A DNA stretch of 64,000 nucleotides from Mucilaginibacter rigui (GTDB lineage: Bacteria; Bacteroidota; Bacteroidia; Sphingobacteriales; Sphingobacteriaceae). Position numbers and translations under genes: made by a program. Below the pieces are notes generated by a model. That model was not told the origin of the DNA, did no database searches, and worked only from the letters and a program-made list of their open reading frames with translations. Location of the stretch: the NCBI RefSeq assembly GCF_014773275.1, contig NZ_JACWMW010000002.1, positions 248,001 to 312,000 of the forward strand, read 5' to 3'. Below are positions 1 to 64,000 of the stretch, one piece after another (positions within the stretch are counted from its first letter, which is position 1; each line of letters begins with the position of its first letter).

Positions 1-512
1 CTTACAACCTGGATAATATACTGGCGGCGACATGCATAGGTAGCTTTTTCGGATTGGATTCTGACGAGATAAACCAGGGTATTGAAGGCTATCAACCCAA
101 AAACAACCGCTCGCAGATTACAAAAACCGCAACCAACACGCTCATCTGCGATTTTTACAACGCCAACCCCAGCAGCATGTTTGTAGCTATTGATAATATG
201 GATAAAGTGCAGGCCGGCCATAAGGTGATGATACTGGGCGATATGTTCGAGATGGGGGCAGAATCGGCCGTGGAGCATACGGCGGTAATTGAAAAAGCCA
301 TGAGCGCCAATGTAGACGAGCGCATTTTTATAGGCAAGGACTTCTCCAGTCAGCAAACCGAAATAAATAATACCAACCTGATTAATACTACATTTTACAT
401 GACCGCCGAAGATGCTATCATCGGGCTAAAAACAAACCCGATAACCAATGCTACTATCCTGATTAAAGGATCGAGAGGTATGGCGCTGGAACGATTGGTG
501 GATTTGTTTTAG
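1..512 (+). CDS. murF: MurF, UDP-MurNAc-tripeptide:D-Ala-D-Ala ligase (C-terminal part)
   Basis: MurF adds D-Ala-D-Ala to the UDP-MurNAc tripeptide in the cytoplasm, the last soluble step of peptidoglycan precursor synthesis. The gene enters from the left edge: the frame is open from base 3, reading Y-N-L-D-N-I-L-A-A-T, the conserved Mur ligase segment at the junction of the central and C-terminal domains. About 170 residues are present, covering the C-terminal ligase domain. Visible landmarks are I-C-D-F-Y-N-A-N-P, the G-D-M-F-E-M-G motif and the terminal I-K-G-S-R-G-M-A-L-E-R. An internal ATG at 54 is not the true start. The ATP-binding domain lies outside the window. Confidence 0.93.
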   Translation, partial: YNLDNILAATCIGSFFGLDSDEINQGIEGYQPKNNRSQITKTATNTLICDFYNANPSSMFVAIDNMDKVQAGHKVMILGDMFEMGAESAVEHTAVIEKAMSANVDERIFIGKDFSSQQTEINNTNLINTTFYMTAEDAIIGLKTNPITNATILIKGSRGMALERLVDLF

Positions 513-748
513 GAAAGAAGTAAACAGTTCCCCTTCCTTGAGGCTCCTATGTAACCACAAGATTTAAATACTGGTAAGTAATGACCCGTAGGGTCTACCG
601 CTTTGTAGAAAATAGCAATCGTGAGTTGTGCCGCGTAGCGGCTACCCTTGGAGGGATGTGGCAGGATATGTGTACGGATAAGGGTGGGTTTCGTCGCCTT
701 ACAATTACCGCTTCCATAACACACCCCTAACCCCTCTCAAGAGGGGAA
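513..748. repeat. Gene-free spacer with short inverted repeats
   Basis: No convincing gene lies between murF and the oxidoreductase. Bases 732-747 form a near-perfect hairpin, CCCCTCT-CA-AGAGGGG. Bases 590-650 contain short GTAGGGTCTACC-like and GTAGCGGCTACC-like complementary pieces. A 71-codon minus-strand frame here is arginine/cysteine-rich and has no family likeness. The texture resembles the dispersed intergenic repeats elsewhere in the window. Confidence 0.4.
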
Positions 749-1891
749 CTATGAGGACAAAGCCAAATCCGCTACCTCTTCCCCTACCAAACTACCCATG
801 GCTACGCCCATGCCGTTGCAGCGTACAGCGCAAAATATGTTAGGTTTCACCTGTTTTACTATGGGGCTTAATTCTTCACCAAAACCCATAATGCCACTCC
901 ACCAGTAATCTATTTCGGTATTTTGCCCCGGTAAGATCATGTTATGCAGGTAATCGGTCAGTTTTTGTTTAACGGCGGCAGTGTGGCCAAATTCCGGGGT
1001 TTCTTCGGCAGTAAAATCAATATTACGGCCTCCGCCAAATAGCACCCTGCCGTTAATATTTCTGAAGTAATAATACCCGTCATTAAAATGGTAGGTACCA
1101 ATTATTTTTAGCCCTGGCACAGGTTTGGTAACCAGCACCTGCCCCCGTCCGGGAACAACCTCCAAAGCGGGGTATAGTTGCCTTGCAAAGGCGTTTGTGG
1201 CCATAATCACCCTCGCAGCTTTAAAGTTTCCCTGCGGGGATGTTAAACGCACCCCGTTATTATCATTGTGGATGTCTTTTATTTCGCACCCATTTAAAAC
1301 CAGTACATCTTTTTGGTAACATTTATTGAGCAACGTCCGCATCATTTTACCGGTATGTATCTGGCCCTCATAAGGGTTATAGATCATGTGGCTTACCCCA
1401 TTAAAGCCAAAATCTGCAATTTTAGCATCTGCAACTGCATAAATGTCATGTCCCTCAATAGCGGGTTTTAATAAGTTATTCAGGCGGCTGATATTTTCTA
1501 TGGCTTCATTCGCATACGCATCTTCGCTATGCATAAAAAGCTCATGGCCGCCGTGCTGATGATAGTCGATATTTTTATCGCCCAGATTTTGACGTAAGCG
1601 CTGCAATCCCCGCCATTTGTAATTGGCCAGGCGGGCAACCTCTTCGCCGGGCGTGTGTTTAAGGGCCTCCAATTGTTCAGAAACTGTGCCGAAACAGGCA
1701 AAACCTGCATTTTTTGTACTGGCCCCGCTGGGCAAAAAACCGCGCTCTAAAACCAGCACCTTCAAATTTGGCTCGCGGGTTTTTAAATGCAGGGCCGCAC
1801 TAAGGCCCACAATGCCGCTGCCTATGATGATTACATCTGCGTTATCAATAAAAGCGGTGCGCTCCCAGTAGGAAAAGTTCCCATTGTCCAT
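749..1891 (-). CDS. FAD-dependent oxidoreductase, DAO family
   Basis: A 380-residue flavoprotein of the D-amino-acid oxidase/glycine oxidase (DAO) superfamily. The N-terminal dinucleotide-binding motif is clear at residues 19-32 (V-I-I-I-G-S-G-I-V-G-L-S-A-A), followed by an L-E-R-G strand end that binds the ribose of FAD. The middle carries R-V-I-M-A-T-N-A-F-A, and the C-terminus has G-I-M-G-F-G and C-N-G-M-G-V-A-M-G, typical of the second FAD contact in DAO proteins. It probably oxidises a secondary or primary amine or imino acid; the substrate cannot be read from sequence. It stands alone, convergent with murF and divergent from the zinc peptidase. Confidence 0.82.
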   Translation of the reverse strand: MDNGNFSYWERTAFIDNADVIIIGSGIVGLSAALHLKTREPNLKVLVLERGFLPSGASTKNAGFACFGTVSEQLEALKHTPGEEVARLANYKWRGLQRLRQNLGDKNIDYHQHGGHELFMHSEDAYANEAIENISRLNNLLKPAIEGHDIYAVADAKIADFGFNGVSHMIYNPYEGQIHTGKMMRTLLNKCYQKDVLVLNGCEIKDIHNDNNGVRLTSPQGNFKAARVIMATNAFARQLYPALEVVPGRGQVLVTKPVPGLKIIGTYHFNDGYYYFRNINGRVLFGGGRNIDFTAEETPEFGHTAAVKQKLTDYLHNMILPGQNTEIDYWWSGIMGFGEELSPIVKQVKPNIFCAVRCNGMGVAMGSLVGEEVADLALSS

Positions 1892-1902
1892 TAAGTCAAA
1901 TT

Positions 1903-1975
1903 TAAAAAGTAAAAAATCAAAAAAGTGAATATCGGCAGATTCATTTTTTGACTTTTGAATTTTACCTTTTACTTA
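1903..1975. repeat. Imperfect AT-rich inverted repeat
   Basis: The left arm (about 1903-1930, AAAAAGTAAAAAATCAAAAA followed by AGTGAAT) is matched by a reverse-complement right arm (1939-1974, ATTCATTTTTTGACTTTTGA and on). The element sits in the divergent spacer before the zinc peptidase. It resembles the inverted repeats near 9628-9702 and 40113-40260. Confidence 0.5.
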
Positions 1976-2022
1976 AACTGGAATGCTTTTTGAAATACCC
2001 TTTTTACAAAAACTATTGAAAA

Positions 2023-2739
2023 ATGATGACCCTATTATTTGTATCTTACAATTCGGCCTTGCTACTCATGATTGTGATAGCATTGGTAAGCTTTATTGTG
2101 CAATTCCGTTTTAAAAGCAAATTTAAGCAGTATTCCGAAATGCCTTTACTGTCGGGCCTATCCGGCAAGGATGTTGCCGAACGTATGCTGAAAGATAATG
2201 GCATTTACGATGTACGTGTAATATCTGTTGAAGGCCAGCTAACCGACCATTACAACCCCGAAGATAAAACAGTAAACTTGAGCCCCGATGTGTACCATAG
2301 CCGCAGTATTGCTGCTGCCGCTGTTGCCGCGCACGAGTGCGGGCACGCGGTACAACACGCCAGGGCTTACAGCTGGTTAAGCTTCCGCTCATCAATGGTG
2401 CCGGTAGTTAATGTGGCATCAACACTTACGCAATGGACACTGATGATTGGTATTATGCTGTTGTTTTTTACACATAACCCGCTTGTACTGGCCGTTGGTG
2501 TTGGCGCATTGGCATTAGTAACCCTGTTTAGTTTTATTACCCTGCCGGTTGAATTTGATGCCAGCCAGCGCGCACTGGCCTGGTTAAATAACAATTACAC
2601 CATTATGCAAACCCGCGAAGAGCATGCGCAGGCTAAAGATGCCCTTTGGTGGGCCGCCATGACGTACGTGGTTGCTGCCTTAAGCGCCCTGGCTACATTG
2701 GTTTACTATGCATCATTCCTGTTTAACCGCCGTAACTAA
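2023..2739 (+). CDS. YugP-like membrane zinc metallopeptidase
   Basis: A 238-residue integral membrane protein of the Zn_peptidase_2 (YugP) family. A first membrane helix covers residues 5-27. The zinc-binding H-E-C-G-H motif is at 104-108, inside A-A-H-E-C-G-H-A-V-Q-H-A. Two further hydrophobic stretches follow, then the family's conserved E-F-D-A-S-x-x-A and a final helix near 215-235. Length matches the family. The physiological substrate is not known. Two adjacent ATGs (2023 and 2026) are possible starts. A strong terminator follows the gene, so it is a single transcription unit. Confidence 0.88.
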   Translation: MMTLLFVSYNSALLLMIVIALVSFIVQFRFKSKFKQYSEMPLLSGLSGKDVAERMLKDNGIYDVRVISVEGQLTDHYNPEDKTVNLSPDVYHSRSIAAAAVAAHECGHAVQHARAYSWLSFRSSMVPVVNVASTLTQWTLMIGIMLLFFTHNPLVLAVGVGALALVTLFSFITLPVEFDASQRALAWLNNNYTIMQTREEHAQAKDALWWAAMTYVVAALSALATLVYYASFLFNRRN

Positions 2740-2772
2740 GCCGTTTTTTTGATAAAGGACAAAAATATAGAT

Positions 2773-2800
2773 CGCCCCGGAGTTTTCGGGGCGTTTTTTT
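2773..2800 (+). terminator. Rho-independent terminator
   Basis: CGCCCCG-gagttttc-CGGGGCG-type GC hairpin followed by seven T residues, 33 bases after the zinc peptidase stop. Confidence 0.85.
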
Positions 2801-2845
2801 CTGCTACTGTAACACTTCCCGGTAAAGCACCGTCATGTATGCACT

Positions 2846-3505
2846 ATGAAAAGATATATATTGCTTTATGCGGTAGTAGCATTGGCACTCAACGCATGTA
2901 AAAAAGATAAAAACACCGGTGAAATTGTTATACCAGCCGACCCGATTGAAACCACACCTGTAAGCGGGGAAACCCAGCCATCATCGGCTAATATAGTTTA
3001 CCGCAAGCTGAACATAAAACTTGGTTATAATAAACACATTTTTTTGGATGCTAATGGGGATGGAACAACCGATATAAGTTTTTCGAGCGTACTGATTATG
3101 CATGACGGGAAACAACATTTATACTTGTCCGCTTACGGAAAAACCAATAGTGGCAACAAACTATTTGTAAAAAACGGAGAACAGTTGGTTAACGGTAGTT
3201 TATGGGCATATCCTTTCAATAAAAACGAATTAATTGAGCCGACCGAAGAAAACAATATTAAATGGACATCAAATCAGCAAAAAGCCTCTATTGTGAGTAT
3301 TGTTTCTGCCGGATCGCAAACCACAGTTGAAGGCTTATGGGCAAACAAAGCCGATAAATATTTAGGCATCGCCCTAAAAATTAATGGTGAACCTTATTTT
3401 GGATGGATAAAATTAAGCCACGAAACTACTACAAATGAAATTATAGTAAGCGAGTATGCTTACAGCAAAATACCTGGCGGCGAAATTATTGCAGGCGAAA
3501 AATAA
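2846..3505 (+). CDS. Predicted lipoprotein of unknown function
   Basis: A 219-residue protein with a lipoprotein signal: a short basic start (M-K-R-Y), a hydrophobic stretch, then the lipobox L-N-A-C with Cys18 and following K-K-D-K. This predicts a lipid anchor in the outer or inner membrane. The mature part is mostly beta-strand-like and contains D-A-N-G-D-G-T-T-D at about residues 68-76, which resembles the Asp-rich D-x-N-G-D-G-x-x-D calcium loops seen in secreted Bacteroidota proteins. I do not recognise a named family. It is monocistronic and faces the dusB-apaG pair. Confidence 0.72.
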   Translation: MKRYILLYAVVALALNACKKDKNTGEIVIPADPIETTPVSGETQPSSANIVYRKLNIKLGYNKHIFLDANGDGTTDISFSSVLIMHDGKQHLYLSAYGKTNSGNKLFVKNGEQLVNGSLWAYPFNKNELIEPTEENNIKWTSNQQKASIVSIVSAGSQTTVEGLWANKADKYLGIALKINGEPYFGWIKLSHETTTNEIIVSEYAYSKIPGGEIIAGEK

Positions 3506-3703
3506 TCTAATTTTAACCGGTTTGTAAAGCCCCCAAAAGTAGTTCACATGCCTGTGGGTTAATATAGTTTGGGTGCGAACATATAGGAATAAGAATAACA
3601 AAATGAGGCCGTGTGTTAATTAACTTATATGAATTATATAGATTCCATCCTCACCTTTCCCCCCCGCCACTGTTCATTTAAATACGCTGTAAAATTCGGC
3701 AAC

Positions 3704-3731
3704 AAAAAAGCCCCGGCATTTCTGTCGGGGC
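3704..3731 (-). terminator. Rho-independent terminator after apaG
   Basis: GCCCCG-acagaaatg-CGGGGC-type hairpin (3710-3731) followed on the minus strand by six T residues. The rest of the 3506-3757 spacer shows nothing recognisable. Confidence 0.82.
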
Positions 3732-3757
3732 ATATAATATATCTTGATTCTTATTTT

Positions 3758-4144
3758 TTAATTTAACCTGTAAGGCGCAATCAAATAAAACTCGGGGATT
3801 TGTACGTTGAATACTGAATTGTCCAGCAGGCGCTCCATCTGGTATTCGCCCTTCATGCTGCCCATGTCGGTTTTCAGGTTGCAGCCGCTTACGTATTCGT
3901 GCGAACTGCCGGGCTCAATAACAGGCTGCAGGCCAACAACACCTTCGCCTTCAACTTCGCGCTTGGCGCCATTTGAGTCGAAGATATACCAGTGCCTGCT
4001 CACTAAACGCACGGCGTAGTTACCCATGTTTTCAATATTCACCCTATAGGCAAACATAAAATGATCATTCATCGGGTTAGAGTATTCGGGCTGGTAAATT
4101 GTTTCCACTGAAACCTTAACACCTTCAGTTATAGTAGTGGCCAT
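3758..4144 (-). CDS. apaG: ApaG (DUF525) protein
   Basis: A 128-residue small beta-sandwich protein of the ApaG/DUF525 family, which has a fibronectin-III-like fold. The family was originally tied to cobalt/magnesium efflux; its biochemical role is unresolved. Visible landmarks are F-A-Y-R-V-N-I-E-N-M-G, R-H-W-Y-I-F-D, G-V-V-G-L-Q-P-V-I-E-P-G and Y-x-S-G-C-x-L-x-T-x-M-G-x-M-x-G-x-Y, all standard for ApaG. The ATG at 4144 gives the usual family length; an ATG 45 bases upstream would add a hydrophobic stub not seen in the family. It lies 48 bases downstream of dusB on the same strand and probably shares its transcript. Confidence 0.9.
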   Translation of the reverse strand: MATTITEGVKVSVETIYQPEYSNPMNDHFMFAYRVNIENMGNYAVRLVSRHWYIFDSNGAKREVEGEGVVGLQPVIEPGSSHEYVSGCNLKTDMGSMKGEYQMERLLDNSVFNVQIPEFYLIAPYRLN

Positions 4145-4192
4145 TGTTCTTATTGTATCGTTATATTCAAATATATAGCATGCAAACAAATA

Positions 4193-5185
4193 TTACGCCA
4201 TTTCAAAAGCATATTTTTTATCTACCTGGGCTAAAATATCCATAATTTCTTCAACCGTAGCCGCGGTAACCAGTTTCATGCGGTATTCCTTAAAGTCGGG
4301 AACGCCTTTAAAATAGTTACTATAGTGGCGGCGCATTTCAAAAATACCGGTTTTAGGCCCCTTCCACTCCATTGATTTTTCCAGATGGGTTTTACAAACC
4401 TCAATCCGTTCGGCAATGGTGGGTTTCTCCAGGTGTTCGCCGGTTTTAAAGTAGTGTTTTATCTCCCGGAAGATCCACGGGTAACCAATGGCCGCGCGGC
4501 CTATCATCATGCCATCAACCTCAAACTGCATACGCCATTCGGCGGCCTTCTCCGGCGAATCAATATCCCCGTTACCAAATATCGGGATCTTGATGCGTGG
4601 GTTCTTCTTAATCGCATGGATAAGGCTCCAGTCGGCAACGCCCTTATACATTTGCGAGCGGGTACGGCCGTGGATAGTTAATGCCTTAATACCTACATCC
4701 TGCAGCCGTTCGGCAACTTCGTAAACATTTTTGGTATTATCATCCCAGCCAAGGCGGGTTTTAACGGTAACCGGCAGGTGTGTAGCTTCCACAACTGCTT
4801 TGGTCATAGCCACCATTTTGTCAATATCCTGCAATAGGCTTGCGCCTGCGCCGCGGCATGCCACCTGCTTAACGGGGCAGCCGTAATTAATATCCATCAG
4901 ATCGGGCCCTGCCAATGACGCTATTTCGGTAGCCTCGCGCATGTGCTCAATATCACTGCCGAAGATCTGGATGCCAATAGGGCGCTCGTATTCAAAAACA
5001 TCAAGTTTTTTGCGGCTCTTGGCAGCATCACGGATCAACCCTTCGGATGAGATAAATTCCGTGTACATCATATCAGCCCCGTTTTGCTTACACACATAAC
5101 GGAAAGGCGGATCGCTCACATCTTCCATCGGTGCCAGCAGCAGCGGGAACTCCCCTAAATCAATATTTCCTATTTGTACAGACAT
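4193..5185 (-). CDS. dusB: tRNA-dihydrouridine synthase (DusB type)
   Basis: A 330-residue flavin enzyme that reduces uridine to dihydrouridine in tRNA. The TIM-barrel start L-L-L-A-P-M-E-D-V-S-D-P-P-F-R binds FMN. The catalytic loop D-I-N-Y-G-C-P-V-K-Q-V carries the active cysteine, and G-A-G-A-S-L-L follows. Later elements are V-T-V-K-T-R-L-G-W-D, the I-H-G-R-T-R-S-Q strand and F-G-N-G-D-I-D-S, all in Dus order. The C-terminal part contains the tRNA-binding helical domain. It is first in an operon with apaG and divergent from the CPBP protease gene, with a 38-base gap. Confidence 0.93.
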   Translation of the reverse strand: MSVQIGNIDLGEFPLLLAPMEDVSDPPFRYVCKQNGADMMYTEFISSEGLIRDAAKSRKKLDVFEYERPIGIQIFGSDIEHMREATEIASLAGPDLMDINYGCPVKQVACRGAGASLLQDIDKMVAMTKAVVEATHLPVTVKTRLGWDDNTKNVYEVAERLQDVGIKALTIHGRTRSQMYKGVADWSLIHAIKKNPRIKIPIFGNGDIDSPEKAAEWRMQFEVDGMMIGRAAIGYPWIFREIKHYFKTGEHLEKPTIAERIEVCKTHLEKSMEWKGPKTGIFEMRRHYSNYFKGVPDFKEYRMKLVTAATVEEIMDILAQVDKKYAFEMA

Positions 5186-5223
5186 GGATTATATTCGTTG
5201 CAAATTTACGCAATTTAAGCTAT

Positions 5224-6165
5224 ATGATGAAAACGCCTGTAAATCAAATGTCACCGGGATTACAATTCCTTCTTTTTGTGGTTGTTTTTGCGGCGATATT
5301 CATCATCGGGAATTTATTGGGGATAGCCATTATAGCGGTTATGTATGGTCTTAACCTGGTAATGGAGATAGCGCAACTAAACTTTACCAACCCGCAAAGC
5401 ATTCCCGCTTTATACATATTACAAATAGTAACCACTACCATCCCTATATTTTTAGCCCCTGTTATTTTTGGCTATTGGGTGGCAAAAGCCCCGTCGCAAT
5501 ATATAAAGCCAACTATCCGTATTCCGTGGATGCTTTTTATAGTCGCCTTTTTTGTGATGCTGTTCTCGCCGCCGCTTATTGAATTTTTAAGCAATATAAA
5601 CCAGCAAATGGTTTTGCCAAAATGGCTAAACGGACTTGAAAGGTGGATGAAGGAAAGTGAGGAAAGCGCGCGCCGCATGACCGGCGCTATACTAAACATG
5701 CAAACCATTGGGGATTGTATTAAAAACATCATTCTCATAGGCCTGCTAACCGCCATTGCCGAAGAGTTTATGTTTCGTGGCGTTATACAAACCATTCTGC
5801 AAAAATGGACTAAAAACACGCATGTTGCTATTTGGGTTACCGCGGCAATCTTTAGTGCCTTCCATATGGAATTTTACGGCTTTTTACCCCGCCTGCTGCT
5901 GGGTGCGTTGTTTGGCTATTTTGTTGCCTGGAGCGGCAGCATCTGGCCTGCGGTTTGGGGCCATTTTTTAAATAATGGCTCGGCGGTTGTTATAACTTAC
6001 CTGTATCAAAAAAAGTATATTAAGCTAAACCCCGATGATACGACTGTATTTAGTTGGTGGCAGTATATATTTAGCCTGATTATTATTATAATTTTGCTGT
6101 TAGTTTATAAAAAGATAGCATTGGGCAAAAAACAGCCCGAATTAAATGGAGAAGAACTGGGTTAA
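5224..6165 (+). CDS. CPBP family intramembrane metalloprotease
   Basis: A 313-residue membrane protein of the CAAX protease/bacteriocin-processing (CPBP, Abi) family. About eight hydrophobic segments are visible. The family motifs occur in order: E-E-F-M-F-R-G (E-E-x-x-x-R), then F-S-A-F-H in the next helix and a terminal W-G-H-F-x-N-N; these supply the glutamates, histidines and asparagine of the metal site. The start at 5224 (or the ATG at 5227) avoids overlap with divergent dusB; an upstream ATG at 5131 lies inside dusB and adds an unlikely prefix. It is first of a four-gene operon ending in psd, with the next start codon overlapping its end. The substrate is unknown. Confidence 0.88.
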   Translation: MMKTPVNQMSPGLQFLLFVVVFAAIFIIGNLLGIAIIAVMYGLNLVMEIAQLNFTNPQSIPALYILQIVTTTIPIFLAPVIFGYWVAKAPSQYIKPTIRIPWMLFIVAFFVMLFSPPLIEFLSNINQQMVLPKWLNGLERWMKESEESARRMTGAILNMQTIGDCIKNIILIGLLTAIAEEFMFRGVIQTILQKWTKNTHVAIWVTAAIFSAFHMEFYGFLPRLLLGALFGYFVAWSGSIWPAVWGHFLNNGSAVVITYLYQKKYIKLNPDDTTVFSWWQYIFSLIIIIILLLVYKKIALGKKQPELNGEELG

Positions 6166-6358
6166 AATTTTTACATCGTCGAACTTTTATCAGTCAGAAA
6201 TTGTGAAACAGGTACTTACCGGGTACCAGATTGATGCCGTATTGCTTAACCGGCAGGCATCATCGCACCAGGCTTTTGGCGATATTGAGGTTTACGTGCA
6301 CCAGGAAAACTTTAGCAGCGCTATAGAAATAATGATATTGAACCAGATTAATTTATGA
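6146..6358 (+). CDS. DUF2007 (putative signal-transducing) protein
   Basis: A 70-residue soluble protein matching the DUF2007 pattern: W-V-K-I-F-T near the start, S-S-N-F-Y-Q-S-E-I-V-K-Q-V-L for the first helix, a central I-D-A-V-L-L-N-R-Q-A-S-S strand-turn, and G-x-I-E-V-Y-V-H-Q-E-N-F-S-x-A. The fold is ferredoxin-like; no biochemical role is established. Its start codon lies 20 bases inside the CPBP gene and its stop overlaps the cdsA start by four bases (ATGA), so translation is likely coupled to both neighbours. Confidence 0.85.
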   Translation: MEKNWVKIFTSSNFYQSEIVKQVLTGYQIDAVLLNRQASSHQAFGDIEVYVHQENFSSAIEIMILNQINL

Positions 6359-7194
6359 AGACACGCGCCATAACAGGCTTCTTTTTTACTATAGTGATGA
6401 TAGGCTCCTTTTTGCTGGGGCATAATGTATTCGGGGCATTTTATTTATTACTGAGCGGGTTTTGCCTATATGAGTTTTATACACTTATTAAGAAAGATAC
6501 CGCCTCCCCCAATATACCAGCAGGCTTATTAACCGGGGCGCTTATTTACGCCGCGTTTGCATTTATTACTTATGCCGCATATTTAGCACCAGCCGGCGAA
6601 GGCAGTAAATACATAGGCTATACGCTGCTGTTTTTAGTTCCCCTTGCTGTAATTGTGGTATTTATTTTCGAGTTATTTAAAATATCCGTTGCCCCTTTTG
6701 CCAATATTGGTTACACCATTTTAGGGGTTGTGTTTGTAATAGTGCCCTTTACGTTTTTCCATGCACTGGCCTATGTTAGCGGCCCATATACTGTTCATAT
6801 CCCGCTTGGCTTTTTGCTAATGCTTTGGGCTAACGATACCGGTGCCTACCTGGTTGGCATGAGCATTGGCCGCACCAAATTGTTTGAGCGCCACTCCCCT
6901 AAAAAAACCTGGGAGGGTTTTATTGGAGGTGTAGTTATCAGCGCAGGGGTTGGTTATATCATCAGCCTGTACTTCCCTGAGCTGAACTGGAAGCACTGGA
7001 TGTCTGTAGGGATCCTGATCTCGTGCTTTGGCACCCTTGGCGACCTGGTAGAATCAATGTTTAAACGAAGCATCAACATCAAGGACTCCGGCAACATATT
7101 ACCCGGCCATGGCGGGTTGCTTGACAGGTTTGACGGATTACTGATAGCCGCACCTATTGTTTATACATACTTGTACTTCGTTGTAAATGTTTAA
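6355..7194 (+). CDS. cdsA: Phosphatidate cytidylyltransferase
   Basis: A 279-residue integral membrane enzyme that makes CDP-diacylglycerol from phosphatidate and CTP, the branch point of phospholipid synthesis. Seven or eight hydrophobic helices are visible. The CDS family signature is complete near the C-terminus: S-M-F-K-R-x(4)-K-D-x-G-N-I-L-P-G-H-G-G-L-L-D-R-F-D. Earlier conserved pieces are A-N-D-T-G-A-Y and S-P-K-K-T-W-E-G-F-I-G-G. The start overlaps the DUF2007 stop. Co-transcription with psd couples CDP-diacylglycerol formation to phosphatidylethanolamine production. Confidence 0.95.
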   Translation: MKTRAITGFFFTIVMIGSFLLGHNVFGAFYLLLSGFCLYEFYTLIKKDTASPNIPAGLLTGALIYAAFAFITYAAYLAPAGEGSKYIGYTLLFLVPLAVIVVFIFELFKISVAPFANIGYTILGVVFVIVPFTFFHALAYVSGPYTVHIPLGFLLMLWANDTGAYLVGMSIGRTKLFERHSPKKTWEGFIGGVVISAGVGYIISLYFPELNWKHWMSVGILISCFGTLGDLVESMFKRSINIKDSGNILPGHGGLLDRFDGLLIAAPIVYTYLYFVVNV

Positions 7195-7199
7195 TTTTG
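7171..7199 (+). promoter_or_regulatory. Candidate internal promoter for psd
   Basis: TTG at 7171-7173, an 18-base spacer, then TAATTTTG at 7192-7199. This fits the Bacteroidota vegetative promoter pattern TTG-N18/20-TAnnTTTG. It overlaps the end of cdsA and lies 22 bases before psd, so psd may also be transcribed on its own. It rests on motif matching only. Confidence 0.4.
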
Positions 7200-7221
7200 T
7201 AAAAACTTATTCGCCTATATA

Positions 7222-8112
7222 ATGACTTTTCATAAAGAAGGATATACATCACTTGCATTAACGGTGCTGTTCATTTTTGTATTGAACGCACTTATCTCAT
7301 TTTATTTCCCGGATGCGCATGTTGTAAAATGGATAGTTTACATCCTGTCGTTTTTGCTTTTTTTAATCATTGTACAGTTTTTCCGCAGTCCCATACTACA
7401 TATCAGCAAAAATGAATCGCATGTACTATGCCCTGCAGATGGCAAGGTGGTGGTAATTGAAGAAACCGACGAACCTGAGTTTTTAAAAGACAGGCGCATA
7501 CAGTTATCAGTATTTATGTCGCCGGTAAATGTGCACGTAAACCGCAACCCGATAAGCGGCGTTATCAAATATTTTAAATATCACCCGGGTAAATACCTGG
7601 TTGCATGGCACCCAAAATCATCAACCGAGAACGAGCGCACAACCGTTGTAACCGAAAACAGCGAGGGCACACAGGTATTGTTCCGCCAGATAGCTGGCGC
7701 GCTTGCACGCCGCATTGTTTGGTATGTAAAAGAAGGCGATGTGGTTGAACAGGGCCAGCAATTTGGCTTTATTAAATTTGGGTCGAGGGTGGATATTTTC
7801 CTGCCGCTGGGCACCAAAATAAACGTTGAACTTAACCAGGTTGTTAAGGGCGGGCGCACTGTACTGGCCGAATTAACCAACAACGTAGCATTACCCGATG
7901 AAACATCGGATGTTGTTAACGAAACCATCCCTGACCATACCGAGCCCTTAACCGATGAACATGGTGAAGAAACATTGGTTATTGAACACGATATAGAGAA
8001 AGAGCAACCCACAGCTAAGAAAAAGCCTGTAGTTAAGCCTGCACCGGCAAAAAAACCGGCAGCAAAAACTGCTGCAACACCCAAAGCGGTTAAGAAGAAC
8101 GATAAAAAATAA
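7222..8112 (+). CDS. psd: Phosphatidylserine decarboxylase family protein with basic C-terminal tail
   Basis: Converts phosphatidylserine to phosphatidylethanolamine at the membrane using a self-made pyruvoyl group. Two membrane helices open the protein (residues 7-26 and 34-53). The core shows F-M-S-P-V-N-V-H-V-N-R, the Y-H-P-G-K-Y motif and the self-cleavage site K-F-G-S-R-V-D-I-F-L-P, with Ser188 expected to become the pyruvoyl. The catalytic part ends near residue 220, as in short family members. About 75 extra residues follow: an acidic stretch, then a Lys/Pro/Ala-rich tail (K-P-V-V-K-P-A-P-A-K-K-P-A-A-K). The tail is not needed for the known reaction and may contact nucleic acid or membrane; that is a guess. 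Confidence 0.9.
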   Translation: MTFHKEGYTSLALTVLFIFVLNALISFYFPDAHVVKWIVYILSFLLFLIIVQFFRSPILHISKNESHVLCPADGKVVVIEETDEPEFLKDRRIQLSVFMSPVNVHVNRNPISGVIKYFKYHPGKYLVAWHPKSSTENERTTVVTENSEGTQVLFRQIAGALARRIVWYVKEGDVVEQGQQFGFIKFGSRVDIFLPLGTKINVELNQVVKGGRTVLAELTNNVALPDETSDVVNETIPDHTEPLTDEHGEETLVIEHDIEKEQPTAKKKPVVKPAPAKKPAAKTAATPKAVKKNDKK

Positions 8113-8133
8113 GGTTCTCTTAAATATATTTTG

Positions 8134-8164
8134 AAGCCCTGATGCATTGCATTGGGGCTTTTTT
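8134..8164 (+). terminator. Rho-independent terminator after psd
   Basis: An AGCCC-TG-ATGC / GCAT-TG-GGGCT hairpin followed by a run of T residues, 22 bases after the psd stop. Confidence 0.82.
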
Positions 8165-8185
8165 GTTGGCGGTCTATAACCGACC

Positions 8186-8274
8186 TGTCATTGCGAGCGT
8201 AGCAATCTTCGATAGAAAAGTAGGCGATAAGCATTTCGAAGATTGCCACGTCGCTATCGCTCCTCGCAATGACA
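8186..8274. repeat. REP-like palindromic element (TGTCATTGCGAG family)
   Basis: Outer arms TGTCATTGCGAG (8186) and its reverse complement ending at 8274 enclose inner arms GCAATCTTCGA (8202-8212) and TCGAAGATTGC (8236-8246). The whole can fold into one long hairpin. The same outer sequence recurs at 15459-15491 and, reduced to its ends, at 29782-29797. Confidence 0.75.
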
Positions 8275-8309
8275 CGTGTGAAGGAAGTGGCAGTAATCTG
8301 CCTCAACAC

Positions 8310-8338
8310 AAAAAAACCCGCACTGAAAAGTGCAGGTT
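8310..8338 (-). terminator. Rho-independent terminator after rplS
   Basis: On the minus strand, AACCTGCACT-tttc-AGTGCGGGTT (one wobble) is followed by a run of T. It closes the ribosomal operon 42 bases after the rplS stop. Confidence 0.82.
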
Positions 8339-8380
8339 CTTGTAAGCTGTATATGTATCCGCCTTGCGGCGAAAAGATAA

Positions 8381-8728
8381 TTAAACCCTTTTTGACTTGA
8401 TACGAGCTGCTTTACCGGTAAGGGCACGCAGGTAGTAAAGTTTAGCGCGACGTACTTTACCAACGCTGTTAACTTCAACTTTATCAATATTTGGAGAATT
8501 GTAAGGGAAGATACGCTCAACACCTATACCGTTAGAAACTTTACGTACAGTAAAGGTTTCGCTGTTACCAACGCTGTTACGTTGTAAAACAACACCCTGG
8601 TAAACCTGGATACGTTCTTTATTACCTTCTCTGATTTTATAATGCACACTAACAGTATCACCGGCCTTAAATGACGGGAAGGTATTCTTAACTACTGTTT
8701 GTTCTTCTACAAATTTTACTAAATCCAT
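8381..8728 (-). CDS. rplS: 50S ribosomal protein L19
   Basis: A 115-residue ribosomal protein at the interface of the two subunits. It is recognisable by [16 protein letters not shown], the Q-V-Y-Q-G-V-V segment, [15 protein letters not shown] and the C-terminal [15 protein letters not shown]. Length is normal. It is the last gene of rpsP-rimM-trmD-rplS, here 202 bases after trmD instead of the usual tight spacing. The leader contains a perfect hairpin (8747-8769). A weak promoter-like TATATTTC lies further upstream, so rplS may be transcribed separately. Confidence 0.97.
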
Positions 8729-8746
8729 GATTTTTAGCTCTTAAAG

Positions 8747-8769
8747 CGATTTTTAACCCGTAAAAATCG
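8747..8769 (-). promoter_or_regulatory. Perfect 9-bp hairpin in the rplS leader
   Basis: CGATTTTTA and TAAAAATCG flank a 5-base loop (ACCCG on the plus strand). The stem ends 18 bases before the rplS start codon. It has no T-run suited to termination on the minus strand. It could be a structure controlling L19 translation; that is inferred from position alone. Confidence 0.5.
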
Positions 8770-8930
8770 GAGTGCAATAATAAGGATATTATTTGAAATA
8801 TAAAAACCTATTTTTAAAATTTCCACAAATTGTATTTTGTTAACAAGTTGTGCTGGTTTTTTGGTTGATTGAGTTGATTATGAGAGTGGTTTTAAACTAT
8901 GCGCTACTCAAACCAATTAACTATTCTTTA

Positions 8931-9605
8931 TTACTCCAACAGGTCGGGCCTCCTTTGTTTGGTACGCTCAAGGGCCTGCTCAAAACGCCATTTTTCTATT
9001 TCGGGCGTGTTTCCGCTTAACAGTATGTCGGGCACTTTATGCCCGTTCCAATCGGCAGGGCGTGTATAAACAGGTGCATCCAGCATATCATCCTGGAAAG
9101 AATCAGACAGGGCCGAAGTCTCGTCGTTCAATACGCCGGGTATCAGCCTCACTACGGCATCAACCAGCACCGCTGCGGGCAGTTCACCGCCCGAGAGTAC
9201 ATAATCACCTATCGAGATCTCGCGTGTAACGTAGATGTCGCGGATGCGTTGGTCAATCCCTTTATAATGGCCGCAAAGTATAATGACGTTTTTTTTGATG
9301 GATAGCTGATTAGCTATATTTTGGTTCAGTGTTTCACCATCGGGGCTCATGAAAATAATCTCGTCATATTCGCGCTCGCCTTTTAGTTTCTCTATACAAG
9401 CCGCAAATGGTTGTATGGTCATCACCATACCGCTGCCACCACCATAAGGGTAATCGTCAACACTTTTTTGCTTGCCGGTGGCATAATCGCGCAGGTTATG
9501 CACCACAATTTCTGCAACGCCCTTTTTTTGCGCACGCTGTAAAATAGAATGGGCAAAGGGGCTTTCTAACAAACCGGGCAAAACAGAGATGATATCAAAA
9601 CGCAT
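8931..9605 (-). CDS. trmD: tRNA (guanine-37-N1)-methyltransferase
   Basis: A 224-residue SPOUT methyltransferase that methylates G37 next to the anticodon and so prevents frameshifting. The trefoil-knot motifs are all visible: [23 protein letters not shown], and [15 protein letters not shown], which together form the S-adenosylmethionine pocket. The N-terminal Y-P-Y-G-G-G-S-G-M is also standard. TATCTTTG lies four bases before the ATG and could be a -7 element of a nearly leaderless transcript, but no good -33 partner is present. In most bacteria it directly follows rimM; here about 2.3 kb intervenes. Confidence 0.96.
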
Positions 9606-9627
9606 TGGGCAAAGATACTTTTATTAG

Positions 9628-9702
9628 AAGCAAGAGTAAAGAATCAAGAACCAAGATTTTTTCCCTTCATCTTGATTCCTGATTCTAAAAGTCTTGATTC
9701 TC
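9628..9702. repeat. Inverted repeat of the AAGAATCAAGA type
   Basis: The left part reads GAATCAAGAACCAAGA and the right part TCTTGATTCCTGATTCT, with a further TCTTGATTC copy at the end. The element fills the spacer between trmD and the VOC gene. It resembles the arms around the terminator at 40113-40260. Confidence 0.5.
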
Positions 9703-10086
9703 CCCTATATCTTTTTCTGTATTTGCCAGCAATGGCCAAAAATGTCGATGATCGCCCTGGCGGTAGCCATAGTCGAAGTCCTGTACAGGCGAGGTGATCT
9801 TAGCTCCGGCAGCAACGGCTTGGGCAACCACGGCATCTACATCATCAACAAAAATATTTACAGATACGGTACTTGCATTCGCTCTTGTTGGACTTATCAG
9901 TGTGGTTTCCCATTGCTCATGCAAATGGAACGTTGCCCCGCCAATAGAAAACTCTACCACGTGGATACTGCCATCATCATTGCTAAAGCGGTGTACTTCT
10001 TCCGCATCGAAGGCTTTTGTGTAAAAACTTACATCGGTTACCCCATTGGGGATAATGAGCATCGGTGCAAATATTGGTGTTGCCAT
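9685..10086 (-). CDS. VOC (PhnB/glyoxalase-like) protein with frameshifted C-terminus
   Basis: A 133-codon frame of the vicinal-oxygen-chelate superfamily, PhnB-like. The N-terminus reads M-L-I-I-P-N-G-V-T-D-V-S-F-Y-T-K-A-F-D-A-E-E-V, then F-H-L-H-E-Q, N-I-F-V-D-D-V-D-A-V-V and D-Y-G-Y-R-Q-G. The family then expects x-x-x-D-x-F-G-H-x-W. In this frame the end is unrelated (D-H-R-H-F-W-P-L-L), whereas the neighbouring frame from base 9755 reads A-I-I-D-I-F-G-H-C-W-Q-I-Q-K-K-I and stops at 9705-9707. So the gene has lost or gained bases near 9754-9757, or the sequence has an error there. It is the last gene of the cassette inserted between rimM and trmD. Confidence 0.8.
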   Translation of the reverse strand: MATPIFAPMLIIPNGVTDVSFYTKAFDAEEVHRFSNDDGSIHVVEFSIGGATFHLHEQWETTLISPTRANASTVSVNIFVDDVDAVVAQAVAAGAKITSPVQDFDYGYRQGDHRHFWPLLANTEKDIGENQDF

Positions 10087-10109
10087 ATGCTAATTTAGGT
10101 AATAGTTTA

Positions 10110-10310
10110 TTAATCAACATCTTCCAGCTCAAAAATAGCTTCAACCGGTTTATTAAAAACCCGGGCTATTTTTAAAGCCAGTACGGTAGATGGCACGTAT
10201 TTATTACTCTCGATAGTATTAATGGTTTGCCGCGATACACCAATGGCCTCAGCAAGTTCGGCCTGGGTTATGTTTTTTATAGCGCGTTCTACACGCAAGG
10301 TGTTTTTCAT
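10110..10310 (-). CDS. Small XRE-family transcriptional regulator
   Basis: A 66-residue protein that is nearly all helix-turn-helix: I-T-Q-A-E-L-A-E-A-I-G-V-S-R-Q-T-I-N-T-I-E, followed by P-S-T-V-L-A-L-K-I-A-R-V-F. It ends in the acidic E-A-I-F-E-L-E-D typical of the short YozG/YgzD-like group. Such regulators commonly sit beside small membrane protein genes and repress their own operon. Here it lies 10 bases after the 298-residue membrane protein gene and 23 bases before the VOC gene. The palindromes upstream of the first cassette gene (11692-11752) are its most likely target, by position only. Confidence 0.92.
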   Translation of the reverse strand: MKNTLRVERAIKNITQAELAEAIGVSRQTINTIESNKYVPSTVLALKIARVFNKPVEAIFELEDVD

Positions 10311-10320
10311 AATGCGTTTA

Positions 10321-11217
10321 TTACAACAGGTTTAGGTTGCTTTTTGCTGAAGCCACATCCGGTTTCCGGATTTTGTATAATCGATAGTGAAATACTATTA
10401 AAAAAATGGCCGGGATAGTAACAAAGTTGAAGGCCATAACAAATAAAAAGTCGGTGCTGTAAAAAGCAAAATTTGCTATCAATAATATAATGTAGTTTGC
10501 ATACACCGAAAGTTGCATAGCCTCGAGTCTTATAGCGCTAATATACTCGTCTTCCTGTTTTTCTTTAGAGAATACCCATATTAACATTGGTAAGGGCAGT
10601 GTATAAAACAGCCAGGTGATATCTTCGCGCTTAATGCTTTGAGCTATTATCATCACAGCAAAAGCGACAGATAGTGTTTGCCCAATAAGGCGATAGGGTT
10701 TATTCGGTAAAAATTTGATAGTTTTTATTTCGTACTCATCGTTACGTTTATATAAAAGGTAATAAAAACGAGCCATAAAAATAACCAATGGCGTAAACAA
10801 ATTATAAGTCATAAAGGTAAAGCCACTGGCAATAACTTCAATCGCCTTCTCGATCAATCGCAATTGCAAAACATTATTTATGGCTGCTGTAATTAAAAAC
10901 ATCGCGTACATAACATAATTAGCCAATATGGCCCAATACAAAGCATTAAGCCTAATGTTCGCCGTTAGTTCATCTTCTAATTTCTGCTTGCTAAACGCGA
11001 TGAAAATTAAGCCGCCTACTACCAATGTTAAGGCAAGTTCATTTGTAAAATTTTCGTAAGCGGGTAAAAATAATTGGCTCTGCTCTCTAAGCTGCATACC
11101 AAAACCCGGAATTTTGTAGTCGTTATAAACAACCATATAGCCAAGTACAAAGCCTGGCAATGCCAAAAGCCATCCGAATAGCCTAAAGCGGTGGGGAAAT
11201 AATAATCGTGATTTCAT
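10321..11217 (-). CDS. Membrane protein with two copies of an FSKxKxEDE unit
   Basis: A 298-residue integral membrane protein with about eight hydrophobic segments and no family that I recognise. It is an internal duplication. Residues 75-101 read F-S-K-Q-K-L-E-D-E...I-R-L-N-A-L...A-N-Y and residues 216-242 read F-S-K-E-K-Q-E-D-E...I-R-L-E-A-M...A-N-Y. Each unit ends in a P-x-x-F helix followed by a basic tail. The next gene upstream encodes a single copy of the same unit. The start codon context is identical to that of the upstream gene, which supports 11217 as the start. The charged motif would lie between two helices, probably on the cytoplasmic side. Confidence 0.85.
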   Translation of the reverse strand: MKSRLLFPHRFRLFGWLLALPGFVLGYMVVYNDYKIPGFGMQLREQSQLFLPAYENFTNELALTLVVGGLIFIAFSKQKLEDELTANIRLNALYWAILANYVMYAMFLITAAINNVLQLRLIEKAIEVIASGFTFMTYNLFTPLVIFMARFYYLLYKRNDEYEIKTIKFLPNKPYRLIGQTLSVAFAVMIIAQSIKREDITWLFYTLPLPMLIWVFSKEKQEDEYISAIRLEAMQLSVYANYIILLIANFAFYSTDFLFVMAFNFVTIPAIFLIVFHYRLYKIRKPDVASAKSNLNLL

Positions 11218-11244
11218 AATTGTAAAGTTTAATGGTGTACATTA

Positions 11245-11688
11245 TTATGATAAGTCAACTTCTTTTGCAGCGTCCCTGTTAAGGCGGAAGATCATCCAGC
11301 GAAAGCGGATAATAAAGAATATCAGTGGCGCCCATACCGCTGTTAAGATTATATACATCAACTCAATTGTATTGGTAAATACAACACAAATGGCCAGTAT
11401 AAAATAATTTAAATATACCGCCCACTGTAATGATTCCAACCTGATGAGCGAGATATGCTCATCTTCTATTTTTTCTTTAGAGAAGGCGATAAATATCAAT
11501 CCGAAAAGCAACAGCAAAGCGGTAGTGTCATGCGAGAGCTTCATTCCCGGCTGTGCGTCATGATGCAACTCCTGTGCAAAACCATGCGGATGCAGAATTT
11601 TAAAAGCAATGGCAAATAGAACAACCGCTATAAAACAGAAGTACCCTATCCTTCGATAATAATGTGGAAACAAAAACCGTGATTTCAT
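11245..11688 (-). CDS. Membrane protein with one FSKEKxEDE unit
   Basis: A 147-residue membrane protein with four hydrophobic segments. The shared motif is at residues 69-95 (F-S-K-E-K-I-E-D-E...I-R-L-E-S-L-Q-W-A-V-Y-L-N-Y). It is clearly related to each half of the downstream 298-residue protein. An ATG 63 bases upstream is possible, but the start at 11688 is favoured for two reasons: both proteins then begin M-K-S-R, and the roughly 24 bases around the start codon are identical in the two genes. It is the first gene of the cassette and is preceded by nested palindromes. Function unknown. Confidence 0.82.
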   Translation of the reverse strand: MKSRFLFPHYYRRIGYFCFIAVVLFAIAFKILHPHGFAQELHHDAQPGMKLSHDTTALLLLFGLIFIAFSKEKIEDEHISLIRLESLQWAVYLNYFILAICVVFTNTIELMYIILTAVWAPLIFFIIRFRWMIFRLNRDAAKEVDLS

Positions 11689-11691
11689 AAT

Positions 11692-11752
11692 TGTAAAGTT
11701 TGATTTACCAAATGTAAAACAAACTTTACAAATGTCAAATATATTTGACATT
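11692..11752 (-). promoter_or_regulatory. Nested palindromes upstream of the XRE/membrane cassette
   Basis: Two dyads lie directly before the first cassette gene. TGTAAAGTTTG (11692-11702) and CAAACTTTACA (11720-11730) are perfect 11-base arms. Bases 11731-11752 form a perfect 22-base palindrome with TATATTTG inside it, matching the Bacteroidota -7 pattern TAnnTTTG on both strands. No good -33 TTG is seen on the minus strand. A regulator binding here would cover the promoter; the cassette's own XRE protein is the natural candidate. Confidence 0.6.
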
Positions 11753-11809
11753 TTTTTTATCTATTAAAGTTTCCTTGCAAAGGAGGAATAAAAGCGGCCT
11801 TTATAAAAC

Positions 11810-11851
11810 AAAAAAGGCGCTAAAACTGCAAATTATGTGCGTCTTAGCGTC
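11810..11851 (-). terminator. Terminator after rimM
   Basis: On the minus strand GACGCTAAGAC-GC pairs with GC-AGTTTTAGCGCC (one mismatch, one bulge), followed by six T residues. It separates the rpsP-rimM transcript from the inserted cassette. Confidence 0.65.
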
Positions 11852-11876
11852 TCTGCCTGAAAAAAACCCGATTATG

Positions 11877-12404
11877 TTATCCCTCTAAATAAACATCCAG
11901 CAAACCGTCCGGCAAGGCAATATAAATCTCGCCGCCTTCTACGTCAATTCCTTTTATGATCTCTACATTCAGCGGGAACAGTACCTCTTTATTTTTAAAA
12001 TTTACAGATGCGATAAGCTGCTGCGGATATTCAACTACATCCAGTATCTCGCCCAGTTCACCGTGTGTTTCATCAACCGCAATAAAGCCTTTTACATCTT
12101 TAAGGGTAAACTCTTCTTTCTTCTTTTTAGGCTTTACCTTGTTAGGCAGGTAGATGTCCTTTTTTACCAGCATGGTTGCCTTTTCAATAGTATCTATATC
12201 CTCCAGGTTTAGGTAAGCCTGGTTCTTTTGCAAAAACTTTATCGAGCTTACAAAATAAGGCACCAGCTTACCCGCAATATCCACAAATAACGATTTGATC
12301 TTGATAGCTTCCGCGCCTTCAAAATCAATATATACCTGCATTTCGCCTTTAAGGCCTTTGGTTTTTAAAATGCTGCCCAGCCTGAAACAATCCTCGGTTT
12401 TCAT
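11877..12404 (-). CDS. rimM: 16S rRNA processing protein RimM
   Basis: A 175-residue factor that binds ribosomal protein S19 and helps 30S head maturation. The N-terminal barrel shows F-R-L-G-S-I-L-K-T-K-G-L-K-G-E-M, the family's standard opening. The C-terminal PRC-barrel part includes V-K-G-F-I-A-V-D-E, the G-E-I-L-D-V-V-E-Y-P-Q-Q motif, and V-L-F-P-L-N-V-E-I-I-K. The ATG at 12404 puts this motif near the N-terminus; the ATG seven codons upstream would add an odd prefix. It follows rpsP by 75 bases that contain a hairpin. It is separated from trmD by the cassette. Confidence 0.94.
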   Translation of the reverse strand: MKTEDCFRLGSILKTKGLKGEMQVYIDFEGAEAIKIKSLFVDIAGKLVPYFVSSIKFLQKNQAYLNLEDIDTIEKATMLVKKDIYLPNKVKPKKKKEEFTLKDVKGFIAVDETHGELGEILDVVEYPQQLIASVNFKNKEVLFPLNVEIIKGIDVEGGEIYIALPDGLLDVYLEG

Positions 12405-12423
12405 AACGATACGGTTAAATAAC

Positions 12424-12456
12424 AATGGCGAAGAACCGTTGGGTTACTTCGCCATT
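12424..12456 (-). other. Intercistronic hairpin between rpsP and rimM
   Basis: AATGGCGAAG (12424-12433) and CTTCGCCATT (12447-12456) are perfect 10-base arms around a 13-base loop. No T-run follows. It could be an RNA processing or stability element that lets rpsP be expressed above rimM. Confidence 0.5.
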
Positions 12457-12479
12457 TGCTTAGAACTTGCGTTCAATAA

Positions 12480-13028
12480 TTACTCAGCGCTTTCTGCTTC
12501 AGTTTCGGTATCAGCAGCAGCTTCTTCAGCCGGGGCCTCAGTTGCTTCTTCTTCTACTTCTTCAGCTACAGGAGCATTTTTAGCAGCGATAGCTGCAGCT
12601 TTATCTTCTTTCTTTTTAGCTTCAGCAATTAAAGCCAATTTACGGGCTTCGTCTTTTGCAGCGTTAAGATTTGATTTTTTACCTGTTATTTTGCTGTCTT
12701 TTTGATCTAACCACTCAGCAAATTTAGTTTCTGCCTGTTCTTCGGTTAAAGCACCTTTTTTAACACCGCCTTGTAAGTGTTTTTTGTATAATACGCCTTT
12801 GTATGACAGTATTGCACGGCAAGTGTCTGTTGGCTGTGCGCCATTGTTTACCCACTCAAGAGTTTTTTCGAAATTGATGTCGATTGTAGCTGGGTTGGTG
12901 TTAGGGTTATATGAACCTACACGCTCAATAAAACGACCGTCTCTTGGAGCACGGGCATCTGCTACTACGATGTAATAAAAAGGTTTTCCTTTTTTACCGT
13001 GTCTTTGCAGTCTGATCTTAGTTGCCAT
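12480..13028 (-). CDS. rpsP: 30S ribosomal protein S16 with acidic tail
   Basis: The first 80 or so residues are standard S16: [32 protein letters not shown] with [10 protein letters not shown]. The protein then extends to 182 residues, about twice the length in Proteobacteria or Firmicutes. The extension has a lysine/alanine-rich helix and a final Ala/Glu tail ([15 protein letters not shown]). Long S16 tails are common in Bacteroidota. First gene of the operon; a TACCTTTG -7-like element lies about 54 bases upstream. Confidence 0.96.
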
Positions 13029-13081
13029 TCTTTTATTTTTATGTATTCAACATTGTCCCCGGAGTTCTTTCTGCGGGGATG

Positions 13082-13089
13082 CAAAGGTA
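13082..13089 (-). promoter_or_regulatory. Candidate -7 element of the rpsP promoter
   Basis: TACCTTTG on the minus strand matches TAnnTTTG. The leader between it and rpsP contains a CCCCG/CGGGG stem (13060-13081). No clear -33 TTG is present, so confidence is low. Confidence 0.35.
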
Positions 13090-13183
13090 TAAATTATTAT
13101 TTATATATAAAAGGCTTGTAATTAATTAGGTAGGGATATTTCTTACTATAAAGATGGATTGTCCGCTTTATTAGTTAACTGAC

Positions 13184-13283
13184 TCTGCTGCGCAAGAGAG
13201 GGAGCTTTTTTATTTCTCACTTCTTCGCCCTCTTTGCGCAGCAGAGAGGGTCGACCAGAGAAGCGAAGGGGGGGGGGTGAGTA
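13184..13283. repeat. Small inverted-repeat element with a G10 run
   Basis: In the 425-base gene-free stretch 13029-13453. TCTGCTGCGCAAGAGAGGG (13184-13202) and CCCTCTTTGCGCAGCAGA (13228-13245) are near-perfect arms. They are followed by GAGAGGGTCG and then ten consecutive G residues (13268-13277) and TGAGTA. GAGAGGGTCG and GGGGTGAGTA also occur in the element at 32133-32248. A 64-codon minus-strand frame here is mere repeat. Bases 13284-13453 show nothing else. Confidence 0.65.
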
Positions 13284-13453
13284 GACCCACATATACATTG
13301 ATGCATCGCTTAAAAATATTTTCGCTATTTTTTGTAACAAGAATAATTCACCGGCATCATAATATCACTATATAGCCAAGGTCTTATAAAGCTATAAGTT
13401 ATTGTGAGGAGCCCGCACCTTAAGGGCCCCGTTAAATTAATCACTTAAACAAA

Positions 13454-15349
13454 ATGTCTGAAAATTTATTGATCCAATTCTGGTGGGTATTTCCGCTGGT
13501 GGGTGCTATTCTGCTTTACAAATTTGTATTGCGGGTATTATGTGGTATGATCATCGTTCCGGATGACCGCATTGGTTTGGTTGTTAAAAAATTTACCCTT
13601 TATGGCAGCAAACGGCTGCCCGATGGCCGTATCATTGCCATTAATGGCGAAGCCGGTATGCAGGCCAAGCCACTTGCCCCGGGCCTTTACTGGCGCATGT
13701 GGCCATGGCAGTATGTAATTACTATGGAGGCTTTTACAGTTGTGCCGCAGGATAAGCTGGGCCTTGTAAAAGCTAAAGACGGCGCCCCTATGGATATTGG
13801 CCGTGTGCTGGGCAAACCTGTGGACTGCGACAAGTTCCAGGATTCGCAGGCCTTTCTTGAAAACAATGGTCAAAAAGGCCCGCAGGCCGCATTTTTAACT
13901 CCGGGTAACTATCGTATCAACACCTTCCTGTTCGAGATTATGATGGTGCCAACTACCAGCATCCACGAAAACAAGGTGGGTATAGTAACCACGCTGGATG
14001 GTGAGCCTTTGGATAAAGGCGAAATTGCCGGCGGCTCGGTTGCCGGGCACCGTAACTACCAGGACCCCATGGCTTTCATTAAAGCCGGCGGTAAAAAAGG
14101 TTTACAGGAAGACGTTATCCTGGCAGGGACCTATTACCTTAACCCATGGTTTGCCATTGTTGAGCAGGTAGAGATGGTGCATATCCACATTGGGTATGTT
14201 GGTGTGGTTAACTCATTCGTAGGCCCCGAAGGTAAAGATACCAGCGGCGTAGGTTTTACCCACGGTAATATTGTGAAGAAATACGACAAGGGTGTTTGGG
14301 ATGAACCGCTCGACCCGGGCAAGCACCCTGTAAACATTTATACCCACACGGTTGAGATAGTGCCTACCACCAATATTGTGCTTAACTGGGCAAACAGCCG
14401 TACCGAAAGCCACGAGCTGGATAAAAACCTGTGTACCATCAGCGTACGTTCATCTGATGGGTTTACATTCAATTTGGATGTATCTCAGATCATCCATATC
14501 CCGCGTAACGATGCGCCAAAGGTTATTGCAAGGTTTGGTAATACAAAAAACCTGGTATCGCAGGTACTGGAGCCCACTATTGCCAACTATTTCCGTAACT
14601 CGGCGCAAAAAAGCGGTGTGATAGAGTTCCTGACAAACAGGTCGCAAAGACAGGAGGATGCCCGTGCGCAGATCAGCAAAGTACTGGCCGACTATAATGT
14701 AGAAGGCGTAGATACCCTAATCGGTGACATTGTGCCGCCCGAAGCCCTGATGAAAACCCTTACCGACCGTAAAATAGCCGAGCAAGAACGCGTTACTTAC
14801 GAAATTCAAAAAAGCGCACAAATTGAGCGTAAGGAATTTGAAAGCGCCAAAGCCGGTGCCGATATGCAGCCCGAGGTGGTAAAATCAACCCGCCAGGTGG
14901 AGATAAACACCCAAATGGCCGCCTCAAAAGTTGCCGCAGCTAAGGGTGATGCTGAATCGAGAGTCATTAACGCTAAGGCTGATGCCGAGAACAAAACCAT
15001 CATTGCCAAAGCCGATGCTGAAGCCAAAACTATTAATGCTAAAGCGGATGCCAACGCAACCGAGGTTAATGGTGCTGCCGATGCCGGTAAAATAAAGGCC
15101 ATAGGTTTGGCCGAAGCCGAGGTTACCAAACAAAAAACCGAAGCCATGGGTACCGAGCAATACGCTATAGTCCGCGTGGCCGAAGCTTTAGCCAGCAATG
15201 GCATTAAACTGGTGCCCGAGATTTTGGTTAACGGCCAAAACGGCGGAGGCAATGGTATGATAGATGCTTTAATTGGCAGCGAAATGCTTAAAAAGCTGCA
15301 ATGCGAAGGTGATGCTAAAGTGGTGGATGTAACGCCAAAGGCGGAGTAA
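13454..15349 (+). CDS. Large SPFH/flotillin-like membrane protein
   Basis: A 631-residue protein with one N-terminal membrane helix (residues 7-32). Four related beta segments follow, each roughly 60-75 residues, with the pattern x-G-L/I-V ... L-x-P-G-x-Y-x-x-N ... V-x-x-V-P (near I-G-L-V-V-K, L-G-L-V-K-A, V-G-I-V-T-T and V-G-V-V-N-S). An SPFH domain comes next (S-V-R-S-S-D-G-F-T-F-N-L-D-V-S-Q-I-I to about residue 430). The C-terminal coiled region contains consecutive 11-residue repeats beginning A-K-G-D-A-E, A-K-A-D-A-E, A-K-A-D-A-E and A-K-A-D-A-N. SPFH proteins scaffold membrane microdomains and protease complexes. It is monocistronic; its partner is unknown. Confidence 0.88.
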   Translation: MSENLLIQFWWVFPLVGAILLYKFVLRVLCGMIIVPDDRIGLVVKKFTLYGSKRLPDGRIIAINGEAGMQAKPLAPGLYWRMWPWQYVITMEAFTVVPQDKLGLVKAKDGAPMDIGRVLGKPVDCDKFQDSQAFLENNGQKGPQAAFLTPGNYRINTFLFEIMMVPTTSIHENKVGIVTTLDGEPLDKGEIAGGSVAGHRNYQDPMAFIKAGGKKGLQEDVILAGTYYLNPWFAIVEQVEMVHIHIGYVGVVNSFVGPEGKDTSGVGFTHGNIVKKYDKGVWDEPLDPGKHPVNIYTHTVEIVPTTNIVLNWANSRTESHELDKNLCTISVRSSDGFTFNLDVSQIIHIPRNDAPKVIARFGNTKNLVSQVLEPTIANYFRNSAQKSGVIEFLTNRSQRQEDARAQISKVLADYNVEGVDTLIGDIVPPEALMKTLTDRKIAEQERVTYEIQKSAQIERKEFESAKAGADMQPEVVKSTRQVEINTQMAASKVAAAKGDAESRVINAKADAENKTIIAKADAEAKTINAKADANATEVNGAADAGKIKAIGLAEAEVTKQKTEAMGTEQYAIVRVAEALASNGIKLVPEILVNGQNGGGNGMIDALIGSEMLKKLQCEGDAKVVDVTPKAE

Positions 15350-15369
15350 TCCAGCCAATTCCCTCCCTC

Positions 15370-15406
15370 GGAAGGGGTTAACGAGGTCGCTTTATTAACC
15401 CCTTCC
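15370..15406. repeat. Inverted repeat GGAAGGGGTTAA/TTAACCCCTTCC
   Basis: Perfect 12-base arms (15370-15381 and 15395-15406) around a 13-base spacer, flanked by more GGAAGG/CCTTCC pieces up to 15427. It lies downstream of the SPFH gene. Confidence 0.7.
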
Positions 15407-15458
15407 TCCTCCTTCCCGGGGGAAGGAATCGCACGAGGCCTGCGCTTCTAATTTCCAA

Positions 15459-15491
15459 CCGTCATTGCGAGCGATAGCGTGGCAATGACGG
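15459..15491. repeat. REP-like palindrome, short copy
   Basis: CCGTCATTGC and GCAATGACGG enclose GAGCGATAGCGTG. It is the same family as 8186-8274 and 29782-29797. Confidence 0.75.
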
Positions 15492-15497
15492 ATTTAA

Positions 15498-15541
15498 TAA
15501 AAAAGGGAAAGCCGCTCAAGTTGAGCGGCTTTCCCTTTTTT
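15498..15541. terminator. Bidirectional terminator between the SPFH gene and pfkA
   Basis: A long hairpin, AAAGGGAAAGCCGCTCAA and its complement, with A-run on one side and T-run on the other. It serves both convergent genes. Confidence 0.88.
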
Positions 15542-15559
15542 ATATTTCTTCAACCAAAC

Positions 15560-16537
15560 TTATATCGCCAGTATCTCTACTATCTTTAAAAAGTTGGGGT
15601 TTATTTCAACATTGTGTTTGCAGGCATGCTCAAACGGTGTGTATGAGATCTCGTTATGGATAACGCCTATCATTTCGTTACGGTGGCCATCCCTTAAAGC
15701 TTCAACAGCGGCAACACCTACGCGGCTTGCCAATACCCTGTCCTGGCATGATGGCCTGCCACCACGCTGGATGTGGCCTAATATAGAAACCCTTGTGTCG
15801 TAATGCGGGAAACGCTCCTTTACGTGGCGACCTATCTCGAAAGCGCCACCTGCGTCATCTCCTTCGGCAACGATTACAATTTTGGATAATTTATCCTTAC
15901 GGCCATGCTCCAGGCGCTCGCAAAGAGCATCAATATTGGTTTTACTTTCCGGAATAACAATAGCTTCCGCGCCTGATGCAATACCGGTACGCAGGGCTAT
16001 CAATCCACTATCGCGGCCCATCACCTCAACAATAAACACCCTGTCGTGAGATTCTGCTGTATCGCGGATCTTATCCACAGCGTCAATTACGGTATTAATG
16101 GCAGTATCATAACCGATGGTAAAATCGGTGCCTAAAAGGTCGTTATCAATAGTGCCGGGTAAACCAACAACCGGGATATCATATTCGGTACCGAATATAC
16201 GTGCCCCGGTAAAAGTACCATCACCACCAATAGCAACAAGGGCATCAACGTTATGCTTCTTTAGCTGGTCGTAAGCCAATCTGCGGCCTTCGGTTGTTTT
16301 AAATTGTTCGCTGCGGGCTGTTTTAAGAATGGTGCCTCCGCGCTGAATGATATTGGAAACAGATTTCCTGTCCATGGTAAAAAATTCACCATTAATCATC
16401 CCCTCGTATCCACGGCGGATACCGGTAACCTCAATTCCATAATAAGTTGCCGAACGTACTACCGCGCGGATGGCGGCATTCATACCTGGTGCATCACCAC
16501 CTGAAGTAAAAACTCCTATATTTTTGATCTGCGTCAT
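15560..16537 (-). CDS. pfkA: 6-phosphofructokinase (ATP-dependent)
   Basis: A 325-residue glycolytic kinase that phosphorylates fructose 6-phosphate. The ATP site G-V-F-T-S-G-G-D-A-P-G-M-N-A-A, then I-G-G-D-G-T-F-T-G-A, the catalytic T-I-D-N-D-L-L-G-T-D and E-V-M-G-R-D-S-G are all present. The Gly in G-G-D-G-T after the phosphate loop is the form typical of ATP-using rather than PPi-using enzymes. The C-terminal I-L-G-H-I-Q-R-G-G is also standard. Length is normal. It is monocistronic and ends at a shared bidirectional terminator. Confidence 0.97.
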   Translation of the reverse strand: MTQIKNIGVFTSGGDAPGMNAAIRAVVRSATYYGIEVTGIRRGYEGMINGEFFTMDRKSVSNIIQRGGTILKTARSEQFKTTEGRRLAYDQLKKHNVDALVAIGGDGTFTGARIFGTEYDIPVVGLPGTIDNDLLGTDFTIGYDTAINTVIDAVDKIRDTAESHDRVFIVEVMGRDSGLIALRTGIASGAEAIVIPESKTNIDALCERLEHGRKDKLSKIVIVAEGDDAGGAFEIGRHVKERFPHYDTRVSILGHIQRGGRPSCQDRVLASRVGVAAVEALRDGHRNEMIGVIHNEISYTPFEHACKHNVEINPNFLKIVEILAI

Positions 16538-16656
16538 TTTTTAAAGGGCGCTGTCGCTTTGTAAGTGTAAACAGAAAGAACTTTACAAAAGCCATACAGG
16601 GTTGCTGCATCGTTTCCGTAAAGTTCCGCGAATTTACACTAATTTTTTTTACCTGC

Positions 16657-18402
16657 CTATTTTTTATAGGCTGCTATCCCACTATCCAGATAGGAAATGA
16701 AGGATTTTATGTCTGTTGCGCCTACCGGTTTAACAAGGGGCTCGCCCTTTTCGTTGGTAATAACATAATAAGGCTGCGCATTTGATCCATATTTGCTTAT
16801 CTCCAGATCGAGCCATTTACCCCCCAGGGTAGTAATATCTTTTCGTTGAACGGGCGAATTATATTGTTCTGCTTTAGGCAATTCCGTTTTATCATCAATT
16901 ACCATTTGCAGTATCACAAAGTCGTTCTGCAACCTCTTTAATACTTCCGGGTAAGGCAAAACGTTTTGCTCCATTTGGCGGCAGTTAACACAATTCCAGC
17001 CGGTAAAGTCAATAAATATGGGCTTATGCAGTTCTTTTGAAAGCTGTACCGCCTGGTCATAATCGTACCATTCATCAAGGCCCTTTACCTTTGGCAGGCG
17101 CTTAAATAGCTCTTCGTATTTCTTTACTTTTATGGTTGATGATGTATTTGCCGGCGTTGCAATAGCAGCACTGCTCCCACCGCCCGAGATATCAAAATCC
17201 TGCGTGCTTAAAGGCGGCAGTAAAGCGCTGATGGCTTTTAACGGCGCGCCCCAAAGGCCGGGCACCATGTATATAGTAAAGGCAAACATGCCCATAGCGA
17301 TGAACGTACGGGTAACCGTTAAATGCGTTACATCACTATCGTGCGAGAATTTGATCTTACCTATAAGGTATAAGCTCATTAATATACCAATGGCTATCCA
17401 AAGGGAAAGAACAACCTCGCGGTCTATCAGGTTCCAATGGTAAGCCAGGTCTACATTCGATAAAAACTTCAGGGCAAATGCGATCTCGATAAACCCAAGG
17501 ATCACCTTAACGCTGTTTAACCACCCGCCAGATTTTGGCAGGCTTTTCAATGCCGATGGGAACGTAGCAAATATGGTAAACGGCAAAGCAATAGCCAGCG
17601 AAAAACCAAACATCACCACTGCCGGGGCAAGCCTGTCGCCTTTGGTAAACGCGCTTGAAAGCACACCGCCAATAGCAGGGCCAGTACATGAGAATGATAC
17701 GACTACCAACGTAGCAGCCATAAAGAAGATCCCCGCAAAGCCACCTTTATCAGAGTTGGCGTCGAGCTTGTTTGCTAATGAACTGGGCAGTGTAATCTCA
17801 AATGCGCCAAGGAATGAAGCCCCGAACACTACCAGCATCAAAAAGAAAAAGAAATTGAAGATGCCATTAGTAGCCAGACCATTCAACGCAGCTGGACCAA
17901 ATATAATGGTGATCAGCAGGCCAAAAACTACATATATAAATATAATGGAGAACCCATACAGGCATGATTGCCAGATAGCGCTGGCCCTGCTTCCCCCTCT
18001 TTTTGTAAAAAAGCTAACCGTTAATGGCAACATAGGATAAACACAAGGCAATAAAAATGCCGCGAAACCACCTAAAAAGCCAATAATAAATAATTGCCAA
18101 AGGCTTTTGGGGATATCGGTTGTGTTGGTATCTGCTTTAATTGTTGTGGCATCCGTTTTACTCACACCTGCTTTTGCAACAGAATCTGCCTTTATTTTAG
18201 CCAGCGAATCTGCGCTTTTTTTGTTGGCGATGACCTGCTGAGAGGCCGATGGCACCTCCGTAAATTCCACATCATTTGTAGAAACAGTGTCGGGCGTTTG
18301 CGCTCTAAGCTGTTTCGGTGCTAAAACCACAAAAGCAAAAATGGCTACTAAAAACAAGAATACGCTGCGCAGCAGGGTGCGTTTAATGGCTGTTGTCTTC
18401 AT
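16657..18402 (-). CDS. dsbD: DsbD-type thiol:disulfide interchange membrane protein with thioredoxin domain
   Basis: A 581-residue protein that carries reducing equivalents across the inner membrane. After a signal/anchor helix and a low-complexity linker, about eight hydrophobic helices follow (residues 105-400), including G-F-A-A-F-L-L-P-C-V-Y-P-M-L-P-L and F-S-C-T-G-P, which hold the two membrane cysteines. The C-terminal thioredoxin-like domain has F-T-G-W-N-C-V-N-C-R-Q-M-E near residue 470. The N-terminal receptor domain of classical DsbD is absent here and is encoded by the gene four bases upstream. It is third in the birA operon. Confidence 0.92.
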   Translation of the reverse strand: MKTTAIKRTLLRSVFLFLVAIFAFVVLAPKQLRAQTPDTVSTNDVEFTEVPSASQQVIANKKSADSLAKIKADSVAKAGVSKTDATTIKADTNTTDIPKSLWQLFIIGFLGGFAAFLLPCVYPMLPLTVSFFTKRGGSRASAIWQSCLYGFSIIFIYVVFGLLITIIFGPAALNGLATNGIFNFFFFLMLVVFGASFLGAFEITLPSSLANKLDANSDKGGFAGIFFMAATLVVVSFSCTGPAIGGVLSSAFTKGDRLAPAVVMFGFSLAIALPFTIFATFPSALKSLPKSGGWLNSVKVILGFIEIAFALKFLSNVDLAYHWNLIDREVVLSLWIAIGILMSLYLIGKIKFSHDSDVTHLTVTRTFIAMGMFAFTIYMVPGLWGAPLKAISALLPPLSTQDFDISGGGSSAAIATPANTSSTIKVKKYEELFKRLPKVKGLDEWYDYDQAVQLSKELHKPIFIDFTGWNCVNCRQMEQNVLPYPEVLKRLQNDFVILQMVIDDKTELPKAEQYNSPVQRKDITTLGGKWLDLEISKYGSNAQPYYVITNEKGEPLVKPVGATDIKSFISYLDSGIAAYKK

Positions 18403-18406
18403 TATA

Positions 18407-18859
18407 TTATTTACCTAACGGGATAGAAAACTCTACTTCGTCTGGCGGAAGACATTTTGAATCGTTACAGGTCATAAACTCCAGCTTACCTTTAACTGCT
18501 GAAGCCTTTGCCGATTTAAGTTTTACCTTTTGCTGAAATACAACCGAGTTTTCAAAGTAGCCAACATTCATACCGAAAGTTTTTTCGTACTTGGTTATAG
18601 GCGTTGGTTCGCTGGGTTTGCCAACCAATGCGTATTCTTTTGACGGGGCAAAAGTAAAGCTCGTCTTAATTGGCCCGCCTTCTTTAACATTTTGTGAATA
18701 GATATGCCAGCCCTGGTCAATAGTAGCCTTTATCAATACAACAGCATCTGTCGCGCTGATTTTTTTAGCCGCGTACGACCATTTTACGTGCGATTCTATC
18801 TGTGCCTTTGCACCTATAGTTATTAATAATGCGGTAACCGCTAAAAATAATCTCTTCAT
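18407..18859 (-). CDS. Periplasmic DsbD N-terminal-like domain protein
   Basis: A 150-residue exported protein (signal peptide M-K-R-L-F-L-A-V-T-A-L-L, with a cleavage site after A-K-A) that matches the DsbC/DsbD N-terminal (PF11412-type) immunoglobulin-like domain. Landmarks are I-D-Q-G-W-H-I-Y-S-Q-N near the start, and the redox pair T-C-N-D-S-K-C-L-P-P at the end, as in DsbD-alpha. It should receive electrons from the downstream membrane protein and pass them to oxidised periplasmic proteins or cytochrome maturation. It is located between birA (one base) and dsbD (four bases). Confidence 0.9.
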   Translation of the reverse strand: MKRLFLAVTALLITIGAKAQIESHVKWSYAAKKISATDAVVLIKATIDQGWHIYSQNVKEGGPIKTSFTFAPSKEYALVGKPSEPTPITKYEKTFGMNVGYFENSVVFQQKVKLKSAKASAVKGKLEFMTCNDSKCLPPDEVEFSIPLGK

Positions 18860-18860
18860 C

Positions 18861-19631
18861 TTATTTATTTAAAAATTCTATTTCTTTTAAGTTATATTCC
18901 TGTTCGCCGTTTTGTTGCTTTACTACAAGCAAACCGTTTTCTTTAACATTTATTATAGTGCCTTCAAAAATATGACCGTTCGACTTAAATTGTCGAACTT
19001 CGTTTAACCAATATAGTCGGCTTAAGTACATATTCCTTACAAACTCCAGCCTTCCGGCTTTTAGGTGCAGATAATAGCCCTCAATGTGGTTGCAAATTTC
19101 TGCTAATATATTTTTTAATTCATAATCCTTCTGTAATATCTTCTTTATAGAAGTAGCATTAACCGCGTCGGGTGCAAAAACCTCCTGGTTTACGTTAAGC
19201 CCGATACCTATAACCGAGTGCTTTATCTGGCTGCCCTGCAATATGTTTTCAATAAGCATCCCGCCAAGTTTGCTATCATCAAAATAAATATCATTTGGCC
19301 ATTTTATCTTCAGGCTGTCACGCAACAGGGGGTACAGTGCGTCATATACACCCATGCTAACGGCACAGGTAAGGTAAAACTGCTGCGATGCCGATAAAAA
19401 AGATGGGCGTAACAATATGCTGAAGGTTAAATTTTTGCCCGGCTCTGCATGCCAGGTGTTATTGCGCTGGCCACGGCCCGCAAACTGGCGCTCTGCCATA
19501 ATGACCGTTCCATCAGGTACTGGCTTGGAATTTGACAGGATATTTTTAAGGAATGTGTTTGTAGAGTCAACTTCTTTTAGTGTCACTAAATTTTGTCCAA
19601 CAAATAATCCTGAAAATATGTTATTTTGCAA
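18861..19631 (-). CDS. birA: Biotin--[acetyl-CoA-carboxylase] ligase
   Basis: A 256-residue biotin protein ligase that activates biotin with ATP and attaches it to carboxylase carrier domains. E-V-D-S-T-N-T opens the catalytic domain. The ligase loop G-R-G-Q-R-N-N-T-W is present, and the core K-W-P-N-D-I-Y-F and G-G-M-L-I-E-N follow. G-I-G-L-N-V-N-Q is the biotin pocket. No N-terminal DNA-binding domain is present, so it is a class I (non-repressor) enzyme. First gene of an operon with the split DsbD; divergent from rsfS. Confidence 0.94.
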   Translation of the reverse strand: MQNNIFSGLFVGQNLVTLKEVDSTNTFLKNILSNSKPVPDGTVIMAERQFAGRGQRNNTWHAEPGKNLTFSILLRPSFLSASQQFYLTCAVSMGVYDALYPLLRDSLKIKWPNDIYFDDSKLGGMLIENILQGSQIKHSVIGIGLNVNQEVFAPDAVNATSIKKILQKDYELKNILAEICNHIEGYYLHLKAGRLEFVRNMYLSRLYWLNEVRQFKSNGHIFEGTIINVKENGLLVVKQQNGEQEYNLKEIEFLNK

Positions 19632-19678
19632 CGTATAATATTATTAAACCCGAAATCGTTCAAAACTAAATCTTTTTA

Positions 19679-20053
19679 ATGGTAAAAAGTAAAGTGATAA
19701 ATGAATCCGCCTATATTTCTGAACTTGCCATACATGGCATGCAGGAAAAAAAGGGGAATGATCTGGTAAGGCTTGATCTTCGTAATATAAACAGTTCGGT
19801 AGCAGATTACTTTGTAATTTGCCATGCCGATTCGGCCACACAGGTAAAAGCAATTGCACATAGTGTTGAGGAAGAAATTTATAAAGCTATACAACAGAAC
19901 CCCTGGCGCAAAGAGGGGCTTGAGCATGGCGAATGGATACTGCTGGATTATATAGATGTTGTCATACACATCTTCAGGACCGACAAACGAGAGTTTTATG
20001 GTGTTGAAGACCTATGGGGTGATGCTGAAATTAAAAGCTATAAAAGCGCTTAA
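19679..20053 (+). CDS. rsfS: Ribosome silencing factor RsfS
   Basis: A 124-residue RsfS/Iojap family protein that binds L14 on the 50S subunit and blocks subunit joining under starvation. It contains K-K-G-N-D-L-V-R-L-D-L-R, the signature Y-F-V-I-C-H-A-D-S-A-T-Q-V-K-A-I-A, and W-I-L-L-D-Y-I-D-V-V-I-H-I-F, then R-E-F-Y-G-V-E-D-L-W-G-D-A. Length is normal. It sits 60 bases upstream of ftsH, a common Bacteroidota pairing, probably on one transcript. Confidence 0.95.
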   Translation: MVKSKVINESAYISELAIHGMQEKKGNDLVRLDLRNINSSVADYFVICHADSATQVKAIAHSVEEEIYKAIQQNPWRKEGLEHGEWILLDYIDVVIHIFRTDKREFYGVEDLWGDAEIKSYKSA

Positions 20054-20113
20054 GAAAGCTCAAATTAATACCCTTTTAAATTACTAACAGATTGATACTT
20101 GAGCTTGTAGAAC

Positions 20114-22225
20114 ATGGAAATTAAAGATAAGAAGTCAGATTCCCCAAAACCTTTACGCAAGGTTCCGAATAAAAAAGTTACACCAAAACCACCAAAGTTT
20201 AACCTGATGTGGCTTTACGCCATTGCTATTATTGGTATATTGGTAGTGCCTACACTTATGAGCGGCGGCACCGGAAAATCAATAGATTTTCAAAGGTTTA
20301 GCACCAGGATGCTTCGCACCGGCGATGTTGAAAAAATTGTGGCCTACAAAAATGGCGACCTGGTAACCGCCGAAGTTTTTATTAAAAAAGACAGTTTAAC
20401 AAAGCCCGAATACGCCGATGCCGGAAAAGGGCAACGCGGCCTGGGCGTATCTAACGACCCTCAGTATAATTTTACTGACGCCTCTTACGAAAGCTTAAAG
20501 CAATCTATCGCGGCAGCACAAAAAGATGTACCCGATGCGCAAAAAACCGCTATTGAATACCAGCAAGGTAAAGAAAACCTGCTAAGCAACTGGCTGGTGC
20601 AATGTGTTATAATGGCAGTGCTGCTTGTTGGTGTATGGTTGTTTATAATGCGCCGTATGGGCGGTGGTGCTGGTGGTGGCGCAGGTGGCCAGATCTTTAA
20701 CATTGGTAAATCAAAAGCTACCTTGTTTGATAAAGAAGCCCAGGTATCGGTTACATTTAATGATGTTGCCGGGCTTGAAGAGGCCAAACAAGAGGTTATG
20801 GAGATTGTAGATTTCCTTAAAAATCCTAAAAAATATACCAATCTGGGTGGTAAAATACCAAAAGGTGCATTGCTGGTTGGTTCGCCGGGTACCGGTAAAA
20901 CGTTATTGGCCAAAGCCGTTGCAGGAGAGGCACAGGTACCTTTCTTCTCGCTGTCGGGTTCCGACTTTGTGGAAATGTTTGTGGGTGTGGGTGCGTCACG
21001 TGTTCGCGACTTGTTCAAACAGGCAAAAGATAAAGCCCCTTGTATCATCTTTATTGATGAGATCGATGCTATTGGCCGTGCCCGTGGTAAAAACACGATG
21101 ATGGGTGGCAATGATGAGCGCGAAAACACCCTGAACCAGTTACTGGTTGAGATGGATGGTTTCGGTACCGATAGCGGCATTATTATACTTGCTGCAACTA
21201 ACCGCCCTGATGTACTTGATAGCGCACTAATGCGCCCGGGGCGTTTTGACAGGCAGGTATCTATTGACAAACCCGATTTGATTGGCCGCGAGCAGATCTT
21301 TAAGGTTCACTTAAAACCTGTTAAGGTGGCAGAAGGAGTTGATGCTAAAAAACTATCGGCACAAACCCCTGGTTTTGCGGGTGCAGAAATTGCTAACGTT
21401 TGTAACGAAGCCGCTTTAATAGCTGCCCGTAAAAACAAAGAGGCCGTTGATATGCAGGATTTTCAGGATGCTATTGACCGTGTTATTGGTGGTTTAGAGA
21501 AGAAGAACAAGATCATCTCTCCGGAAGAAAAACGCATTGTGGCTTACCACGAAGCTGGCCACGCTATTGCAGGCTGGTTCCTGGAGCATGCCGATCCGTT
21601 GGTGAAGGTGTCTATAGTGCCGCGTGGTGTTGCTGCATTGGGTTATGCCCAGTATTTGCCGAAAGAACAATTCCTGTATACTACAGAGCAATTGCTTGAC
21701 GGCATGAGCATGACCATGGGTGGCCGTGTTGCCGAGGATCTTACTTTCGGTAAAATCTCAACCGGTGCGCAAAACGATCTGGAACGTATTACCAAACTGG
21801 CTTATGCCATGGTTACCATATACGGTATGAACGAAAAAGTGGGTAACGTTTCTTTCAACGATACACAAGGCGAATACCAGTTTAATAAACCATATTCAGA
21901 AAAAACTTCTGAATTGATAGATAACGAGGTGCGTGCTCTTATTGGTGATGTTTACCAAAGCACAAAACGTTTGCTGACCGAAAAGCGCGATGGTTTAGAG
22001 AAACTGGCCAACAAGTTGATAGAGAAAGAAATTTTATTCCAGTCGGATCTGGAAGAGATATTGGGCAAACGCCCGTTTGATAACCGCACCACTTATGATG
22101 AATTTGTGAATGGCCCGGAATCAAACCAGGACCCGGCTGCACAAAACCTGGTTCATGAAGGTGTTGGTGATCACTCCGGTACCTTTGATAGGAACCCTGA
22201 AGAAACCGATGCAACTAAAGAATAA
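20114..22225 (+). CDS. ftsH: ATP-dependent zinc metalloprotease FtsH
   Basis: A 703-residue membrane-bound AAA+ protease that degrades misassembled membrane proteins and short-lived regulators. Two membrane helices (about 32-50 and 160-177) flank a periplasmic domain. The AAA module has Walker A G-S-P-G-T-G-K-T near residue 255, Walker [12 protein letters not shown], the pore loop F-V-E-M-F-V-G-V-G and the second region of homology [10 protein letters not shown]. The peptidase H-E-A-G-H is near residue 480. An acidic, low-complexity C-terminal tail is not conserved. Follows rsfS and is closed by a terminator. Confidence 0.97.
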
Positions 22226-22241
22226 TTTTTAAGTTCGAAGT

Positions 22242-22279
22242 AAAAAGTCGTAAGTCTGGCAAAGGCTTGCGACTTTTTG
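22242..22279 (+). terminator. Terminator after ftsH
   Basis: AAAAAGTCG and CGACTTTTT arms with an inner AAG/CTT pair, followed by a T-rich stretch, 17 bases after the ftsH stop. Confidence 0.65.
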
Positions 22280-22306
22280 CTTTATACTTATTACTTTTGA
22301 TTTTAC

Positions 22307-22945
22307 ATGAGGGATATTACTACATCTAAAGAAAAGCTGTTAAAAAAGGTGCGCAAAGCGCTTTTAGAGAAACGCGATAACCCCTATCCAAATCTGGAAG
22401 ACCTACCTATGTATCCGCCAACCGACGAGATGCTGGAAGTACTTTTTGCTGAAGAGTTTACAGCTGTTAGCGGCCAGTTTGTTTTTTGCGAAGATGAGGT
22501 GCAGTTTATAGAAAACCTGCTGGAGCTTGCCGAAGAACGTAAATGGCATAAAATATATTGCTGGGAGCCAGCTTTGCAGGACATGCTTAAACAGTACGAT
22601 TACCCCTTTTTTGAAACCGATAAAGATTTTGACCAGGCCGAAGTTGGCTTTACCCTTTGCGAAGCTTTGATAGCCCGTAACGGCACCATATTGCTTTCAA
22701 ACGGCAATGCAGCAGGCAGGCGTTTAAGCATTTACCCCCCGGTACACATTGTATTGGCATATACCTCACAATTGGTGCTAGATCTTAAAGACGGTTTTAA
22801 ACTGCTGAAGGAAAAATACGGCACCGGCATTCCATCTATGATAACCCATGTAACAGGCCCAAGCCGTACTGCCGATATTGAAAAAACACTTGTTTTGGGG
22901 GCCCACGGCCCTAAAGAACTGTTTGTTTTTTTATTGGATGGATAG
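22307..22945 (+). CDS. LUD domain (LutC/YkgG-like) protein
   Basis: A 212-residue protein of the LUD (DUF162) family, related to LutC of the lactate oxidation complex. The family pattern is visible: K-E-K-L-L-K-K-V-R-K-A-L at the start, V-G-F-T-L-C-E-A-L-I-A-R-N-G-T, then G-N-A-A-G-R-R-L-S and the terminal I-T-H-V-T-G-P-S-R-T-A-D-I-E with G-A-H-G-P. No lutA or lutB lies nearby, so lactate oxidation is not supported by context. In Bacteroidota this gene often follows ftsH. TACTTTTG eight bases before the ATG resembles a -7 element. Confidence 0.85.
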   Translation: MRDITTSKEKLLKKVRKALLEKRDNPYPNLEDLPMYPPTDEMLEVLFAEEFTAVSGQFVFCEDEVQFIENLLELAEERKWHKIYCWEPALQDMLKQYDYPFFETDKDFDQAEVGFTLCEALIARNGTILLSNGNAAGRRLSIYPPVHIVLAYTSQLVLDLKDGFKLLKEKYGTGIPSMITHVTGPSRTADIEKTLVLGAHGPKELFVFLLDG

Positions 22946-23024
22946 TAGAGCGTGATTTCCAGAGCGAAGAGCGCGACTCATACCGATCACTACCGCTCCT
23001 TTCAAAATAACGCGCTTATCACCT

Positions 23025-24128
23025 CTATCTCTCTACTTCTCTTAAAATATTCAACTCATCCAGCTTACACTCCTCCAACACCACCCTTTCGCTCGCCTTT
23101 TTGTTATAAGCCCATTTTATCAAACGGATATAGCCATCTGCTATCTCTATCCCGGTGATATCGCCATCATTAAAACAACAGCAGCCAGTGTTAAAATAAG
23201 TATCCAGGTAGCCATTAAAATCAGGTGGCGTATTCCCCTGCAGGTGCAGGCTGGTTATTTTTTTTTCAAACTCCGCTACTTTGGAAACATCGTTATCGGT
23301 TCTGGCTTTATCAAGGCGTATGTAAAGATTTTCCAGCTCGGTTAGCGACCGGAATACCGGCTGGTGCGTGTGCCCGGTTATCAGCAGTGTGTTTTTGCGC
23401 TGGCTGCTCCATTCGTACATAATGCGGTTATGATCTGTTTTTAGCTGGTTGTTATAGGCCGGCGTGTTAGGGTTTATGCGAAGGTAGCCCTGCAATGGCC
23501 CCCAAACGTCAGACACGAACCACTTGCTGAACCAATTGCCATCGCTTTGCAGATCGCCCTGGTGGCCATGGGTCATAAATATCTCTAACGGTTTACCATT
23601 CACCTGCGTTTGTAAAACGGCTCCTTCATAAACCCTTATAGCTTTGCCGTAAATTTGCAACAGGCTTACCATTGCAAGCGGGTCGTTACCCCAGTACAGG
23701 TCATGGTTGCCAAATATCTTTACAAACCGGTCCTGCTCCATAAATAGCTTCTCTTTCTCGAACGTTGGTTTGTTGTGCCGCTTTACGGTTATAAACAGGT
23801 TTTCCCAAAGCTCTTCGCTATCGCCCAGGTTTATATAAATAAATTTTTCGCGGTTATAATGATCAAGCGCGGCCAGGTAGTTCTTTGCCGAAAGGGCGAA
23901 TATATCGGCCCCGTCCCTTGCTCCTTTATGCTGATCAGAAAAGATAATGAACTTATCTTTTTCAGGGGCGAATGGTATTACCAGTCCATTTTTACCCGGC
24001 TTGGTAATGATGCTTTTATATAGCGAATTTAATGCCTTATTAACCCTTGCCTTATCCGGCCTTGATGAGAATTTATCGGCTAGGCGCGATACGGGTTTAT
24101 AAAGCAGGCGTTGTAAAAAGCGGCGCAT
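23025..24128 (-). CDS. Calcineurin-like metallophosphoesterase
   Basis: A 367-residue cytoplasmic phosphoesterase. The dinuclear metal motifs come in order: F-S-D-Q-H-K-G (D-x-H), N-L-G-D-S-E-E-L (G-D), G-N-H-D-L-Y-W (G-N-H-D), T-H-G-H-Q-G-D and G-H-T-H-Q-P (G-H-x-H). A C-terminal segment of about 100 residues follows (N-T-G-C-C-C-F-N). The substrate is unknown; the fold is shared by nucleotidases and UDP-diacylglucosamine hydrolases. Its ATG lies inside the 3' arm of a strong hairpin that resembles the terminator of the upstream genes. No other in-frame ATG exists between that point and the previous stop. Confidence 0.85.
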   Translation of the reverse strand: MRRFLQRLLYKPVSRLADKFSSRPDKARVNKALNSLYKSIITKPGKNGLVIPFAPEKDKFIIFSDQHKGARDGADIFALSAKNYLAALDHYNREKFIYINLGDSEELWENLFITVKRHNKPTFEKEKLFMEQDRFVKIFGNHDLYWGNDPLAMVSLLQIYGKAIRVYEGAVLQTQVNGKPLEIFMTHGHQGDLQSDGNWFSKWFVSDVWGPLQGYLRINPNTPAYNNQLKTDHNRIMYEWSSQRKNTLLITGHTHQPVFRSLTELENLYIRLDKARTDNDVSKVAEFEKKITSLHLQGNTPPDFNGYLDTYFNTGCCCFNDGDITGIEIADGYIRLIKWAYNKKASERVVLEECKLDELNILREVER

Positions 24129-24150
24129 GTGGGGATTAACATGCGCCGCT
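24119..24150 (-). terminator. 12-bp perfect hairpin plus T-run overlapping the phosphoesterase start codon
   Basis: AGCGGCGCATGT and ACATGCGCCGCT surround an 8-base loop, and the minus strand continues with TTTTTA. It should terminate the outer membrane protein/lipoprotein transcript. The start codon of the next gene (24126-24128) is within the hairpin's 3' arm. Confidence 0.75.
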
Positions 24151-24176
24151 GATAATTGTGTGATAAGGTTTAAGAA

Positions 24177-24659
24177 TTAATACTTGCCGCTGCCGGTTAT
24201 GGTAACCCGTTCATCTGTTAGCAGATCTATCATGTTAACAGAAAACTCGTACGAAGTGGAACTCTTTTTGGTAACGGTTCCCCCTGTTGATGAATACACA
24301 GTATTGCTGTTTGGAACACATACGGCATATAGTTTTGATGAAAACCCGGTGTTATCATCAAAATTAACAACATTGCTTGTGCCACTGCTACCAGTTGGCA
24401 TGTTATACACAGTGAAAGACGCGCCGGTGCTTGACGCGATGATCACATCAATATTACCAGATACGCCGCTTGTTGCAGGTATTGACTGGCATGGCCCGCT
24501 AAATTTTGTACCCATTATGGTAAATGTACCGGTTGCACCCGCGCCGATATCGTCGTTTCCGCTATCATCCTTTTTACAGCTACCCAAAAAGGCTACCACC
24601 ATTAAAAGCAGCAGGCTTTTTACAAATAAATTTCTTTTTAAAGTTTTCATATTGTTCAT
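24177..24659 (-). CDS. Predicted lipoprotein of unknown function
   Basis: A 160-residue protein with a lipoprotein signal ending in F-L-G-S-C-K-K-D-D. The mature part is rich in Ser, Thr and Gly and reads as a series of beta strands (T-G-T-F-T-I-M-G-T-K-F), ending in V-T-I-T-G-S-G-K-Y. No family recognised. The ATG at 24650 (M-K-T-L-K-R-N) is an alternative start. It follows the beta-barrel protein gene by 27 bases and probably shares its transcript, so the two may work together at the outer membrane. An equally long frame on the other strand is a shadow. Confidence 0.72.
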   Translation of the reverse strand: MNNMKTLKRNLFVKSLLLLMVVAFLGSCKKDDSGNDDIGAGATGTFTIMGTKFSGPCQSIPATSGVSGNIDVIIASSTGASFTVYNMPTGSSGTSNVVNFDDNTGFSSKLYAVCVPNSNTVYSSTGGTVTKKSSTSYEFSVNMIDLLTDERVTITGSGKY

Positions 24660-24686
24660 GTGTTAGTGCTTGTTTATAAATAGATT

Positions 24687-25355
24687 TTAGAAGGTAAACA
24701 GGTAGCTAACGCCTGCAAACGCATACGAACCGCCGGTTACTTTGATGTAGTTATAACCTACACCCAAATGAGATTTTTCGCCTATGTTAAGGCCAACTTT
24801 GGCAGCCAGCAGTAAATTGGTGTTACTTGCAGAGTTATCGTCCTCATCAGACACACGCAGGTTATAAACACCCACTTGCGGCTCAACAAAAAACATCCCG
24901 CCAAACTTGGCCAAAAAGCCAACCTTAATAGGTATGCCCGAGTATTTTACTTCAGCATCCTCTTTTTTTAAGAAGTAATTGTAACCCACACTACCGGTAA
25001 CCGCTCCTATATCACCAATATGGTATAAACCAACTGCGTTAACGCCAAGTCCTGCCGATGTAGCATCTTTAAAATTACCCACTGGCAGTAACCCTTCGAG
25101 CTCTAACCCAAAGTTGAATGTTGATGAAGATGCATCTGCTGCTGCAACATTTTTAAACGCTGCCTTTTGTTCAAATAGGTTTTTTCCGCTTGCCAAAGGA
25201 GTAAAATTTACAGATTTGTTTACCAACACGGCTGTAGGGTTTGAGCTAGCCTCCGGCTGGGTGATGCCGGTAAGGCTGTTAGTTTGCGCACTGGCGGTTA
25301 TGCCTGCACATAGTAAAGGGATAAATAAAAGTTTTGAAAGGTTAAGGTTATTCAT
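24687..25355 (-). CDS. Predicted outer membrane beta-barrel protein
   Basis: A 222-residue exported protein (signal peptide with cleavage after S-A-Q). The mature region alternates hydrophobic and polar residues as in porin-like barrels: F-N-F-G-L-E-L-E-G-L-L-P-V-G, A-G-L-G-V-N-A-V-G-L-Y-H-I, S-V-G-Y-N-Y-F-L and H-L-G-V-G-Y-N-Y-I-K. It ends in Y-L-F-T-F, the aromatic C-terminus used for barrel assembly. This is the small OprF/OmpW-like architecture; no substrate or ligand can be inferred. It is the first gene of a pair with the lipoprotein. The 232-base spacer upstream (25356-25587) shows no gene. Confidence 0.78.
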   Translation of the reverse strand: MNNLNLSKLLFIPLLCAGITASAQTNSLTGITQPEASSNPTAVLVNKSVNFTPLASGKNLFEQKAAFKNVAAADASSSTFNFGLELEGLLPVGNFKDATSAGLGVNAVGLYHIGDIGAVTGSVGYNYFLKKEDAEVKYSGIPIKVGFLAKFGGMFFVEPQVGVYNLRVSDEDDNSASNTNLLLAAKVGLNIGEKSHLGVGYNYIKVTGGSYAFAGVSYLFTF

Positions 25356-25587
25356 ATCAAAAATCTATGCTGCCTACTCTGTTCCGTTTTCGGCTTTCCC
25401 GGCCACAATTGCTGTAATTGCTTATCACAAATCTCCGTTAAACAGCAAGGCGCATCAATGCGCATATCACCCAAGTTATACTGTGTTTATGCTGTGCAAA
25501 TACCGTGAAAACACGGGGCTAATACCCCTGCGATACAAATAATTTAGCAGTTGCAAATCATCAATTAAACATTAATTAATCACGATC

Positions 25588-25974
25588 ATGAAAAAACTAT
25601 TATTTATCGCATTACTACTTATTGGCGGGCTTACCATATTTGCCGGCTGCAGCAAAAAAAACAACGAGGACGGTTCCCCTTCAACATCGATATCAAAAAG
25701 TAAACTTATTGGCAAATGGCTTTATGTAAAATTCGTTGAAAACGGCGATACCGAAACTTTTGAAGATGGCGAATACTTTCAGCTTAACGAAGATGGTACA
25801 GCTTACGACAGCATGGACAATGACAATGCACAATGGAGCCTATCCGGTAATAAAATAACTTTTATTGTTGCCGGGAAACCCAATATTGCCACTGTAGAAA
25901 AACTAACCAGTAGTGAGCTTGTGATGTCTACAAATGATAATGGCGAAGTGAGGACAGCTTATTTTAAAAAATAA
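25588..25974 (+). CDS. Lipocalin-like lipoprotein
   Basis: A 128-residue lipoprotein (lipobox F-A-G-C, then S-K-K-N). The mature part has the lipocalin-like opening L-I-G-K-W-L-Y-V-K-F, then F-Q-L-N-E-D-G-T-A-Y and W-S-L-S-G-N-K-I-T-F-I, matching the Bacteroidota lipocalin-like domain families (DUF4923/lipocalin_4 type). These are small beta barrels of unknown ligand. It is followed by an unrelated lipoprotein on the same strand after 71 bases. It diverges from the beta-barrel gene. Confidence 0.75.
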   Translation: MKKLLFIALLLIGGLTIFAGCSKKNNEDGSPSTSISKSKLIGKWLYVKFVENGDTETFEDGEYFQLNEDGTAYDSMDNDNAQWSLSGNKITFIVAGKPNIATVEKLTSSELVMSTNDNGEVRTAYFKK

Positions 25975-26045
25975 TCTTTGTAAATACAAATGTTCCTGAT
26001 AGAATGTAACTTAGGGAAACCGTTAATCTTAAAACAATTTAAACA

Positions 26046-26627
26046 ATGAAAAATTTACTCTCAGTACTATTTGTATTATGTGTACTTGCATCGTGTAAGC
26101 AAAAACCTGCAGCTACCGATGAGCCGGCCGCAGTAACAACCTCGCCCGATACCGCAGTAACCGACCGCGGCCCTGTTGAAATCCCCTTTGAACTTGCAAG
26201 CCGAATGGTTAAGAATTATGAACCACATGTTGGCGCCGTATCAAAGCCAGATGGAACTCTGGCGTCTACCGACGGCAATACGCGCTCTGTTTGGCTTGAA
26301 CTGGATAAACTGGAGAAATATGTCGAGATATTGAAAAAAGAGAGGGCGGCTAATGGAAAAACAGATGGTGTACGTGTTTATTTTGGAACTTATGGTGATA
26401 ATGCTAAAGAGCCTGCCACATATGACCTTGATCCTAATAACTCGTTTAGAAACACGCTTGTTTTTGTTTCAACAAAAGATTCTGTAAATCTTGCAAAGGT
26501 GCATTTTCATCGCGATTATTTTAACGATGAAAAGGCCTTTATTTTAACCGGCCCTGCAGACAAAGGCGAGCTTTGCCCTCCTCCGGTAAAATGCTGTGAG
26601 ATTGGTGCAGTACTTTCATGCCCATAA
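26046..26627 (+). CDS. Predicted lipoprotein with C-terminal Cys/Pro motif
   Basis: A 193-residue lipoprotein (lipobox L-A-S-C-K-Q-K). After a Thr/Pro/Ala linker the domain reads V-W-L-E-L-D-K-L-E-K-Y, G-V-R-V-Y-F-G-T-Y-G-D and L-V-F-V-S-T-K-D. It ends with G-E-L-C-P-P-P-V-K-C-C-E-I, a Cys-Pro cluster that recurs at the C-terminus of otherwise unnamed Bacteroidota proteins and might bind metal. It precedes a membrane protein and two-component genes with only a 9-base gap to the next gene, so it may belong to that operon. Function unknown. Confidence 0.72.
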   Translation: MKNLLSVLFVLCVLASCKQKPAATDEPAAVTTSPDTAVTDRGPVEIPFELASRMVKNYEPHVGAVSKPDGTLASTDGNTRSVWLELDKLEKYVEILKKERAANGKTDGVRVYFGTYGDNAKEPATYDLDPNNSFRNTLVFVSTKDSVNLAKVHFHRDYFNDEKAFILTGPADKGELCPPPVKCCEIGAVLSCP

Positions 26628-26636
26628 TAATTACTT

Positions 26637-27275
26637 ATGTTTTTATCTGCTAACAACATTGTTGAGTTAACCGGCCTGCTTTTAGCTATAGTTTTTCTCA
26701 TCAATGATAAAAACAAGATCTGGAGAGCCCAGATCTTGTTTTTAATCGCGGTGTGTATTATTGAGTTAACCGGGCGGTATTACAGGATAATCATCCAGCA
26801 AAATAATAGTTGGATCTACAACTTGTATCTGTTGCTCGAAACTGGTTTTGTAAGTGCCGTGTTCTACACTTTTTTTGAAGATTATATAAAAGGAAGGCTA
26901 TATATAATAGCTGTGGTGCTGCTATTTATTATCGTATATACAAAAGAGGTAGTATCTCACGGTATTACTAAATTTAATGTAAACAGCGACACCCTGCTAT
27001 CCGTACATTTTTGCATTTGCAGCTTGTTATATTATTACCAACTTTTAAAAAGCGAAGGGTATGAGCAATTGTCAAAACTGCCATCGTTTTGGTGGGTAAA
27101 CGGCGTTTTCTTTTTTTATTTTGGAAGCGTTGCCTGCGACCTTTTCTTTTATCAGTTATTTTCAATCCCAAACAACTTACGTTCAGATATATACGCTATA
27201 TTAAACCTGCTTTTATACAGTTGCTGGTCATACTCATTTTTATGCAGATATCAACAAAGGAAACGGTTGAGTTAA
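26637..27275 (+). CDS. Multi-pass membrane protein upstream of a histidine kinase
   Basis: A 212-residue integral membrane protein with six or seven hydrophobic helices and few charged residues, no family recognised. The C-terminus ends in a short basic tail (R-Y-Q-Q-R-K-R-L-S). Its end overlaps the histidine kinase start by 34 bases, so the two are translated from one message. The kinase itself has only one helix and no sensor domain. This suggests, without proof, that the membrane protein senses the signal. Confidence 0.78.
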   Translation: MFLSANNIVELTGLLLAIVFLINDKNKIWRAQILFLIAVCIIELTGRYYRIIIQQNNSWIYNLYLLLETGFVSAVFYTFFEDYIKGRLYIIAVVLLFIIVYTKEVVSHGITKFNVNSDTLLSVHFCICSLLYYYQLLKSEGYEQLSKLPSFWWVNGVFFFYFGSVACDLFFYQLFSIPNNLRSDIYAILNLLLYSCWSYSFLCRYQQRKRLS

Positions 27276-28066
27276 TTGTCACAGCAACGCTGATTTTTTT
27301 ATTAGCGCCCGCCTTTGTGCTGATATACGTTAACCTATACAACCAGCGCAAGAAAAAACTTGTGGAAGAAAAAGCACTACTCGAATCGCAATTCCAGCAG
27401 GAACTTCTAAAAACCCAGGTAGAAATGCAGGAGCAGACCCTTAACCATATTAGCCGCGAAATACATGATAATGTAACCCAGGTACTCTCTTTTGTTAAGC
27501 TTAACCTGGCTATCCCCGCGAAAGCTACACCCGAACAGGCCGAGCAAAAAATAAGTGAAAGCCGCAACCTGGTTGCGCAGGTAATAAATGACCTGCGCGA
27601 TCTTTCAAAGAGCCTCAGCTATGAGCATATTATGCAGCTTGGGCTTGTACAAACCATGGAAATAGAAACCAGCCGTGTCAACAAAAGTGGCATTATTAAC
27701 ATTATACTGGCCATTGGCGGCAACGCCCGTAACCTGGGCGAAGAACGCGAGCTGGTATTGTTCCGCATTTTCCAGGAAGCACTTAATAACACGCTGAAAC
27801 ATTCGGGCGCAAAGCAGCTAAAGATCAGTTTGGATTATTTTGATCATTTGTTTAACTTAACCATTCAAGACAACGGTGTGGGTTTCCCGGCCCATTCGCT
27901 AAACAAAAGCGGATCAGGCTTAAGAAACATTGTGAACAGGGCTGCCTTAATTGGTGCTGATGCTGTTATTGACAGCGCACCAGGCAAGGGTTGTTGTATA
28001 AAAATTACTATTGACCCCCTTACACAATATACCCATGCCAACGGAAACCACTATAGCCCTGGTTGA
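27242..28066 (+). CDS. Sensor histidine kinase, HisKA_3 (NarL-partner) type
   Basis: A 274-residue kinase. One membrane helix (11-32) is followed by a short coiled linker. The dimerisation and phosphoacceptor motif is I-S-R-E-I-H-D-N-V-T-Q, with His75. The ATPase domain has E-A-L-N-N-T-L-K-H-S (N box), D-N-G-V-G-F (G1) and G-S-G-L-R-N-I (G2). No periplasmic or PAS sensor is present. The ATG at 27242 puts the helix at the N-terminus; a longer frame starting at 27089 would overlap the upstream gene by almost 190 bases. It overlaps the response regulator gene by 32 bases. Confidence 0.9.
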   Translation: MQISTKETVELIVTATLIFLLAPAFVLIYVNLYNQRKKKLVEEKALLESQFQQELLKTQVEMQEQTLNHISREIHDNVTQVLSFVKLNLAIPAKATPEQAEQKISESRNLVAQVINDLRDLSKSLSYEHIMQLGLVQTMEIETSRVNKSGIINIILAIGGNARNLGEERELVLFRIFQEALNNTLKHSGAKQLKISLDYFDHLFNLTIQDNGVGFPAHSLNKSGSGLRNIVNRAALIGADAVIDSAPGKGCCIKITIDPLTQYTHANGNHYSPG

Positions 28067-28673
28067 TGATCACCGCCTCTTCAGAAGTGGCATCGTATCA
28101 TTAATAACTTCTATTACTGGCTATAAAATACTTTTTGAGGCTGGCAACGGCGAAGAACTAACGCGTAAAATATCTCCCAAGTTTAAACCCGATATTGTTT
28201 TGCTGGATATAAACATGCCAGTAATGGATGGCACCAGCACCGCGCACTGGCTGCGCACGCATTACCCCGACGTTTGTATCATCATCTTATCCATGTTTGA
28301 GGATGCCGAAAAAGTATTGAGTATGGTAAAAATTGGCGTTAAAGGCTATCTGCTAAAAGACGCCGAACCGCACGAGTTTGAGCAGGCTCTTAAAAAAGTA
28401 TCGCAGGGCGAACTGTATTACCCCGAATTTGTAACCCGCCACCTGGTACAAAGCTTTAACAAAAACACAGACCAAATTAAGCTTAACGCCCGCGAAATTG
28501 AGTTTCTAAAACTTGCTGGCACCGAACTTACCTACAAGGAAATTGCCGACCAAATGTGCGTTAGTGCGCGCACGGTTGACGGTTACCGCGACCAGCTTTT
28601 TGAAAAACTACAGATAAAAAGCCGTGTAGGGCTGGTTTTATACGCGATAAAAAATAACATGATTGAATTGTAA
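28035..28673 (+). CDS. LuxR/NarL-family response regulator
   Basis: A 212-residue regulator. The receiver has the acidic pair V-D-D-H and phosphoacceptor Asp58 in V-L-L-D-I-N-M-P, with the K-G-Y-L-L-K-D switch region. The C-terminal LuxR helix-turn-helix is L-T-Y-K-E-I-A-D-Q-M-C-V-S-A-R-T-V-D-G-Y-R. The ATG at 28035 gives the normal N-terminus. Cognate partner of the overlapping histidine kinase. The target genes cannot be deduced; the radical SAM gene downstream is a candidate only by position. Confidence 0.92.
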   Translation: MPTETTIALVDDHRLFRSGIVSLITSITGYKILFEAGNGEELTRKISPKFKPDIVLLDINMPVMDGTSTAHWLRTHYPDVCIIILSMFEDAEKVLSMVKIGVKGYLLKDAEPHEFEQALKKVSQGELYYPEFVTRHLVQSFNKNTDQIKLNAREIEFLKLAGTELTYKEIADQMCVSARTVDGYRDQLFEKLQIKSRVGLVLYAIKNNMIEL

Positions 28674-28703
28674 TTTGCTAAAATTATTAGCAAATTTGTT
28701 TTC

Positions 28704-29774
28704 ATGTCACATGCGGAAAACGATGAATTTTTTAAGGGTAGAGGGGCGCAGGTAAATACGCACAACAGGTTTTTAAAGAACAAATATGTACTGGACCATA
28801 TTGAGGGGCTTGACGAACAACTGCTGGAAAATACGCATACCCAACTTTTTGAAGAAACCCCAAAGAAGATCGTAAGCGAATCTAATAGTCCGGATCTGAG
28901 TCACTTCCACTCCATAAACCCTTACCAGGGTTGCGAACATGGCTGCATTTATTGTTATGCCCGCAACAGCCACGAGTATTTTGGCTTTAGCGCCGGTCTC
29001 GATTTTGAACGTAAGATCATCGTAAAACGTAATGCGCCAGAGCTGCTCGAAAAATATTTCAATAAAAAGGGTTACGAGCCCGTGCCCATCGTACTCTCGG
29101 GCAATACAGATTGCTACCAGCCAATTGAACGCAAGCTTAAAATAACCCGCGGGCTGTTAGAAGTGTTTTTAAAATACCGCAATCCGGTTAGCATCATTAC
29201 TAAAAACAATGTGGTGCTACGCGATATGGATATATTGGGCGAATTAGCCCGCATGAACCTTGCGCATGTAAACGTATCTATCACCACGTTAAATGAATCG
29301 TTACGGCAAAAGCTGGAACCACGTACGGTTATGGGCATGAGCAGGCTTGGTGTTATCCAAAAGCTATCAGAAAAAGGCATCCCCTGCAGGGTGATGGCAG
29401 CGCCAATCATCCCCGGGCTAAACAGTAACGAGATCCCCGATATTATAAAAGCAGCTGCCGACCGGGGCGCAGTAGCAGCCGGCTTTACCATTGTAAGGCT
29501 TAACGGGGCAATTGCCGAGATCTTTACCGACTGGGTACACAAGGCATTCCCCGACAGGGCTGAGAAGGTTTTAAATATGATAAAGGCCTGCCACGGGGGC
29601 AGCCTTAATGATAGTGAATTTGGGCGCCGTATGAGCGGCGAGGGCCAGGTTGCGCAATCCATCCACCAACTATACCGTATGGCCTGCGTACGTTTCCTGG
29701 CGGGCCGCGAAATGCCGCAATATGATTTTACATTGTTTACACCAAGGGGCGGAAAGCAAACGAGTATGTTTTAA
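28704..29774 (+). CDS. PA0069-family radical SAM protein
   Basis: A 356-residue iron-sulfur protein related to spore photoproduct lyase. The radical SAM cluster motif is N-P-Y-Q-G-C-E-H-G-C-I-Y-C-Y-A, with C-x3-C-x2-C. The adjacent Y-A-R-N-S-H-E-Y and G-L-D-F-E-R-K-I are typical of this subgroup, as is S-G-N-T-D-C-Y-Q-P-I-E. The N-terminal segment has G-R-G-A-Q. The reaction of the PA0069 group is unestablished. It lies 30 bases after the response regulator but may have its own promoter. Confidence 0.9.
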   Translation: MSHAENDEFFKGRGAQVNTHNRFLKNKYVLDHIEGLDEQLLENTHTQLFEETPKKIVSESNSPDLSHFHSINPYQGCEHGCIYCYARNSHEYFGFSAGLDFERKIIVKRNAPELLEKYFNKKGYEPVPIVLSGNTDCYQPIERKLKITRGLLEVFLKYRNPVSIITKNNVVLRDMDILGELARMNLAHVNVSITTLNESLRQKLEPRTVMGMSRLGVIQKLSEKGIPCRVMAAPIIPGLNSNEIPDIIKAAADRGAVAAGFTIVRLNGAIAEIFTDWVHKAFPDRAEKVLNMIKACHGGSLNDSEFGRRMSGEGQVAQSIHQLYRMACVRFLAGREMPQYDFTLFTPRGGKQTSMF

Positions 29775-29781
29775 CCCTAAT

Positions 29782-29797
29782 CGTCATTGCAATGACG
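29782..29797. repeat. Minimal REP-like palindrome
   Basis: CGTCATTGCAATGACG, a perfect 16-base palindrome made of the two outer ends of the element found at 8186-8274 and 15459-15491. Confidence 0.65.
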
Positions 29798-29814
29798 CGG
29801 TGGTTAGAAAGAGC

Positions 29815-30045
29815 TTACATCCTCAACCTAAGCGATACCGACCTGCCCAGCGCCTGTACAAAATTAGGGTCGAGTTGCTCTTCGCCATCTTTTTGGATCC
29901 AGATGGTGTTTTCTTTTATCAGCTGTAGCTTTTCGCCGTTCAGCAGTAATTCCAGTTCGGTTGTATTTTGGTTTATTAAACGGCTGTTTACAATCTGGTA
30001 AACATAATCCTTGTCGTTAAATGTAATCCGTAGCGGTAATCCCAT
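29815..30045 (-). CDS. Small conserved-looking protein of unknown function
   Basis: A 76-residue soluble protein that starts M-G-L-P-L-R-I-T-F-N-D-K-D-Y-V-Y-Q-I and contains T-E-L-E-L-L-L-N-G-E-K-L-Q-L-I and I-W-I-Q-K-D-G-E. The alternation of strands and turns, the amino-acid make-up and the codon use are like real genes in the window. It converges with the radical SAM gene. No family recognised. Confidence 0.68.
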   Translation of the reverse strand: MGLPLRITFNDKDYVYQIVNSRLINQNTTELELLLNGEKLQLIKENTIWIQKDGEEQLDPNFVQALGRSVSLRLRM

Positions 30046-30161
30046 ATCTCTAATCTTCTCGCGGTAAAGATAGCCGTTCTTTTGAGAGAGGAAATTTTAT
30101 TTGAAAAAAAGAACGGCGTTGCTTCATACTCCGCAATTACGCGCGGGGATTATTCCACAAC

Positions 30162-30186
30162 AAAAAAGGCCCCGTAGAGGGGCCTT
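30162..30186 (-). terminator. Terminator after the zinc-ribbon gene
   Basis: AAGGCCCC-gtaga-GGGGCCTT with a six-base T-run on the minus strand, 32 bases after the stop. Confidence 0.85.
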
Positions 30187-30217
30187 ATAAATATAAGTTT
30201 ATGAACGTGGTTGCTAA

Positions 30218-30961
30218 TTAAGCGTTCTCTTCTTCCAAAGCCATTAGCTCATCAACCAGGATACGTCCGCAATGCTCGCAAACGATGATCTTTTTACGCT
30301 GACGGATGTCTGACTGGCGCTGAGGCGGGATCTGGTTAAAGCAACCAGAGCATGAATCGCGCTGAATGGTAACTACTGCTAAACCATTTTTAGCGTTTTT
30401 ACGCAAACGGTTATAAGCAATCAGCAAACGCTCATCAATATTACCGGTAGCTTTTTCGGCCTGTCCCGTTAACTCGCTTTCTTCTTTTTCGGTTTCGGCG
30501 GTAATGGTGCCTAACTCATCTTTTTTAGCATCAAGGTCGCTGCGGCGTGCATCAAGATCTGCTTGTGCTTTTTCGTAAATGCTGGTTTTTGATGCGATCT
30601 CGAAACCATACTCACGAATCTTTTTCTCGCTCACTTGTATATCTAAGCCTTGTATCTCAATTTCTTTTGATATGGCATCATACTCGCGGTTGTTTTTTAC
30701 TTCGTTAAGCTGAGTTTCGTATTTTTTTATGTTAGACTGTGCGTCTTTTATCAGGTTCTTGCGGGTTACAATTTCATCCTCAAGATCATCAAGCTCATTC
30801 TTGATCTTCTGTATGCGGGTTTCAAGGCCTGCTACGTCATCTTCAAGATCTGCAACTTCCATAGGCAATTCACCTCTTACCTGGCGTATCTTGTCAATTT
30901 TGGTGTGGATGGTTTGCAGGTCGTATAAAGCTTTCAGCTTTTGTTCTATGGTTTGTTCCAT
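30218..30961 (-). CDS. Coiled-coil protein with C4 zinc ribbon
   Basis: A 247-residue protein with a long coiled coil (residues 5-190, rich in E, K, D, L and I) and a C-terminal C4 zinc ribbon: C-S-G-C-F-N-Q-I-P-P-Q ... V-C-E-H-C-G-R-I-L. This is the CT398/YbiA-type (zf-RING_7) architecture conserved in Bacteroidota. It is often next to Nif3, as here, where the start overlaps the Nif3 stop by one base. Nif3 partners have been suspected of roles with flagellar/secretion or metal proteins in other bacteria; the role is unresolved. Confidence 0.87.
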   Translation of the reverse strand: MEQTIEQKLKALYDLQTIHTKIDKIRQVRGELPMEVADLEDDVAGLETRIQKIKNELDDLEDEIVTRKNLIKDAQSNIKKYETQLNEVKNNREYDAISKEIEIQGLDIQVSEKKIREYGFEIASKTSIYEKAQADLDARRSDLDAKKDELGTITAETEKEESELTGQAEKATGNIDERLLIAYNRLRKNAKNGLAVVTIQRDSCSGCFNQIPPQRQSDIRQRKKIIVCEHCGRILVDELMALEEENA

Positions 30962-32058
30962 TAAATAAAATATTTGACGGGGTTTGTATTCACTTTTGTT
31001 AAACGGATGGCAAAGTTACTAAATTTTTTCTGAATAATTTCGAACAATAATTGTTGCGTAAATTGCTCACTTTCAAAATGTCCAATGTCGGCGATGAGTA
31101 TTTTTCCCTCTGCATCAAAAAACTCGTGATATTTATAATCTGCAGTAATAAAAACATCTGCCCCTGCACCTATGGCCTGCTTCAATAAAAAGCCTCCCGA
31201 GCCACCGCAAACCACTACTTTTTTTACCTGTTTGCCTGTAAATGCGGTGTGCCTTATTACCTGTGCATCCATACTTGTTTTTACATCTGCTAAAAATTCG
31301 GCTTCGTCCATTGGTGCGTCCAGTTCCCCTATCATGCCGCTGCCAATTTCCTGGTGCTGGTTGGTCAGGTTATACAGGTCGTACGCTACCTCCTCATACG
31401 GGTGCGCCAAAACAAGCGCCATGATGATCTTGCTTTCCAGGTTGGCCGAGTAAACGGTTTCTATCCGCATCTCCTCTTCGTGGTGACGAACGCCTGGCTC
31501 ACCCACATAAGGGTCGCTATTTTCACTACCCTTAAAAGTGCCGGTTCCTTCGGCGTTAAAACTTACTTCACTGTACTCGCCAATATGGCCTGCCCCTGCA
31601 TGGAACAGCGCTTTACGCACCTGTTCGGCCTGGGCAATGGGCACATAGGTAACCAGTTTTTTAAGCAGGTTATGCTTGGGGGCTAAAATACGTGTATTGG
31701 TTAGGCCAAGCGTTTCGCAAATGCGGGCGTTAACGCCTGTCATTACGTTATCCAGGTTGGTATGGATGGCATACAGCGCTATGTTATTGCGGATGGCTTT
31801 TTCAACCACGCGTTCTACATACGTTTTGCCATTAAACCTTTTTAGCCCTTTAAATACAATAGGGTGATGCGATATGATAACCTGGCAACCGGTTGCTATG
31901 GCCTCGTCAACCACGGCCTCGGTGCAATCCAGCGATATCAGCGCCTGGTGTACCTCCATCTCCGGCTGTCCCACTATCAGGCCGCTGTTATCATAATCTT
32001 CCTGCAAGGCCAGCGGGGCCATGCTCTCCAGGTAAGCAGTTAGCTGTGCTAATTTCAT
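30961..32058 (-). CDS. Nif3-like dinuclear metal center protein
   Basis: A 365-residue Nif3 (DUF34) family protein. Its metal motifs are I-I-S-H-H-P-I-V-F-K (two His), A-I-H-T-N-L-D-N-V, and the C-terminal I-A-D-I-G-H-F-E-S-E-Q. A central insertion (about residues 130-235) is the PII-like domain found in the longer Nif3 group. The family forms hexameric rings; a GTP cyclohydrolase-I-like activity has been proposed but is not settled. It is co-transcribed with the zinc-ribbon coiled-coil gene. Confidence 0.9.
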   Translation of the reverse strand: MKLAQLTAYLESMAPLALQEDYDNSGLIVGQPEMEVHQALISLDCTEAVVDEAIATGCQVIISHHPIVFKGLKRFNGKTYVERVVEKAIRNNIALYAIHTNLDNVMTGVNARICETLGLTNTRILAPKHNLLKKLVTYVPIAQAEQVRKALFHAGAGHIGEYSEVSFNAEGTGTFKGSENSDPYVGEPGVRHHEEEMRIETVYSANLESKIIMALVLAHPYEEVAYDLYNLTNQHQEIGSGMIGELDAPMDEAEFLADVKTSMDAQVIRHTAFTGKQVKKVVVCGGSGGFLLKQAIGAGADVFITADYKYHEFFDAEGKILIADIGHFESEQFTQQLLFEIIQKKFSNFAIRLTKVNTNPVKYFI

Positions 32059-32132
32059 AATTGTACTAAGGTAGTAAGGTGCGGCGATGTTTGGAAAGAA
32101 TATTTTATTCGGTTGGTGTAATCGCTTTATTA

Positions 32133-32248
32133 TTTACTCGCCCCGGCATCTACCCTCTCTGCTTCGTAAAAAGGCAAGGAGAAAAACAAACCTTCTTTCC
32201 GTGCAGCGAAGAGAGGGTCGCGCACGTAGTGTCGCTGGGGTGAGTAAA
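32133..32248. repeat. MITE-like palindromic element
   Basis: The ends TTTACTCGCCCC (32133-32144) and GGGGTGAGTAAA (32237-32248) are inverted with one mismatch. Inside, CCCTCTCTGCTTCG and CGAAGAGAGGG pair. The sequences GAGAGGGTCG and GGGGTGAGTA also occur in the element at 13184-13283. No transposase frame is present. Plus- and minus-strand frames of about 62 codons here are repeat artefacts. Confidence 0.65.
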
Positions 32249-32353
32249 ACGCAAAAAGATCAAAACAACCAGTGATATTTTCTTTGGCGCCAACCGTCAC
32301 CGGCCTGCCAACGCTCACCGCGTTTTGATCCTTATATAGCTTAAAAACTTTGC

Positions 32354-32473
32354 TTATATCTTTGACCGTACCTTGGCTTTTGCAACTTTCAGGTCGTTCA
32401 TTAAAATGTTCATCAATTCTTTATCAAAACGAGACATTAATTTGTTTGCTATTGGTTTTCTCAGGGTTTTCAT
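32354..32473 (-). CDS. Possible 39-residue basic small protein
   Basis: A short frame 37 bases downstream of the TM2 gene. It reads M-K-T-L-R-K-P-I-A-N-K-L-M-S-R-F-D-K-E-L and ends A-K-A-K-V-R-S-K-I. Eleven Lys/Arg against three Asp/Glu give a basic, amphipathic helix-like profile, with codons like those of neighbouring genes. No Shine-Dalgarno site is visible, which is normal here. It could be a real microprotein in the TM2 transcript, or chance. Confidence 0.4.
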   Translation of the reverse strand: MKTLRKPIANKLMSRFDKELMNILMNDLKVAKAKVRSKI

Positions 32474-32510
32474 TGTGATATGGTTTAGGGATTTGTATAT
32501 ATTTTGATAA

Positions 32511-32870
32511 TTAAACACCCATTTTAGCTATGTTAAAGCTTTCGTAGGCCATTTTCTGGTTGTATTCGTTTGCTATAGACTGGTGGTTTATGAGGTCGAC
32601 AATGGTACCGATAAAGCAAAAGCCTGCTGTAAAAAAGTAAAATACGCCCATCATTACCTGGCCCACCAAAAAGCGCTGTACCCCCGCAATGCCGATAAAG
32701 CCAAGCAGCGTGAATATCATAATATCCTGCGGGCTTTTTCTTTTACCTGAATAGATCATGTAAAAGGTTTGTTTTTGGGTATCGCTCAGGCTGCTTGTTG
32801 CCTGGTGCAAAACTGCCATTTCCTCTGTTGTGATGCCTGGCAGTGACATATAAGGATTGTAAGTGTTCAT
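32511..32870 (-). CDS. TM2 domain membrane protein
   Basis: A 119-residue protein. After a soluble N-terminal part (residues 1-45) comes the TM2 domain: two helices with the conserved turn G-F-I-G-I-A-G-V-Q-R-F-L-V-G and G-T-I-V-D-L-I beyond the second helix. These proteins are widespread and poorly understood; the D-x-x-R/D-R-F-type turn is replaced here by Q-R-F. It may be cotranscribed with the small frame downstream. Confidence 0.87.
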   Translation of the reverse strand: MNTYNPYMSLPGITTEEMAVLHQATSSLSDTQKQTFYMIYSGKRKSPQDIMIFTLLGFIGIAGVQRFLVGQVMMGVFYFFTAGFCFIGTIVDLINHQSIANEYNQKMAYESFNIAKMGV

Positions 32871-33004
32871 TTTTTTACGTTTTATTGTTGTGATTGATGA
32901 TGTAAAACTAATATCGAAATAAAAATTTGCCTATAACTAATAGGCAACCTGTTATAAACCATCGGTAAGCGCGGTAATTTATTCGGCGAAACAGGGGAAT
33001 TTTT

Positions 33005-33307
33005 TTACCGGTTATCAGCGTTAAAGCGGTATTTACGTGGCAGCGCCAGTGTATAGATGCGGTACAACAAACCGCCAAGCACAGGTATACCCAACCAGTG
33101 CGCATGGAAAGAGCTTTTTATATCACCATGAAACAAATAAGAGATAGCATGGCCAAGGCCGCAACCCGGGCACCAGGTAAAGCCAAGCAGCTTTAAAGGG
33201 CATAAGCTAAAGTGGCTTTCACCTGCCGGGTTTGTAAACGCCAGGCAAATCAAAGCCACTATCCAAAAAATTAATTCAAAATATCGGTTAAAGTACTTTC
33301 TAATCAA
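33005..33307 (-). CDS. DUF2752 membrane protein
   Basis: A 100-residue membrane protein with three hydrophobic stretches and the family signature C-P-L-K-L-L-G-F-T-W-C-P-G-C-G-L-G-H-A-I (C-P-x-C-G-x-T/G-R/H), which is a probable metal or redox motif. Function unknown. Its start overlaps the DUF4199 stop by eight bases, so the two are translationally coupled. Confidence 0.87.
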   Translation of the reverse strand: MIRKYFNRYFELIFWIVALICLAFTNPAGESHFSLCPLKLLGFTWCPGCGLGHAISYLFHGDIKSSFHAHWLGIPVLGGLLYRIYTLALPRKYRFNADNR

Positions 33308-33716
33308 CTCGGTTGCTCCTGGTGGTTAGCAGTAAAGATACTGCAAACGCTTCTATTACACCAACAAGCAGCGCGCCGAAAATACGGCCGCTAAAACTTT
33401 GAAAAGTGGTATCATTACTGCCCGCACCACCCCAGTTAATAAATACAATTCCGGCAAACACAGCTAGAACACCGCCAACCAATAAAATTTTAAAGCTTTG
33501 TATCAATGCTTCCAAGAAGCCCATATTGCCTTTCAGTTCGCCATCCCTAAAGTTTTTAACCCCAAAAAACAACCCTATAAGCGGTATTAATATGGAAACA
33601 TATTCAATGGGGTTAACCTCACTATCGGTTAAGTGATATCCTGTTTGGCGCATTATAAAAAGCCATATTAAACTTAAAACACCTATTACTAATCCAAATA
33701 TTACTGAGTTCTTCAT
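33300..33716 (-). CDS. DUF4199 membrane protein
   Basis: A 138-residue integral membrane protein with four helices. It matches DUF4199 by G-L-V-I-G-V-L-S-L-I-W, the central P-L-I-G-L-F-F-G-V-K-N-F-R-D-G and F-L-E-A-L-I-Q-S-F-K-I-L. The family is restricted mainly to Bacteroidota, often next to glycosyltransferase or dihydroorotase genes; here it is paired with DUF2752. Function unknown. Confidence 0.85.
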   Translation of the reverse strand: MKNSVIFGLVIGVLSLIWLFIMRQTGYHLTDSEVNPIEYVSILIPLIGLFFGVKNFRDGELKGNMGFLEALIQSFKILLVGGVLAVFAGIVFINWGGAGSNDTTFQSFSGRIFGALLVGVIEAFAVSLLLTTRSNRVD

Positions 33717-33854
33717 GTTGTATAAAGTTTGGTACTTTGTTGTAGTTTCGAAATATCATTTAAAAGTAAACATAAGCGCAAATTGTTTGCTTTAATTTTA
33801 TGATAAATACCCGGCCACATAAAAAAAGGCTTTTTTACCTATATTTACACCGTT

Positions 33855-36800
33855 TTGAACATCCGTGATATATTAGAGCGATACAAGGCTGACGATAGGA
33901 TAAAGGCATTGGCGAAAGCTTTAAATGCCGGTAAAAATCCAAGGGTGCAGCTTCGTGGTTTAGTCGGGTCGGGTGATGCGGCCATGGCGGCTGCATTGTA
34001 TTTTTTGCAGCACAAACACATGATATTTGTGCTGCCCGAACGCGAAGAAGCCGCATATTTCCTGGCCGATCTGGAAAACCTTACCGGTAAAGACATCCTG
34101 CTTTTCCCCTCGTCATACCGCAAACCGTTTGAATTTACCCAACCCGACAGCAGCAATGTACTTGCCCGTGCCGAGGTGTTGAATGAACTTAACCATTCTA
34201 CTGAATACGGACAGCTCATCGTAACTTATCCCGAGGCTTTGGCCGAAAAGGTGATAGACCGCTCATCGCTGGAGAAAAACACGCTCGAAATATCTGTAAA
34301 TAATAAGCTCAGTATCGATTTCATCACCGAATTTTTGGTGGAGTATGATTTTGACCGGGTTGATTTTGTTTACGAGCCCGGGCAGTTCTCTGTTCGTGGC
34401 GGGATTGTTGATATCTTCTCTTTCTCGCATGATTTGCCTTACCGAGTCGAGTTTTTTGGCGATGTTATTGAGTCCATACGTACATTTGAAATAGAAAGCC
34501 AGCTATCTGTTGAGCAGGTAAAGAATATCACCATTGTACCCAACGTCCAATCAAAATTTCTTACCGAGAATAACATCTCCCTGCTGGAATATGTAGAACC
34601 CGACACACAAGTATGGATAAAAGATGTGCAGTTTACGCTGGATATTATCCAAACCGGGCATAAAAAAGCTACGCAGCTTTGGAAGGCCTTATCCGCGGAT
34701 GAAAAGAACCAGAACCCCGATTGGATAGACCCCAAATTTAGCTTTACCGACGAGAAACTTATTGCCGACCAGCTGCATGACTTTGCACTGGTTGAATTTG
34801 GCAAGCAATTCTTTTACAACGATGCTACGCAGATCAGTTTTGATATGCGTCCGCAGCCATCCTTCAATAAGGATTTTAGCCTGCTGATCCATAATTTTAA
34901 AAATAACGAGGCCGAGAAGATAGAGAACTACATCCTTACCGATTCGGCGCGACAGGTTGAGCGGCTATATGCTATTTTAGAAGACCTGGACAAAACTGTT
35001 AAATTTACCCCGGTAAGCATCAGCATCCGCGAAGGATTTATTGATAGGGAACAAAAACTGGCTTGTTATACCGATCACCAGATATTTGACCGTTACTATA
35101 AATACAAGCTTAAAAAAGGCTACCAGCGTTCGCAGGCTATTACGCTTAAAGAGCTGCGCGACCTAAAACCCGGCGATTTTGTTACCCACATAGATCATGG
35201 TATCGGCAAATATGCCGGGCTTGAAAAGGTGGAGGTAAACGGCAAAACGCAGGAGATGATCCGTTTGGTTTATGCCGATAACGATCTATTGTATGTAAAC
35301 ATCAACTCGTTAAACCGGATCAGCAAATACAGCGGCAAAGAAGGCACAGAACCCCGCATGAACAAGCTGGGCACCGATACCTGGGAACGACTCAAAAAAA
35401 CCACAAAAAAAAAAGTTAAAGACATCGCCCGCGACCTGATCAAGCTTTACGCCCTGCGCAAAGCCCAGGATGGGAATGCCTTTTCGCCCGATAGTTATTT
35501 GCAGACAGAACTGGAAGCATCCTTCCTTTACGAAGATACCCCGGACCAGGAAAAGGCGACCGTAGATTTCAAGAAGGACATGGAATCGCCGCATCCTATG
35601 GACAGGCTGATATGCGGCGATGTAGGCTTTGGTAAAACCGAAATTGCCGTACGCGCCGCGTTTAAGGCCGTGGCCGATAGCAAACAGGTAGCCATATTGG
35701 TGCCTACAACCATTTTGGCCGCCCAGCATTACAAAACATTTAGCGACAGGCTAAAGGGCTTCCCCGTAAATATTGATTACGTAAACCGATTTAAAACCAC
35801 CAAACAGGTAAAAGATACCCTGGATGGGTTAAAGCAGGGTAAGGTAGATATCATTATAGGCACACACCGTTTAGTGAGCAAGGACGTGAAGTTTAAAGAC
35901 CTTGGCCTGATGATCATTGACGAGGAGCAAAAGTTTGGTGTATCGGTAAAAGAGAAGCTAAAACATATGCGCGCCAATGTGGATACCTTAACGTTAACCG
36001 CAACGCCGATACCGCGTACGCTGCATTTCTCATTAATGGGCGCAAGAGACCTTTCCATTATATCCACCCCTCCGCCAAACCGGCAGCCGGTGGTTACCGA
36101 ACTGCATGTGTTTAACGATACCTTGATAAAAGAGGCCGTTGAGCACGAGATTGAACGCGACGGGCAGGTGTTCTTTATTCATAACCGCGTGGCCGACCTG
36201 CCGCAGCTTGGCGGAATGATCCATAAGCTGGTGCCAAAGGCACGCGTAGGTATTGCCCACGGCCAGTTAGAGGGTGATGCCCTGGAAGATGTGATGCTGA
36301 AGTTTGTGAACCACGAGTATGATGTTTTGGTGGCAACCACTATTATCGAGGCCGGTTTGGATATCCCTAATGCCAATACCATTATCATAAACCACGCCCA
36401 CATGTTTGGCCTGAGCGATCTGCACCAGATGCGTGGCCGTGTTGGCCGAAGCAATAAAAAGGCATATTGTTATTTGCTGAGTCCGCCGCTGAGCACCCTA
36501 ACCAACGAAGCCCGCAAACGCCTGAGCGCCATTGAAGAGTTTAGCGACCTGGGCAGTGGTTTTAACGTTGCCATGCGCGACCTTGACATCCGCGGCAGCG
36601 GGAATCTTTTGGGAGCCGAACAAAGCGGTTTTATAGCCGAAATTGGGTTTGACATGTACCATAAGATACTTGATGAAGCCATACAGGAACTGAAGGATGA
36701 CGAGTTTAAGGGTGTATTCCCTGATGATAAGCCAAGGCCGTTTATCAGCTTCACTCAGATTGATACCGACCAGGAGATACTTATACCTGATGAGTATGTA

Positions 36801-37205
36801 ACCAGCATAGCAGAGCGCTACAACCTGTATACCGAACTCAGCAAACTGGAAAACGAAACTGAGCTGCAGGCTTTTAAACAGCAACTGCACGACAGGTTTG
36901 GCCCTATACCAGAACAGGTGAACGACTTGCTGAACTCCATGCGCCTGCAATGGCTAGGCAAGGCCATCGGTTTTGAGAAGGTATCGCTTAAGAAGAATGT
37001 ACTGCGCGGTTATTTTATAACCAATCAGCAATCGGCTTATTTTGAAACCGATGCCTTTAAAGAAGTGCTGAACTTTGTACAGCGCAACCCGCGCCGAACA
37101 AATCTGAAAGAAGTAAAAAACACCCTGCGCCTAAGCGTTGAGCGCGTTGCCAATATTGATGAAGCGTTGGAATTGTTAGAAGAAATGATGGTGGTTGGGG
37201 TGTAG
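33855..37205 (+). CDS. mfd: Transcription-repair coupling factor Mfd
   Basis: A 1116-residue ATPase that removes stalled RNA polymerase and recruits UvrA to lesions. The start codon is TTG (33855), chosen because no suitable ATG precedes the conserved N-I-R-D-I-L-E-R-Y-K. The UvrB-like N-terminal modules carry F-V-Y-E-P-G-Q-F-S-V-R-G-G-I-V-D-I-F. The polymerase-interaction domain begins P-G-D-F-V-T-H-I-D-H-G-I-G. The motor has Walker A G-D-V-G-F-G-K-T-E (near 590), D-E-E-Q and R-G-R-V-G-R. A run of ten A residues (35405-35414) encodes part of a lysine stretch. Monocistronic, convergent with a TonB-like gene. Confidence 0.96.
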   Translation: MNIRDILERYKADDRIKALAKALNAGKNPRVQLRGLVGSGDAAMAAALYFLQHKHMIFVLPEREEAAYFLADLENLTGKDILLFPSSYRKPFEFTQPDSSNVLARAEVLNELNHSTEYGQLIVTYPEALAEKVIDRSSLEKNTLEISVNNKLSIDFITEFLVEYDFDRVDFVYEPGQFSVRGGIVDIFSFSHDLPYRVEFFGDVIESIRTFEIESQLSVEQVKNITIVPNVQSKFLTENNISLLEYVEPDTQVWIKDVQFTLDIIQTGHKKATQLWKALSADEKNQNPDWIDPKFSFTDEKLIADQLHDFALVEFGKQFFYNDATQISFDMRPQPSFNKDFSLLIHNFKNNEAEKIENYILTDSARQVERLYAILEDLDKTVKFTPVSISIREGFIDREQKLACYTDHQIFDRYYKYKLKKGYQRSQAITLKELRDLKPGDFVTHIDHGIGKYAGLEKVEVNGKTQEMIRLVYADNDLLYVNINSLNRISKYSGKEGTEPRMNKLGTDTWERLKKTTKKKVKDIARDLIKLYALRKAQDGNAFSPDSYLQTELEASFLYEDTPDQEKATVDFKKDMESPHPMDRLICGDVGFGKTEIAVRAAFKAVADSKQVAILVPTTILAAQHYKTFSDRLKGFPVNIDYVNRFKTTKQVKDTLDGLKQGKVDIIIGTHRLVSKDVKFKDLGLMIIDEEQKFGVSVKEKLKHMRANVDTLTLTATPIPRTLHFSLMGARDLSIISTPPPNRQPVVTELHVFNDTLIKEAVEHEIERDGQVFFIHNRVADLPQLGGMIHKLVPKARVGIAHGQLEGDALEDVMLKFVNHEYDVLVATTIIEAGLDIPNANTIIINHAHMFGLSDLHQMRGRVGRSNKKAYCYLLSPPLSTLTNEARKRLSAIEEFSDLGSGFNVAMRDLDIRGSGNLLGAEQSGFIAEIGFDMYHKILDEAIQELKDDEFKGVFPDDKPRPFISFTQIDTDQEILIPDEYVTSIAERYNLYTELSKLENETELQAFKQQLHDRFGPIPEQVNDLLNSMRLQWLGKAIGFEKVSLKKNVLRGYFITNQQSAYFETDAFKEVLNFVQRNPRRTNLKEVKNTLRLSVERVANIDEALELLEEMMVVGV

Positions 37206-37233
37206 CCGTAGCTATAATTTTTTTGCTCATTCT

Positions 37234-37662
37234 TTACCGAATCATTGAACGCATGTAGTCCGGTATTACTAATGGATTATCCCTATAAAGAGTTTTTATG
37301 TTATATTTTATACTCTTTTGATAACTTTTATCGATATACTCGGAATTTATTTTTAATGACATTTGCACCTTTGATTTTAATGGAATTCCATAAAACATCG
37401 ATGGTGTCCAATTTGAGCATTTTCCAAGTGCCTGTTTCAATGCGCTGAGTATTTCAGATGGCACAGGATTTACTGTACCAATTTCTATCAAACTTCCGTT
37501 TTCATTAATAGTGAAAGAGATAATTGCAGAATCAACTATTTTTTTTGCATCAGTTACTTTAGGCAGCTTAAGGTTCTTCCTCATAGTTGACACAAAGTAA
37601 TTTGCAAAAAAGTAAAATAAAATTGTTAAAAGGGTATGCTTCAATAAAGCAGAAATCTTCAT
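37234..37662 (-). CDS. TonB C-terminal-domain-like small protein
   Basis: A 142-residue protein with one N-terminal hydrophobic helix (residues 9-24) and a domain that resembles the TonB C-terminus: I-S-F-T-I-N-E-N-G-S-L-I-E-I, then L-K-Q-A-L-G-K-C-S-N-W-T-P-S and V-Q-M-S-L-K-I-N. The proline-rich linker of a true TonB is missing. This makes it an orphan energy-transducer-like domain rather than a full TonB. The AT-rich codon use differs from its neighbours, suggesting a recently acquired or weakly expressed gene. Confidence 0.65.
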   Translation of the reverse strand: MKISALLKHTLLTILFYFFANYFVSTMRKNLKLPKVTDAKKIVDSAIISFTINENGSLIEIGTVNPVPSEILSALKQALGKCSNWTPSMFYGIPLKSKVQMSLKINSEYIDKSYQKSIKYNIKTLYRDNPLVIPDYMRSMIR

Positions 37663-37691
37663 TTTATAACGTTATATTATATTCAAAGATA

Positions 37692-38228
37692 TTAAACCTT
37701 CTGATAGATCCCTCTCAAATTTCTACCCAATTCCTTATAATCTAACCCATACCCTACCACAAATTTGTTAGGGATCTGAAAGGCTACGTATTTTAACTCT
37801 TCAATACTATGCTCAACCGAATCGGGTTTGTAAAGCAGGGTGCATACGGTAATGGACGCCGGGTTGCGCACCATTAACTTTTCTATCAGGTATTTAATGG
37901 TGTTACCGCTATCGATGATATCCTCCAGCAAAATCACATCTTTGCCGGTAATGTTTACGTGCAGGTCAAAATCATCGCGGATAGTACGGGTGCTTGACAG
38001 GCCGCCGAAGTAAGATGCGAGCTTGGTAAAAGTTACCTCGCAGGGTACAACAATCTCTTTCAGCAGGTCTGACGCGAACATGAAACTGCCGTTCAGTATG
38101 CCCACAAATATGGGCTGGCGGCCTTCAAAATCATTATTTATATCCTGCGCAAGCTCGGCAATACGTTTCTGTATCACTTCATGCGGGTACATCGGCTCAA
38201 ATTCAAGGTCGGCTATTTGTAATTTCAT
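37692..38228 (-). CDS. hpt: Hypoxanthine phosphoribosyltransferase
   Basis: A 178-residue purine salvage enzyme that joins hypoxanthine or guanine to PRPP. The PRPP-binding loop V-I-L-L-E-D-I-I-D-S-G-N-T-I is complete, and G-I-L-N-G-S-F-M-F-A-S-D-L forms the flexible loop region. The C-terminus has I-P-N-K-F-V-V-G-Y-G-L-D-Y. The ATG at 38228 gives the family N-terminus; an upstream ATG at 38255 adds nine odd residues. Divergent from the M16 peptidase gene. Confidence 0.94.
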   Translation of the reverse strand: MKLQIADLEFEPMYPHEVIQKRIAELAQDINNDFEGRQPIFVGILNGSFMFASDLLKEIVVPCEVTFTKLASYFGGLSSTRTIRDDFDLHVNITGKDVILLEDIIDSGNTIKYLIEKLMVRNPASITVCTLLYKPDSVEHSIEELKYVAFQIPNKFVVGYGLDYKELGRNLRGIYQKV

Positions 38229-38288
38229 AGGGTAAACATAAGCAATACCAAACAATTTGGAGGTTTAAACGCTATCTTTGAACCTTTT

Positions 38289-39518
38289 ATGACAGATCAC
38301 CAGGTTCATGCGCTGCCCAATGGCATCCGCATATTATTTAAATATTCACCTTCGCCTATTACGCACTGCTGTTTTGTACTAAACGCGGGGTCGCGCGATG
38401 AATTGCCCCAAAAAGAAGGCCTCGCCCATTTTATTGAGCATTTGCTTTTTAAAGAAACCGAAAGGCGCAATACTACGCAGATATTAAACCACCTGGAACT
38501 TGTAGGCGCCGACCTTAACGCTTATACCACCAAAGAGTACACCTGTATCCACGCCTCGTTATTAAAACAACACCTGGAGCGCGCTGTAGACCTGTTTGAG
38601 GATATTCTGTTTCATTCCACCTTCCCGGAGGATGAAATGGAGAAGGAGCGCGGCGTGATACTTGACGAGATCTCGTCATACCTGGACCAGCCAGAGGAAG
38701 CTATACAAGATGATTTTGAAGAGTACCTTTTTAAAGGGCACCCCATAGGTAACAACATTTTGGGCACCCCCGAAAGCGTTGGTATATTAAACGGTGCCGA
38801 CATTAAACAGTTTACCGCTGCCAATAATAATACCCACCAAATGGTGTTCGCTGTTTATGGCGATTACGATTTTAAGAAACTGGTAAAGCTGTGCGAAAAG
38901 TACTTTGGCAAAGTGCCCGAAAACACCAGTCAAAAAAACAGGATAGCGCCTGATGCCATCAGCCACGGCATTTATGCCTTGCAAAAACCCATCTCACAAA
39001 CGCATTGTATTTTGGGTGGCAGGGCGTATCCATCGGCACATCAAAATAAATATGGGTTACTGCTGCTCAACAATGTTTTGGGCGGCATGGGCATGAGCAA
39101 CCGGCTTAACCTGGAGATCCGCGAGAAACACGGCATAGCTTACACCATCGAATCAAATTACACCTCGTTAACAGATACGGGCATCTTCTCTATATACTTT
39201 GGTACCGATGCGGAGAAGGCCGAAAAAGCCCTTAAACTGGTACATAAAGAACTTAAAAAGCTGCGAGATAACAAGCTTGGAACAGTACAGTTAAAACAAG
39301 CCAAAGAAAAGTTTATTGGCCAGATAGCGCTGGCCGAAGAAAGCCGCATGAGCCTGATCATATCTATGGCAAAAAGCCTGCTCGATTTTAACCGGATCGA
39401 TTCGCTGGAGGAGATCTTCACCAAAATAAATGCGGTTACAGCCGAAGACCTCCTGGAGATAAGCAACGAAATTTTTGATAATGACCGTATGATAACCTTA
39501 TTATTTGAGCCTAAGTAA
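38289..39518 (+). CDS. M16 family zinc peptidase (pitrilysin-like)
   Basis: A 409-residue peptidase with the inverted zinc motif H-F-I-E-H (H-x-x-E-H) near residue 48 and the distal glutamate in E-K-E-R-G-V-I-L-D-E-I about 75 residues later. The first half is catalytic; the second half carries the R/Y pair region (L-N-L-E-I-R-E-K-H-G-I-A-Y-T-I-E). Single-chain proteins of this size act as dimers or as processing peptidases. TATCTTTG eight bases before the ATG resembles a -7 element. The def gene follows after 21 bases. Confidence 0.92.
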   Translation: MTDHQVHALPNGIRILFKYSPSPITHCCFVLNAGSRDELPQKEGLAHFIEHLLFKETERRNTTQILNHLELVGADLNAYTTKEYTCIHASLLKQHLERAVDLFEDILFHSTFPEDEMEKERGVILDEISSYLDQPEEAIQDDFEEYLFKGHPIGNNILGTPESVGILNGADIKQFTAANNNTHQMVFAVYGDYDFKKLVKLCEKYFGKVPENTSQKNRIAPDAISHGIYALQKPISQTHCILGGRAYPSAHQNKYGLLLLNNVLGGMGMSNRLNLEIREKHGIAYTIESNYTSLTDTGIFSIYFGTDAEKAEKALKLVHKELKKLRDNKLGTVQLKQAKEKFIGQIALAEESRMSLIISMAKSLLDFNRIDSLEEIFTKINAVTAEDLLEISNEIFDNDRMITLLFEPK

Positions 39519-39539
39519 TAAAACTTTTACCTTTGTACT

Positions 39540-40112
39540 ATGAAATATCCTATAGTAGCGTACGGCGACCCGGTTTTAAGAAAAAAAGCCACTTCTATTG
39601 AGCCTGATGAGTACCCTCATATAAAAGAACTGATAGGCAACATGTTTGAAACCATGTATGGCGCCCGCGGTGTTGGGCTGGCTGCCCCACAGGTGGGTAT
39701 GTCTATGCGTTTGTTTGTAATTGATGTTTCCCCTTTTGATGATGAAGAGCCTGAACTAAAGGATTTCAAAAAAGCATTTATTAACGCTACTATATTAGAA
39801 GAAACCGGCGAAGAGTGGGCTTTTAATGAAGGTTGCCTGAGCATCCCGGATATCCGTGAGGATGTAAGCCGCAAGCCGGTTATTAAGATCTCGTACTATG
39901 ACGAGGACTGGAAACATCACGAAGAAACTTACCGTGGCATGGCGGCCCGCGTTATACAGCACGAGTATGACCATATTGAAGGTAAACTATTTACCGATAA
40001 ATTGAGCCCGCTACGCAAACGTCTGATAGAGAAAAAATTGAACGATATTTCAAAAGGTGCTGTTGATGTAGATTACCGCATGAAATTCCCGGCGGCGAAG
40101 AAAGGACGTTAG
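39540..40112 (+). CDS. def: Peptide deformylase
   Basis: A 190-residue metalloenzyme that removes the formyl group from new proteins. The three motifs are complete: G-V-G-L-A-A-P-Q-V-G, E-G-C-L-S-I-P and Q-H-E-Y-D-H-I-E-G. A basic tail follows. TACCTTTG sits four bases before the ATG; it fits a -7 element and would give an almost leaderless message, though the gene may also be read through from the M16 gene. A hairpin terminator lies downstream. Confidence 0.96.
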   Translation: MKYPIVAYGDPVLRKKATSIEPDEYPHIKELIGNMFETMYGARGVGLAAPQVGMSMRLFVIDVSPFDDEEPELKDFKKAFINATILEETGEEWAFNEGCLSIPDIREDVSRKPVIKISYYDEDWKHHEETYRGMAARVIQHEYDHIEGKLFTDKLSPLRKRLIEKKLNDISKGAVDVDYRMKFPAAKKGR

Positions 40113-40166
40113 AAAAGAGTCAAGAAGCCAAGACATAAGAATTAAGAGTAAAAACATATAAAAACG

Positions 40167-40198
40167 GAAAAGGGCTTCGAATTATCGAAGCCCTTTTC
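40167..40198. terminator. Bidirectional terminator after def
   Basis: GAAAAGGGCTTCGA-atta-TCGAAGCCCTTTTC, a perfect 14-base stem with T-rich flank. It is set inside AAGAGTCAAGA / TCTTGATTCT repeats at 40113-40260, and separates def from the convergent CarboxypepD_reg-like gene. Confidence 0.85.
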
Positions 40199-40260
40199 TA
40201 TTATAGGTATCAGCTTGTGCAGCTGTCTTGTCTCTTGATTCTAAAAATCCTGATTCTCTC

Positions 40261-40881
40261 TTACTTGCTGTCTCCGTCGGTTATCGACTTAATTAAGCTG
40301 CCCCAGGCAAGCGGGTTTAGCAATGGATTGGTACGGGAATGCGAGTTAACAATATCCTGGTGCAGGTATTGTGAATTGGCCGATTGTATTTCCTGTCCGT
40401 CGCGCGGCAGGCTATTGGTCATGGCCATTATAGATGACCGGCTGATATTTTTGCGGGCAATTGCAAGGTCATCATCGGCTATTTTAGCGTTCACAAAATC
40501 TTTCCTGAACTCATCTGTCGTAGCCCAAGGGAATACCCTAACCATTGGCAGGTTTGTTATTTGCGGTTTTATTAAAACGCGTACGGTATAGCTTTTGCTT
40601 TTTATATCGGCAGGTATTACAACCGTTACGGGTGCATAACCAATAGCTGTAAACTGCAATGAATCCTGCTCATGTGCCACAAATGAAAAGTAACCTTTAA
40701 AGTTTGTTACAGTAACAGAATTATGCTGGCTAACGTTGGTAACACTTACATAAGGTACTATAACAGATATGCTATCGGCATTGTATACCACACCCGTAAA
40801 CTGAACCAGCGGAGCCTCTTTTTTTTGGGCAAATGCTGATAAAGATGTCAGTAAAAATAATATGCCAATTAATCTTTTCAT
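40261..40881 (-). CDS. Secreted CarboxypepD_reg-like domain protein
   Basis: A 206-residue exported protein (signal peptide, cleavage after A-F-A-Q). The mature start is a carboxypeptidase-regulatory-like beta domain: V-Q-F-T-G-V-V-Y-N-A-D, V-P-Y-V-S-V-T-N and Y-F-S-F-V-A-H-E-Q-D-S-L-Q-F-T-A-I-G-Y. This domain occurs in SusC-like receptors and cell-surface proteins of Bacteroidota. The C-terminal 90 residues are helical and unrecognised. Monocistronic. Confidence 0.82.
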   Translation of the reverse strand: MKRLIGILFLLTSLSAFAQKKEAPLVQFTGVVYNADSISVIVPYVSVTNVSQHNSVTVTNFKGYFSFVAHEQDSLQFTAIGYAPVTVVIPADIKSKSYTVRVLIKPQITNLPMVRVFPWATTDEFRKDFVNAKIADDDLAIARKNISRSSIMAMTNSLPRDGQEIQSANSQYLHQDIVNSHSRTNPLLNPLAWGSLIKSITDGDSK

Positions 40882-40988
40882 TTAACCTGATTACACAAAT
40901 TACCTGCCATGTTTAGCTTTGTTTTACATGTGCGGGTAAAAATACGTTATTGAAAAAATATCAATAGCGTATTTAACACTTCTTAACA

Positions 40989-41267
40989 CTATCTTAAATT
41001 TTCAGGAAGCACGGCATTGGGGTCGTCAATATCGGTTAGGTTTATCGCCTCAATACCGGTAATTTCCGGCACAGCCTTTAAAATGGCTTGTTCAATACCA
41101 GCTTTAAGCGTCATGATACTCATCGGGCACGACCCGCAAGAACCAAGCAGCTTTAACTTTACCACTTTTTCAGGGGTTATATCTTCTACAGAAACGTTTC
41201 CGCCATCTGCCTCTAAATAAGGCCTTATGGTATCCAACGCTGCTTCCACCTGATCTGTTAAACTCAT
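40989..41267 (-). CDS. NifU C-terminal domain protein
   Basis: A 92-residue NifU-like iron-sulfur scaffold. The domain shows L-D-T-I-R-P-Y-L-E-A-D-G-G-N-V and the cysteine motif L-L-G-S-C-G-S-C-P-M-S (C-x-x-C), which binds a 4Fe-4S cluster across a dimer. It follows the Mrp gene by 28 bases, and both proteins belong to cluster assembly and transfer. Length is as expected for a single NifU C-terminal module. Confidence 0.93.
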   Translation of the reverse strand: MSLTDQVEAALDTIRPYLEADGGNVSVEDITPEKVVKLKLLGSCGSCPMSIMTLKAGIEQAILKAVPEITGIEAINLTDIDDPNAVLPENLR

Positions 41268-41295
41268 TTTTTATTTAAATTATAAAGTAAAGTTA

Positions 41296-42384
41296 TTAAT
41301 TATTTACCACATTTAAGTTATCGGCCTTTTGGGCATTACAAATAGAAACCTGCTGGGCAACGCGCCTGGCCATTTCCATAAATGCGGTGGTCATTACACC
41401 ATCGTCGTCCATCACAATAGGCCTGCCCGCATCCCCAGAGTCGCTTATTCCCTTTATTAACGGAATTTCGCCCAAAAATGGTACATCTAAAGTTTCTGCA
41501 AGCTTTTTGCCCCCACCCTGGCCAAATATGTAGTATTTGTTATCGGGCAGTTCTGCTGGTGTAAAGTAGGCCATGTTCTCCACTACTCCCATAATGGGCA
41601 CATTGATGGCCGGCATCAAAAACATACCAATACCTTTTTTAGCATCAGCCAGCGCTACATTTTGCGGCGTGGTTACAATTACCGCCCCCGTAACCGGGAA
41701 ACTTTGCGTAACGGTAATGTGGATATCGCCCGTACCCGGTGGCAGGTCTACAACCAGGTAATCCAGCTCGCCCCAATCGGCATCATTAAACAGTTGTTTT
41801 ACGGCTGTTGATACCATTGGCCCGCGCCATGGTACCGGTTGGTTTGGGTCTGTAAAGAAACCTATCGAAAGCAATTTGATGCCGTATTTCTCAATTGGCT
41901 CTATGCGTGTTTTGCCGTTCTCCTGTGTGGCTTTCGGGCGTTGGTTCTCTAACCCGAACATGATCGGGATAGACGGGCCATAAATATCGGCATCTATCAA
42001 TCCCACCTTTGCGCCGGTTTTTGAAAGCGCCAGCGCCAGGTTCACCGATACGGTAGATTTACCAACCCCACCCTTGCCCGATGCTACCGCGATAATATTT
42101 TTAACGCCCGGTACGCCGGTGTTTTTTTGCGAGGTAACGCGCGACGTCATATTCACGGTAACTTCAATCTCTTTACTGATGAAATGACCGATGGCGTTGC
42201 GGCAGGCATTTTCAATTAACGCCTTTAACGGGCATGCCGGTGTGGTAAGCACAACCGAAAAGCTCAGTTTGTTGCCCTCAATATGTATATCCTGTATCAT
42301 GTTCAGCGTTACCAGGTCTTTTTTCAGATCCGGTTCTTCAACATTTCCAAGGGCTTGTAAAACTTGTTCTTTTGTAAATTCCAT
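41296..42384 (-). CDS. Mrp/NBP35 family Fe-S carrier ATPase
   Basis: A 362-residue P-loop ATPase that carries and transfers iron-sulfur clusters (ApbC/Mrp family). An N-terminal MIP18-like domain (residues 1-85) is followed by the deviant Walker A A-S-G-K-G-G-V-G-K-S-T (near 103-111), L-I-D-A-D-I-Y-G-P-S, and Y-L-V-V-D-L-P-P-G-T-G-D. The usual C-terminal C-x-x-C cluster pair is not seen; only single cysteines appear near the end. It is co-transcribed with the NifU-like gene and diverges from the transglycosylase gene. Confidence 0.93.
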   Translation of the reverse strand: MEFTKEQVLQALGNVEEPDLKKDLVTLNMIQDIHIEGNKLSFSVVLTTPACPLKALIENACRNAIGHFISKEIEVTVNMTSRVTSQKNTGVPGVKNIIAVASGKGGVGKSTVSVNLALALSKTGAKVGLIDADIYGPSIPIMFGLENQRPKATQENGKTRIEPIEKYGIKLLSIGFFTDPNQPVPWRGPMVSTAVKQLFNDADWGELDYLVVDLPPGTGDIHITVTQSFPVTGAVIVTTPQNVALADAKKGIGMFLMPAINVPIMGVVENMAYFTPAELPDNKYYIFGQGGGKKLAETLDVPFLGEIPLIKGISDSGDAGRPIVMDDDGVMTTAFMEMARRVAQQVSICNAQKADNLNVVNN

Positions 42385-42461
42385 ATTTATTTAATCGCAA
42401 AAATACGAAAACAGGTAGCAGCATGCGTTTGTTAAAAAAACAATTTGCGGGCTACAACCGT

Positions 42462-42491
42462 TTGCACCACATCATATTTAGTTTAGTTTTG
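42462..42491 (+). promoter_or_regulatory. Candidate promoter for the GT51 gene
   Basis: TTG at 42462-42464, a 19-base spacer and TAGTTTTG at 42484-42491, an exact fit to TTG-N19-TAnnTTTG. The transcript would start near 42495, which supports translation from the ATG at 42507 rather than 42423. Confidence 0.6.
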
Positions 42492-42506
42492 AAGCAAAAT
42501 TCCTAT

Positions 42507-44765
42507 ATGCGCCGTATCAACCCCAAATATATCCGTATTGCAGGTATAACCGTTCTAATATTAGTAGTTATTATGCTGATAGGCGGATACGTTGCCTATT
42601 CTAAACGTGAGGTATTGCTGCAAAAAGCTATTTACAAAGCTAAAGCAAAAGCCAAAAGGGATTATAATTTAGATGTAAAAATAGGTTCGGCGCGTTTTAC
42701 AGGGCTTAGTACTGTTGCCTTTACCGATATCACCGTAGTACCATTTCAGCGCGACAGCCTGTTTTCGGTAAAAGATTTTAGCGTTAGCGTAAAGGTTCTC
42801 CCGCTGATATTTGGCAACATCAAACTGGCCGATGTTATACTGCAGAACGGCCGCCTCAACTTAACCAGCATAAAAGGCGTAAAAAACTTCGATTTCCTTT
42901 TTAAAAAGAAAAAAGATACTACCAGTACGGGTAACAAGGTAGACCTGTCCGAACTCTCAAACAACCTCATCAATGAGGTGCTTTACAAAATTCCGGATAA
43001 CCTTTCGCTGCATAACTTTTTGGTGAGCTTTGTTGACGATAGCGCCCGCTTAAAAATGCTGGCCCAAACCGCCATTATTAAAAATGGCAAGCTGGCCTCA
43101 ACCATTAAAGTTGACGACGGGGCTGCCACCTGGCATATTGATGGTAAGATGCAGCCCTCAGATAAAGATATTGATGTGCACCTGTATGCCGATGGAAAAA
43201 AGGTAGAGCTGCCCATCATCGAAAAGAAATTTAAACTAAAGCTAAACTTTGATACCCTGAGCACCCGCTTAAGCAATGTTAAACACAGCAACGGCGAAAC
43301 AAAGGTATACGGGTCATGGAGTGTACGTAACCTGTTATTGAACCATCCAGGGTTATCGGTAAGTGATATTGTGATACCCAATGGATCGGTAGATGCCAAC
43401 GTATTTGTGGGCACTAATTATATCTCGCTCGATAGCTCGTCTGTTATCCACCTTAAAAAGCTTACCGCTAACCCGTATTTAAAATACACACTTAACCCGG
43501 TTAAAATATACGAGGTAAAGGTAAATACAGGTTGGGTTAACGCGCAGGATGTTTTCGATTCGTTCCCCACCGGGATGTTCGAATCATTAGACGGGATACA
43601 GGCAACAGGCAAACTAAACTACAGCCTTAACATGTTCCTGAACTGGGCGCATATTGATGATATGGTTTTTGATTCGCGCCTGCAAAAAGACAAAGACTTC
43701 AGGATCGTGAAATACGGCAGGGCCGACCTGGGCAAGCTTAACAAAACATTTGTTTACACCCCGTACGAAAAAGGTAAAGCCATGCCGCCGCATACTATAG
43801 GCCCAGGTGCTCCTAACTTTACCCCGCTGGAGCAGATCTCGCCAAACGTTCGCAACGCGGTGATGACGGCCGAAGACCCGTCGTTTTACACCAACCGCGG
43901 TTTTGTGGATGAGTCCATCCGCAAATCGTTCATTACCGATATTAAGGAAAAGAAATTTAAACGCGGTGGCAGTACTATTTCCATGCAGCTCATCAAAAAT
44001 GCGTTTTTGAGCCGCAACAAAACTCTGTCGCGCAAAATAGAGGAGATCCTGATTGTTTGGCTGATAGAGAATAACCGTATCATGAGCAAGAACCGTATGC
44101 TTGAGGTTTATTTTAATATTATTGAGTGGGGCCGTGGTATATATGGCATTGGGGAAGCAGCCAGGTATTATTTTGGCAAATCGCCTTCAGAGCTTTCCGT
44201 TGGCGAGAGTATTTACCTTGCCAGTATTGTACCTAACCCCAAAGCGGGCCTATATGCTTTCCAGCCCGATGGAACGCTTAGGCAGGGCCTGCATGGCTAT
44301 TTTAACCTTATAGGCAGGCTGATGGCGGGCAAAGGGCTTATAGCGCGCGACACGAATGCCTATGGCTTTTACGGGGTGCGTTTACGGGAAGGCCTGCGCA
44401 GAACAATTGCGCCTATTGATACAGCAGTGGCGGATAGCCTGATGCATCAAACCGACGATGATAACAACACGGGCATTGGCGTTACGCCTGTTTTTGAAGA
44501 GCCCAAACACCCCAATTTTTTCCAACGCTTATTTGGTAAGAAAGACACTACCGCAGCCAAGCTTGAAAAAAAGATAGAGGAAACCAATGACGCTATAAAA
44601 ACCCGCCTTAAACAGGAAATTGAAAAGGTAAAAGCCGATTATAAATTACGGGTAGATAACGTGGATACCGCCGGTAAAACCAAAAAAGAAATAAAGGCTG
44701 AGAAAAACCGGTTGAAAGATGAGGGCAAAGAAAAGGTGAAAGAGTTAAAAGACCGCATGCCTTAA
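42507..44765 (+). CDS. GT51 peptidoglycan transglycosylase with AsmA-like N-terminal region
   Basis: A 752-residue membrane-anchored protein. One N-terminal helix (about 9-28) leads into some 390 residues that look like the repeated beta structure of AsmA/DUF748 proteins (I-G-S-A-R-F-T-G-L-S-T-V-A-F-T-D-I-T, then L-A-D-V-I-L-Q-N-G-R-L-N). The GT51 glycosyltransferase domain follows (about 440-640): M-T-A-E-D-P-S-F-Y, G-G-S-T-I-S-M-Q-L-I-K-N, and E-V-Y-F-N-I-I-E-W-G. These include the catalytic glutamate and moenomycin-site residues. No penicillin-binding domain is present. The C-terminus is a charged coiled segment. It polymerises lipid II; the N-terminal region may interact with envelope components. 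Confidence 0.85.
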   Translation: MRRINPKYIRIAGITVLILVVIMLIGGYVAYSKREVLLQKAIYKAKAKAKRDYNLDVKIGSARFTGLSTVAFTDITVVPFQRDSLFSVKDFSVSVKVLPLIFGNIKLADVILQNGRLNLTSIKGVKNFDFLFKKKKDTTSTGNKVDLSELSNNLINEVLYKIPDNLSLHNFLVSFVDDSARLKMLAQTAIIKNGKLASTIKVDDGAATWHIDGKMQPSDKDIDVHLYADGKKVELPIIEKKFKLKLNFDTLSTRLSNVKHSNGETKVYGSWSVRNLLLNHPGLSVSDIVIPNGSVDANVFVGTNYISLDSSSVIHLKKLTANPYLKYTLNPVKIYEVKVNTGWVNAQDVFDSFPTGMFESLDGIQATGKLNYSLNMFLNWAHIDDMVFDSRLQKDKDFRIVKYGRADLGKLNKTFVYTPYEKGKAMPPHTIGPGAPNFTPLEQISPNVRNAVMTAEDPSFYTNRGFVDESIRKSFITDIKEKKFKRGGSTISMQLIKNAFLSRNKTLSRKIEEILIVWLIENNRIMSKNRMLEVYFNIIEWGRGIYGIGEAARYYFGKSPSELSVGESIYLASIVPNPKAGLYAFQPDGTLRQGLHGYFNLIGRLMAGKGLIARDTNAYGFYGVRLREGLRRTIAPIDTAVADSLMHQTDDDNNTGIGVTPVFEEPKHPNFFQRLFGKKDTTAAKLEKKIEETNDAIKTRLKQEIEKVKADYKLRVDNVDTAGKTKKEIKAEKNRLKDEGKEKVKELKDRMP

Positions 44766-44766
44766 T

Positions 44767-45156
44767 ATGCAGGAGCAATTTGATGTTTCATTACCCGCGG
44801 CGTTTGCAATCCCTGAAAATGAAGCGGATTTAAAAACAAGCTTAGAAAATATTTTTGCCCCGCAGGAACCCGCGTTCAGCAGCCTGGCATCTGCCATACA
44901 ATACGAAAACAAACCAAAGTTTGGACCATCGGCAATCAGTAACATACGTTTCGGGGTTGTGCATTATGATATGGCTATACTAAAAGGTCGTTTACGTGTG
45001 ACCTATGATATGCAATTAACATTTGGTTGCGAGGATGTGATCAAAGACCATCTTAACCAGCACTCCTATTATAATTTCCTGTTTATACCGGGGCAGGCCT
45101 TATTACATTTTGAGGGCGACGTGACCGAGCTACCTTCTACAGCCGGTGAATTTTAA
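44767..45156 (+). CDS. Hypothetical soluble protein
   Basis: A 129-residue protein starting one base after the transglycosylase stop and so co-transcribed with it. It reads as an alpha/beta protein (F-A-I-P-E-N-E-A-D-L-K-T-S-L, then I-R-F-G-V-V-H-Y-D-M-A-I-L-K-G-R-L and T-F-G-C-E-D-V-I-K-D-H-L). There is no signal or membrane segment. No family recognised; the tight spacing is the only hint of an envelope link. Confidence 0.72.
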   Translation: MQEQFDVSLPAAFAIPENEADLKTSLENIFAPQEPAFSSLASAIQYENKPKFGPSAISNIRFGVVHYDMAILKGRLRVTYDMQLTFGCEDVIKDHLNQHSYYNFLFIPGQALLHFEGDVTELPSTAGEF

Positions 45157-45218
45157 CTTTCGTATTTAAACTACCAATCCTATAGTCTTTACTTCCGCAT
45201 GACCATTTTTATGTGTTT

Positions 45219-45233
45219 AAACATATATGTTTG
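45219..45233 (+). promoter_or_regulatory. Palindrome and -7-like element upstream of the nitroreductase
   Basis: AAACATATATGTTT (45219-45232) is a perfect palindrome; TATGTTTG (45226-45233) within it matches TAnnTTTG. It lies 27 bases before the nitroreductase start. A regulator bound here would block the promoter. No good -33 element is seen. Confidence 0.4.
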
Positions 45234-45260
45234 CCCGCATAAACAAACGCTGAAAAAATC

Positions 45261-45890
45261 ATGTCATTAGTAGATAAATTGAACTGGCGCTATGCCACAA
45301 AAAAATTCGACAGCACTAAAAAAATAGCTGCTGATAAATTACAAACTATACTGGATGCAGTACAGTTGGCCCCATCATCATTAGGCTTGCAGCACTACCG
45401 CATACTGGTGGTTGAAGCCCCCGCTACCCGTGCCCAATTGCGCGAGGTTGCATATGGCCAGCCGCAAATTACAGATGCATCGCAACTGATAGTTTTTGCC
45501 GCAGAAACCAACATCAACGAAGATTTTGGTAAAAAATTTATAGATAATGTTGCTGCAACCCGCAACGTACCGCGCAAAAACTTAGCCGGTTATGAAAGTA
45601 TGGTGTTAGGTACTATTAACAGCCGTACCCCCGAACAGCTGTTACTTTGGGCGCAAAAACAAGCTTACATCGGCTTAGGTGTATTGGTTACAGCAGCTGC
45701 CGAGCAGGATGTTGATATTTGCCCGATGGAAGGTTTTGACCCTGCCGGTTTTGATAAAATATTAGGCTTAACAGAAAAAGGCTTAACAGCAACCGTTATT
45801 GCAACCATTGGCTACCGCGCCGAAGATGATGCCACAAGCCGGGCAGCAAAAGTACGCAGGCCTGCAAGCGAATTATTTATACACGTATAA
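45261..45890 (+). CDS. NAD(P)H-dependent nitroreductase family protein
   Basis: A 209-residue FMN oxidoreductase of the NfsB-like type. The N-terminus has L-N-W-R-Y-A-T-K-K-F-D (the W-R-x-A/T-K/R-x-F/Y phosphate/FMN site), the middle has A-V-Q-L-A-P-S-S-L-G-L-Q-H-Y-R-I-L-V-V, and the C-terminus has C-P-M-E-G-F-D-P and A-T-I-G-Y-R. It reduces quinones or nitro compounds with NAD(P)H. It is monocistronic and bracketed by a palindromic promoter region and a terminator. Confidence 0.92.
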   Translation: MSLVDKLNWRYATKKFDSTKKIAADKLQTILDAVQLAPSSLGLQHYRILVVEAPATRAQLREVAYGQPQITDASQLIVFAAETNINEDFGKKFIDNVAATRNVPRKNLAGYESMVLGTINSRTPEQLLLWAQKQAYIGLGVLVTAAAEQDVDICPMEGFDPAGFDKILGLTEKGLTATVIATIGYRAEDDATSRAAKVRRPASELFIHV

Positions 45891-45912
45891 ATTGCTTAGT
45901 ATTACATACAAC

Positions 45913-45940
45913 AAAAGGGCGGATATGTATCCGCCCTTTT
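45913..45940 (+). terminator. Terminator after the nitroreductase
   Basis: AAAAGGGCGGAT-atgt-ATCCGCCCTTTT, a perfect 12-base stem ending in T-rich sequence, 22 bases after the stop. Confidence 0.87.
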
Positions 45941-46011
45941 GATTTAGCCTTATTTTTACAGCTAAGTGGGTTTCGGCATGGGCTTTGCATAACTTATTGA
46001 AATACAAAGCC

Positions 46012-46377
46012 ATGAACAAGAAGATATTAATAGTTGACGACAACGAGCTGATAGTAGAAGTAATGAGCTACATTCTCATCAATAGCGGCTATGAGGTATC
46101 ATCGCTACCCAATGGAGATCATGTGTTTGAAGAAGTAAAAAGCACCCACCCCGACCTGCTGATCATTGATGCTATAATGCCCGGTATGGATGGCCGCGAC
46201 ATCTGCAAAATATTAAAACTAAATAAAGCAACAAAAGATCTGCCGGTGATCATCTGCTCGTCTGAAGATAACCTTGATGCCGCACTAACCCAGGATGGCG
46301 CACCAAACGATGTATTACACAAACCGTTTGACATGAATGCGCTGATCAATAAAGTTGCGATGCAATTAGCGGCTTAA
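46012..46377 (+). CDS. Single-domain response regulator (CheY-like)
   Basis: A 121-residue receiver domain with no output domain. It has the acidic pair V-D-D-N, phosphoacceptor Asp53 (L-L-I-I-D-A-I-M-P-G-M-D-G), the switch S-S-E-D and the conserved lysine in L-H-K-P-F-D. The ATG at 46012 gives the usual N-terminus; the longer frame from 45985 adds an unlikely prefix. Its stop codon overlaps the stop of the convergent hydrolase in TTAA. No kinase gene lies beside it. Confidence 0.9.
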   Translation: MNKKILIVDDNELIVEVMSYILINSGYEVSSLPNGDHVFEEVKSTHPDLLIIDAIMPGMDGRDICKILKLNKATKDLPVIICSSEDNLDAALTQDGAPNDVLHKPFDMNALINKVAMQLAA

Positions 46378-48017
46378 TTGATTGGCAATTCATTTGATTT
46401 ATTGAACCGGATATTCCGAACACGGCCGCCCGAAAGCTTAAAGCCAGATATGCCTTTGGCATCCCTGTAAAAAGCTAACATACCTATACCGCCGGTAAAT
46501 TCATCTTTCGTATTTGACGATAATTCAAAGTCTCCCCTGCGAAAATGATGGATAAACAGTTTTCTATCTTTTACATAAATCCGGTATTGAACTTCTAATT
46601 CGGGGCTATAATAAACACCTGTATATTGAGGCAATTCTCCGGGTGGCGTTTTATAAATCATAAAGCGTTTAGCCGGTTTATCCCTAAACGTAAACGTATT
46701 TACCGCGCCGTTTTTATCGGCATGAAAAGTAACGTTTTTATTTGCGGCTTCTAACAGGAATACCGAATCTGAAAGGGCTATTGTTGGGTACGCATCCTCG
46801 CCGCTGTACTGAAACATTAATACACCATTTTGCTGGGCTATGGCAACTTCACCACCTCCCCATTTATAATTGCCCATATATTTATTTAATACAGCCTTAG
46901 CCGGATGATAACTCACTGTTATTTTTGCCGGAGTAGCCGCGTTATTCTTCTTTTCCAGGAACAGTCCCACAAGTTTTCCGGTAAGCCCTCCGCTAAGGTT
47001 ATTGTCGTTAGCATTCCCCAAAACAATAAATGCTAATTTTTGATCAGGAAACATCCTGATGATGGTTCGATAGCCAGCCCATGCGCCGGTGTGCACAATG
47101 CTTTTGTAGCCATTATAATCCTCTGTTTCTAAACCAAAACCATACGCAATTTTAGTTCCGTTGTTTAGGGTTGTCCCTTCAAGCATCCGTGTGTAAACCG
47201 TGTCTTTCGCATCAATGGCCTTTTCAAAAGCTATTGTCCATTTAGCCAGATCATTAACCGATGTATAAAGCGAACTTGAACCATAAGCCGTTAGGATATC
47301 GGTGCTTTTTACAAAAACACCATTATCCGGGTAGTAAGAAGATGCCAGCCCCGGTATAACTTTTCGGCTATCATCTAAAAAGAAGGTATCACCCATGCCC
47401 AATGGCTTAAAAATATTTCCGCTTGTCCATTCGCGGAAGGTTTTACCGGTAACCTTTTCTACTATTGCCGCCAAAACATTGTAACCGGTGTTAGAGTAAA
47501 AGTGTTCGGATCCCGGCTCAAAATCAAGTTCCTTTTGATGTTTAACCATATTCATGATATCATCAAACGAACAAAGTTCGCTGTAGCGCCAACCGGCAAC
47601 CTCCAAAGCCTCGGGCCAATCACGCAGGCCGCTGGTATGGTGCACCAGGTTGCCAATGGTAATAACCTTTCCTATTTTCGGGAACTCCGGCAGGTATTGC
47701 CGTACATCATCATTCAATGATATTTTACCTTGCTGTATTAATGTAGATATAGCGAACCCGGTAAATTGCTTTGACAAAGAGGCAACATCAAAAATACTTG
47801 ATGCAGTTATGGGAACCTGATATTCCATGCTGGCCAAGCCATACCCTTTGGTAAATATTACCTGCCCATTTTTTACAACAGCAACCGCACAACCAGGGTT
47901 ATTAGTGCTATATGTGGCAAATATAGAATCTATCCCGGCGCCAATATTTGTCTGAGCCTGGCAAATGCACACTATTAACAGAAAAATGACCAGCGCCGAA
48001 ATGGTTATTCTTTTCAT
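46374..48017 (-). CDS. Class-C beta-lactamase-like serine hydrolase
   Basis: A 547-residue exported protein (signal peptide, then A-Q-T-N). The beta-lactamase fold shows S-L-S-K (S-x-x-K, Ser80), Y-S-N (Y-x-N) in H-F-Y-S-N-T-G-Y-N, and H-T-G at the third motif, as in class C enzymes and D-aminopeptidase/esterases. About 150 C-terminal residues form a lipocalin-like beta domain seen in many Bacteroidota serine hydrolases. It is the third gene of the blaI-blaR1 operon, 8 bases after blaR1, so it is probably induced by cell-wall stress. True beta-lactamase activity cannot be told from sequence. Confidence 0.87.
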   Translation of the reverse strand: MKRITISALVIFLLIVCICQAQTNIGAGIDSIFATYSTNNPGCAVAVVKNGQVIFTKGYGLASMEYQVPITASSIFDVASLSKQFTGFAISTLIQQGKISLNDDVRQYLPEFPKIGKVITIGNLVHHTSGLRDWPEALEVAGWRYSELCSFDDIMNMVKHQKELDFEPGSEHFYSNTGYNVLAAIVEKVTGKTFREWTSGNIFKPLGMGDTFFLDDSRKVIPGLASSYYPDNGVFVKSTDILTAYGSSSLYTSVNDLAKWTIAFEKAIDAKDTVYTRMLEGTTLNNGTKIAYGFGLETEDYNGYKSIVHTGAWAGYRTIIRMFPDQKLAFIVLGNANDNNLSGGLTGKLVGLFLEKKNNAATPAKITVSYHPAKAVLNKYMGNYKWGGGEVAIAQQNGVLMFQYSGEDAYPTIALSDSVFLLEAANKNVTFHADKNGAVNTFTFRDKPAKRFMIYKTPPGELPQYTGVYYSPELEVQYRIYVKDRKLFIHHFRRGDFELSSNTKDEFTGGIGMLAFYRDAKGISGFKLSGGRVRNIRFNKSNELPIN

Positions 48018-48025
48018 CTAACTAA

Positions 48026-50164
48026 TTAAAAGGCGCTTTTCATGGTGATATACTTATTGATATCGTTTGATTTAAAGCCCTTTTCGCGCATATCTGTGAT
48101 ATACTGCGGGGTTATGCCCAAAGCTTTCAACGCGGTTGCATCATCTAAAGAAATATCGCCAAAACCCATGCCTTTAAAGCTCTTCACATATTCTGGCGTT
48201 ACACCTAATGCTTTTAGGCCCGCCGCTTTGTCGGCATTTATTTTAAAGCCGGCATTTTTAAATCCGTTCAAATACTCGGGAGTTATACCCAATGCTTTCA
48301 TCGATACATAGTCCTCCGACCCCATTGTATACCCGGCATTTTTAAAGCTTTGCACATACTCCGGCGTAACACCAACGGCTTTCATGCCGGTAAGGTCGCT
48401 GCTGCTCAGGTTGGTTAAGCCTGCTTTTTTTAAGCCGCTCACAAACGCATCATCTACACCTAAGGCTTTGTAGGCAATCATATCATCGGCATTATCCTCA
48501 TCTGCTTTTGACGCGTGGTTCTTCGGCTTAACATTAGCAGGGGTTGCTGTTCCGGTGCGTGCATTTTTAAACTTGGTAATGTATTCTCCGTTTATGCCTT
48601 GTGCCTTAAAGCTTACCAATTTATCAAATGAGGCGTTGGGGTAACCCGCCTTGCAGATCTCGGCAATAAAAGCGCCGTTAATACCCATTGCCCTTCCGGT
48701 TATCAGGTCCTGTTCGCTAATATCCGGGAAACCATTCTGCTTTAACGATACAATGTAAGGTTCATCTACACCCAGGGCTGCGGTGGCAATCAAGTCGCCT
48801 TTCGACAGGTTTTTGTACCCCTGGCGGTGCATCATGGCAACATAACTCTTTTTAATGTTGATCATAAAAAAGGCCATCTCGTCGTTCTTTTCAATACCCT
48901 TTATGCCCTGGCTTTGCAGGTATTTAACATATTCGGCATTGCTTACAAACTTATAATGCCCGCTACCTTTGTTGCCGTCAAATCTGCCGGTAAAATTCAT
49001 CGTCCCAGCTTCGCGAATCAGTTTAAAATCGCCGTTGCCGGTTCTTGGTAACGATGTAAACTCACTTAACAGGAAGTTACTGTTACTCATGTGGTTTTTA
49101 TTATCTTCATTATAAAACTGTATATCTACCTTATTACCATTTATGGTTGCTTTCCAGCTACCTTCCTGTTCGGTATCTGAAACAACGTAATTTGTTTCGC
49201 TTTTTACAACTACCGGGCGGCGGCTTGCCATTGGTTCATTAAAAGCGCACATTAAAAATGCCATCAGCGGCAGCAGGAAAAAGTATTTCCAGGTGGTATG
49301 TATGTTTGATCGTTTTGCGTTCATCATAACAATTCGTTTTTTAAGGAGTGATTGATTATAGTTGGTTGTTATCCGAAGCGACAGGTTGGGTACCGATACC
49401 TTTAGCAGGCTCATTTGGTACATTTCCCTTTCTACTTCGTTATGAGTTAGTATATCGCTATCAGTTAAATATTCAAGGTTATTCTCCAGTTCCTTACGGT
49501 ATAGCCAGGCAAACGGGTTAAACCACTGAAACACCAGCATCAGCTCGGCCAATAACAAATCAAAGCTGTGCCCCTGTTTAACGTGGATCTTCTCATGAAG
49601 TAATATCTGGCTGTAGGTATCCCAATCGTATTTAGCCGGGTTTATAAAAATATAGTTACCGAAAGAGCATGGGGCTTTATCTGTATCCAGTTCTACAATA
49701 CGGAACTGCCCATCCTGTATGGCAGGGCTTTTATACGCCTGGCGTACCAGCACCACAACCTGCAGTAAAAAGTTTAACCCAAAGGCCGCCACCCCGCACC
49801 AGTAAAGCCATAATGCCCATTTTAAAAGTTGCGGCATAAGCGCGGTAGCCGTTTCGGTAACCGATGTTTCTTTTACCGGCACTACCGTTGGCTTTACAGG
49901 CTGCGGCTCGGGGTGCTCTGTAAACTGCACCGGTTTTTGCGGCGATTGGTTCAGGTTCGGAGATGGTATTACAGCAACCCCGGTCGTTTTTCGTAAAGCC
50001 CACTGTTGCGGCACACGCAGCAATGGCAGCACAAATGTCAGGGCCAGGCAAGCCAGCAGCACCCAGCGGTTTAAATGATGAAAGGTTTCCTTTTGCAATA
50101 ACAACTTGTAAAACAAAAGGCAAAAGCCTATCAGCAATGCAACATGCAATACGTATGGTATCAT
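48026..50164 (-). CDS. BlaR1-like M56 peptidase with C-terminal tandem repeats
   Basis: A 712-residue membrane sensor/protease. Four hydrophobic helices enclose an M56 zinc domain with H-E-K-I-H near residues 190-194, then W-F-N-P-F-A-W and E-L-E-N-N-L-E-Y-L-T-D. Beyond the last helix (about 305) the penicillin-binding sensor of classical BlaR1 is missing. In its place, residues about 415-712 form some nine tandem repeats of 28-29 residues with the pattern K-A-L-G-V-T-P-E-Y-V-x-x-F-K-x-A-G-F. M56 peptidases cleave BlaI-type repressors on induction. It overlaps blaI by four bases and precedes the hydrolase by eight. Confidence 0.9.
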   Translation of the reverse strand: MIPYVLHVALLIGFCLLFYKLLLQKETFHHLNRWVLLACLALTFVLPLLRVPQQWALRKTTGVAVIPSPNLNQSPQKPVQFTEHPEPQPVKPTVVPVKETSVTETATALMPQLLKWALWLYWCGVAAFGLNFLLQVVVLVRQAYKSPAIQDGQFRIVELDTDKAPCSFGNYIFINPAKYDWDTYSQILLHEKIHVKQGHSFDLLLAELMLVFQWFNPFAWLYRKELENNLEYLTDSDILTHNEVEREMYQMSLLKVSVPNLSLRITTNYNQSLLKKRIVMMNAKRSNIHTTWKYFFLLPLMAFLMCAFNEPMASRRPVVVKSETNYVVSDTEQEGSWKATINGNKVDIQFYNEDNKNHMSNSNFLLSEFTSLPRTGNGDFKLIREAGTMNFTGRFDGNKGSGHYKFVSNAEYVKYLQSQGIKGIEKNDEMAFFMINIKKSYVAMMHRQGYKNLSKGDLIATAALGVDEPYIVSLKQNGFPDISEQDLITGRAMGINGAFIAEICKAGYPNASFDKLVSFKAQGINGEYITKFKNARTGTATPANVKPKNHASKADEDNADDMIAYKALGVDDAFVSGLKKAGLTNLSSSDLTGMKAVGVTPEYVQSFKNAGYTMGSEDYVSMKALGITPEYLNGFKNAGFKINADKAAGLKALGVTPEYVKSFKGMGFGDISLDDATALKALGITPQYITDMREKGFKSNDINKYITMKSAF

Positions 50165-50523
50165 TTCTTGTTGGTTTTAATCAGGTTTAATATCTCTTCA
50201 AGTTCCTGTTCGCTAATTTTCTGTTCTTTGGCAAAAAAGGCAAGCATGCTCGGGTACGAGTCATCAAAGTATTGGCTCACAATATCCTTCATAGCATGTT
50301 TCTGATACTCCTCGCGAGTAACTTTTGGATAGTAGTGGTAAATGTTCCCGATAGTATCATGATCCAAAAACCCCTTCTCCTCCAGTATCTTCACCATGGT
50401 AGCTACCGAGTTATAATGCGGCTTTGGGTCGGGCATTTCGGGGATGATCTCTTTGATAAAAGCTTTCCCCAGTTTCCAAAACACCTGCATTATTTGTTCT
50501 TCGCGCTTAGCCAGTTTTTGCAT
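50161..50523 (-). CDS. BlaI/MecI-family repressor
   Basis: A 120-residue winged-helix repressor. It has A-K-R-E-E-Q-I-M-Q-V-F-W-K-L-G, the family start, then the recognition helix region P-H-Y-N-S-V-A-T-M-V-K-I-L-E-E-K-G-F and the C-terminal dimer helices. The ATG at 50523 gives the usual N-terminus; the longer frame from 50544 overlaps the operator region. Two dyads upstream (50549-50588) are its obvious site. It is the first gene of the operon and the substrate for the overlapping M56 peptidase. Confidence 0.93.
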   Translation of the reverse strand: MQKLAKREEQIMQVFWKLGKAFIKEIIPEMPDPKPHYNSVATMVKILEEKGFLDHDTIGNIYHYYPKVTREEYQKHAMKDIVSQYFDDSYPSMLAFFAKEQKISEQELEEILNLIKTNKK

Positions 50524-50541
50524 AAAATTTAAATTATAAAA

Positions 50542-50588
50542 CAAGTTTAATACTAATCAATTAGTATTGCAACTAATTGATTAGTATT
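50542..50588 (-). promoter_or_regulatory. blaI promoter with tandem dyad operators
   Basis: Box 1 is AATACTAAT-CA-ATTAGTATT (50549-50568), box 2 ACTAAT-TG-ATTAGT (50572-50585); together they form a perfect 17-base inverted repeat. On the minus strand TTG (50572-50570), a 20-base spacer and TAAACTTG (50549-50542) fit a promoter with one -7 mismatch. Box 1 fills the spacer, as expected for a repressor that blocks its own promoter. A third half-site, ACTAATTGATT, is at 50608. Confidence 0.7.
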
Positions 50589-50639
50589 TCTTTGGGAAAG
50601 CAACTTAACTAATTGATTTATAGATTGATAATTTTCACT

Positions 50640-50905
50640 AAACAGGTTGCTATGCTGAGCGATAGCAAAGCACTTATAGCCGCCATATAAGTTGTAGAGG
50701 GATAGTCAGCCGGTAATCATTTAGGACAGGGGGATTTTAGCGTAAAGTGGTTCACGGTAAAGCGTGGACGCTTTACGGAATAATTTACCGCTGTCGCGAG
50801 CTTTCAGCTCGTGATACGGCATGGCTACAGCTTTCAGCTGTCGTAAGCTGAAAGCTTACTTTGTGCCACATCACGAGTTACGCTACGCTAAACTCGCGAC
50901 AGTAA
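50640..50905. repeat. Nested inverted-repeat element
   Basis: In the gene-free stretch 50589-50997. CTGTCGCGAG (50791-50800) pairs with CTCGCGACAG (50893-50902), CTCGTGAT (50808) with ATCACGAG (50870), and AGCTTTCAGCT (50829) with AGCTGAAAGCT (50846). GTAAAGCGT/ACGCTTTAC (50757-50776) is a separate hairpin. No coding frame. It has the look of stacked dispersed repeats or a long structured RNA/DNA element. Confidence 0.65.
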
Positions 50906-50997
50906 AGGATATTTTTGCCAGCAGCCAAATTCAAAAACACCTTATTATCAGTCGTTTATTGATATTCGCATTCGGCCACGGCGGTGAACGTGAACAC

Positions 50998-53736
50998 TTA
51001 TTGGAATATACTTTGCGCTTTTTTAATCGTTTTCTCTAAGTCAATTCCCTTGTCCAAAACACCTTTAAACAGATCGCCCTCCTTTTTTAACCGGGCAATG
51101 GAATTATGAATGGTAAAATGCTTCATGGTTAAACCGGGTTTTACTTCATCCCAATGCAGGGGCATAGAAACGGTAGCGCCGGGTTTTGGCCTAAGCGAAT
51201 ATGGACCGGCAATAGTAGCCCCCGGACGGTTCTGTAAAAAATCCAGGTACATTTTGCCATCGCGGTTCTTCACCATCCGCTCCAATGAGGTATAATCGGG
51301 GATCTGCTGATGTACAATGTTTACAATGAGCCGCGCAAACATCTGCGACTGGTCATAGTCATATTTAGCCCCCAGCGGAATGTAAATATGCATACCTGTA
51401 GAGCCCGATGTTTTACAATAGCTGGGAACATCAATGGCCTCAAGTACTTTCTTTACCTCTTGTGCGGCCTGTATGACCTGGTCGAATGTATTTTTGTCTG
51501 GGTCGAGATCTATGACACAATAATCCGGGTTGTCCGGCGACTGGATGCGGCTAAACCAGGGGTTCATCTCAATGCATCCTAAAGATGCCATCCAAAGCAA
51601 GGTGGCTTCATCATGGCCAACCAGGTAATCTTTATCCTCACCCTCACTGGTGGTATAAGGGAACGTCCTCACCCACTCTGGCGATTTTCCGCGTACATCC
51701 TTCTGGTAAAAGCTTGGCCCGTGTATGCCGTTAGGGAAACGATTAAGCGATTGCGGCCTATCTTTCAGATACGGCAAAATATACTCGGCCACCTGGTAAT
51801 AGTAGTTAAACATATCCCGCTTGGTGATGCCGTCCTCTGGCCAGTAAACTTTACTGAGGTGTGTAAATTTAAGGTCGTGCCCGCAGATCTTTTTTACCTG
51901 AGTTTCTTCTTTGGGATTAAGAAGCGTACGTTTCGCGTCTCCTTTAGGTGCGCTAACCAACTTATGTTTAGGATCGGTTTTCTTTTCGGCATGATGCCCT
52001 TCGTCTACTATTTCGTCGGTTTCCACCTCTGTTTCGCGTACTACATCTTTCGCCTTTTTGTCATCCCGCATGCCCTCGAATGACGGGTGGCGGAACACGC
52101 CATCGCTGGTTACTTCGGCAAAACTCACCTCGCAAACCAACTCGGGCTTTAACCAGGTGGCCTTGGCTTTCGGCGGATTTGGACGGAACCTCGACGGCTT
52201 ATTCACGTCCGGTTCGTAGCCAAAAGGGCTTTTTTCCGCCCTTAGAACGTCAAATTTCGCCATCATTTCCTTCTGTAGCTTATCAGAGAAACCGGTGCCC
52301 ACTTTACCAACATATTGCAGCTTCCCGCCCTCGTAAACACCAAGCAACAGTGAGCTAAATTGCTTGGCCGTCCCCTCATTTTTAGTGTAGCCGCCAATAA
52401 CCACCTCCTGCCGTTTATTGATCTTTATTTTCAGCCAGTCTTTAGAGCGATTGTCAGGCACGTAAGTACTGCTTGCCCTTTTAGCCATGATGCCCTCTAA
52501 CCCTATTTTACCGGCAGCCTCAAAAAACTCGGTACCGTTGGCCTTAAAGATCTGGCTCAGGCGTACTCTATCGTCATCGGTGGGGATAACCTTGCGCATA
52601 ATGGCCTGTCGTTCTATCAGCGGCAAGCCCATCAGGTTTTTGCCCTCATACCACAGGATGTCGAATATATACAGTACCAGTTCGCCATCGGCTTCGCTGC
52701 GCCAGTTTTGCAGTGCGCCAAAGTTGGAAACCCCTTTGTTATTCAGCACCAGTATCTCACCATCAATAACCGCGTTGATCTCCCAGCTTTCCAGCAATTT
52801 TTTCAGCGGGTAATACTTCTCGTTAAAATCTTTATTATTGCGCGATAGCAGCTGCACCTCGCCTTTGTTAATAAAACCAAGCGCGCGGTAACCATCCCAT
52901 TTTACTTCGTATACCCAATCCGGGTCGTCAAAGGGTTCGTTTACCAGGGTGGCCAGCATAGGTTTTATCCCGGTTGGAATTTTGCTTTTTGGTGCTTTTT
53001 TCAGAATCGCTTCTGTATCTATCTTACTGGTGGTAGTTTCCTCCGCTCTTTCTTCCAGATCGGCTACCGGCTCATGGAGTTTTTTTTTTGATCCTGTCTT
53101 TTTTGGTTTTTCTTCTTCTACGTCCTGTTCCCCGCCATCTTTCCATACTTTTTCGCTGGTCTTCTCCATCTTTTCGATGGTTTTACCGGAAAGGACGGAT
53201 TTATCTTTTTTGGTAATATCCGCAGCAGACGCAAAATCGTCTTTATGTTTAATGAGCAGCCAGCCGTTCTCGCCCATACCATGGGTTTTAACAAGGGCGT
53301 ATTCGCCTTGCAGCTTTTCGCCGTGGAGCTTTATTTTTAGTGAGCCTTCTTTAAGTTGTTTCAACAGGTGCTTTTCCTGTGCTTTTTTGCCGCCCTTTAT
53401 CTCTTCGATGGGTTCGTAGGTGCCTTCATCCCAAACAATAACTGTACCGCCACCGTATTCGCCCTTTGGGATAATGCCCTCAAAATTGCGGTAATCAAAC
53501 GGGTGATCTTCCACCATCATGGCCAACCTTTTGTTTTTGGGATCTGTTGAGGGGCCTTTGGGCACTGCCCAGCTTTTCAATACGCCATCCATCTCCAGCC
53601 GAAAATCATAGTGCAGGCGCGACGCGTCGTGCTTTTGGATCACGAACATCAGCTTATTCTTATCCTTGCTTATTCCGGCTTTGGGTTCGGCGGTTTTTGT
53701 AAAATCGCGCTTAGCGGCATATTTTTCCAGGCTCAT
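50998..53736 (-). CDS. ligD: Multifunctional DNA ligase LigD
   Basis: A 912-residue enzyme of bacterial non-homologous end joining. Domain order: 3'-phosphoesterase (residues 1-165, with R-L-H-Y-D-F-R-L and Y-G-G-G-T-V-I-V-W-D), an acidic/basic linker (170-250), ATP-dependent ligase (Y-E-V-K-W-D-G-Y-R, active Lys near 280), then the primase-like polymerase (V-Y-W-P-E-D-G-I-T-K, with the metal aspartates in V-I-D-L-D-P-D near 740). This phosphoesterase-ligase-polymerase order differs from mycobacterial LigD. A run of ten T residues (53080-53089) falls in the linker. No Ku gene lies in the window. Confidence 0.94.
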   Translation of the reverse strand: MSLEKYAAKRDFTKTAEPKAGISKDKNKLMFVIQKHDASRLHYDFRLEMDGVLKSWAVPKGPSTDPKNKRLAMMVEDHPFDYRNFEGIIPKGEYGGGTVIVWDEGTYEPIEEIKGGKKAQEKHLLKQLKEGSLKIKLHGEKLQGEYALVKTHGMGENGWLLIKHKDDFASAADITKKDKSVLSGKTIEKMEKTSEKVWKDGGEQDVEEEKPKKTGSKKKLHEPVADLEERAEETTTSKIDTEAILKKAPKSKIPTGIKPMLATLVNEPFDDPDWVYEVKWDGYRALGFINKGEVQLLSRNNKDFNEKYYPLKKLLESWEINAVIDGEILVLNNKGVSNFGALQNWRSEADGELVLYIFDILWYEGKNLMGLPLIERQAIMRKVIPTDDDRVRLSQIFKANGTEFFEAAGKIGLEGIMAKRASSTYVPDNRSKDWLKIKINKRQEVVIGGYTKNEGTAKQFSSLLLGVYEGGKLQYVGKVGTGFSDKLQKEMMAKFDVLRAEKSPFGYEPDVNKPSRFRPNPPKAKATWLKPELVCEVSFAEVTSDGVFRHPSFEGMRDDKKAKDVVRETEVETDEIVDEGHHAEKKTDPKHKLVSAPKGDAKRTLLNPKEETQVKKICGHDLKFTHLSKVYWPEDGITKRDMFNYYYQVAEYILPYLKDRPQSLNRFPNGIHGPSFYQKDVRGKSPEWVRTFPYTTSEGEDKDYLVGHDEATLLWMASLGCIEMNPWFSRIQSPDNPDYCVIDLDPDKNTFDQVIQAAQEVKKVLEAIDVPSYCKTSGSTGMHIYIPLGAKYDYDQSQMFARLIVNIVHQQIPDYTSLERMVKNRDGKMYLDFLQNRPGATIAGPYSLRPKPGATVSMPLHWDEVKPGLTMKHFTIHNSIARLKKEGDLFKGVLDKGIDLEKTIKKAQSIFQ

Positions 53737-53788
53737 AGCAGTACATGTTAATTATTAATTTAACATTTTGCCTGTGATATGGTTTTTG

Positions 53789-53829
53789 TTAAAAGCGAGC
53801 CGAATATATATCATCCGGCTCGCTTTTAA
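53789..53829 (-). terminator. Terminator after the VOC gene at 53834
   Basis: TTAAAAGCGAGCCG and CGGCTCGCTTTTAA are perfect 14-base arms around a 13-base loop, directly after the stop codon on the minus strand. Confidence 0.85.
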
Positions 53830-53833
53830 CGGT

Positions 53834-54229
53834 TTAAGGTTCCGTCTCAATTACCGACAGGAAATTCCCGGCAGGGTCTTTAAACCAGGCAATAGTGGGG
53901 CCGCCATTTCCTTTAGATACGCCGTTTTCGTCTGTCTTTAAATATTCACTATCGTAGATCTCGAATTTTACACCGCGGGCGGCCAGCTCTTTTACGGTTG
54001 CTTCTACGTCCTTTACCGGGAAATTCAGAATAGTATAAGTTGCCGGCTGGTGGTTTGGCTTGGGGTAAACCAAAATATTATTATTGTTGCCATTGATATG
54101 GATGGTGAGCATGCCGCCCATCTCTTCATTTTTATCAACCTGCAGGCCTAAGGTTTCGCCGTAAAATGCTTTGGCAGCATCAATATCATTTACCGAAAAG
54201 CCGCTGAATGCTTTTGAATCTTTTAACAT
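53834..54229 (-). CDS. VOC family (glyoxalase/bleomycin-resistance-like) protein
   Basis: A 131-residue VOC-fold protein: [22 protein letters not shown], then [20 protein letters not shown], and the C-terminal [17 protein letters not shown]-x-G-N is the usual last metal-site region. The ATG at 54229 gives the family N-terminus; the longer frame from 54307 has an unrelated prefix. The substrate is unknown. This one is intact, unlike the VOC gene at 9685. Confidence 0.9.
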
Positions 54230-54351
54230 GACGTTTGATTTATTGGTTATTGTTATAACACAAATATGCGGCCAGCTAATTGATATTAAAGGGCGTAAAC
54301 GCGACAAGTTAGGGGCGTAATGCGAATAAAAAACATGCAGTTAAAGAAAAC

Positions 54352-54375
54352 AGCCAGGTTTGGCCTGGCTTTTTT
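54352..54375. terminator. Hairpin terminator after the small gene at 54378
   Basis: AGCCAGG-tttgg-CCTGGCT with T-rich sequence on both strands. It separates the 61-residue gene from the VOC gene. Confidence 0.65.
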
Positions 54376-54377
54376 CT

Positions 54378-54563
54378 TTAACTGCATAAATTTTGAACAT
54401 GCGCAACCGTTTCCCGAACATTCAAACTGGATCCATCCGATAGTTTTATCTTAGTAGATGTTCCATCCGCATCAGTTTCTTCAAAAAACACGATTACATG
54501 ATCAGCATTTACATAGATTACGTCATTACTCGGGCTTTCTGTTACTCTAAAAATTTTCGCCAT
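54378..54563 (-). CDS. Small hypothetical protein
   Basis: A 61-residue protein, M-A-K-I-F-R-V-T-E-S-P-S-N-D-V-I-Y-V-N-A, with I-V-F-F-E-E-T-D and K-I-K-L-S-D-G-S-S-L-N-V. The strand pattern resembles the small beta LytTR-like or FlbD-like folds (Y-V-N-x-D-x-I). It is bounded by a terminator. It lies 35 bases after the thrC gene end on the opposite side of a short gap. No function known. Confidence 0.68.
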   Translation of the reverse strand: MAKIFRVTESPSNDVIYVNADHVIVFFEETDADGTSTKIKLSDGSSLNVRETVAHVQNLCS

Positions 54564-54598
54564 TTCTTTTTTCTTACAAAGTAACAGATTTAGACATA

Positions 54599-55792
54599 CT
54601 ATATAGTAATATTCTCCAGATACTTATAACCGCTGCCGGTATTCACCATCACCACACTTTCGCCGGGTTGGATCCAGCCCGAAGCTTTCAGCTTTTTGTA
54701 TGCCTGCCACAGCGCGGCTCCTTCGGGAGCTATCAACATGCCTTCTTTACGGGCTATTTCTTTTACGGCAGTGTTCATATCCGCATCGCTGATGGATAGT
54801 GCGGTGCCTTTGCTATCGCGCAGTACTTTAAGTATCACCTTGTCGGCAAATGATTTTGGTACGCGCAGGCCGTTGGCAATAGTAAAGCCGCCGTCAACAA
54901 ATTCGGCGCTGCTTTGCCCGCCGTTAAACGCAGTTACAATACCATCACAACTTTCGGATTGCACCGCTACCATGCGCGGGCGCTTACTGCCAATCCAGCC
55001 CAGCTGCTCCAATTCATCAAAGGCTTTCCAGATGCCGATAAGCCCGGTACCGCCGCCGGTTGGGTAAAATACCACATCTGGCAGTTGCCAGTTAAATTGT
55101 TCGACAATTTCAAAACCCATGGTTTTTTTGCCCTCCAGGCGATAGGGCTCTTTCAGTGTCGAGATCTGGAACCAGCCGTGTTCTGCGGCGCCATCTGCAA
55201 CAAGCTTGCCGCAATCGGCTATATTGCCGTCAACCTCCACTAATTCGGCACCATACAGGCGGCATTCATCCTTAAAAACCTGCGGGGTTAGTTTGGGCAT
55301 ATATACCACCGCTTTGATGCCTGCCCTTGCTGCGTAGGCAGCCAATGCCCCGCCGGCATTGCCCGCCGTTGGTGTGGCTATGGTTTTTATGCCTAATTCT
55401 TTCGCCTTTGATACCGCCATGCCTATCCCCCTGGCTTTGAATGAGCCTGTTGGATTACCTGCCTCGTTCTTCCAGTAAACATCATTGCCTGCGGTAAAAT
55501 GCTTTAGGTTTTCTATGGGGATAAGGGGCGTAAACCCTTCGCCCATGGTAACAACGTTTTCTTCTCCCATAACCGGCAGCAGTTCGCGGTAGCGCCACAT
55601 GCTTGCGGGCCGGTCTTTTAAAATAGCTTTATCAAGCGGCAGGCTTAAGTCATACTGGGCAAACAGCGTGCTGTTACATCCCTCCACCCTGCAAAATGTG
55701 TTTGGTACAGATGCATCATATTCGGCACCGCATGCCGGGCATTTCAAATTTATTAATCTCGATCCTGTTCCTATCGCGGTATTACTTGTCAT
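54599..55792 (-). CDS. thrC: Threonine synthase
   Basis: A 397-residue PLP enzyme that makes threonine from phosphohomoserine. An N-terminal zinc-ribbon-like segment (C-P-A-C-G-A-E-Y ... C-R-V-E-G-C) is followed by the PLP-lysine motif N-P-T-G-S-F-K-A-R-G, and T-P-T-A-G-N-A-G-G-A-L-A for the phosphate loop. G-G-G-T-G-L-I-G-I-W is near residue 250. The presence of the ribbon fits the shorter plant/archaeal-type threonine synthase. No other threonine genes are nearby. It lies 5 bases after the M28 gene, so co-transcription is likely. Confidence 0.9.
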   Translation of the reverse strand: MTSNTAIGTGSRLINLKCPACGAEYDASVPNTFCRVEGCNSTLFAQYDLSLPLDKAILKDRPASMWRYRELLPVMGEENVVTMGEGFTPLIPIENLKHFTAGNDVYWKNEAGNPTGSFKARGIGMAVSKAKELGIKTIATPTAGNAGGALAAYAARAGIKAVVYMPKLTPQVFKDECRLYGAELVEVDGNIADCGKLVADGAAEHGWFQISTLKEPYRLEGKKTMGFEIVEQFNWQLPDVVFYPTGGGTGLIGIWKAFDELEQLGWIGSKRPRMVAVQSESCDGIVTAFNGGQSSAEFVDGGFTIANGLRVPKSFADKVILKVLRDSKGTALSISDADMNTAVKEIARKEGMLIAPEGAALWQAYKKLKASGWIQPGESVVMVNTGSGYKYLENITI

Positions 55793-55797
55793 AGTCC

Positions 55798-57411
55798 TTA
55801 TTTCACTTCAAATATATCGCCTTTGTTCCATGTTGGCCTTACCGGGTCCTGCGCAACCAGGTAACCTATCAGGAAGTTAAGCTGCGCGTATTTTTTGCCC
55901 GCCTCAAAATCAAAGATGCCGTTGATATCATCTTGCGGTTTGTGGTAGTATTTGGCGCGCCAGGTGGCTACAAAGTCGTTCAGGTTATTTTTACCATCGG
56001 CGGTTTTTGTACCGTATTTTACATGCAGGGCGGGGATACCGGCCAATACAAAACTATATTGGTCGCTGCGCACAAAGCGTACCTGTTTGGGTTCGGGGTC
56101 GGGCTGAACCTCAAGCCCAAGGTAACCTGCCGCCTGCGTAACCTGGTTAGCCAATGATGAGTGCTCGGCACCTAATGCCGTAATAGAAAGCAATGGCGCA
56201 ATAATAGTAGGCATATCGGTATTTACATCGGCCACCAGGCTTTTAACGGGCACGGTTGGGTGTTTTGCGAAATAACCCGACCCAAGGTCGCCCATCTCTT
56301 CGCCGGTCATCAGTACAAATAAGATGGAGCGTTTTGGCTTGGCTTTTATCTGGCTATAGATTTTGGCAATTCCCAACACGCTGGCCGTGCCCGATGCATT
56401 ATCGTGTGCGCCATTGTAAATAGAATCGCCTTCTACAGGTTTGCCAATCCCTAAATGATCAAGGTGGGCACTATGGATAACATATTCGCTTTTAAGTTTA
56501 GCATCCGTACCTTCTATCTTACCAATTACATTATAGCTTAAAATATCCTGGTAGGTTGAGGCATAGCTCAGCGTTACTTTTGAATCGATAACAAAAGAAC
56601 CCGGCGTACCGGCCTTAAGCTGGTCAGTTATCTGCCGGATATCTTTACCGGCTTGCTGCATTAACGGGGTTAAAACAGCCGCATTTATTGCTGCCAATAC
56701 GCTTATTTTTTTATTGTAGGTGGCAGATACAACAACCTCACCATTATGGCCCAATACACTGTACGAACCACGGCTCAGATCGGGTACGCGTGCATTTGCC
56801 CCCGGCAGCGCTATAAAAACACCTGCCGCGCCGTGGTTTGCCGCTACTTTTAAAATATTATCGGTACTCATTACATGCGCCATAACCGATGACGGGAATT
56901 TTTCGGGCGCGCCGCGTAAAACAATCACCACCTTGCCCTTTACATCAAGCCCGGCATAATCATCATACCCAAGGCCTGGTTCGCTAATGCCATAGCCGGC
57001 AAATGCCAGCCCGGCAGTGAGGTTTATTTGAGCAGCTGCCGGGTTAGGGAAAAACACGAAACTGCCTTTTGCCGCAGGCTGGTTATTTATGGCTAACTGG
57101 GCATCTTGCGGAGTGGCCTTACGCAGGCGTACTTTTTGCAACCACGTTCCATCCTCGCCGGCAGGTTTTACATTCACCGCCTTTAATTGGTCAATCACGT
57201 AATCAACCGCCATCTGGTAACCTTCGGTACCGGGGCCCCGGCCTTTTAGTTTGTCGTCGGCCAGGTAAGTAATGTCCGCTTTTATTTTATCGGCGCTTAC
57301 CGCGTCCATAGCCTGTTTAACTTCGGGAGAAAGTTTTACATCCTGTGCAAACCCGATTTGGGCCAGCAGAGCGAGGCTGGTTATAAGTATGGGGCTGTAT
57401 TTTTTTTTCAT
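55798..57411 (-). CDS. M28 family aminopeptidase with PA domain
   Basis: A 537-residue exported zinc peptidase (signal peptide, cleavage after G-F-A-Q). An N-terminal cap and PA-domain insertion (F-A-G-Y-G-I-S-E-P near 140, V-V-I-V-L-R-G-A-P) precede the catalytic domain. Zinc ligands appear as H-S-A-H-L-D-H-L-G, Y-N-G-A-H-D-N-A-S-G, T-G-E-E-M-G-D-L-G, D-V-N-T-D-M-P and H-V-K-Y-G. It probably trims peptides in the periplasm. It shares a transcript with thrC, an odd pairing. Confidence 0.9.
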   Translation of the reverse strand: MKKKYSPILITSLALLAQIGFAQDVKLSPEVKQAMDAVSADKIKADITYLADDKLKGRGPGTEGYQMAVDYVIDQLKAVNVKPAGEDGTWLQKVRLRKATPQDAQLAINNQPAAKGSFVFFPNPAAAQINLTAGLAFAGYGISEPGLGYDDYAGLDVKGKVVIVLRGAPEKFPSSVMAHVMSTDNILKVAANHGAAGVFIALPGANARVPDLSRGSYSVLGHNGEVVVSATYNKKISVLAAINAAVLTPLMQQAGKDIRQITDQLKAGTPGSFVIDSKVTLSYASTYQDILSYNVIGKIEGTDAKLKSEYVIHSAHLDHLGIGKPVEGDSIYNGAHDNASGTASVLGIAKIYSQIKAKPKRSILFVLMTGEEMGDLGSGYFAKHPTVPVKSLVADVNTDMPTIIAPLLSITALGAEHSSLANQVTQAAGYLGLEVQPDPEPKQVRFVRSDQYSFVLAGIPALHVKYGTKTADGKNNLNDFVATWRAKYYHKPQDDINGIFDFEAGKKYAQLNFLIGYLVAQDPVRPTWNKGDIFEVK

Positions 57412-57501
57412 GACTTATTAGTTAACGGAGCAAGTTATTAAAACCTTATCCATCAACAAATACTTATCGATATTGTTACCGATACTGCGTTACCAACGAA
57501 A

Positions 57502-57750
57502 CTAAATTGAGCCTTGGTGGCTACTTTGGAATAAATATAGAAGCGCTAAGCTGGACGCTTTGGGGGGGGTATCTGTATCGCTTGTTAATGTAAGTTCGGG
57601 TATTTGTATAGTCATTACTTGACCATCGATTGTAAAATTGATGGTTTTAACTATTCCTTTATAAGAGACCGCTCCGTAACTGCCCACAGCCGCCAGTTTA
57701 AATTGTGTGCTTGTTATTTGCTGATCAGATGATAAATTAAGATATAACAT
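57502..57750 (-). CDS. Small hypothetical protein, probably frameshifted at a C8 run
   Basis: An 82-codon frame with a good Shine-Dalgarno-like AAAGGA before the ATG. It reads M-L-Y-L-N-L-S-S-D-Q-Q-I, then I-N-F-T-I-D-G-Q-V-M-T-I-Q-I and T-L-T-S-D-T-D-T-P-P. The minus strand then has eight C residues (57562-57569). With one more C the frame would continue S-V-Q-L-S-A-S-I-F-I-P-K and stop at 57521-57523, a natural strand-like end. The current frame instead ends in Q-S-S-H-Q-G-S-I. The slip may be real, phase-variable or a sequencing error. Confidence 0.55.
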   Translation of the reverse strand: MLYLNLSSDQQITSTQFKLAAVGSYGAVSYKGIVKTINFTIDGQVMTIQIPELTLTSDTDTPPKASSLALLYLFQSSHQGSI

Positions 57751-57860
57751 CTTTGTTCCTTTAAAAAAATAAAACTGCCAACATCCGGTTTATCAATCGC
57801 TTCACAAACTTTTTATCCATAACCAACTCCTCAATTAAATTTTATGTTATTTTTAACACC

Positions 57861-59354
57861 GTGAAACAACGCCTGTTTGTATGCCTGGTATGCCTGCTTA
57901 TTATTGCCGGTTGTAAAAAAGATAGTCCTACCCATACTATTGTGCCCCCACCAACCCAGCCCCCCGTAACTTATGAGGTATTTAGCGTAGCCAAAGTGTT
58001 GCAAAGCAATATGGTTATACAACGCGACAAACCCGCTAAAATATGGGGCACCGCAAAACCAACAACTGTAATTACCATAAACGCAAGCTGGAATAATGCG
58101 CCCATAACGGCAACCTCAACGGCCGCAGGAACATGGGAGGCTTATATCCCGGCATCACCGGCCAATGCGTTGCCTCAAACATTGAGTATTGCCACTCCCG
58201 GCGAAAAAGATGTTGCTTATAATAATATTTTAATTGGCGATGTGTGGGTTTGCGCAGGTCAATCAAACATGAATATGCCCGTTGGCCCGTTGGCGCCATC
58301 ATTTGGAGGTGTTGAAAATTATGCGGCAGAAATTGCCGCGGCTAATTACCCGCAGATCCGGTCGTACACGGTTAAAGAGGATTATGAGCCCGCCCCGGCG
58401 GCTGATTTTTCCAACCCGGCAAGCTGGGTGGTGTGCTCGCCGGAAAATGCCGGCTCTTTAAGCGCCACAGCTTATTTTTTTGCACGAAAATTACATGTTG
58501 ACCTGCAAGTGCCTATCGGTATTATTGTATCATCGGTTAACGGCAGCTGGTGCGAAACATGGACCAATAAAGCCGCCCTGCAAAACGATCCGCAGTTATC
58601 CGGGTATATTGGCCAGAACCAAAGCTCTGCACTGTTTAACGGAATGATAGCCCCTATAACCAAGCTATCGGTTAAAGGCTTTACCTGGTACCAGGGCGAA
58701 AATAACCAGAAAATGGCGCCACTAACCGATTATACCAAACTAAATGCGGCATTGATAAAAGGATGGCGGGCAGAATTTAACCAGGGCGAACTACCTTTTT
58801 ATTATGTGCAGATAACCCCTTTTGATGATGACGGCGGCGGCAACCCCACCCTAAACTATCTGGCCAAATTCCGCGAAACACAGGCTAATGTGCGCACCAG
58901 TGTACCCGCAGCAGGCATGGTGATAACCATGGATGCGGGGGAAGTAACCAACCACCATCCTAAATATAAAAAACAAGTTGGTGACCGGCTTGCCTTATTG
59001 GCTTTGAGTAATACCTATGGTAAACCTGTGCAATCTGTAGGGCCACAGTATGCATCCTTTACGCCAAATGGAAATTCTGTTACAGTAAACTTTACAAGCG
59101 GCACCGCTACGGGTTTAAATACTATCGGCAATGCCCCCATCAATCAGTTCTTTTTTGTAGCCGGGGCCGATCAGGTATTCCGTAAAGCCACAGCAACAAT
59201 AAGCGGCGATAAAATAATTTTAACCGCGCCTAACGGAACGCCGCTACCTGTGGCTGCCGTTCGCTATGCTTTTACCAATTTTCCTATAACCAATCTACAA
59301 AATGCTGCGGGTTTGCCCATGGAGCCATTCCGGACGGATAGTTGGGCTAATTAA
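57861..59354 (+). CDS. Sialate O-acetylesterase-like lipoprotein
   Basis: A 497-residue surface lipoprotein that starts with GTG (57861). The lipobox is I-A-G-C-K-K. The SASA/SGNH domain has V-W-V-C-A-G-Q-S-N-M-N-M with the catalytic serine near residue 135, F-T-W-Y-Q-G-E-N-N, and the C-terminal E-V-T-N-H-H-P-K-Y catalytic histidine region. It removes O-acetyl groups from sialic acid or from acetylated plant polysaccharides such as xylan; in soil Bacteroidota the latter is more likely. No carbohydrate cluster surrounds it. Confidence 0.88.
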   Translation: MKQRLFVCLVCLLIIAGCKKDSPTHTIVPPPTQPPVTYEVFSVAKVLQSNMVIQRDKPAKIWGTAKPTTVITINASWNNAPITATSTAAGTWEAYIPASPANALPQTLSIATPGEKDVAYNNILIGDVWVCAGQSNMNMPVGPLAPSFGGVENYAAEIAAANYPQIRSYTVKEDYEPAPAADFSNPASWVVCSPENAGSLSATAYFFARKLHVDLQVPIGIIVSSVNGSWCETWTNKAALQNDPQLSGYIGQNQSSALFNGMIAPITKLSVKGFTWYQGENNQKMAPLTDYTKLNAALIKGWRAEFNQGELPFYYVQITPFDDDGGGNPTLNYLAKFRETQANVRTSVPAAGMVITMDAGEVTNHHPKYKKQVGDRLALLALSNTYGKPVQSVGPQYASFTPNGNSVTVNFTSGTATGLNTIGNAPINQFFFVAGADQVFRKATATISGDKIILTAPNGTPLPVAAVRYAFTNFPITNLQNAAGLPMEPFRTDSWAN

Positions 59355-59357
59355 TGA

Positions 59358-59819
59358 TTACTTTTCGTAAAGGGTAGCTGTAAGTTTGTATGAATTACTT
59401 GGCGAGGCAGCACCTGCAAAAATTTCCGGGATGGTTGTTGATATCTTTCCGGAAGCATTAACCTTTATCTCAACAGGAATCGGGCTCCTCTGATAATTAA
59501 AAGATGCTCCATACTTGTCAGACCCTGACAGGCGAAATTCATTATCTTCAATATCAGAGCTCAATTGATATGTGCCTGACGCCGTTGGATAGTTTTTGAA
59601 TGTCAACGTCAAAGACCATTTATCTTCTGCTTTAAATATAATTACCGGGTGATTAAACATATCAACAGAGCGACTACTACTTACTACCGTATGAGAATCG
59701 GTATCATATGTAAAAAAATTATCGGGCTTTTCTGGGGTAATTACTGTGGTGTTTTCCTTTTTACACGCACTGAACAGTGCAATAATAATAGCAAGAAAAA
59801 TGAATGTCGTTTTCTTCAT
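59358..59819 (-). CDS. Predicted lipoprotein of unknown function
   Basis: A 153-residue lipoprotein (lipobox F-S-A-C-K-K-E). The mature part is strand-rich: F-F-T-Y-D-T-D-S-H-T-V-V, W-S-L-T-L-T-F-K-N-Y-P and Y-Q-L-S-S-D-I-E-D-N-E-F. The ATG at 59819 gives a clean signal peptide. It converges with the acetylesterase with only three bases between stops and diverges from the OmpA gene. No family recognised. Confidence 0.72.
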   Translation of the reverse strand: MKKTTFIFLAIIIALFSACKKENTTVITPEKPDNFFTYDTDSHTVVSSSRSVDMFNHPVIIFKAEDKWSLTLTFKNYPTASGTYQLSSDIEDNEFRLSGSDKYGASFNYQRSPIPVEIKVNASGKISTTIPEIFAGAASPSNSYKLTATLYEK

Positions 59820-59958
59820 AATGAGGTTTAGTCCCTCAAATATATAATTTTTTAGTAAAAAACCGACTAAGAGAACGCCCGGACATCCCATTTAAAACTT
59901 TATGTTGTATCTTTCGTTAAATAATTAGTAATTAATTTTTTAACCAAAACCCCTGTAT

Positions 59959-60828
59959 ATGAAAATTCGATTTTTGATACCCGCGATGTTTATGTTAGCG
60001 GTGGTAGCCTCCAGCTGTGTAAGCAGCAAAAAATATAAAGATCTGCAAGCCAGTTACGATAAGCTGGACAGCAATACCCGCGACCTTCGCGGTAAATACT
60101 TACTTACCGAACGCAACTTTGCCGTTGCCCAGGACCGTGTAAAAAGCCTGGATGACCAACTGGCCTCTGAACGCTCAAACAACAAGCAGTTACAATCCGC
60201 CCTTGACAAGTGCTTAACCTCAAGCGGGCAGGGTAACGTAAATATTTCTAAACTGGTTGATGAGATCAATAGCTCTAACCGGTACATACAGCAACTGGTG
60301 AACGCTAAAAACAAAAGCGATTCGCTTAACATGGTGTTAACCAATAACCTTACACGCTCGTTAAGTCAGTCGGAAATGCAGGATGTTGATGTTAAAGTGT
60401 TAAAAGGCGTGGTGTATATTTCACTGGCCGATAATATGCTTTACAAATCGGGCAGTTACGAGATCTCTGACAAATCAGGCGAAACACTGAGCAAAATAGC
60501 CAAGATCATTAAAGATTACAGCAACTATGATGTGCTGATAGAAGGTAATACCGATAATGTGCCAATCTCTCAGAAAAACATTCGCAATAACTGGGACCTG
60601 AGTGCCCTTAGGGCGGCATCGGTTGTTATGGCCCTGCAAACCACTTACCAGGTTGACCCTAAACGCTTAACCGCTGGTGGCCGTGGCGAGTACAACCCAA
60701 TTGCCGACAACAGTACACCGTCCGGTAAATCGCAAAACAGGCGTACACAAATTATCATCACGCCAAAACTGGATCAGTTTATGGATTTGATAGGTAAAGC
60801 GCCTGAGACAACACCGGCAAAACAATAA
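59959..60828 (+). CDS. OmpA-family lipoprotein with coiled coil
   Basis: A 289-residue lipoprotein (lipobox A-S-S-C-V-S-S) with a coiled coil (residues 30-110) and a C-terminal OmpA domain: Y-D-V-L-I-E-G-N-T-D-N-V-P-I, L-S-A-L-R-A-A-S-V-V and R-R-T-Q-I-I-I. The domain binds peptidoglycan diaminopimelate noncovalently and so links the outer membrane to the wall. Monocistronic, with its own terminator. Confidence 0.92.
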   Translation: MKIRFLIPAMFMLAVVASSCVSSKKYKDLQASYDKLDSNTRDLRGKYLLTERNFAVAQDRVKSLDDQLASERSNNKQLQSALDKCLTSSGQGNVNISKLVDEINSSNRYIQQLVNAKNKSDSLNMVLTNNLTRSLSQSEMQDVDVKVLKGVVYISLADNMLYKSGSYEISDKSGETLSKIAKIIKDYSNYDVLIEGNTDNVPISQKNIRNNWDLSALRAASVVMALQTTYQVDPKRLTAGGRGEYNPIADNSTPSGKSQNRRTQIIITPKLDQFMDLIGKAPETTPAKQ

Positions 60829-60846
60829 TAAAACAACATTTTATAC

Positions 60847-60873
60847 AGGCGGCCTGTTCAGGTCGCCTTTTTT
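60847..60873 (+). terminator. Terminator after the OmpA-family gene
   Basis: AGGCGGCCTG-tt-CAGGTCGCCT (one wobble) followed by six T residues, 18 bases after the stop. Confidence 0.85.
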
Positions 60874-60914
60874 GTTGCCATAACTTTTGTAATGATGTAT
60901 TACCTTTAGCTGTA

Positions 60915-61865
60915 ATGAGTGATGAATTAACAGCCATCCTATCCGAAATCAGATATGATATCCAAAACATACACGACGATGCGAATATTTGCCTGGATAC
61001 TCATTTTAACGACCGCGCCAAAGCCATTGATCTTATTGATTTCCATATCATCGACCGCATAGACGCCTTACTACCCGGCGCAACGGATGCGGAACTTGAA
61101 AAACTAAAACAGTGTGCCGAAAAAGCAAAATACCGGCTGGAAGAAACAGACAGGCGCTTATTTAAGGCGCTTAGGGAACAGATCCGTTCCGGTAATTATG
61201 CTGAAGGGACTTTTAAAAAGATGATCTGTAACTACTGCGGCGGGGACTTTAGTCCGCCAAATAAGGTTGGGTACGATACCCTGGATCTTTTTATAAACGG
61301 GTTGCTATTTCACCGCCACCCGCCCCAGGCAACCGTAGAACGCGAACAAGAAATGGTGTTTTACCAGCAAACCCCTGCAAGGATAATTTTAGAGCTGGCA
61401 GAGCGTGCCCGGCTAATGCCCGGTGATATTTTTTTTGATATCGGCTCGGGCCTTGGGCTGGTGCCCATCCTGGTAAACTTGTTATCCGGCGCCAAAACAA
61501 CAGGGGTTGAATGTGAGCCGGCTTATTGTGATTACGCAACCACCTGTGCATCAAAACTAAACCTCGCCAACGTCGCTTTTATTAATACACAAGCGCAAAT
61601 CGGCGATTATACCGGTGGTACCGTATTTTTTATGTACACCCCTTTTGGAGGTGCGATGATGCAGCAAATGCTGGAGGTGTTGAAAAAAGAATCGCTTAAA
61701 AGAACCATACGTATTTTTACTTACGGTCCATGTTCGCCCATTATTGCGCGGCAAAGCTGGCTAAGGTGTATTAATGGACCGGCAGAGGATGCCTATATCC
61801 TTTATGAATTTAAAAGCCGCGATGGCAATACTCCAACCATCGCCCCTATATCCGGCACTATTTAG
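60915..61865 (+). CDS. SAM-dependent methyltransferase-like protein
   Basis: A 316-residue cytoplasmic protein. The first 100 residues are helical and charged, then a C-N-Y-C-G-G-D-F motif may bind metal. The class I methyltransferase core follows: D-I-F-F-D-I-G-S-G-L-G-L-V-P (motif I), T-G-V-E-C-E-P-A-Y (motif II) and T-V-F-F-M-Y-T-P-F-G-G (motif IV region). The motif set resembles DOT1-like methyltransferases in outline. The substrate is unknown. It may be cotranscribed with the L,D-transpeptidase 29 bases downstream. Confidence 0.75.
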   Translation: MSDELTAILSEIRYDIQNIHDDANICLDTHFNDRAKAIDLIDFHIIDRIDALLPGATDAELEKLKQCAEKAKYRLEETDRRLFKALREQIRSGNYAEGTFKKMICNYCGGDFSPPNKVGYDTLDLFINGLLFHRHPPQATVEREQEMVFYQQTPARIILELAERARLMPGDIFFDIGSGLGLVPILVNLLSGAKTTGVECEPAYCDYATTCASKLNLANVAFINTQAQIGDYTGGTVFFMYTPFGGAMMQQMLEVLKKESLKRTIRIFTYGPCSPIIARQSWLRCINGPAEDAYILYEFKSRDGNTPTIAPISGTI

Positions 61866-61894
61866 GTATATTCGAGATTTTATCAATCGTTAAA

Positions 61895-63505
61895 ATGATG
61901 CGACCAACATTTATTATTGTATTGCTGCTATGTTTTTGTATCCTGTGCACGAATTATGGATGCCAGAATACGGCGGGCAAGAAACAAGTTAAAGCACCTT
62001 TAAGCCATGCCGACACGCTTATTAAAGGTAATTTTAACGCCGCGCCACAGCTTAAGTTTGACAGTACCGCAATAACCGATTTTTTAAAAGCGCACCCCAA
62101 CTTAAATGGTTTCGCAGCCGAATACGCCAAGTTTTACCGTATCAACAAATACCACTATGTGTGGTATGATAGCAAGGGATTGACAGAATCGGCCGGCAAC
62201 CTCATTAACCATGTTAGCATTCAGCAAAACGACGGTATATTAAAGGAGATACCTTATAAAGAGGCTCTTTTAAAAATGACTGAAAGTTCTCAGTCGGGCA
62301 AAGATAAAACACCATCTATCACCACCGAGTTGATGCTGACCGGGCAGTATTTTAACTATGCTAAAAATGTATGGGGTGGTGCCGAGGCTGATAAAGCAAC
62401 CGATATGGGGTGGTATTTGCCACGTAAAAAACTTTCGTACACGGATTTGCTGGCGCACAACCTTAAAAGCGATGCAGGCAGCATAGAGCAGGTTGCGGTA
62501 ATACCGCAGTATATGATGCTAAAAAAGGCTCTTAACCATTATCAGCAAGTTGAAAAATCGGGGCCGGATATCCTTTTACCTTCAAAAAGCCCGCTTAATA
62601 TATTGTCGCCTGGCGATACCTCTGCATTGTTTGTTCAACTAAAAAACAGGCTCAGGCAGCTTGGCGATTCGACGGTTAATTTTTCAAACGTTTACGATAC
62701 GCTGCTTATCAATGCTGTTATGCATTTTAAAGACCGGCATGGCCTTAAACCTGATGGGAAAATAACCAGCGCTTTTTTGAAACAGATAAATGTGCCGTTA
62801 CATCAGCGTATTAACCAAATAATTGTAAACCTGGAGCGAATGCGCTGGATACCGGCAGACGACCACGGTAGTGAATTTCTGCTGGTTAATATCCCCGAAT
62901 TTAAACTACACTATTATATAAACAACAGCCCCGAATGGGCCTGTAGCGTAGTAGTTGGGAAATCAATGACCAAAACTGTAATATTTAGCGGGCACCTGCA
63001 ATACATTGTGTTTAGCCCGTATTGGTATATCCCGCCCAGCATCATTCAAAAAGAAGTTAAACCAGGCATTACACGCAACCCAAACTACCTGGCTAATCAC
63101 CACATGGAATGGAATGGCGGCAATGTAAGACAGCTGCCCGGTAAAGAAAATTCGTTAGGGTTGGTGAAATTCATCTTCCCAAACTCCAATAACATCTATT
63201 TGCACGATACTCCATCCAAATCGCTTTTTAATGAGGATGTACGGGCTTTTAGCCACGGCTGTATCAGGGTAGAGAAACCCGAAGAGTTAGCGGAACGGCT
63301 ATTAAAACAAAACCCCCGCTGGACCCCGCAAAAAATTCGCGCTGCAATGAACCGTGGTGTAGAGCAAACGGTTGTATTAAAACAAAAGATCCCCGTTTAT
63401 ATAGGTTATTTTACAGCATTTGTTGACCATAATGGGGCCCTTAATTTCAGGGATGATATTTATCAGCGGGATGAACCCCTTTTAAAAATGCTGATGAAAC
63501 CATAG
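61895..63505 (+). CDS. L,D-transpeptidase (YcbB-like) lipoprotein
   Basis: A 536-residue lipoprotein (lipobox N-Y-G-C-Q-N) of the YkuD/ErfK superfamily, which makes 3-3 crosslinks in peptidoglycan or attaches proteins to it. A scaffold domain opens the mature protein. A peptidoglycan-binding-like segment (F-K-D-R-H-G-L-K-P-D-G-K) follows near residue 285. The catalytic domain contains the motif H-D-T-P and F-S-H-G-C-I-R-V-E-K-P, with the nucleophile Cys near 456. It ends in a conserved I-Y-Q-R-D. Confidence 0.92.
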   Translation: MMRPTFIIVLLLCFCILCTNYGCQNTAGKKQVKAPLSHADTLIKGNFNAAPQLKFDSTAITDFLKAHPNLNGFAAEYAKFYRINKYHYVWYDSKGLTESAGNLINHVSIQQNDGILKEIPYKEALLKMTESSQSGKDKTPSITTELMLTGQYFNYAKNVWGGAEADKATDMGWYLPRKKLSYTDLLAHNLKSDAGSIEQVAVIPQYMMLKKALNHYQQVEKSGPDILLPSKSPLNILSPGDTSALFVQLKNRLRQLGDSTVNFSNVYDTLLINAVMHFKDRHGLKPDGKITSAFLKQINVPLHQRINQIIVNLERMRWIPADDHGSEFLLVNIPEFKLHYYINNSPEWACSVVVGKSMTKTVIFSGHLQYIVFSPYWYIPPSIIQKEVKPGITRNPNYLANHHMEWNGGNVRQLPGKENSLGLVKFIFPNSNNIYLHDTPSKSLFNEDVRAFSHGCIRVEKPEELAERLLKQNPRWTPQKIRAAMNRGVEQTVVLKQKIPVYIGYFTAFVDHNGALNFRDDIYQRDEPLLKMLMKP

Positions 63506-63514
63506 TGCCCTGGC

Positions 63515-64000
63515 TTATTCTGAAAAAACGTGTTGTTCTGCATTTATCAATTCAACAAAGTCGCGGGTACTTGCAAACGGGTAGCCTTTGCTTTGTGCCC
63601 ATCTGATAAACCTTGAAATGCGGTCAACGTATGATATCCCGGAATTATTAATGATGTACCGGGGCAGGCCAAATTTATTGTTCTGATCCAGATCTGTAAA
63701 TTCCCATGGATGAAAATACAGGTTTAGATAACCATCTTTTTTATACGTAGCCGATGCCAGCCATTTGATAAGTGGAAGGGGAAGGTTGTGAAAGCTTAAC
63801 CAAAAAAGAGGGATACGTATTACCGGTGATACAGATGCGGGAAGCTCCAGTAGCTGATGATGGTGATACCAGGTCCTGGGGTCGCTGAAATTATTATACC
63901 TGCCCGGCAGCCAGGTAGGATTGGTAGACGAGTTATAGCTATACCCAGCCGTTATTAATTCATCAGGTCTTACCGGCATCATCCGGGGCATCCTAAACCC
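63515..64000 (-). CDS. Polysaccharide deacetylase family protein (C-terminal part)
   Basis: The frame is open to the right edge and continues G-F-R-M-P-R-M-M-P-V-R-P, so the window holds only the C-terminal 162 codons. Landmarks are Y-L-N-L-Y-F-H-P-W-E-F-T-D, where the H-P-W-E is the conserved C-terminal active-site region of polysaccharide deacetylases (DUF3473-like group), and the final G-Y-P-F-A-S-T-R-D-F-V. It deacetylates cell-wall or exopolysaccharide. It converges with the L,D-transpeptidase gene, with 9 bases between stops. Confidence 0.82.
   Translation of the reverse strand, partial: GFRMPRMMPVRPDELITAGYSYNSSTNPTWLPGRYNNFSDPRTWYHHHQLLELPASVSPVIRIPLFWLSFHNLPLPLIKWLASATYKKDGYLNLYFHPWEFTDLDQNNKFGLPRYIINNSGISYVDRISRFIRWAQSKGYPFASTRDFVELINAEQHVFSE

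Follow-up and report, generated by a model that had tools for sequence, protein, structure and literature searches.

A membrane protein and CylR2-type regulator pair between rimM and trmD of Mucilaginibacter rigui as a putative autoregulated signalling module of Bacteroidota

Why the translation genes rimM and trmD of Mucilaginibacter rigui lie 2271 nt (2.27 kb) apart, and whether the genes between them form a functional unit, are the questions raised by this locus. The window, that is, the whole 64,000-nt stretch of DNA analysed, carries the order rpsP-rimM-[MP1-MP2-XRE-VOC]-trmD-rplS on the minus strand, where MP denotes a membrane protein. The initial annotation had described a four-gene cassette inside a translation operon of otherwise usual order and strand, with about 2.3 kb between rimM and trmD. 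All of the translation genes were found on the minus strand in that order and at that distance, and all four intervening genes are present; the core unit comprises the MP gene or genes and XRE only, with VOC as separate cargo. An Rfam search of positions 8000-13500 returned no match up to E 0.1. The features of the locus are as follows.

12480-13028, minus strand: rpsP (context)
11877-12404, minus strand: rimM (context)
11806-11858, minus strand: terminator-like hairpin 3' of rimM (folded stretch -18.4 kcal/mol, z -3.5)
11733-11750, minus strand: operator-like palindrome 1, TGTCAAATATATTTGACA, covering the -33 element and conserved in relatives
11713-11730, minus strand: operator-like palindrome 2, TGTAAAGTTTGTTTTACA
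11709-11739, minus strand: predicted Bacteroidetes-type promoter TTTG-N19-TACATTTG, read from sequence
11692-11709, minus strand: operator-like palindrome 3, with one mismatch, lying between the MP1 start codon and the -7 element
11245-11688, minus strand: MP1, 147 aa counted from the conserved ATG, with four transmembrane helices and the acidic loop FSKEKIEDE...IRLESL
10321-11217, minus strand: MP2, 298 aa
10110-10310, minus strand: XRE regulator, 66 aa, CylR2-type
9685-10086, minus strand: VOC/glyoxalase-like gene, cargo outside the core, with a frameshift close to the C terminus
9640-9686, minus strand: strong hairpin between VOC and trmD (folded stretch -24.4 kcal/mol, z -4.8)
9610-9617, minus strand: predicted trmD promoter element TATCTTTG (TAnnTTTG pattern)
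8931-9605, minus strand: trmD (context)
8381-8728, minus strand: rplS (context)

The two membrane proteins had been called related, and MP1 indeed aligned to both halves of MP2, matching the N-terminal half at 31% identity and the C-terminal half at 44% across 70 residues, so that MP2 is a tandem double of MP1. The listed MP1 open reading frame begins upstream of the conserved ATG; the AlphaFold2 model of MP1 has a mean pLDDT of 88.3. The acidic loop, S-K-E-K-x-E-D-E-x-I-x-x-x-R, sits at the base of helix 3, is one of the most conserved MP regions and was found with a loose pattern in 156 of 158 MPs; judged from the charges, it would face the cytosol. Sequence searches, with 24 MPs in the family look-up, gave no convincing Pfam, NCBIfam or PDB relative, and an MP fold search gave nothing at E ≤ 0.001. 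Several candidate assignments were rejected, namely 7TMR-DISM (the best Pfam/NCBIfam match, E 0.0018, under its cut-off), the XrtN-system VIT model (an unconvincing match in 1 of 24 members, E 0.00098) and the VIA structural second look, whose top Z of 7.2 is a level possibly reached by chance for helical bundles. DUF2178 and DUF6442 proteins pair with XRE regulators; the likeness of MP to them is too weak for membership, with matches in 2 and 1 of the 24 MPs and best E of 0.012 and 0.007, respectively. For DUF2178 (PF09946), MP stayed under the Pfam cut-off and the M. rigui genome held no match at E 0.001. PADLOC matched MP1 to AbiC alone (E 0.0033) and MP2 to no model. MP diverges fast and XRE is conserved. 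Saturation made dN/dS of MP2 unusable in five of six comparisons, the sixth giving 0.08 at dS 3.8, and values for MP1 and VOC were 0.04-0.18 where computable; given these values, positive selection is not claimed.

XRE was assigned to HTH_3 (Pfam E 2.6e-14). The best PDB match of its profile was 9k3w, a PbsX-family regulator (E 1.6e-22, residues 2-61), and the CylR2 structures 1utx (E 2.3e-20) and 2xiu (E 4.5e-20) were matched over residues 3-62. XRE is accordingly termed CylR2-type, in the sense of a single HTH of about 66 aa that resembles CylR2 over its whole length. PADLOC matched XRE to 19 HTH-bearing models, best HTH_VI at 4.6e-12, which is generic-XRE behaviour; matches to antitoxin HTH models (HigA, HipB-like) were sub-threshold.

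The association of the two gene kinds was consistent across the phylum. An XRE match was present somewhere in 98 of 301 genomes, and sequence was fetched for 79 of 104 XRE places (mostly the strongest, three of them partial) together with one stretch of genome G258 around its MPs. In 80 loci picked by XRE similarity alone, MP lay directly upstream on the same strand in 78; locus L280, scored as a miss, proved on manual inspection to be a 79th. The combined 153 loci included 15 duplicates between two sets, and a recount free of these duplicates, from which L127, L129 and L298 (MP absent by profile) were also excluded, gave 138 distinct loci with MP and did not alter the standing of the explanations weighed below. 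L127 encodes another four-helix protein. The median MP-XRE gap was -4 nt, with 135 of the 138 within 50 nt, and 18 of the 138 loci had two or three MPs per XRE. Loci with the module span five Bacteroidota orders and reach from Mucilaginibacter to Bacteroidales of the rumen; among XRE-selected loci, the order-assigned ones at rimM/trmD were all Sphingobacteriales. MP relatives at L206-L209 and L211 were rejected as the same module, being without XRE and adjoining a lipoprotein-like protein. The core is thus a module of two gene kinds, one or more four-helix MPs followed by the 66-aa CylR2-type XRE, and the pair recurs at varied loci, which the initial annotation had named as support for a portable module. 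The VOC gene, present on the operon strand as described with its frame shifted near the end, was rejected as a module member because it also sits at the rimM-trmD site without the pair (3 of 84 loci).

Up to three 18-bp palindromes, TGTMAA-N6-TTKACA, form an array with a 20-22 bp period across the promoter predicted for the first MP gene, where palindromes had been annotated. By count they are unremarkable in the window (four matches with at most one mismatch, reached in 5 of 100 shuffles), and their weight comes from clustering and from conservation in relatives. Family upstream regions contained at least one site in 68 of 74 cases and at least two in 47 of 74 (shuffles 0.67 and 0), spaced 20-22 bp in 63 of 65 instances, and the TAnnTTTG element was found in 60 of 74 as compared with 12.5 in shuffles. 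Since the motif was derived from family loci, independent weight is carried by the 49 loci outside Sphingobacteriales; 33 of these had a site (shuffles 0.76, maximum 3) and 16 had none, among them 10 of the 18 Bacteroidales loci. Off-site family copies had one site in 11 of 16 cases and two or more in just 2 of 16. Mere base composition was ruled out by the shuffles and by a downstream control, the 251 nt 3' of XRE, which contained sites in 0 of 55 off-site loci.

The paired site at 11713-11750 occurs once in the M. rigui genome at up to three mismatches. Across the genus, the paired pattern was found at 21 places in 20 of 61 genomes (reversed control 0); the pattern is strict, with one fixed spacing, and had no match in the other 41 genomes, many of which are known to hold the module. 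The 20 places inspected, that is, all except G695:C188, lie upstream of a gene for an MP or an MP-like membrane protein, 18 of them at rimM. Exact single sites were present at four places in the M. rigui genome, two in the array, a third within a coding frame and a fourth between genes, about 285 nt ahead of the gene for a 171-aa protein, and a further weak target is therefore possible. As an operator of the module, the palindromes are well supported by sequence. Because the paired site stands only at its own module, XRE looks like a dedicated autoregulator.

These observations suggest a closed membrane-signalling module in which autorepression by XRE is relieved when MP captures XRE on an envelope signal, a reading that we hold to be slightly better than an even bet. 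An XRE dimer would bind the palindrome array that covers its own operon's promoter and keep transcription low, as the sequence supports. MP would meet the signal in or across the membrane and capture or alter XRE, with the acidic loop as the likely contact; the promoter would then open and more MP and XRE would be made. The module likely senses something in the cell envelope. With the paired operator occurring once in the genome, MP is probably sensor and output at once, as in immunity or an envelope-stress response. Repression, as opposed to activation, is suggested by a single line of evidence, the placement of the operators.

Repression, capture by MP and a signal would have precedent in arrangements modelled for CylR1/CylR2 and described for SdpI/SdpR. 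In the review PMC3709268, CylR1 of Enterococcus faecalis is presented as required for induction and as possibly passing a signal to CylR2, and its mode of action is called not understood. As in CylR1/CylR2, a small XRE regulator (CylR2 structures E 2e-20) is encoded with a small multi-helix membrane protein. CylR1/CylR2 control a divergent toxin operon, whereas the module here is flanked by rimM and VOC/trmD and the only paired-site target seen is the promoter of the module itself; CylR1, compared by its published description, has three predicted helices, whereas MP has four or a double set and its gene comes first. SdpR is of the ArsR type, unlike XRE. The likeness to SdpI/SdpR would be one in way of working only, SdpI of Bacillus subtilis being described as a polytopic receptor and immunity protein that sequesters the autorepressor SdpR at the membrane (PMC1626106). 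Conserved Xre-membrane protein pairs, YoaS-like and others, were noted by Makarova et al. 2009 and set aside unexplained; the portions of that study drawn on here name other families and do not describe operators or a mechanism (PMC2701414).

Three other readings of the pair were weighed. The LytTR Regulatory Systems (HdrRM, BrsRM), described as widespread and autoregulated, share the parts list of regulator, membrane inhibitor and own-promoter repeats (PMC6193735), and XRE could likewise be an activator kept inactive by MP, with the repeats serving autoactivation. This is unlikely given that the direct repeats of those systems are placed some 10 bp upstream of -35, whereas the inverted repeats here span -33 and adjoin both -7 and the start codon, a repressor layout. 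The regulator there is of the LytTR family rather than HTH_3, acts by activation and is encoded first in S. mutans-type systems, and of the two closest solved relatives of XRE, CylR2 is named a repressor. A cytosolic ligand might instead act on XRE to control an ordinary transporter or envelope protein without a signalling role, which would give the same gene order and operators and would suit a fast-diverging MP beside a conserved XRE; at 66 aa, however, XRE amounts to roughly a single HTH domain and leaves no space for a ligand domain, and the conservation of the acidic loop speaks against this reading, which we regard as improbable. A toxin-antitoxin module, with MP as toxin and XRE as antitoxin and autoregulator, is rated as improbable or marginally more so. 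The small overlapping operon, patchy distribution, autoregulatory palindromes and sub-threshold antitoxin matches are in its favour, and Makarova et al. 2009 conceded that some Xre-membrane pairs could be novel toxin-antitoxin systems (PMC2701414), but several MPs per XRE occur, intact MPs stand at the site beside a broken or missing XRE in genomes G234 and G258 (L138, L139), although these MPs are divergent, and a search of 50,697 phage records found no MP2 relative at E 1e-5.

The initial annotation had offered stable acquisition or a benefit from ribosome-linked expression as explanations; a cassette acquired recently that interrupts the translation operon and benefits from such expression is very improbable and already largely refuted. 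Of 84 loci examined, 51 carry the pair at the rimM-trmD junction, which is no prevalence figure because 40 of the loci were chosen for a missing XRE; the same place is thus occupied in many relatives, not in all. Its patchiness (at least 18 state changes on the 84-tip tree) and its occurrence at other loci would fit acquisition. Against a recent insertion, the pair is found in both halves of the midpoint-rooted RimM+TrmD tree, XRE distances track TrmD distances (r 0.65, 0 of 2000 permutations), and 3 of the 33 sites lacking the pair retain XRE remnants, in a search that covered all but the six gaps shorter than 31 nt. In Sphingobacteriales the pair has long resided at this junction and has often been lost from it. 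The annotated terminator after rimM corresponds to the hairpin at 11806-11858, matched by 1 of 200 shuffles, although a terminator consensus scan listed neither this hairpin nor that at 9640-9686. With hairpins on either side and a palindrome-covered predicted promoter, the unit appears independent, as had been suggested. The predicted trmD element recurs in 67 of 84 loci (mononucleotide shuffles 3.9), so that "inside the operon" overstates the coupling, and separate predicted promoters for the unit and trmD leave a gain from ribosome-linked expression unsupported. The junction looks like a transcription boundary, judged from these promoter elements, which may be why it has been a long-standing tolerated home for extra genes in Sphingobacteriaceae.

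Beyond the autorepression-and-capture reading, a bolder and tentative possibility is that the module represents an undescribed, Bacteroidota-wide, phosphorelay-free signalling class, in which a polymorphic, tandem-duplicating MP receptor would at the same time be the sensor, the antagonist and the chief product of a dedicated CylR2-type repressor; it would probably confer immunity to membrane-active peptides of competitors. If true, this reading would account for the rapid divergence of MP and for its duplication while XRE and operators remain fixed. Phosphorelay-free pairs of regulator and membrane protein (CylR1/R2, LRS, SdpI/R) are a little-studied signalling class. The present module has a sharply delimited operator, one paired target in its own genome and relatives in five Bacteroidota orders, and it makes communication between a small membrane protein and a bare HTH repressor directly testable.

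The initial annotation had described a same-strand cassette of about 2.3 kb between rimM and trmD. The interval indeed measures 2271 nt, and the minus strand of the window carries, in this order, rpsP, rimM, MP1, MP2, XRE, VOC, trmD and rplS. MP1 is a 147-aa membrane protein with four helices (AlphaFold2 mean pLDDT 88.3), and MP2 (298 aa) is its tandem double, MP1 sharing 31% identity in alignment with the N-terminal half and 44% over 70 residues with the C-terminal half. XRE is a 66-aa regulator whose nearest solved relatives are PbsX-family 9k3w (E 1.6e-22) and CylR2 1utx (2.3e-20). The glyoxalase-like VOC gene shifts frame near its C terminus (9745–9757), just ahead of the conserved (F/Y)GHxW end. 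This ending is in frame in 28/28 listed VOC relatives and lies in another frame in the window, where VOC has either recently become a pseudogene or been misassembled.

When the best 80 loci among the matches listed were picked by XRE similarity alone, a membrane protein of the same family (MP) lay directly upstream on the same strand in 78, and L280, scored as a miss, has an MP too. These 80 loci cover Sphingobacteriales, Chitinophagales, Cytophagales, Flavobacteriales and Bacteroidales, and 23 of the 78 with MP are located at rimM or trmD (21 Sphingobacteriales, 2 without order assignment). The proposal of a portable module, recognizable at varied loci, is supported across five orders. The MP profile matched 42 of 395 Bacteroidota genomes (28/171 genera), and XRE adjoins MP in 25 of the 30 loci fetched from these matches. 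Within Sphingobacteriaceae, MP2 relatives were found in 72 of 301 genomes (10/25 genera) and XRE matches at E ≤ 1e-12 in 98 (13/25 genera). XRE matches at E ≤ 1e-10 were obtained in 362 plasmid records; the two best are Bacteroidota plasmids, both typed non-mobilizable and both with MP upstream of XRE. Over 138 distinct loci the two genes overlap or nearly touch (median distance −4 nt; ≤50 nt in 135), with XRE preceded by a single MP at 120 loci, by two at 16 and by three at 2.

Palindromes of the form TGTMAA-N6-TTKACA are located upstream of the first MP gene. Allowing one mismatch, at least one was detected in 68 of 74 upstream regions (dinucleotide shuffles 0.67), at least two in 47 and three in 18 (shuffles 0 and 0). 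By place, they occur in 57/58 regions at rimM and/or trmD and 11/16 elsewhere, and neighbouring palindromes are spaced 20–22 bp, two helix turns, in 63 of 65 cases. The motif was derived from these same 74 regions, so loci outside Sphingobacteriales provide the fairer test: there, a palindrome was present in 33 of 49 (shuffles 0.76, maximum 3) and at least two in 8 (shuffles 0). The 251 nt following XRE contained a palindrome in 0/55 loci away from the rimM-trmD site.

Loci with a palindrome outside Sphingobacteriales, by order.
Cytophagales: 9/9
Flavobacteriales: 10/12
Chitinophagales: 2/3
Bacteroidales: 8/18
No order assigned: 4/7

In the window, two neighbouring palindromes (the paired operator, 11713–11750) overlap a predicted Bacteroidetes-type promoter, TTTG-N19-TACATTTG, at 11709–11739, which is comparable to Bacteroides promoters tabled in PMC6193735. 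TAnnTTTG, which shares letters with the palindrome half-sites, was found in 60 of the 74 MP upstream regions (12.5 in shuffles), and the full TTTG-N19/20-TAnnTTTG in 20 (0.4 in shuffles).

With up to three mismatches, the paired operator occurs at one place in the 4.7-Mb own genome (reversed control 0), with no second paired site. Exact matches to a single palindrome number four, of which two belong to the array, one lies within a coding frame and one is intergenic. The last (L316 1536–1553; own genome C6:392835–392852) is flanked on both sides by genes for small single-helix proteins, with a 171-aa protein encoded ~285 nt downstream of it, and is either chance or a second target. Of 61 genus genomes, 20 contain the paired operator (≤1 mismatch), at 21 places altogether, and the reversed control gave 0 in every genome; the pattern is strict, finding no match in 41 genomes, several of them with the module, and would miss weaker or single-site targets. 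Among 20 inspected places, 18 are at rimM ahead of MP. At the other two (L216, L227) it precedes different membrane genes, with XRE visible at one; judged by sequence, these loci are a sister module type. Their products have 208–225 aa and a loop, EDER or DER, similar to that of MP.

Induction in the CylR2 system needs its membrane partner, CylR1, by a route described as not understood (PMC3709268, PMC11343131), and the autorepressor SdpR is sequestered at the membrane by SdpI (PMC1626106). LytTR Regulatory Systems, as presented in PMC6193735, follow the same logic but are activating, with repeats upstream of −35. Conserved Xre-membrane pairs were noticed in 2009 and then set aside (PMC2701414). 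From these parallels we read the module as one in which XRE would repress its own operon and the membrane protein would relieve this autorepression. The sequence itself shows the MP-XRE pairing, the operators and their location over the predicted promoter, and that the own genome has no further paired site; we infer repression, capture of XRE, a signal and an immunity role. Literature searches covering open-licence PMC papers listed no description of a Bacteroidota MP-XRE module: the general kind is already known, and the family, operators and fixed site look undescribed within that scope.

Of 158 MPs, 156 conform to a loose acidic-loop pattern (E/D-D-E, then R/K). Columns M1, L6, P8, G15, D76, E77 and R83 are invariant in 24 diverse MPs, which makes the predicted acidic loop, situated where helix 3 begins or ends at its base, one of the most conserved regions of MP. 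Between the window and L062, the nearest locus by TrmD, identity is 98% for TrmD, 96% for RimM, 94% for XRE, 81% for VOC, 70% for MP1 and 58% for MP2, and MP2 is saturated at synonymous sites; on these alignments, MP changes fast and the regulator stays fixed. Distant MP relatives without XRE, their acidic loop degenerate, each lie beside a 220–245-aa lipoprotein-like protein (L206–L209, L211), possibly a second use of the MP fold. On two haloarchaeal plasmids, a CylR2-like regulator adjoins a small membrane protein whose V-D-E-R-D-V-x-N-I-D loop resembles that of MP, although the MP profile did not match these proteins; on the Haloferax plasmid (L314 868–1701, 2790–3189) the two are near a halocin C8-like gene.

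Comparison of the rimM-trmD interval, as proposed initially, found the pair in many relatives and not in all: 51 of 84 loci (rimM and trmD within 9 kb), a set partly picked for absence and so no measure of prevalence. Occupied sites fall in both halves of a midpoint-rooted RimM+TrmD tree, on which the fewest state changes number 18; the tree is a quick one that leaves 23 of its 81 inner branches open. Over 54 occupied loci, XRE distances correlate with those of TrmD (r 0.65) and RimM (0.58) (0/2000 permutations each), and XRE remnants persist at 3 of 33 sites without the pair. Taken together, occupancy, correlation and remnants indicate that the pair has most likely resided here for a long time and been lost on many occasions; that it was gained here more than once is also possible. 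The pair also moves, as three genomes (G120, G170, G284) have it elsewhere and a rimM-trmD gap of 15–16 nt. L138 and L139 keep divergent double MPs ahead of trmD, with XRE broken or absent, and L088, L091, L097 and L098 have a second double-MP gene, without its own XRE, between XRE and trmD, just before trmD.

Hairpins lie after rimM (z −3.5) and, stronger, between VOC and trmD (z −4.8) in the window; a simple terminator scan listed neither. A predicted trmD promoter element is located at 9610–9617, shortly before the start codon. Across 84 loci, the 90 nt preceding trmD contain TAnnTTTG in 67 (mean 3.9 and maximum 9 in mononucleotide shuffles), including 24 of 33 without the module, and the element is present in L165 though rimM is only 15 nt away. 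Its presence before trmD, also in genomes without the module, indicates that the rimM-trmD junction is probably a boundary between transcription units, and in Sphingobacteriaceae rpsP-rimM may form one unit and trmD-rplS another.

Follow-up and report, generated by a model that had tools for sequence, protein, structure and literature searches.

The window, by which we mean the whole 64,000-nucleotide stretch of Mucilaginibacter rigui DNA analyzed here, carries between rimM and trmD three minus-strand genes that encode, in order, a 147-residue protein, a 298-residue protein, and a 66-residue XRE regulator. The initial annotation had recognized the first two as a membrane protein family built on an F-S-K-x-K-x-E-D-E unit (FSK in the following) and had placed them correctly; the feature reaches farther, with predicted operators to position 11750 and the XRE gene to 10110 (Table 1). 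The smaller protein starts at the ATG at 11688, an alternative 168-residue reading frame merely extending back into the promoter.

Table 1. Features of the FSK module and its surroundings, in window coordinates.
Feature	Position	Strand	Remarks
rpsP, precedes rimM	12480-13028		sequence
rimM, host gene upstream	11877..12425	-	sequence; conserved context
Predicted operator O1, TGTCAAATATATTTGACA, perfect palindrome	11733..11750	-	contains -33 TTTG (11736-11739)
Predicted operator O2, TGTAAAGTTTGTTTTACA	11713..11730	-	right half overlaps -7 box TACATTTG (11709-11716)
Predicted operator O3, GGTAAATCAAACTTTACA, 1 mismatch	11692..11709	-	ends 3 nt before first ATG
Single-unit FSK membrane protein, 147 aa	11245..11688	-	4 TM helices; FSKEKIEDE at 69-77, R83
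24 bases also present at 11678-11701, the single gene's start region	11207..11230	-	half operator only, no full site
Double-unit FSK membrane protein, 298 aa	10321..11217	-	two complete units: E81-D82-E83/R89 and E222-D223-E224/R230
CylR2-type XRE/HTH_3 regulator, 66 aa	10110..10310	-	final gene of the module
Glyoxalase-family gene, between XRE gene and trmD	9685..10086	-	outside core module; in many Mucilaginibacter
trmD, host gene downstream	8931..9605	-	sequence
rplS, after trmD	8381-8728		sequence

The conserved rpsP-rimM-trmD-rplS operon, which spans 8381-13028 in the window, is split by the FSK module in most Sphingobacteriaceae loci, and in many Mucilaginibacter one or two glyoxalase-family genes also lie between the XRE gene and trmD. 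The gene order is reversed at two loci (L131 and L119), where the operator is followed by the double FSK gene and then by the single one. At another (L041, 3710-4683) the operon contains an extra, strongly diverged 265-residue FSK gene and a decayed 59-residue XRE copy, which looks like a duplication of the entire module with one copy now degenerating. In a genome for which the family search returned no FSK gene, an XRE gene fragment, 71% identical over residues 36-66, lies between rimM and trmD (L211, G021:C95:541040-541132) and is probably a relic of module loss.

The FSK membrane protein family

The smaller protein carries one unit, starting at residue 69, and the larger two, FSKQKLEDE from residue 75 and FSKEKQEDE from residue 216, as the initial annotation had read them. 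The family is indeed without a name: no Pfam or NCBIfam model covers either protein, and scans with Pfam, NCBIfam, PHROGs, and PADLOC assigned the FSK membrane proteins to no family. Among 24 members, one matched 7TMR-DISM (PF07695) at 18.7 bits, below the cut-off of 29, and two matched DUF2178 (PF09946) weakly, the best E value of 0.012 falling short of the curated cut-off. A profile search with the family found no match among PDB sequences, and no FSK relatives were found in viral contigs and plasmids. Foldseek and VIA-align comparisons to the PDB returned generic helical matches only, none above Z 7, and these are no evidence of a new fold. Our searches of the open-access literature turned up no account of either the family or the D-E signature discussed below. 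Within the taxonomic family, 36 of 151 genomes contain relatives of the single FSK protein, and the FSK profile had matches in 62 of 396 sampled genomes from the class (16%) and in 32 of 296 from the phylum (11%).

The motif is conserved well above chance: across 67 homologues less than 60% identical, D76, E77, and R83 are 100% conserved, E75 varies once (99%), and F69, L6, G15, F125, and F129 are kept at 96-97%. The P-x-x-F helix proposed to end each unit is not general in this set, since F125 and F129 are conserved (96%) with no proline there at the 70% listing threshold. The basic ends did hold up, the mean net charge being +3.1 at the N-terminus and +2.5 at the C-terminus. By the positive-inside rule, positively charged segments face the cytosol, and both termini and the motif loop are therefore predicted to be cytosolic. 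In the AlphaFold model of the single protein (pLDDT 87), the chain forms four long helices and the motif occupies the turn that links helices 2 and 3; the model of the double protein (pLDDT 77) is a string of helices repeating the single-unit plan.

The same 24 bases, AAACTTTACAATTATGAAATCACG, occur in the start regions of both FSK genes (11678-11701 and 11207-11230), and this identity had been taken as the mark of a tandem duplication followed by fusion. Duplication plus fusion is upheld by our tree, and the start identity as its sign is not. All first units of the ten double proteins form one group (98/83) and all second units another (99/97), which points to a single ancient fusion, so that the adjacent 147-residue gene is not a recent parent of the fused one. 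The 24-base identity, full or partial, occurs only in some Mucilaginibacter (for example L099 and L134) and is absent from most relatives. On the tree and these relatives we rejected it as a leftover of the duplication behind the fused gene; comparison of the sequences marks it as a separate, young, local event.

A CylR2-type regulator and its predicted operators

The 66-residue protein aligned with CylR2 (PDB 1utx) by phmmer at E=5.1e-14 over residues 3-62, which makes it CylR2-like, and matched HTH_3 at E=2.6e-14. When the XRE neighborhood of the family was counted, as the initial annotation had proposed, the XRE gene lay directly 3' of an FSK gene, mostly with a few-base overlap, in 105 of the 109 loci checked; two of the other four were later shown to have the HTH gene, and two end at contig edges. 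The reciprocal search gave the same picture in the class sample, where most HTH homologues adjoin an FSK gene. The FSK family, for whose motif no function had been known, is read here as the membrane half of a two-part regulator; it is a real, conserved, and apparently undescribed family of membrane partners of CylR2-type autorepressors.

Conservation of the DNA 5' of the first gene extends to loci whose proteins have diverged. It contains two or three tandem inverted repeats, TGT[AC]AA-N6-TT[GT]ACA, with a pitch of 20-21 bp, which are predicted operators. The arrays lie solely 5' of the first gene and overlap its -33/-7 promoter; internal FSK genes in the family loci had no upstream operator at one mismatch. 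These loci contain 59 operator sites versus 0.44 expected, and the class-level set, mostly from other families, contains 40 versus 0.17. The Bacteroidota -33/-7 promoter consensus is TTTG/TAnnTTTG. The right half-site merges with this -7 box (TACATTTG) in 59 loci, and the -33/-7 pair is present in 56 of 124 distinct promoters, versus 0.45 in shuffles. In the window, the spacer between the -33 element and the -7 box at O2 is 19 nt.

Sites combining the operator with TTTG, termed strict here, numbered 17 in 30 genomes, and all 17 stood at the module's own promoter, which argues that the main target of the regulator is its own operon. Five genomes of the same genus without a strong FSK family match had no strict site. 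Strict sites were confined to 14 of the 30 genomes because the operators of several module-bearing genomes have diverged, so weaker sites elsewhere are possible. O1 is one of 4 perfect operator matches in the 4.7 Mb genome. Two other perfect matches, at L069 inside a gene and at L066 between genes, were considered as a regulon and rejected; they have neither an array nor a -7 box and are taken as chance.

The D-E pair and the adjacent regulator gene

Conservation of the charged motif in homologues holds for those with an adjacent XRE gene and fails where that gene is absent. D76-E77 was present in 79/79 diverged FSK members with the XRE gene, and the pair was absent from 13/13 non-redundant orphans without one, all of which keep R83 and most of which retain F-S-K. 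E77 survives in about half of the orphan rows and D76 in one; the loss therefore concerns the pair as a whole. Orphans were first met outside the class, and 13 is the non-redundant count after the sample was enlarged. In the tree they form one clade nested among the HTH-bearing rows (100/99), which indicates one D-E loss followed by drift to many residues and not 13 independent losses. The rows of this clade are L236-L239, L242, L243, L247-L258, and L268-L276; the orphan protein probably has some regulator-independent activity.

A second, independent case of D-E loss is provided by fused copies that stand apart from the module in some Mucilaginibacter, behind the HTH and glyoxalase genes. There the first-unit E-D-E was lost in 4/5 loci (L040, L114, L117, and L130) and kept in L105. 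Nearly all doubles that adjoin an HTH gene retain E-D-E and R in both units. Some orphan genomes carry CylR2-like HTH genes elsewhere, which ties the D-E pair to the adjacent gene. Apparent exceptions were traced to an HTH gene with a long ORF start (L097 and L116), a broken HTH frame (L260), or a contig edge (L161 and L164); one weak match, L277, was excluded from this comparison. Retention with an adjacent XRE gene and loss without it argue that the D-E pair serves to dock the partner and not some activity of the membrane protein itself. This co-variation suggests that the charged motif is the point through which the membrane may control the regulator.

A related pattern was seen at the corresponding place in other membrane partners of CylR2-type regulators. 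DE-x4-[ILVM] stands just before a TM helix in 20 of 22 unrelated partners, versus 1.2 in composition-matched shuffles, and the two missing it, from Streptomyces and Priestia p9, still carry a D-E. The partners came from Bacteroidota (L199, L213-L215), DUF2178-like loci (L179-L188), and plasmid loci of CylR2-like genes in Bacillota, Pseudomonadota, Actinomycetota, and haloarchaea; 6 of the 22 were obtained by a DUF2178 profile search and not via the HTH gene. A 96-residue partner beside a Priestia lantibiotic locus, used as a stand-in for CylR1, has DE-x4-I and an HTH neighbor.

DUF2178 proteins beside XRE genes in archaea and Bacillota likewise have about four TM helices, a CylR2-type HTH neighbor, and DE-x4-[IL] where a TM helix begins on the cytosolic side. 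They differ from FSK proteins in lacking F-S-K, the N-terminal L-x-P, and R83. The profiles gave no significant match in either direction (hhalign probability <1%), and direct homology of the two families is unsupported by this comparison. Because they do not align, the shared motif may reflect convergence or chance placement, and the pattern is short. We judge the chances even that CylR2-type partners of bacteria and archaea, otherwise unrelated in sequence, share one docking device, a D-E on the cytosolic side where a TM helix begins, with I, L, or V four residues on, and that the FSK family is its Bacteroidota form. The signature could represent either convergence or deep homology.

A proposed membrane-controlled switch and its alternatives

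Our preferred reading, to which we give a probability of about 0.7, is that the operon is a membrane-controlled switch in which a CylR2-type autorepressor docks on its FSK partner through the D-E pair. The basis is in silico and comprises gene pairing, operator and promoter anatomy, the site at the module's own promoter, D-E co-variation, and the predicted fold. The 66-residue protein would bind, as a dimer by analogy with CylR2, to the tandem operators across the -33/-7 promoter and, again as CylR2, repress its own operon. The four-helix FSK proteins, encoded on one messenger with the regulator, would offer it their D-E on the cytosolic side where helix 3 begins, and docking there may remove the regulator from DNA or alter its DNA binding. 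Operon expression would then depend on how much membrane protein is present or on its state, in a direction we can only infer. As the module's own operator is the only strong one in the genome, the main output would be the membrane protein itself. The signal sensed is probably a membrane or envelope condition.

It is unlikely that the FSK protein is instead an inhibitor of the LytTR type, which would keep at the membrane, until a signal frees it, an HTH protein that activates its own operon by positive feedback. This would agree with the LytTR Regulatory Systems HdrRM and BrsRM, two-gene units in which a DNA-binding regulator with a membrane partner is autoregulated via repeats at its own promoter (PMC6193735), and with the position of the first operator at or upstream of -33. 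The best-conserved operator, however, overlaps the -7 box, a better fit to a repressor, and the closest relative of solved structure, CylR2, acts as one (PMC3709268). The LytTR systems differ further in that their regulator carries a LytTR domain, whereas the one here is an XRE protein without it, their membrane protein inhibits an activator, and their repeats are direct and upstream of -35.

We also doubt that the module serves the rpsP-rimM-trmD-rplS operon by tuning translation and tRNA-modification genes to the state of the membrane. For modules between rimM and trmD, their usual position in Sphingobacteriaceae, downstream genes could be driven too; in several of these genomes the XRE stop is 10 bp from the trmD start, leaving no space for a second promoter. 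In many Mucilaginibacter, however, 0.5-2 kb separates the module from trmD, and outside Sphingobacteriaceae the module is free-standing with unrelated or convergent downstream genes. The downstream genes are therefore not a general output, and the FSK membrane protein is itself likely the effector. A toxin-antitoxin system, with the membrane protein a pore-forming toxin and the XRE protein an autorepressing antitoxin, is very improbable. An XRE autorepressor with a small membrane protein, and a weak PADLOC match to AbiC (E=0.003), would suit such a system, but the toxin-like gene lies 5' of the regulator and persists without it in the orphan clade, the chromosomal position is stable, and there is neither a plasmid match nor a known toxin family.

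The proposed membrane-controlled switch most resembles CylR1/CylR2 of the Enterococcus faecalis cytolysin operon, in which a small membrane protein is likewise encoded with a 66-residue XRE regulator belonging to the same family. In that pair the regulator binds the promoter and the partner relays a signal by an unknown route (PMC3709268), and an inverted-repeat operator overlapping the regulated promoter is predicted here as well. CylR1 is suspected to have three TM helices, whereas the FSK partner has four, or eight; and CylR1/CylR2 controls a separate toxin operon in response to a peptide, whereas the FSK module has no toxin operon and its strict sites all lie at its own promoter. We regard the FSK pair as working like CylR1/CylR2, and it is not filed under CylR1, which was compared by description, or under DUF2178 or the LytTR Regulatory Systems.

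The mechanism by which CylR1 signals to CylR2 is not understood (PMC3709268). The loss of D-E where the adjacent regulator gene is absent, together with its occurrence in partners of unrelated sequence, picks out two residues as candidates for mutation. If true, a shared docking device would explain phosphorylation-free membrane signaling by CylR1-like proteins. A function is thereby proposed for a widespread unnamed family of Bacteroidota, and the module would offer a ready-made autorepressor/operator pair for these bacteria.
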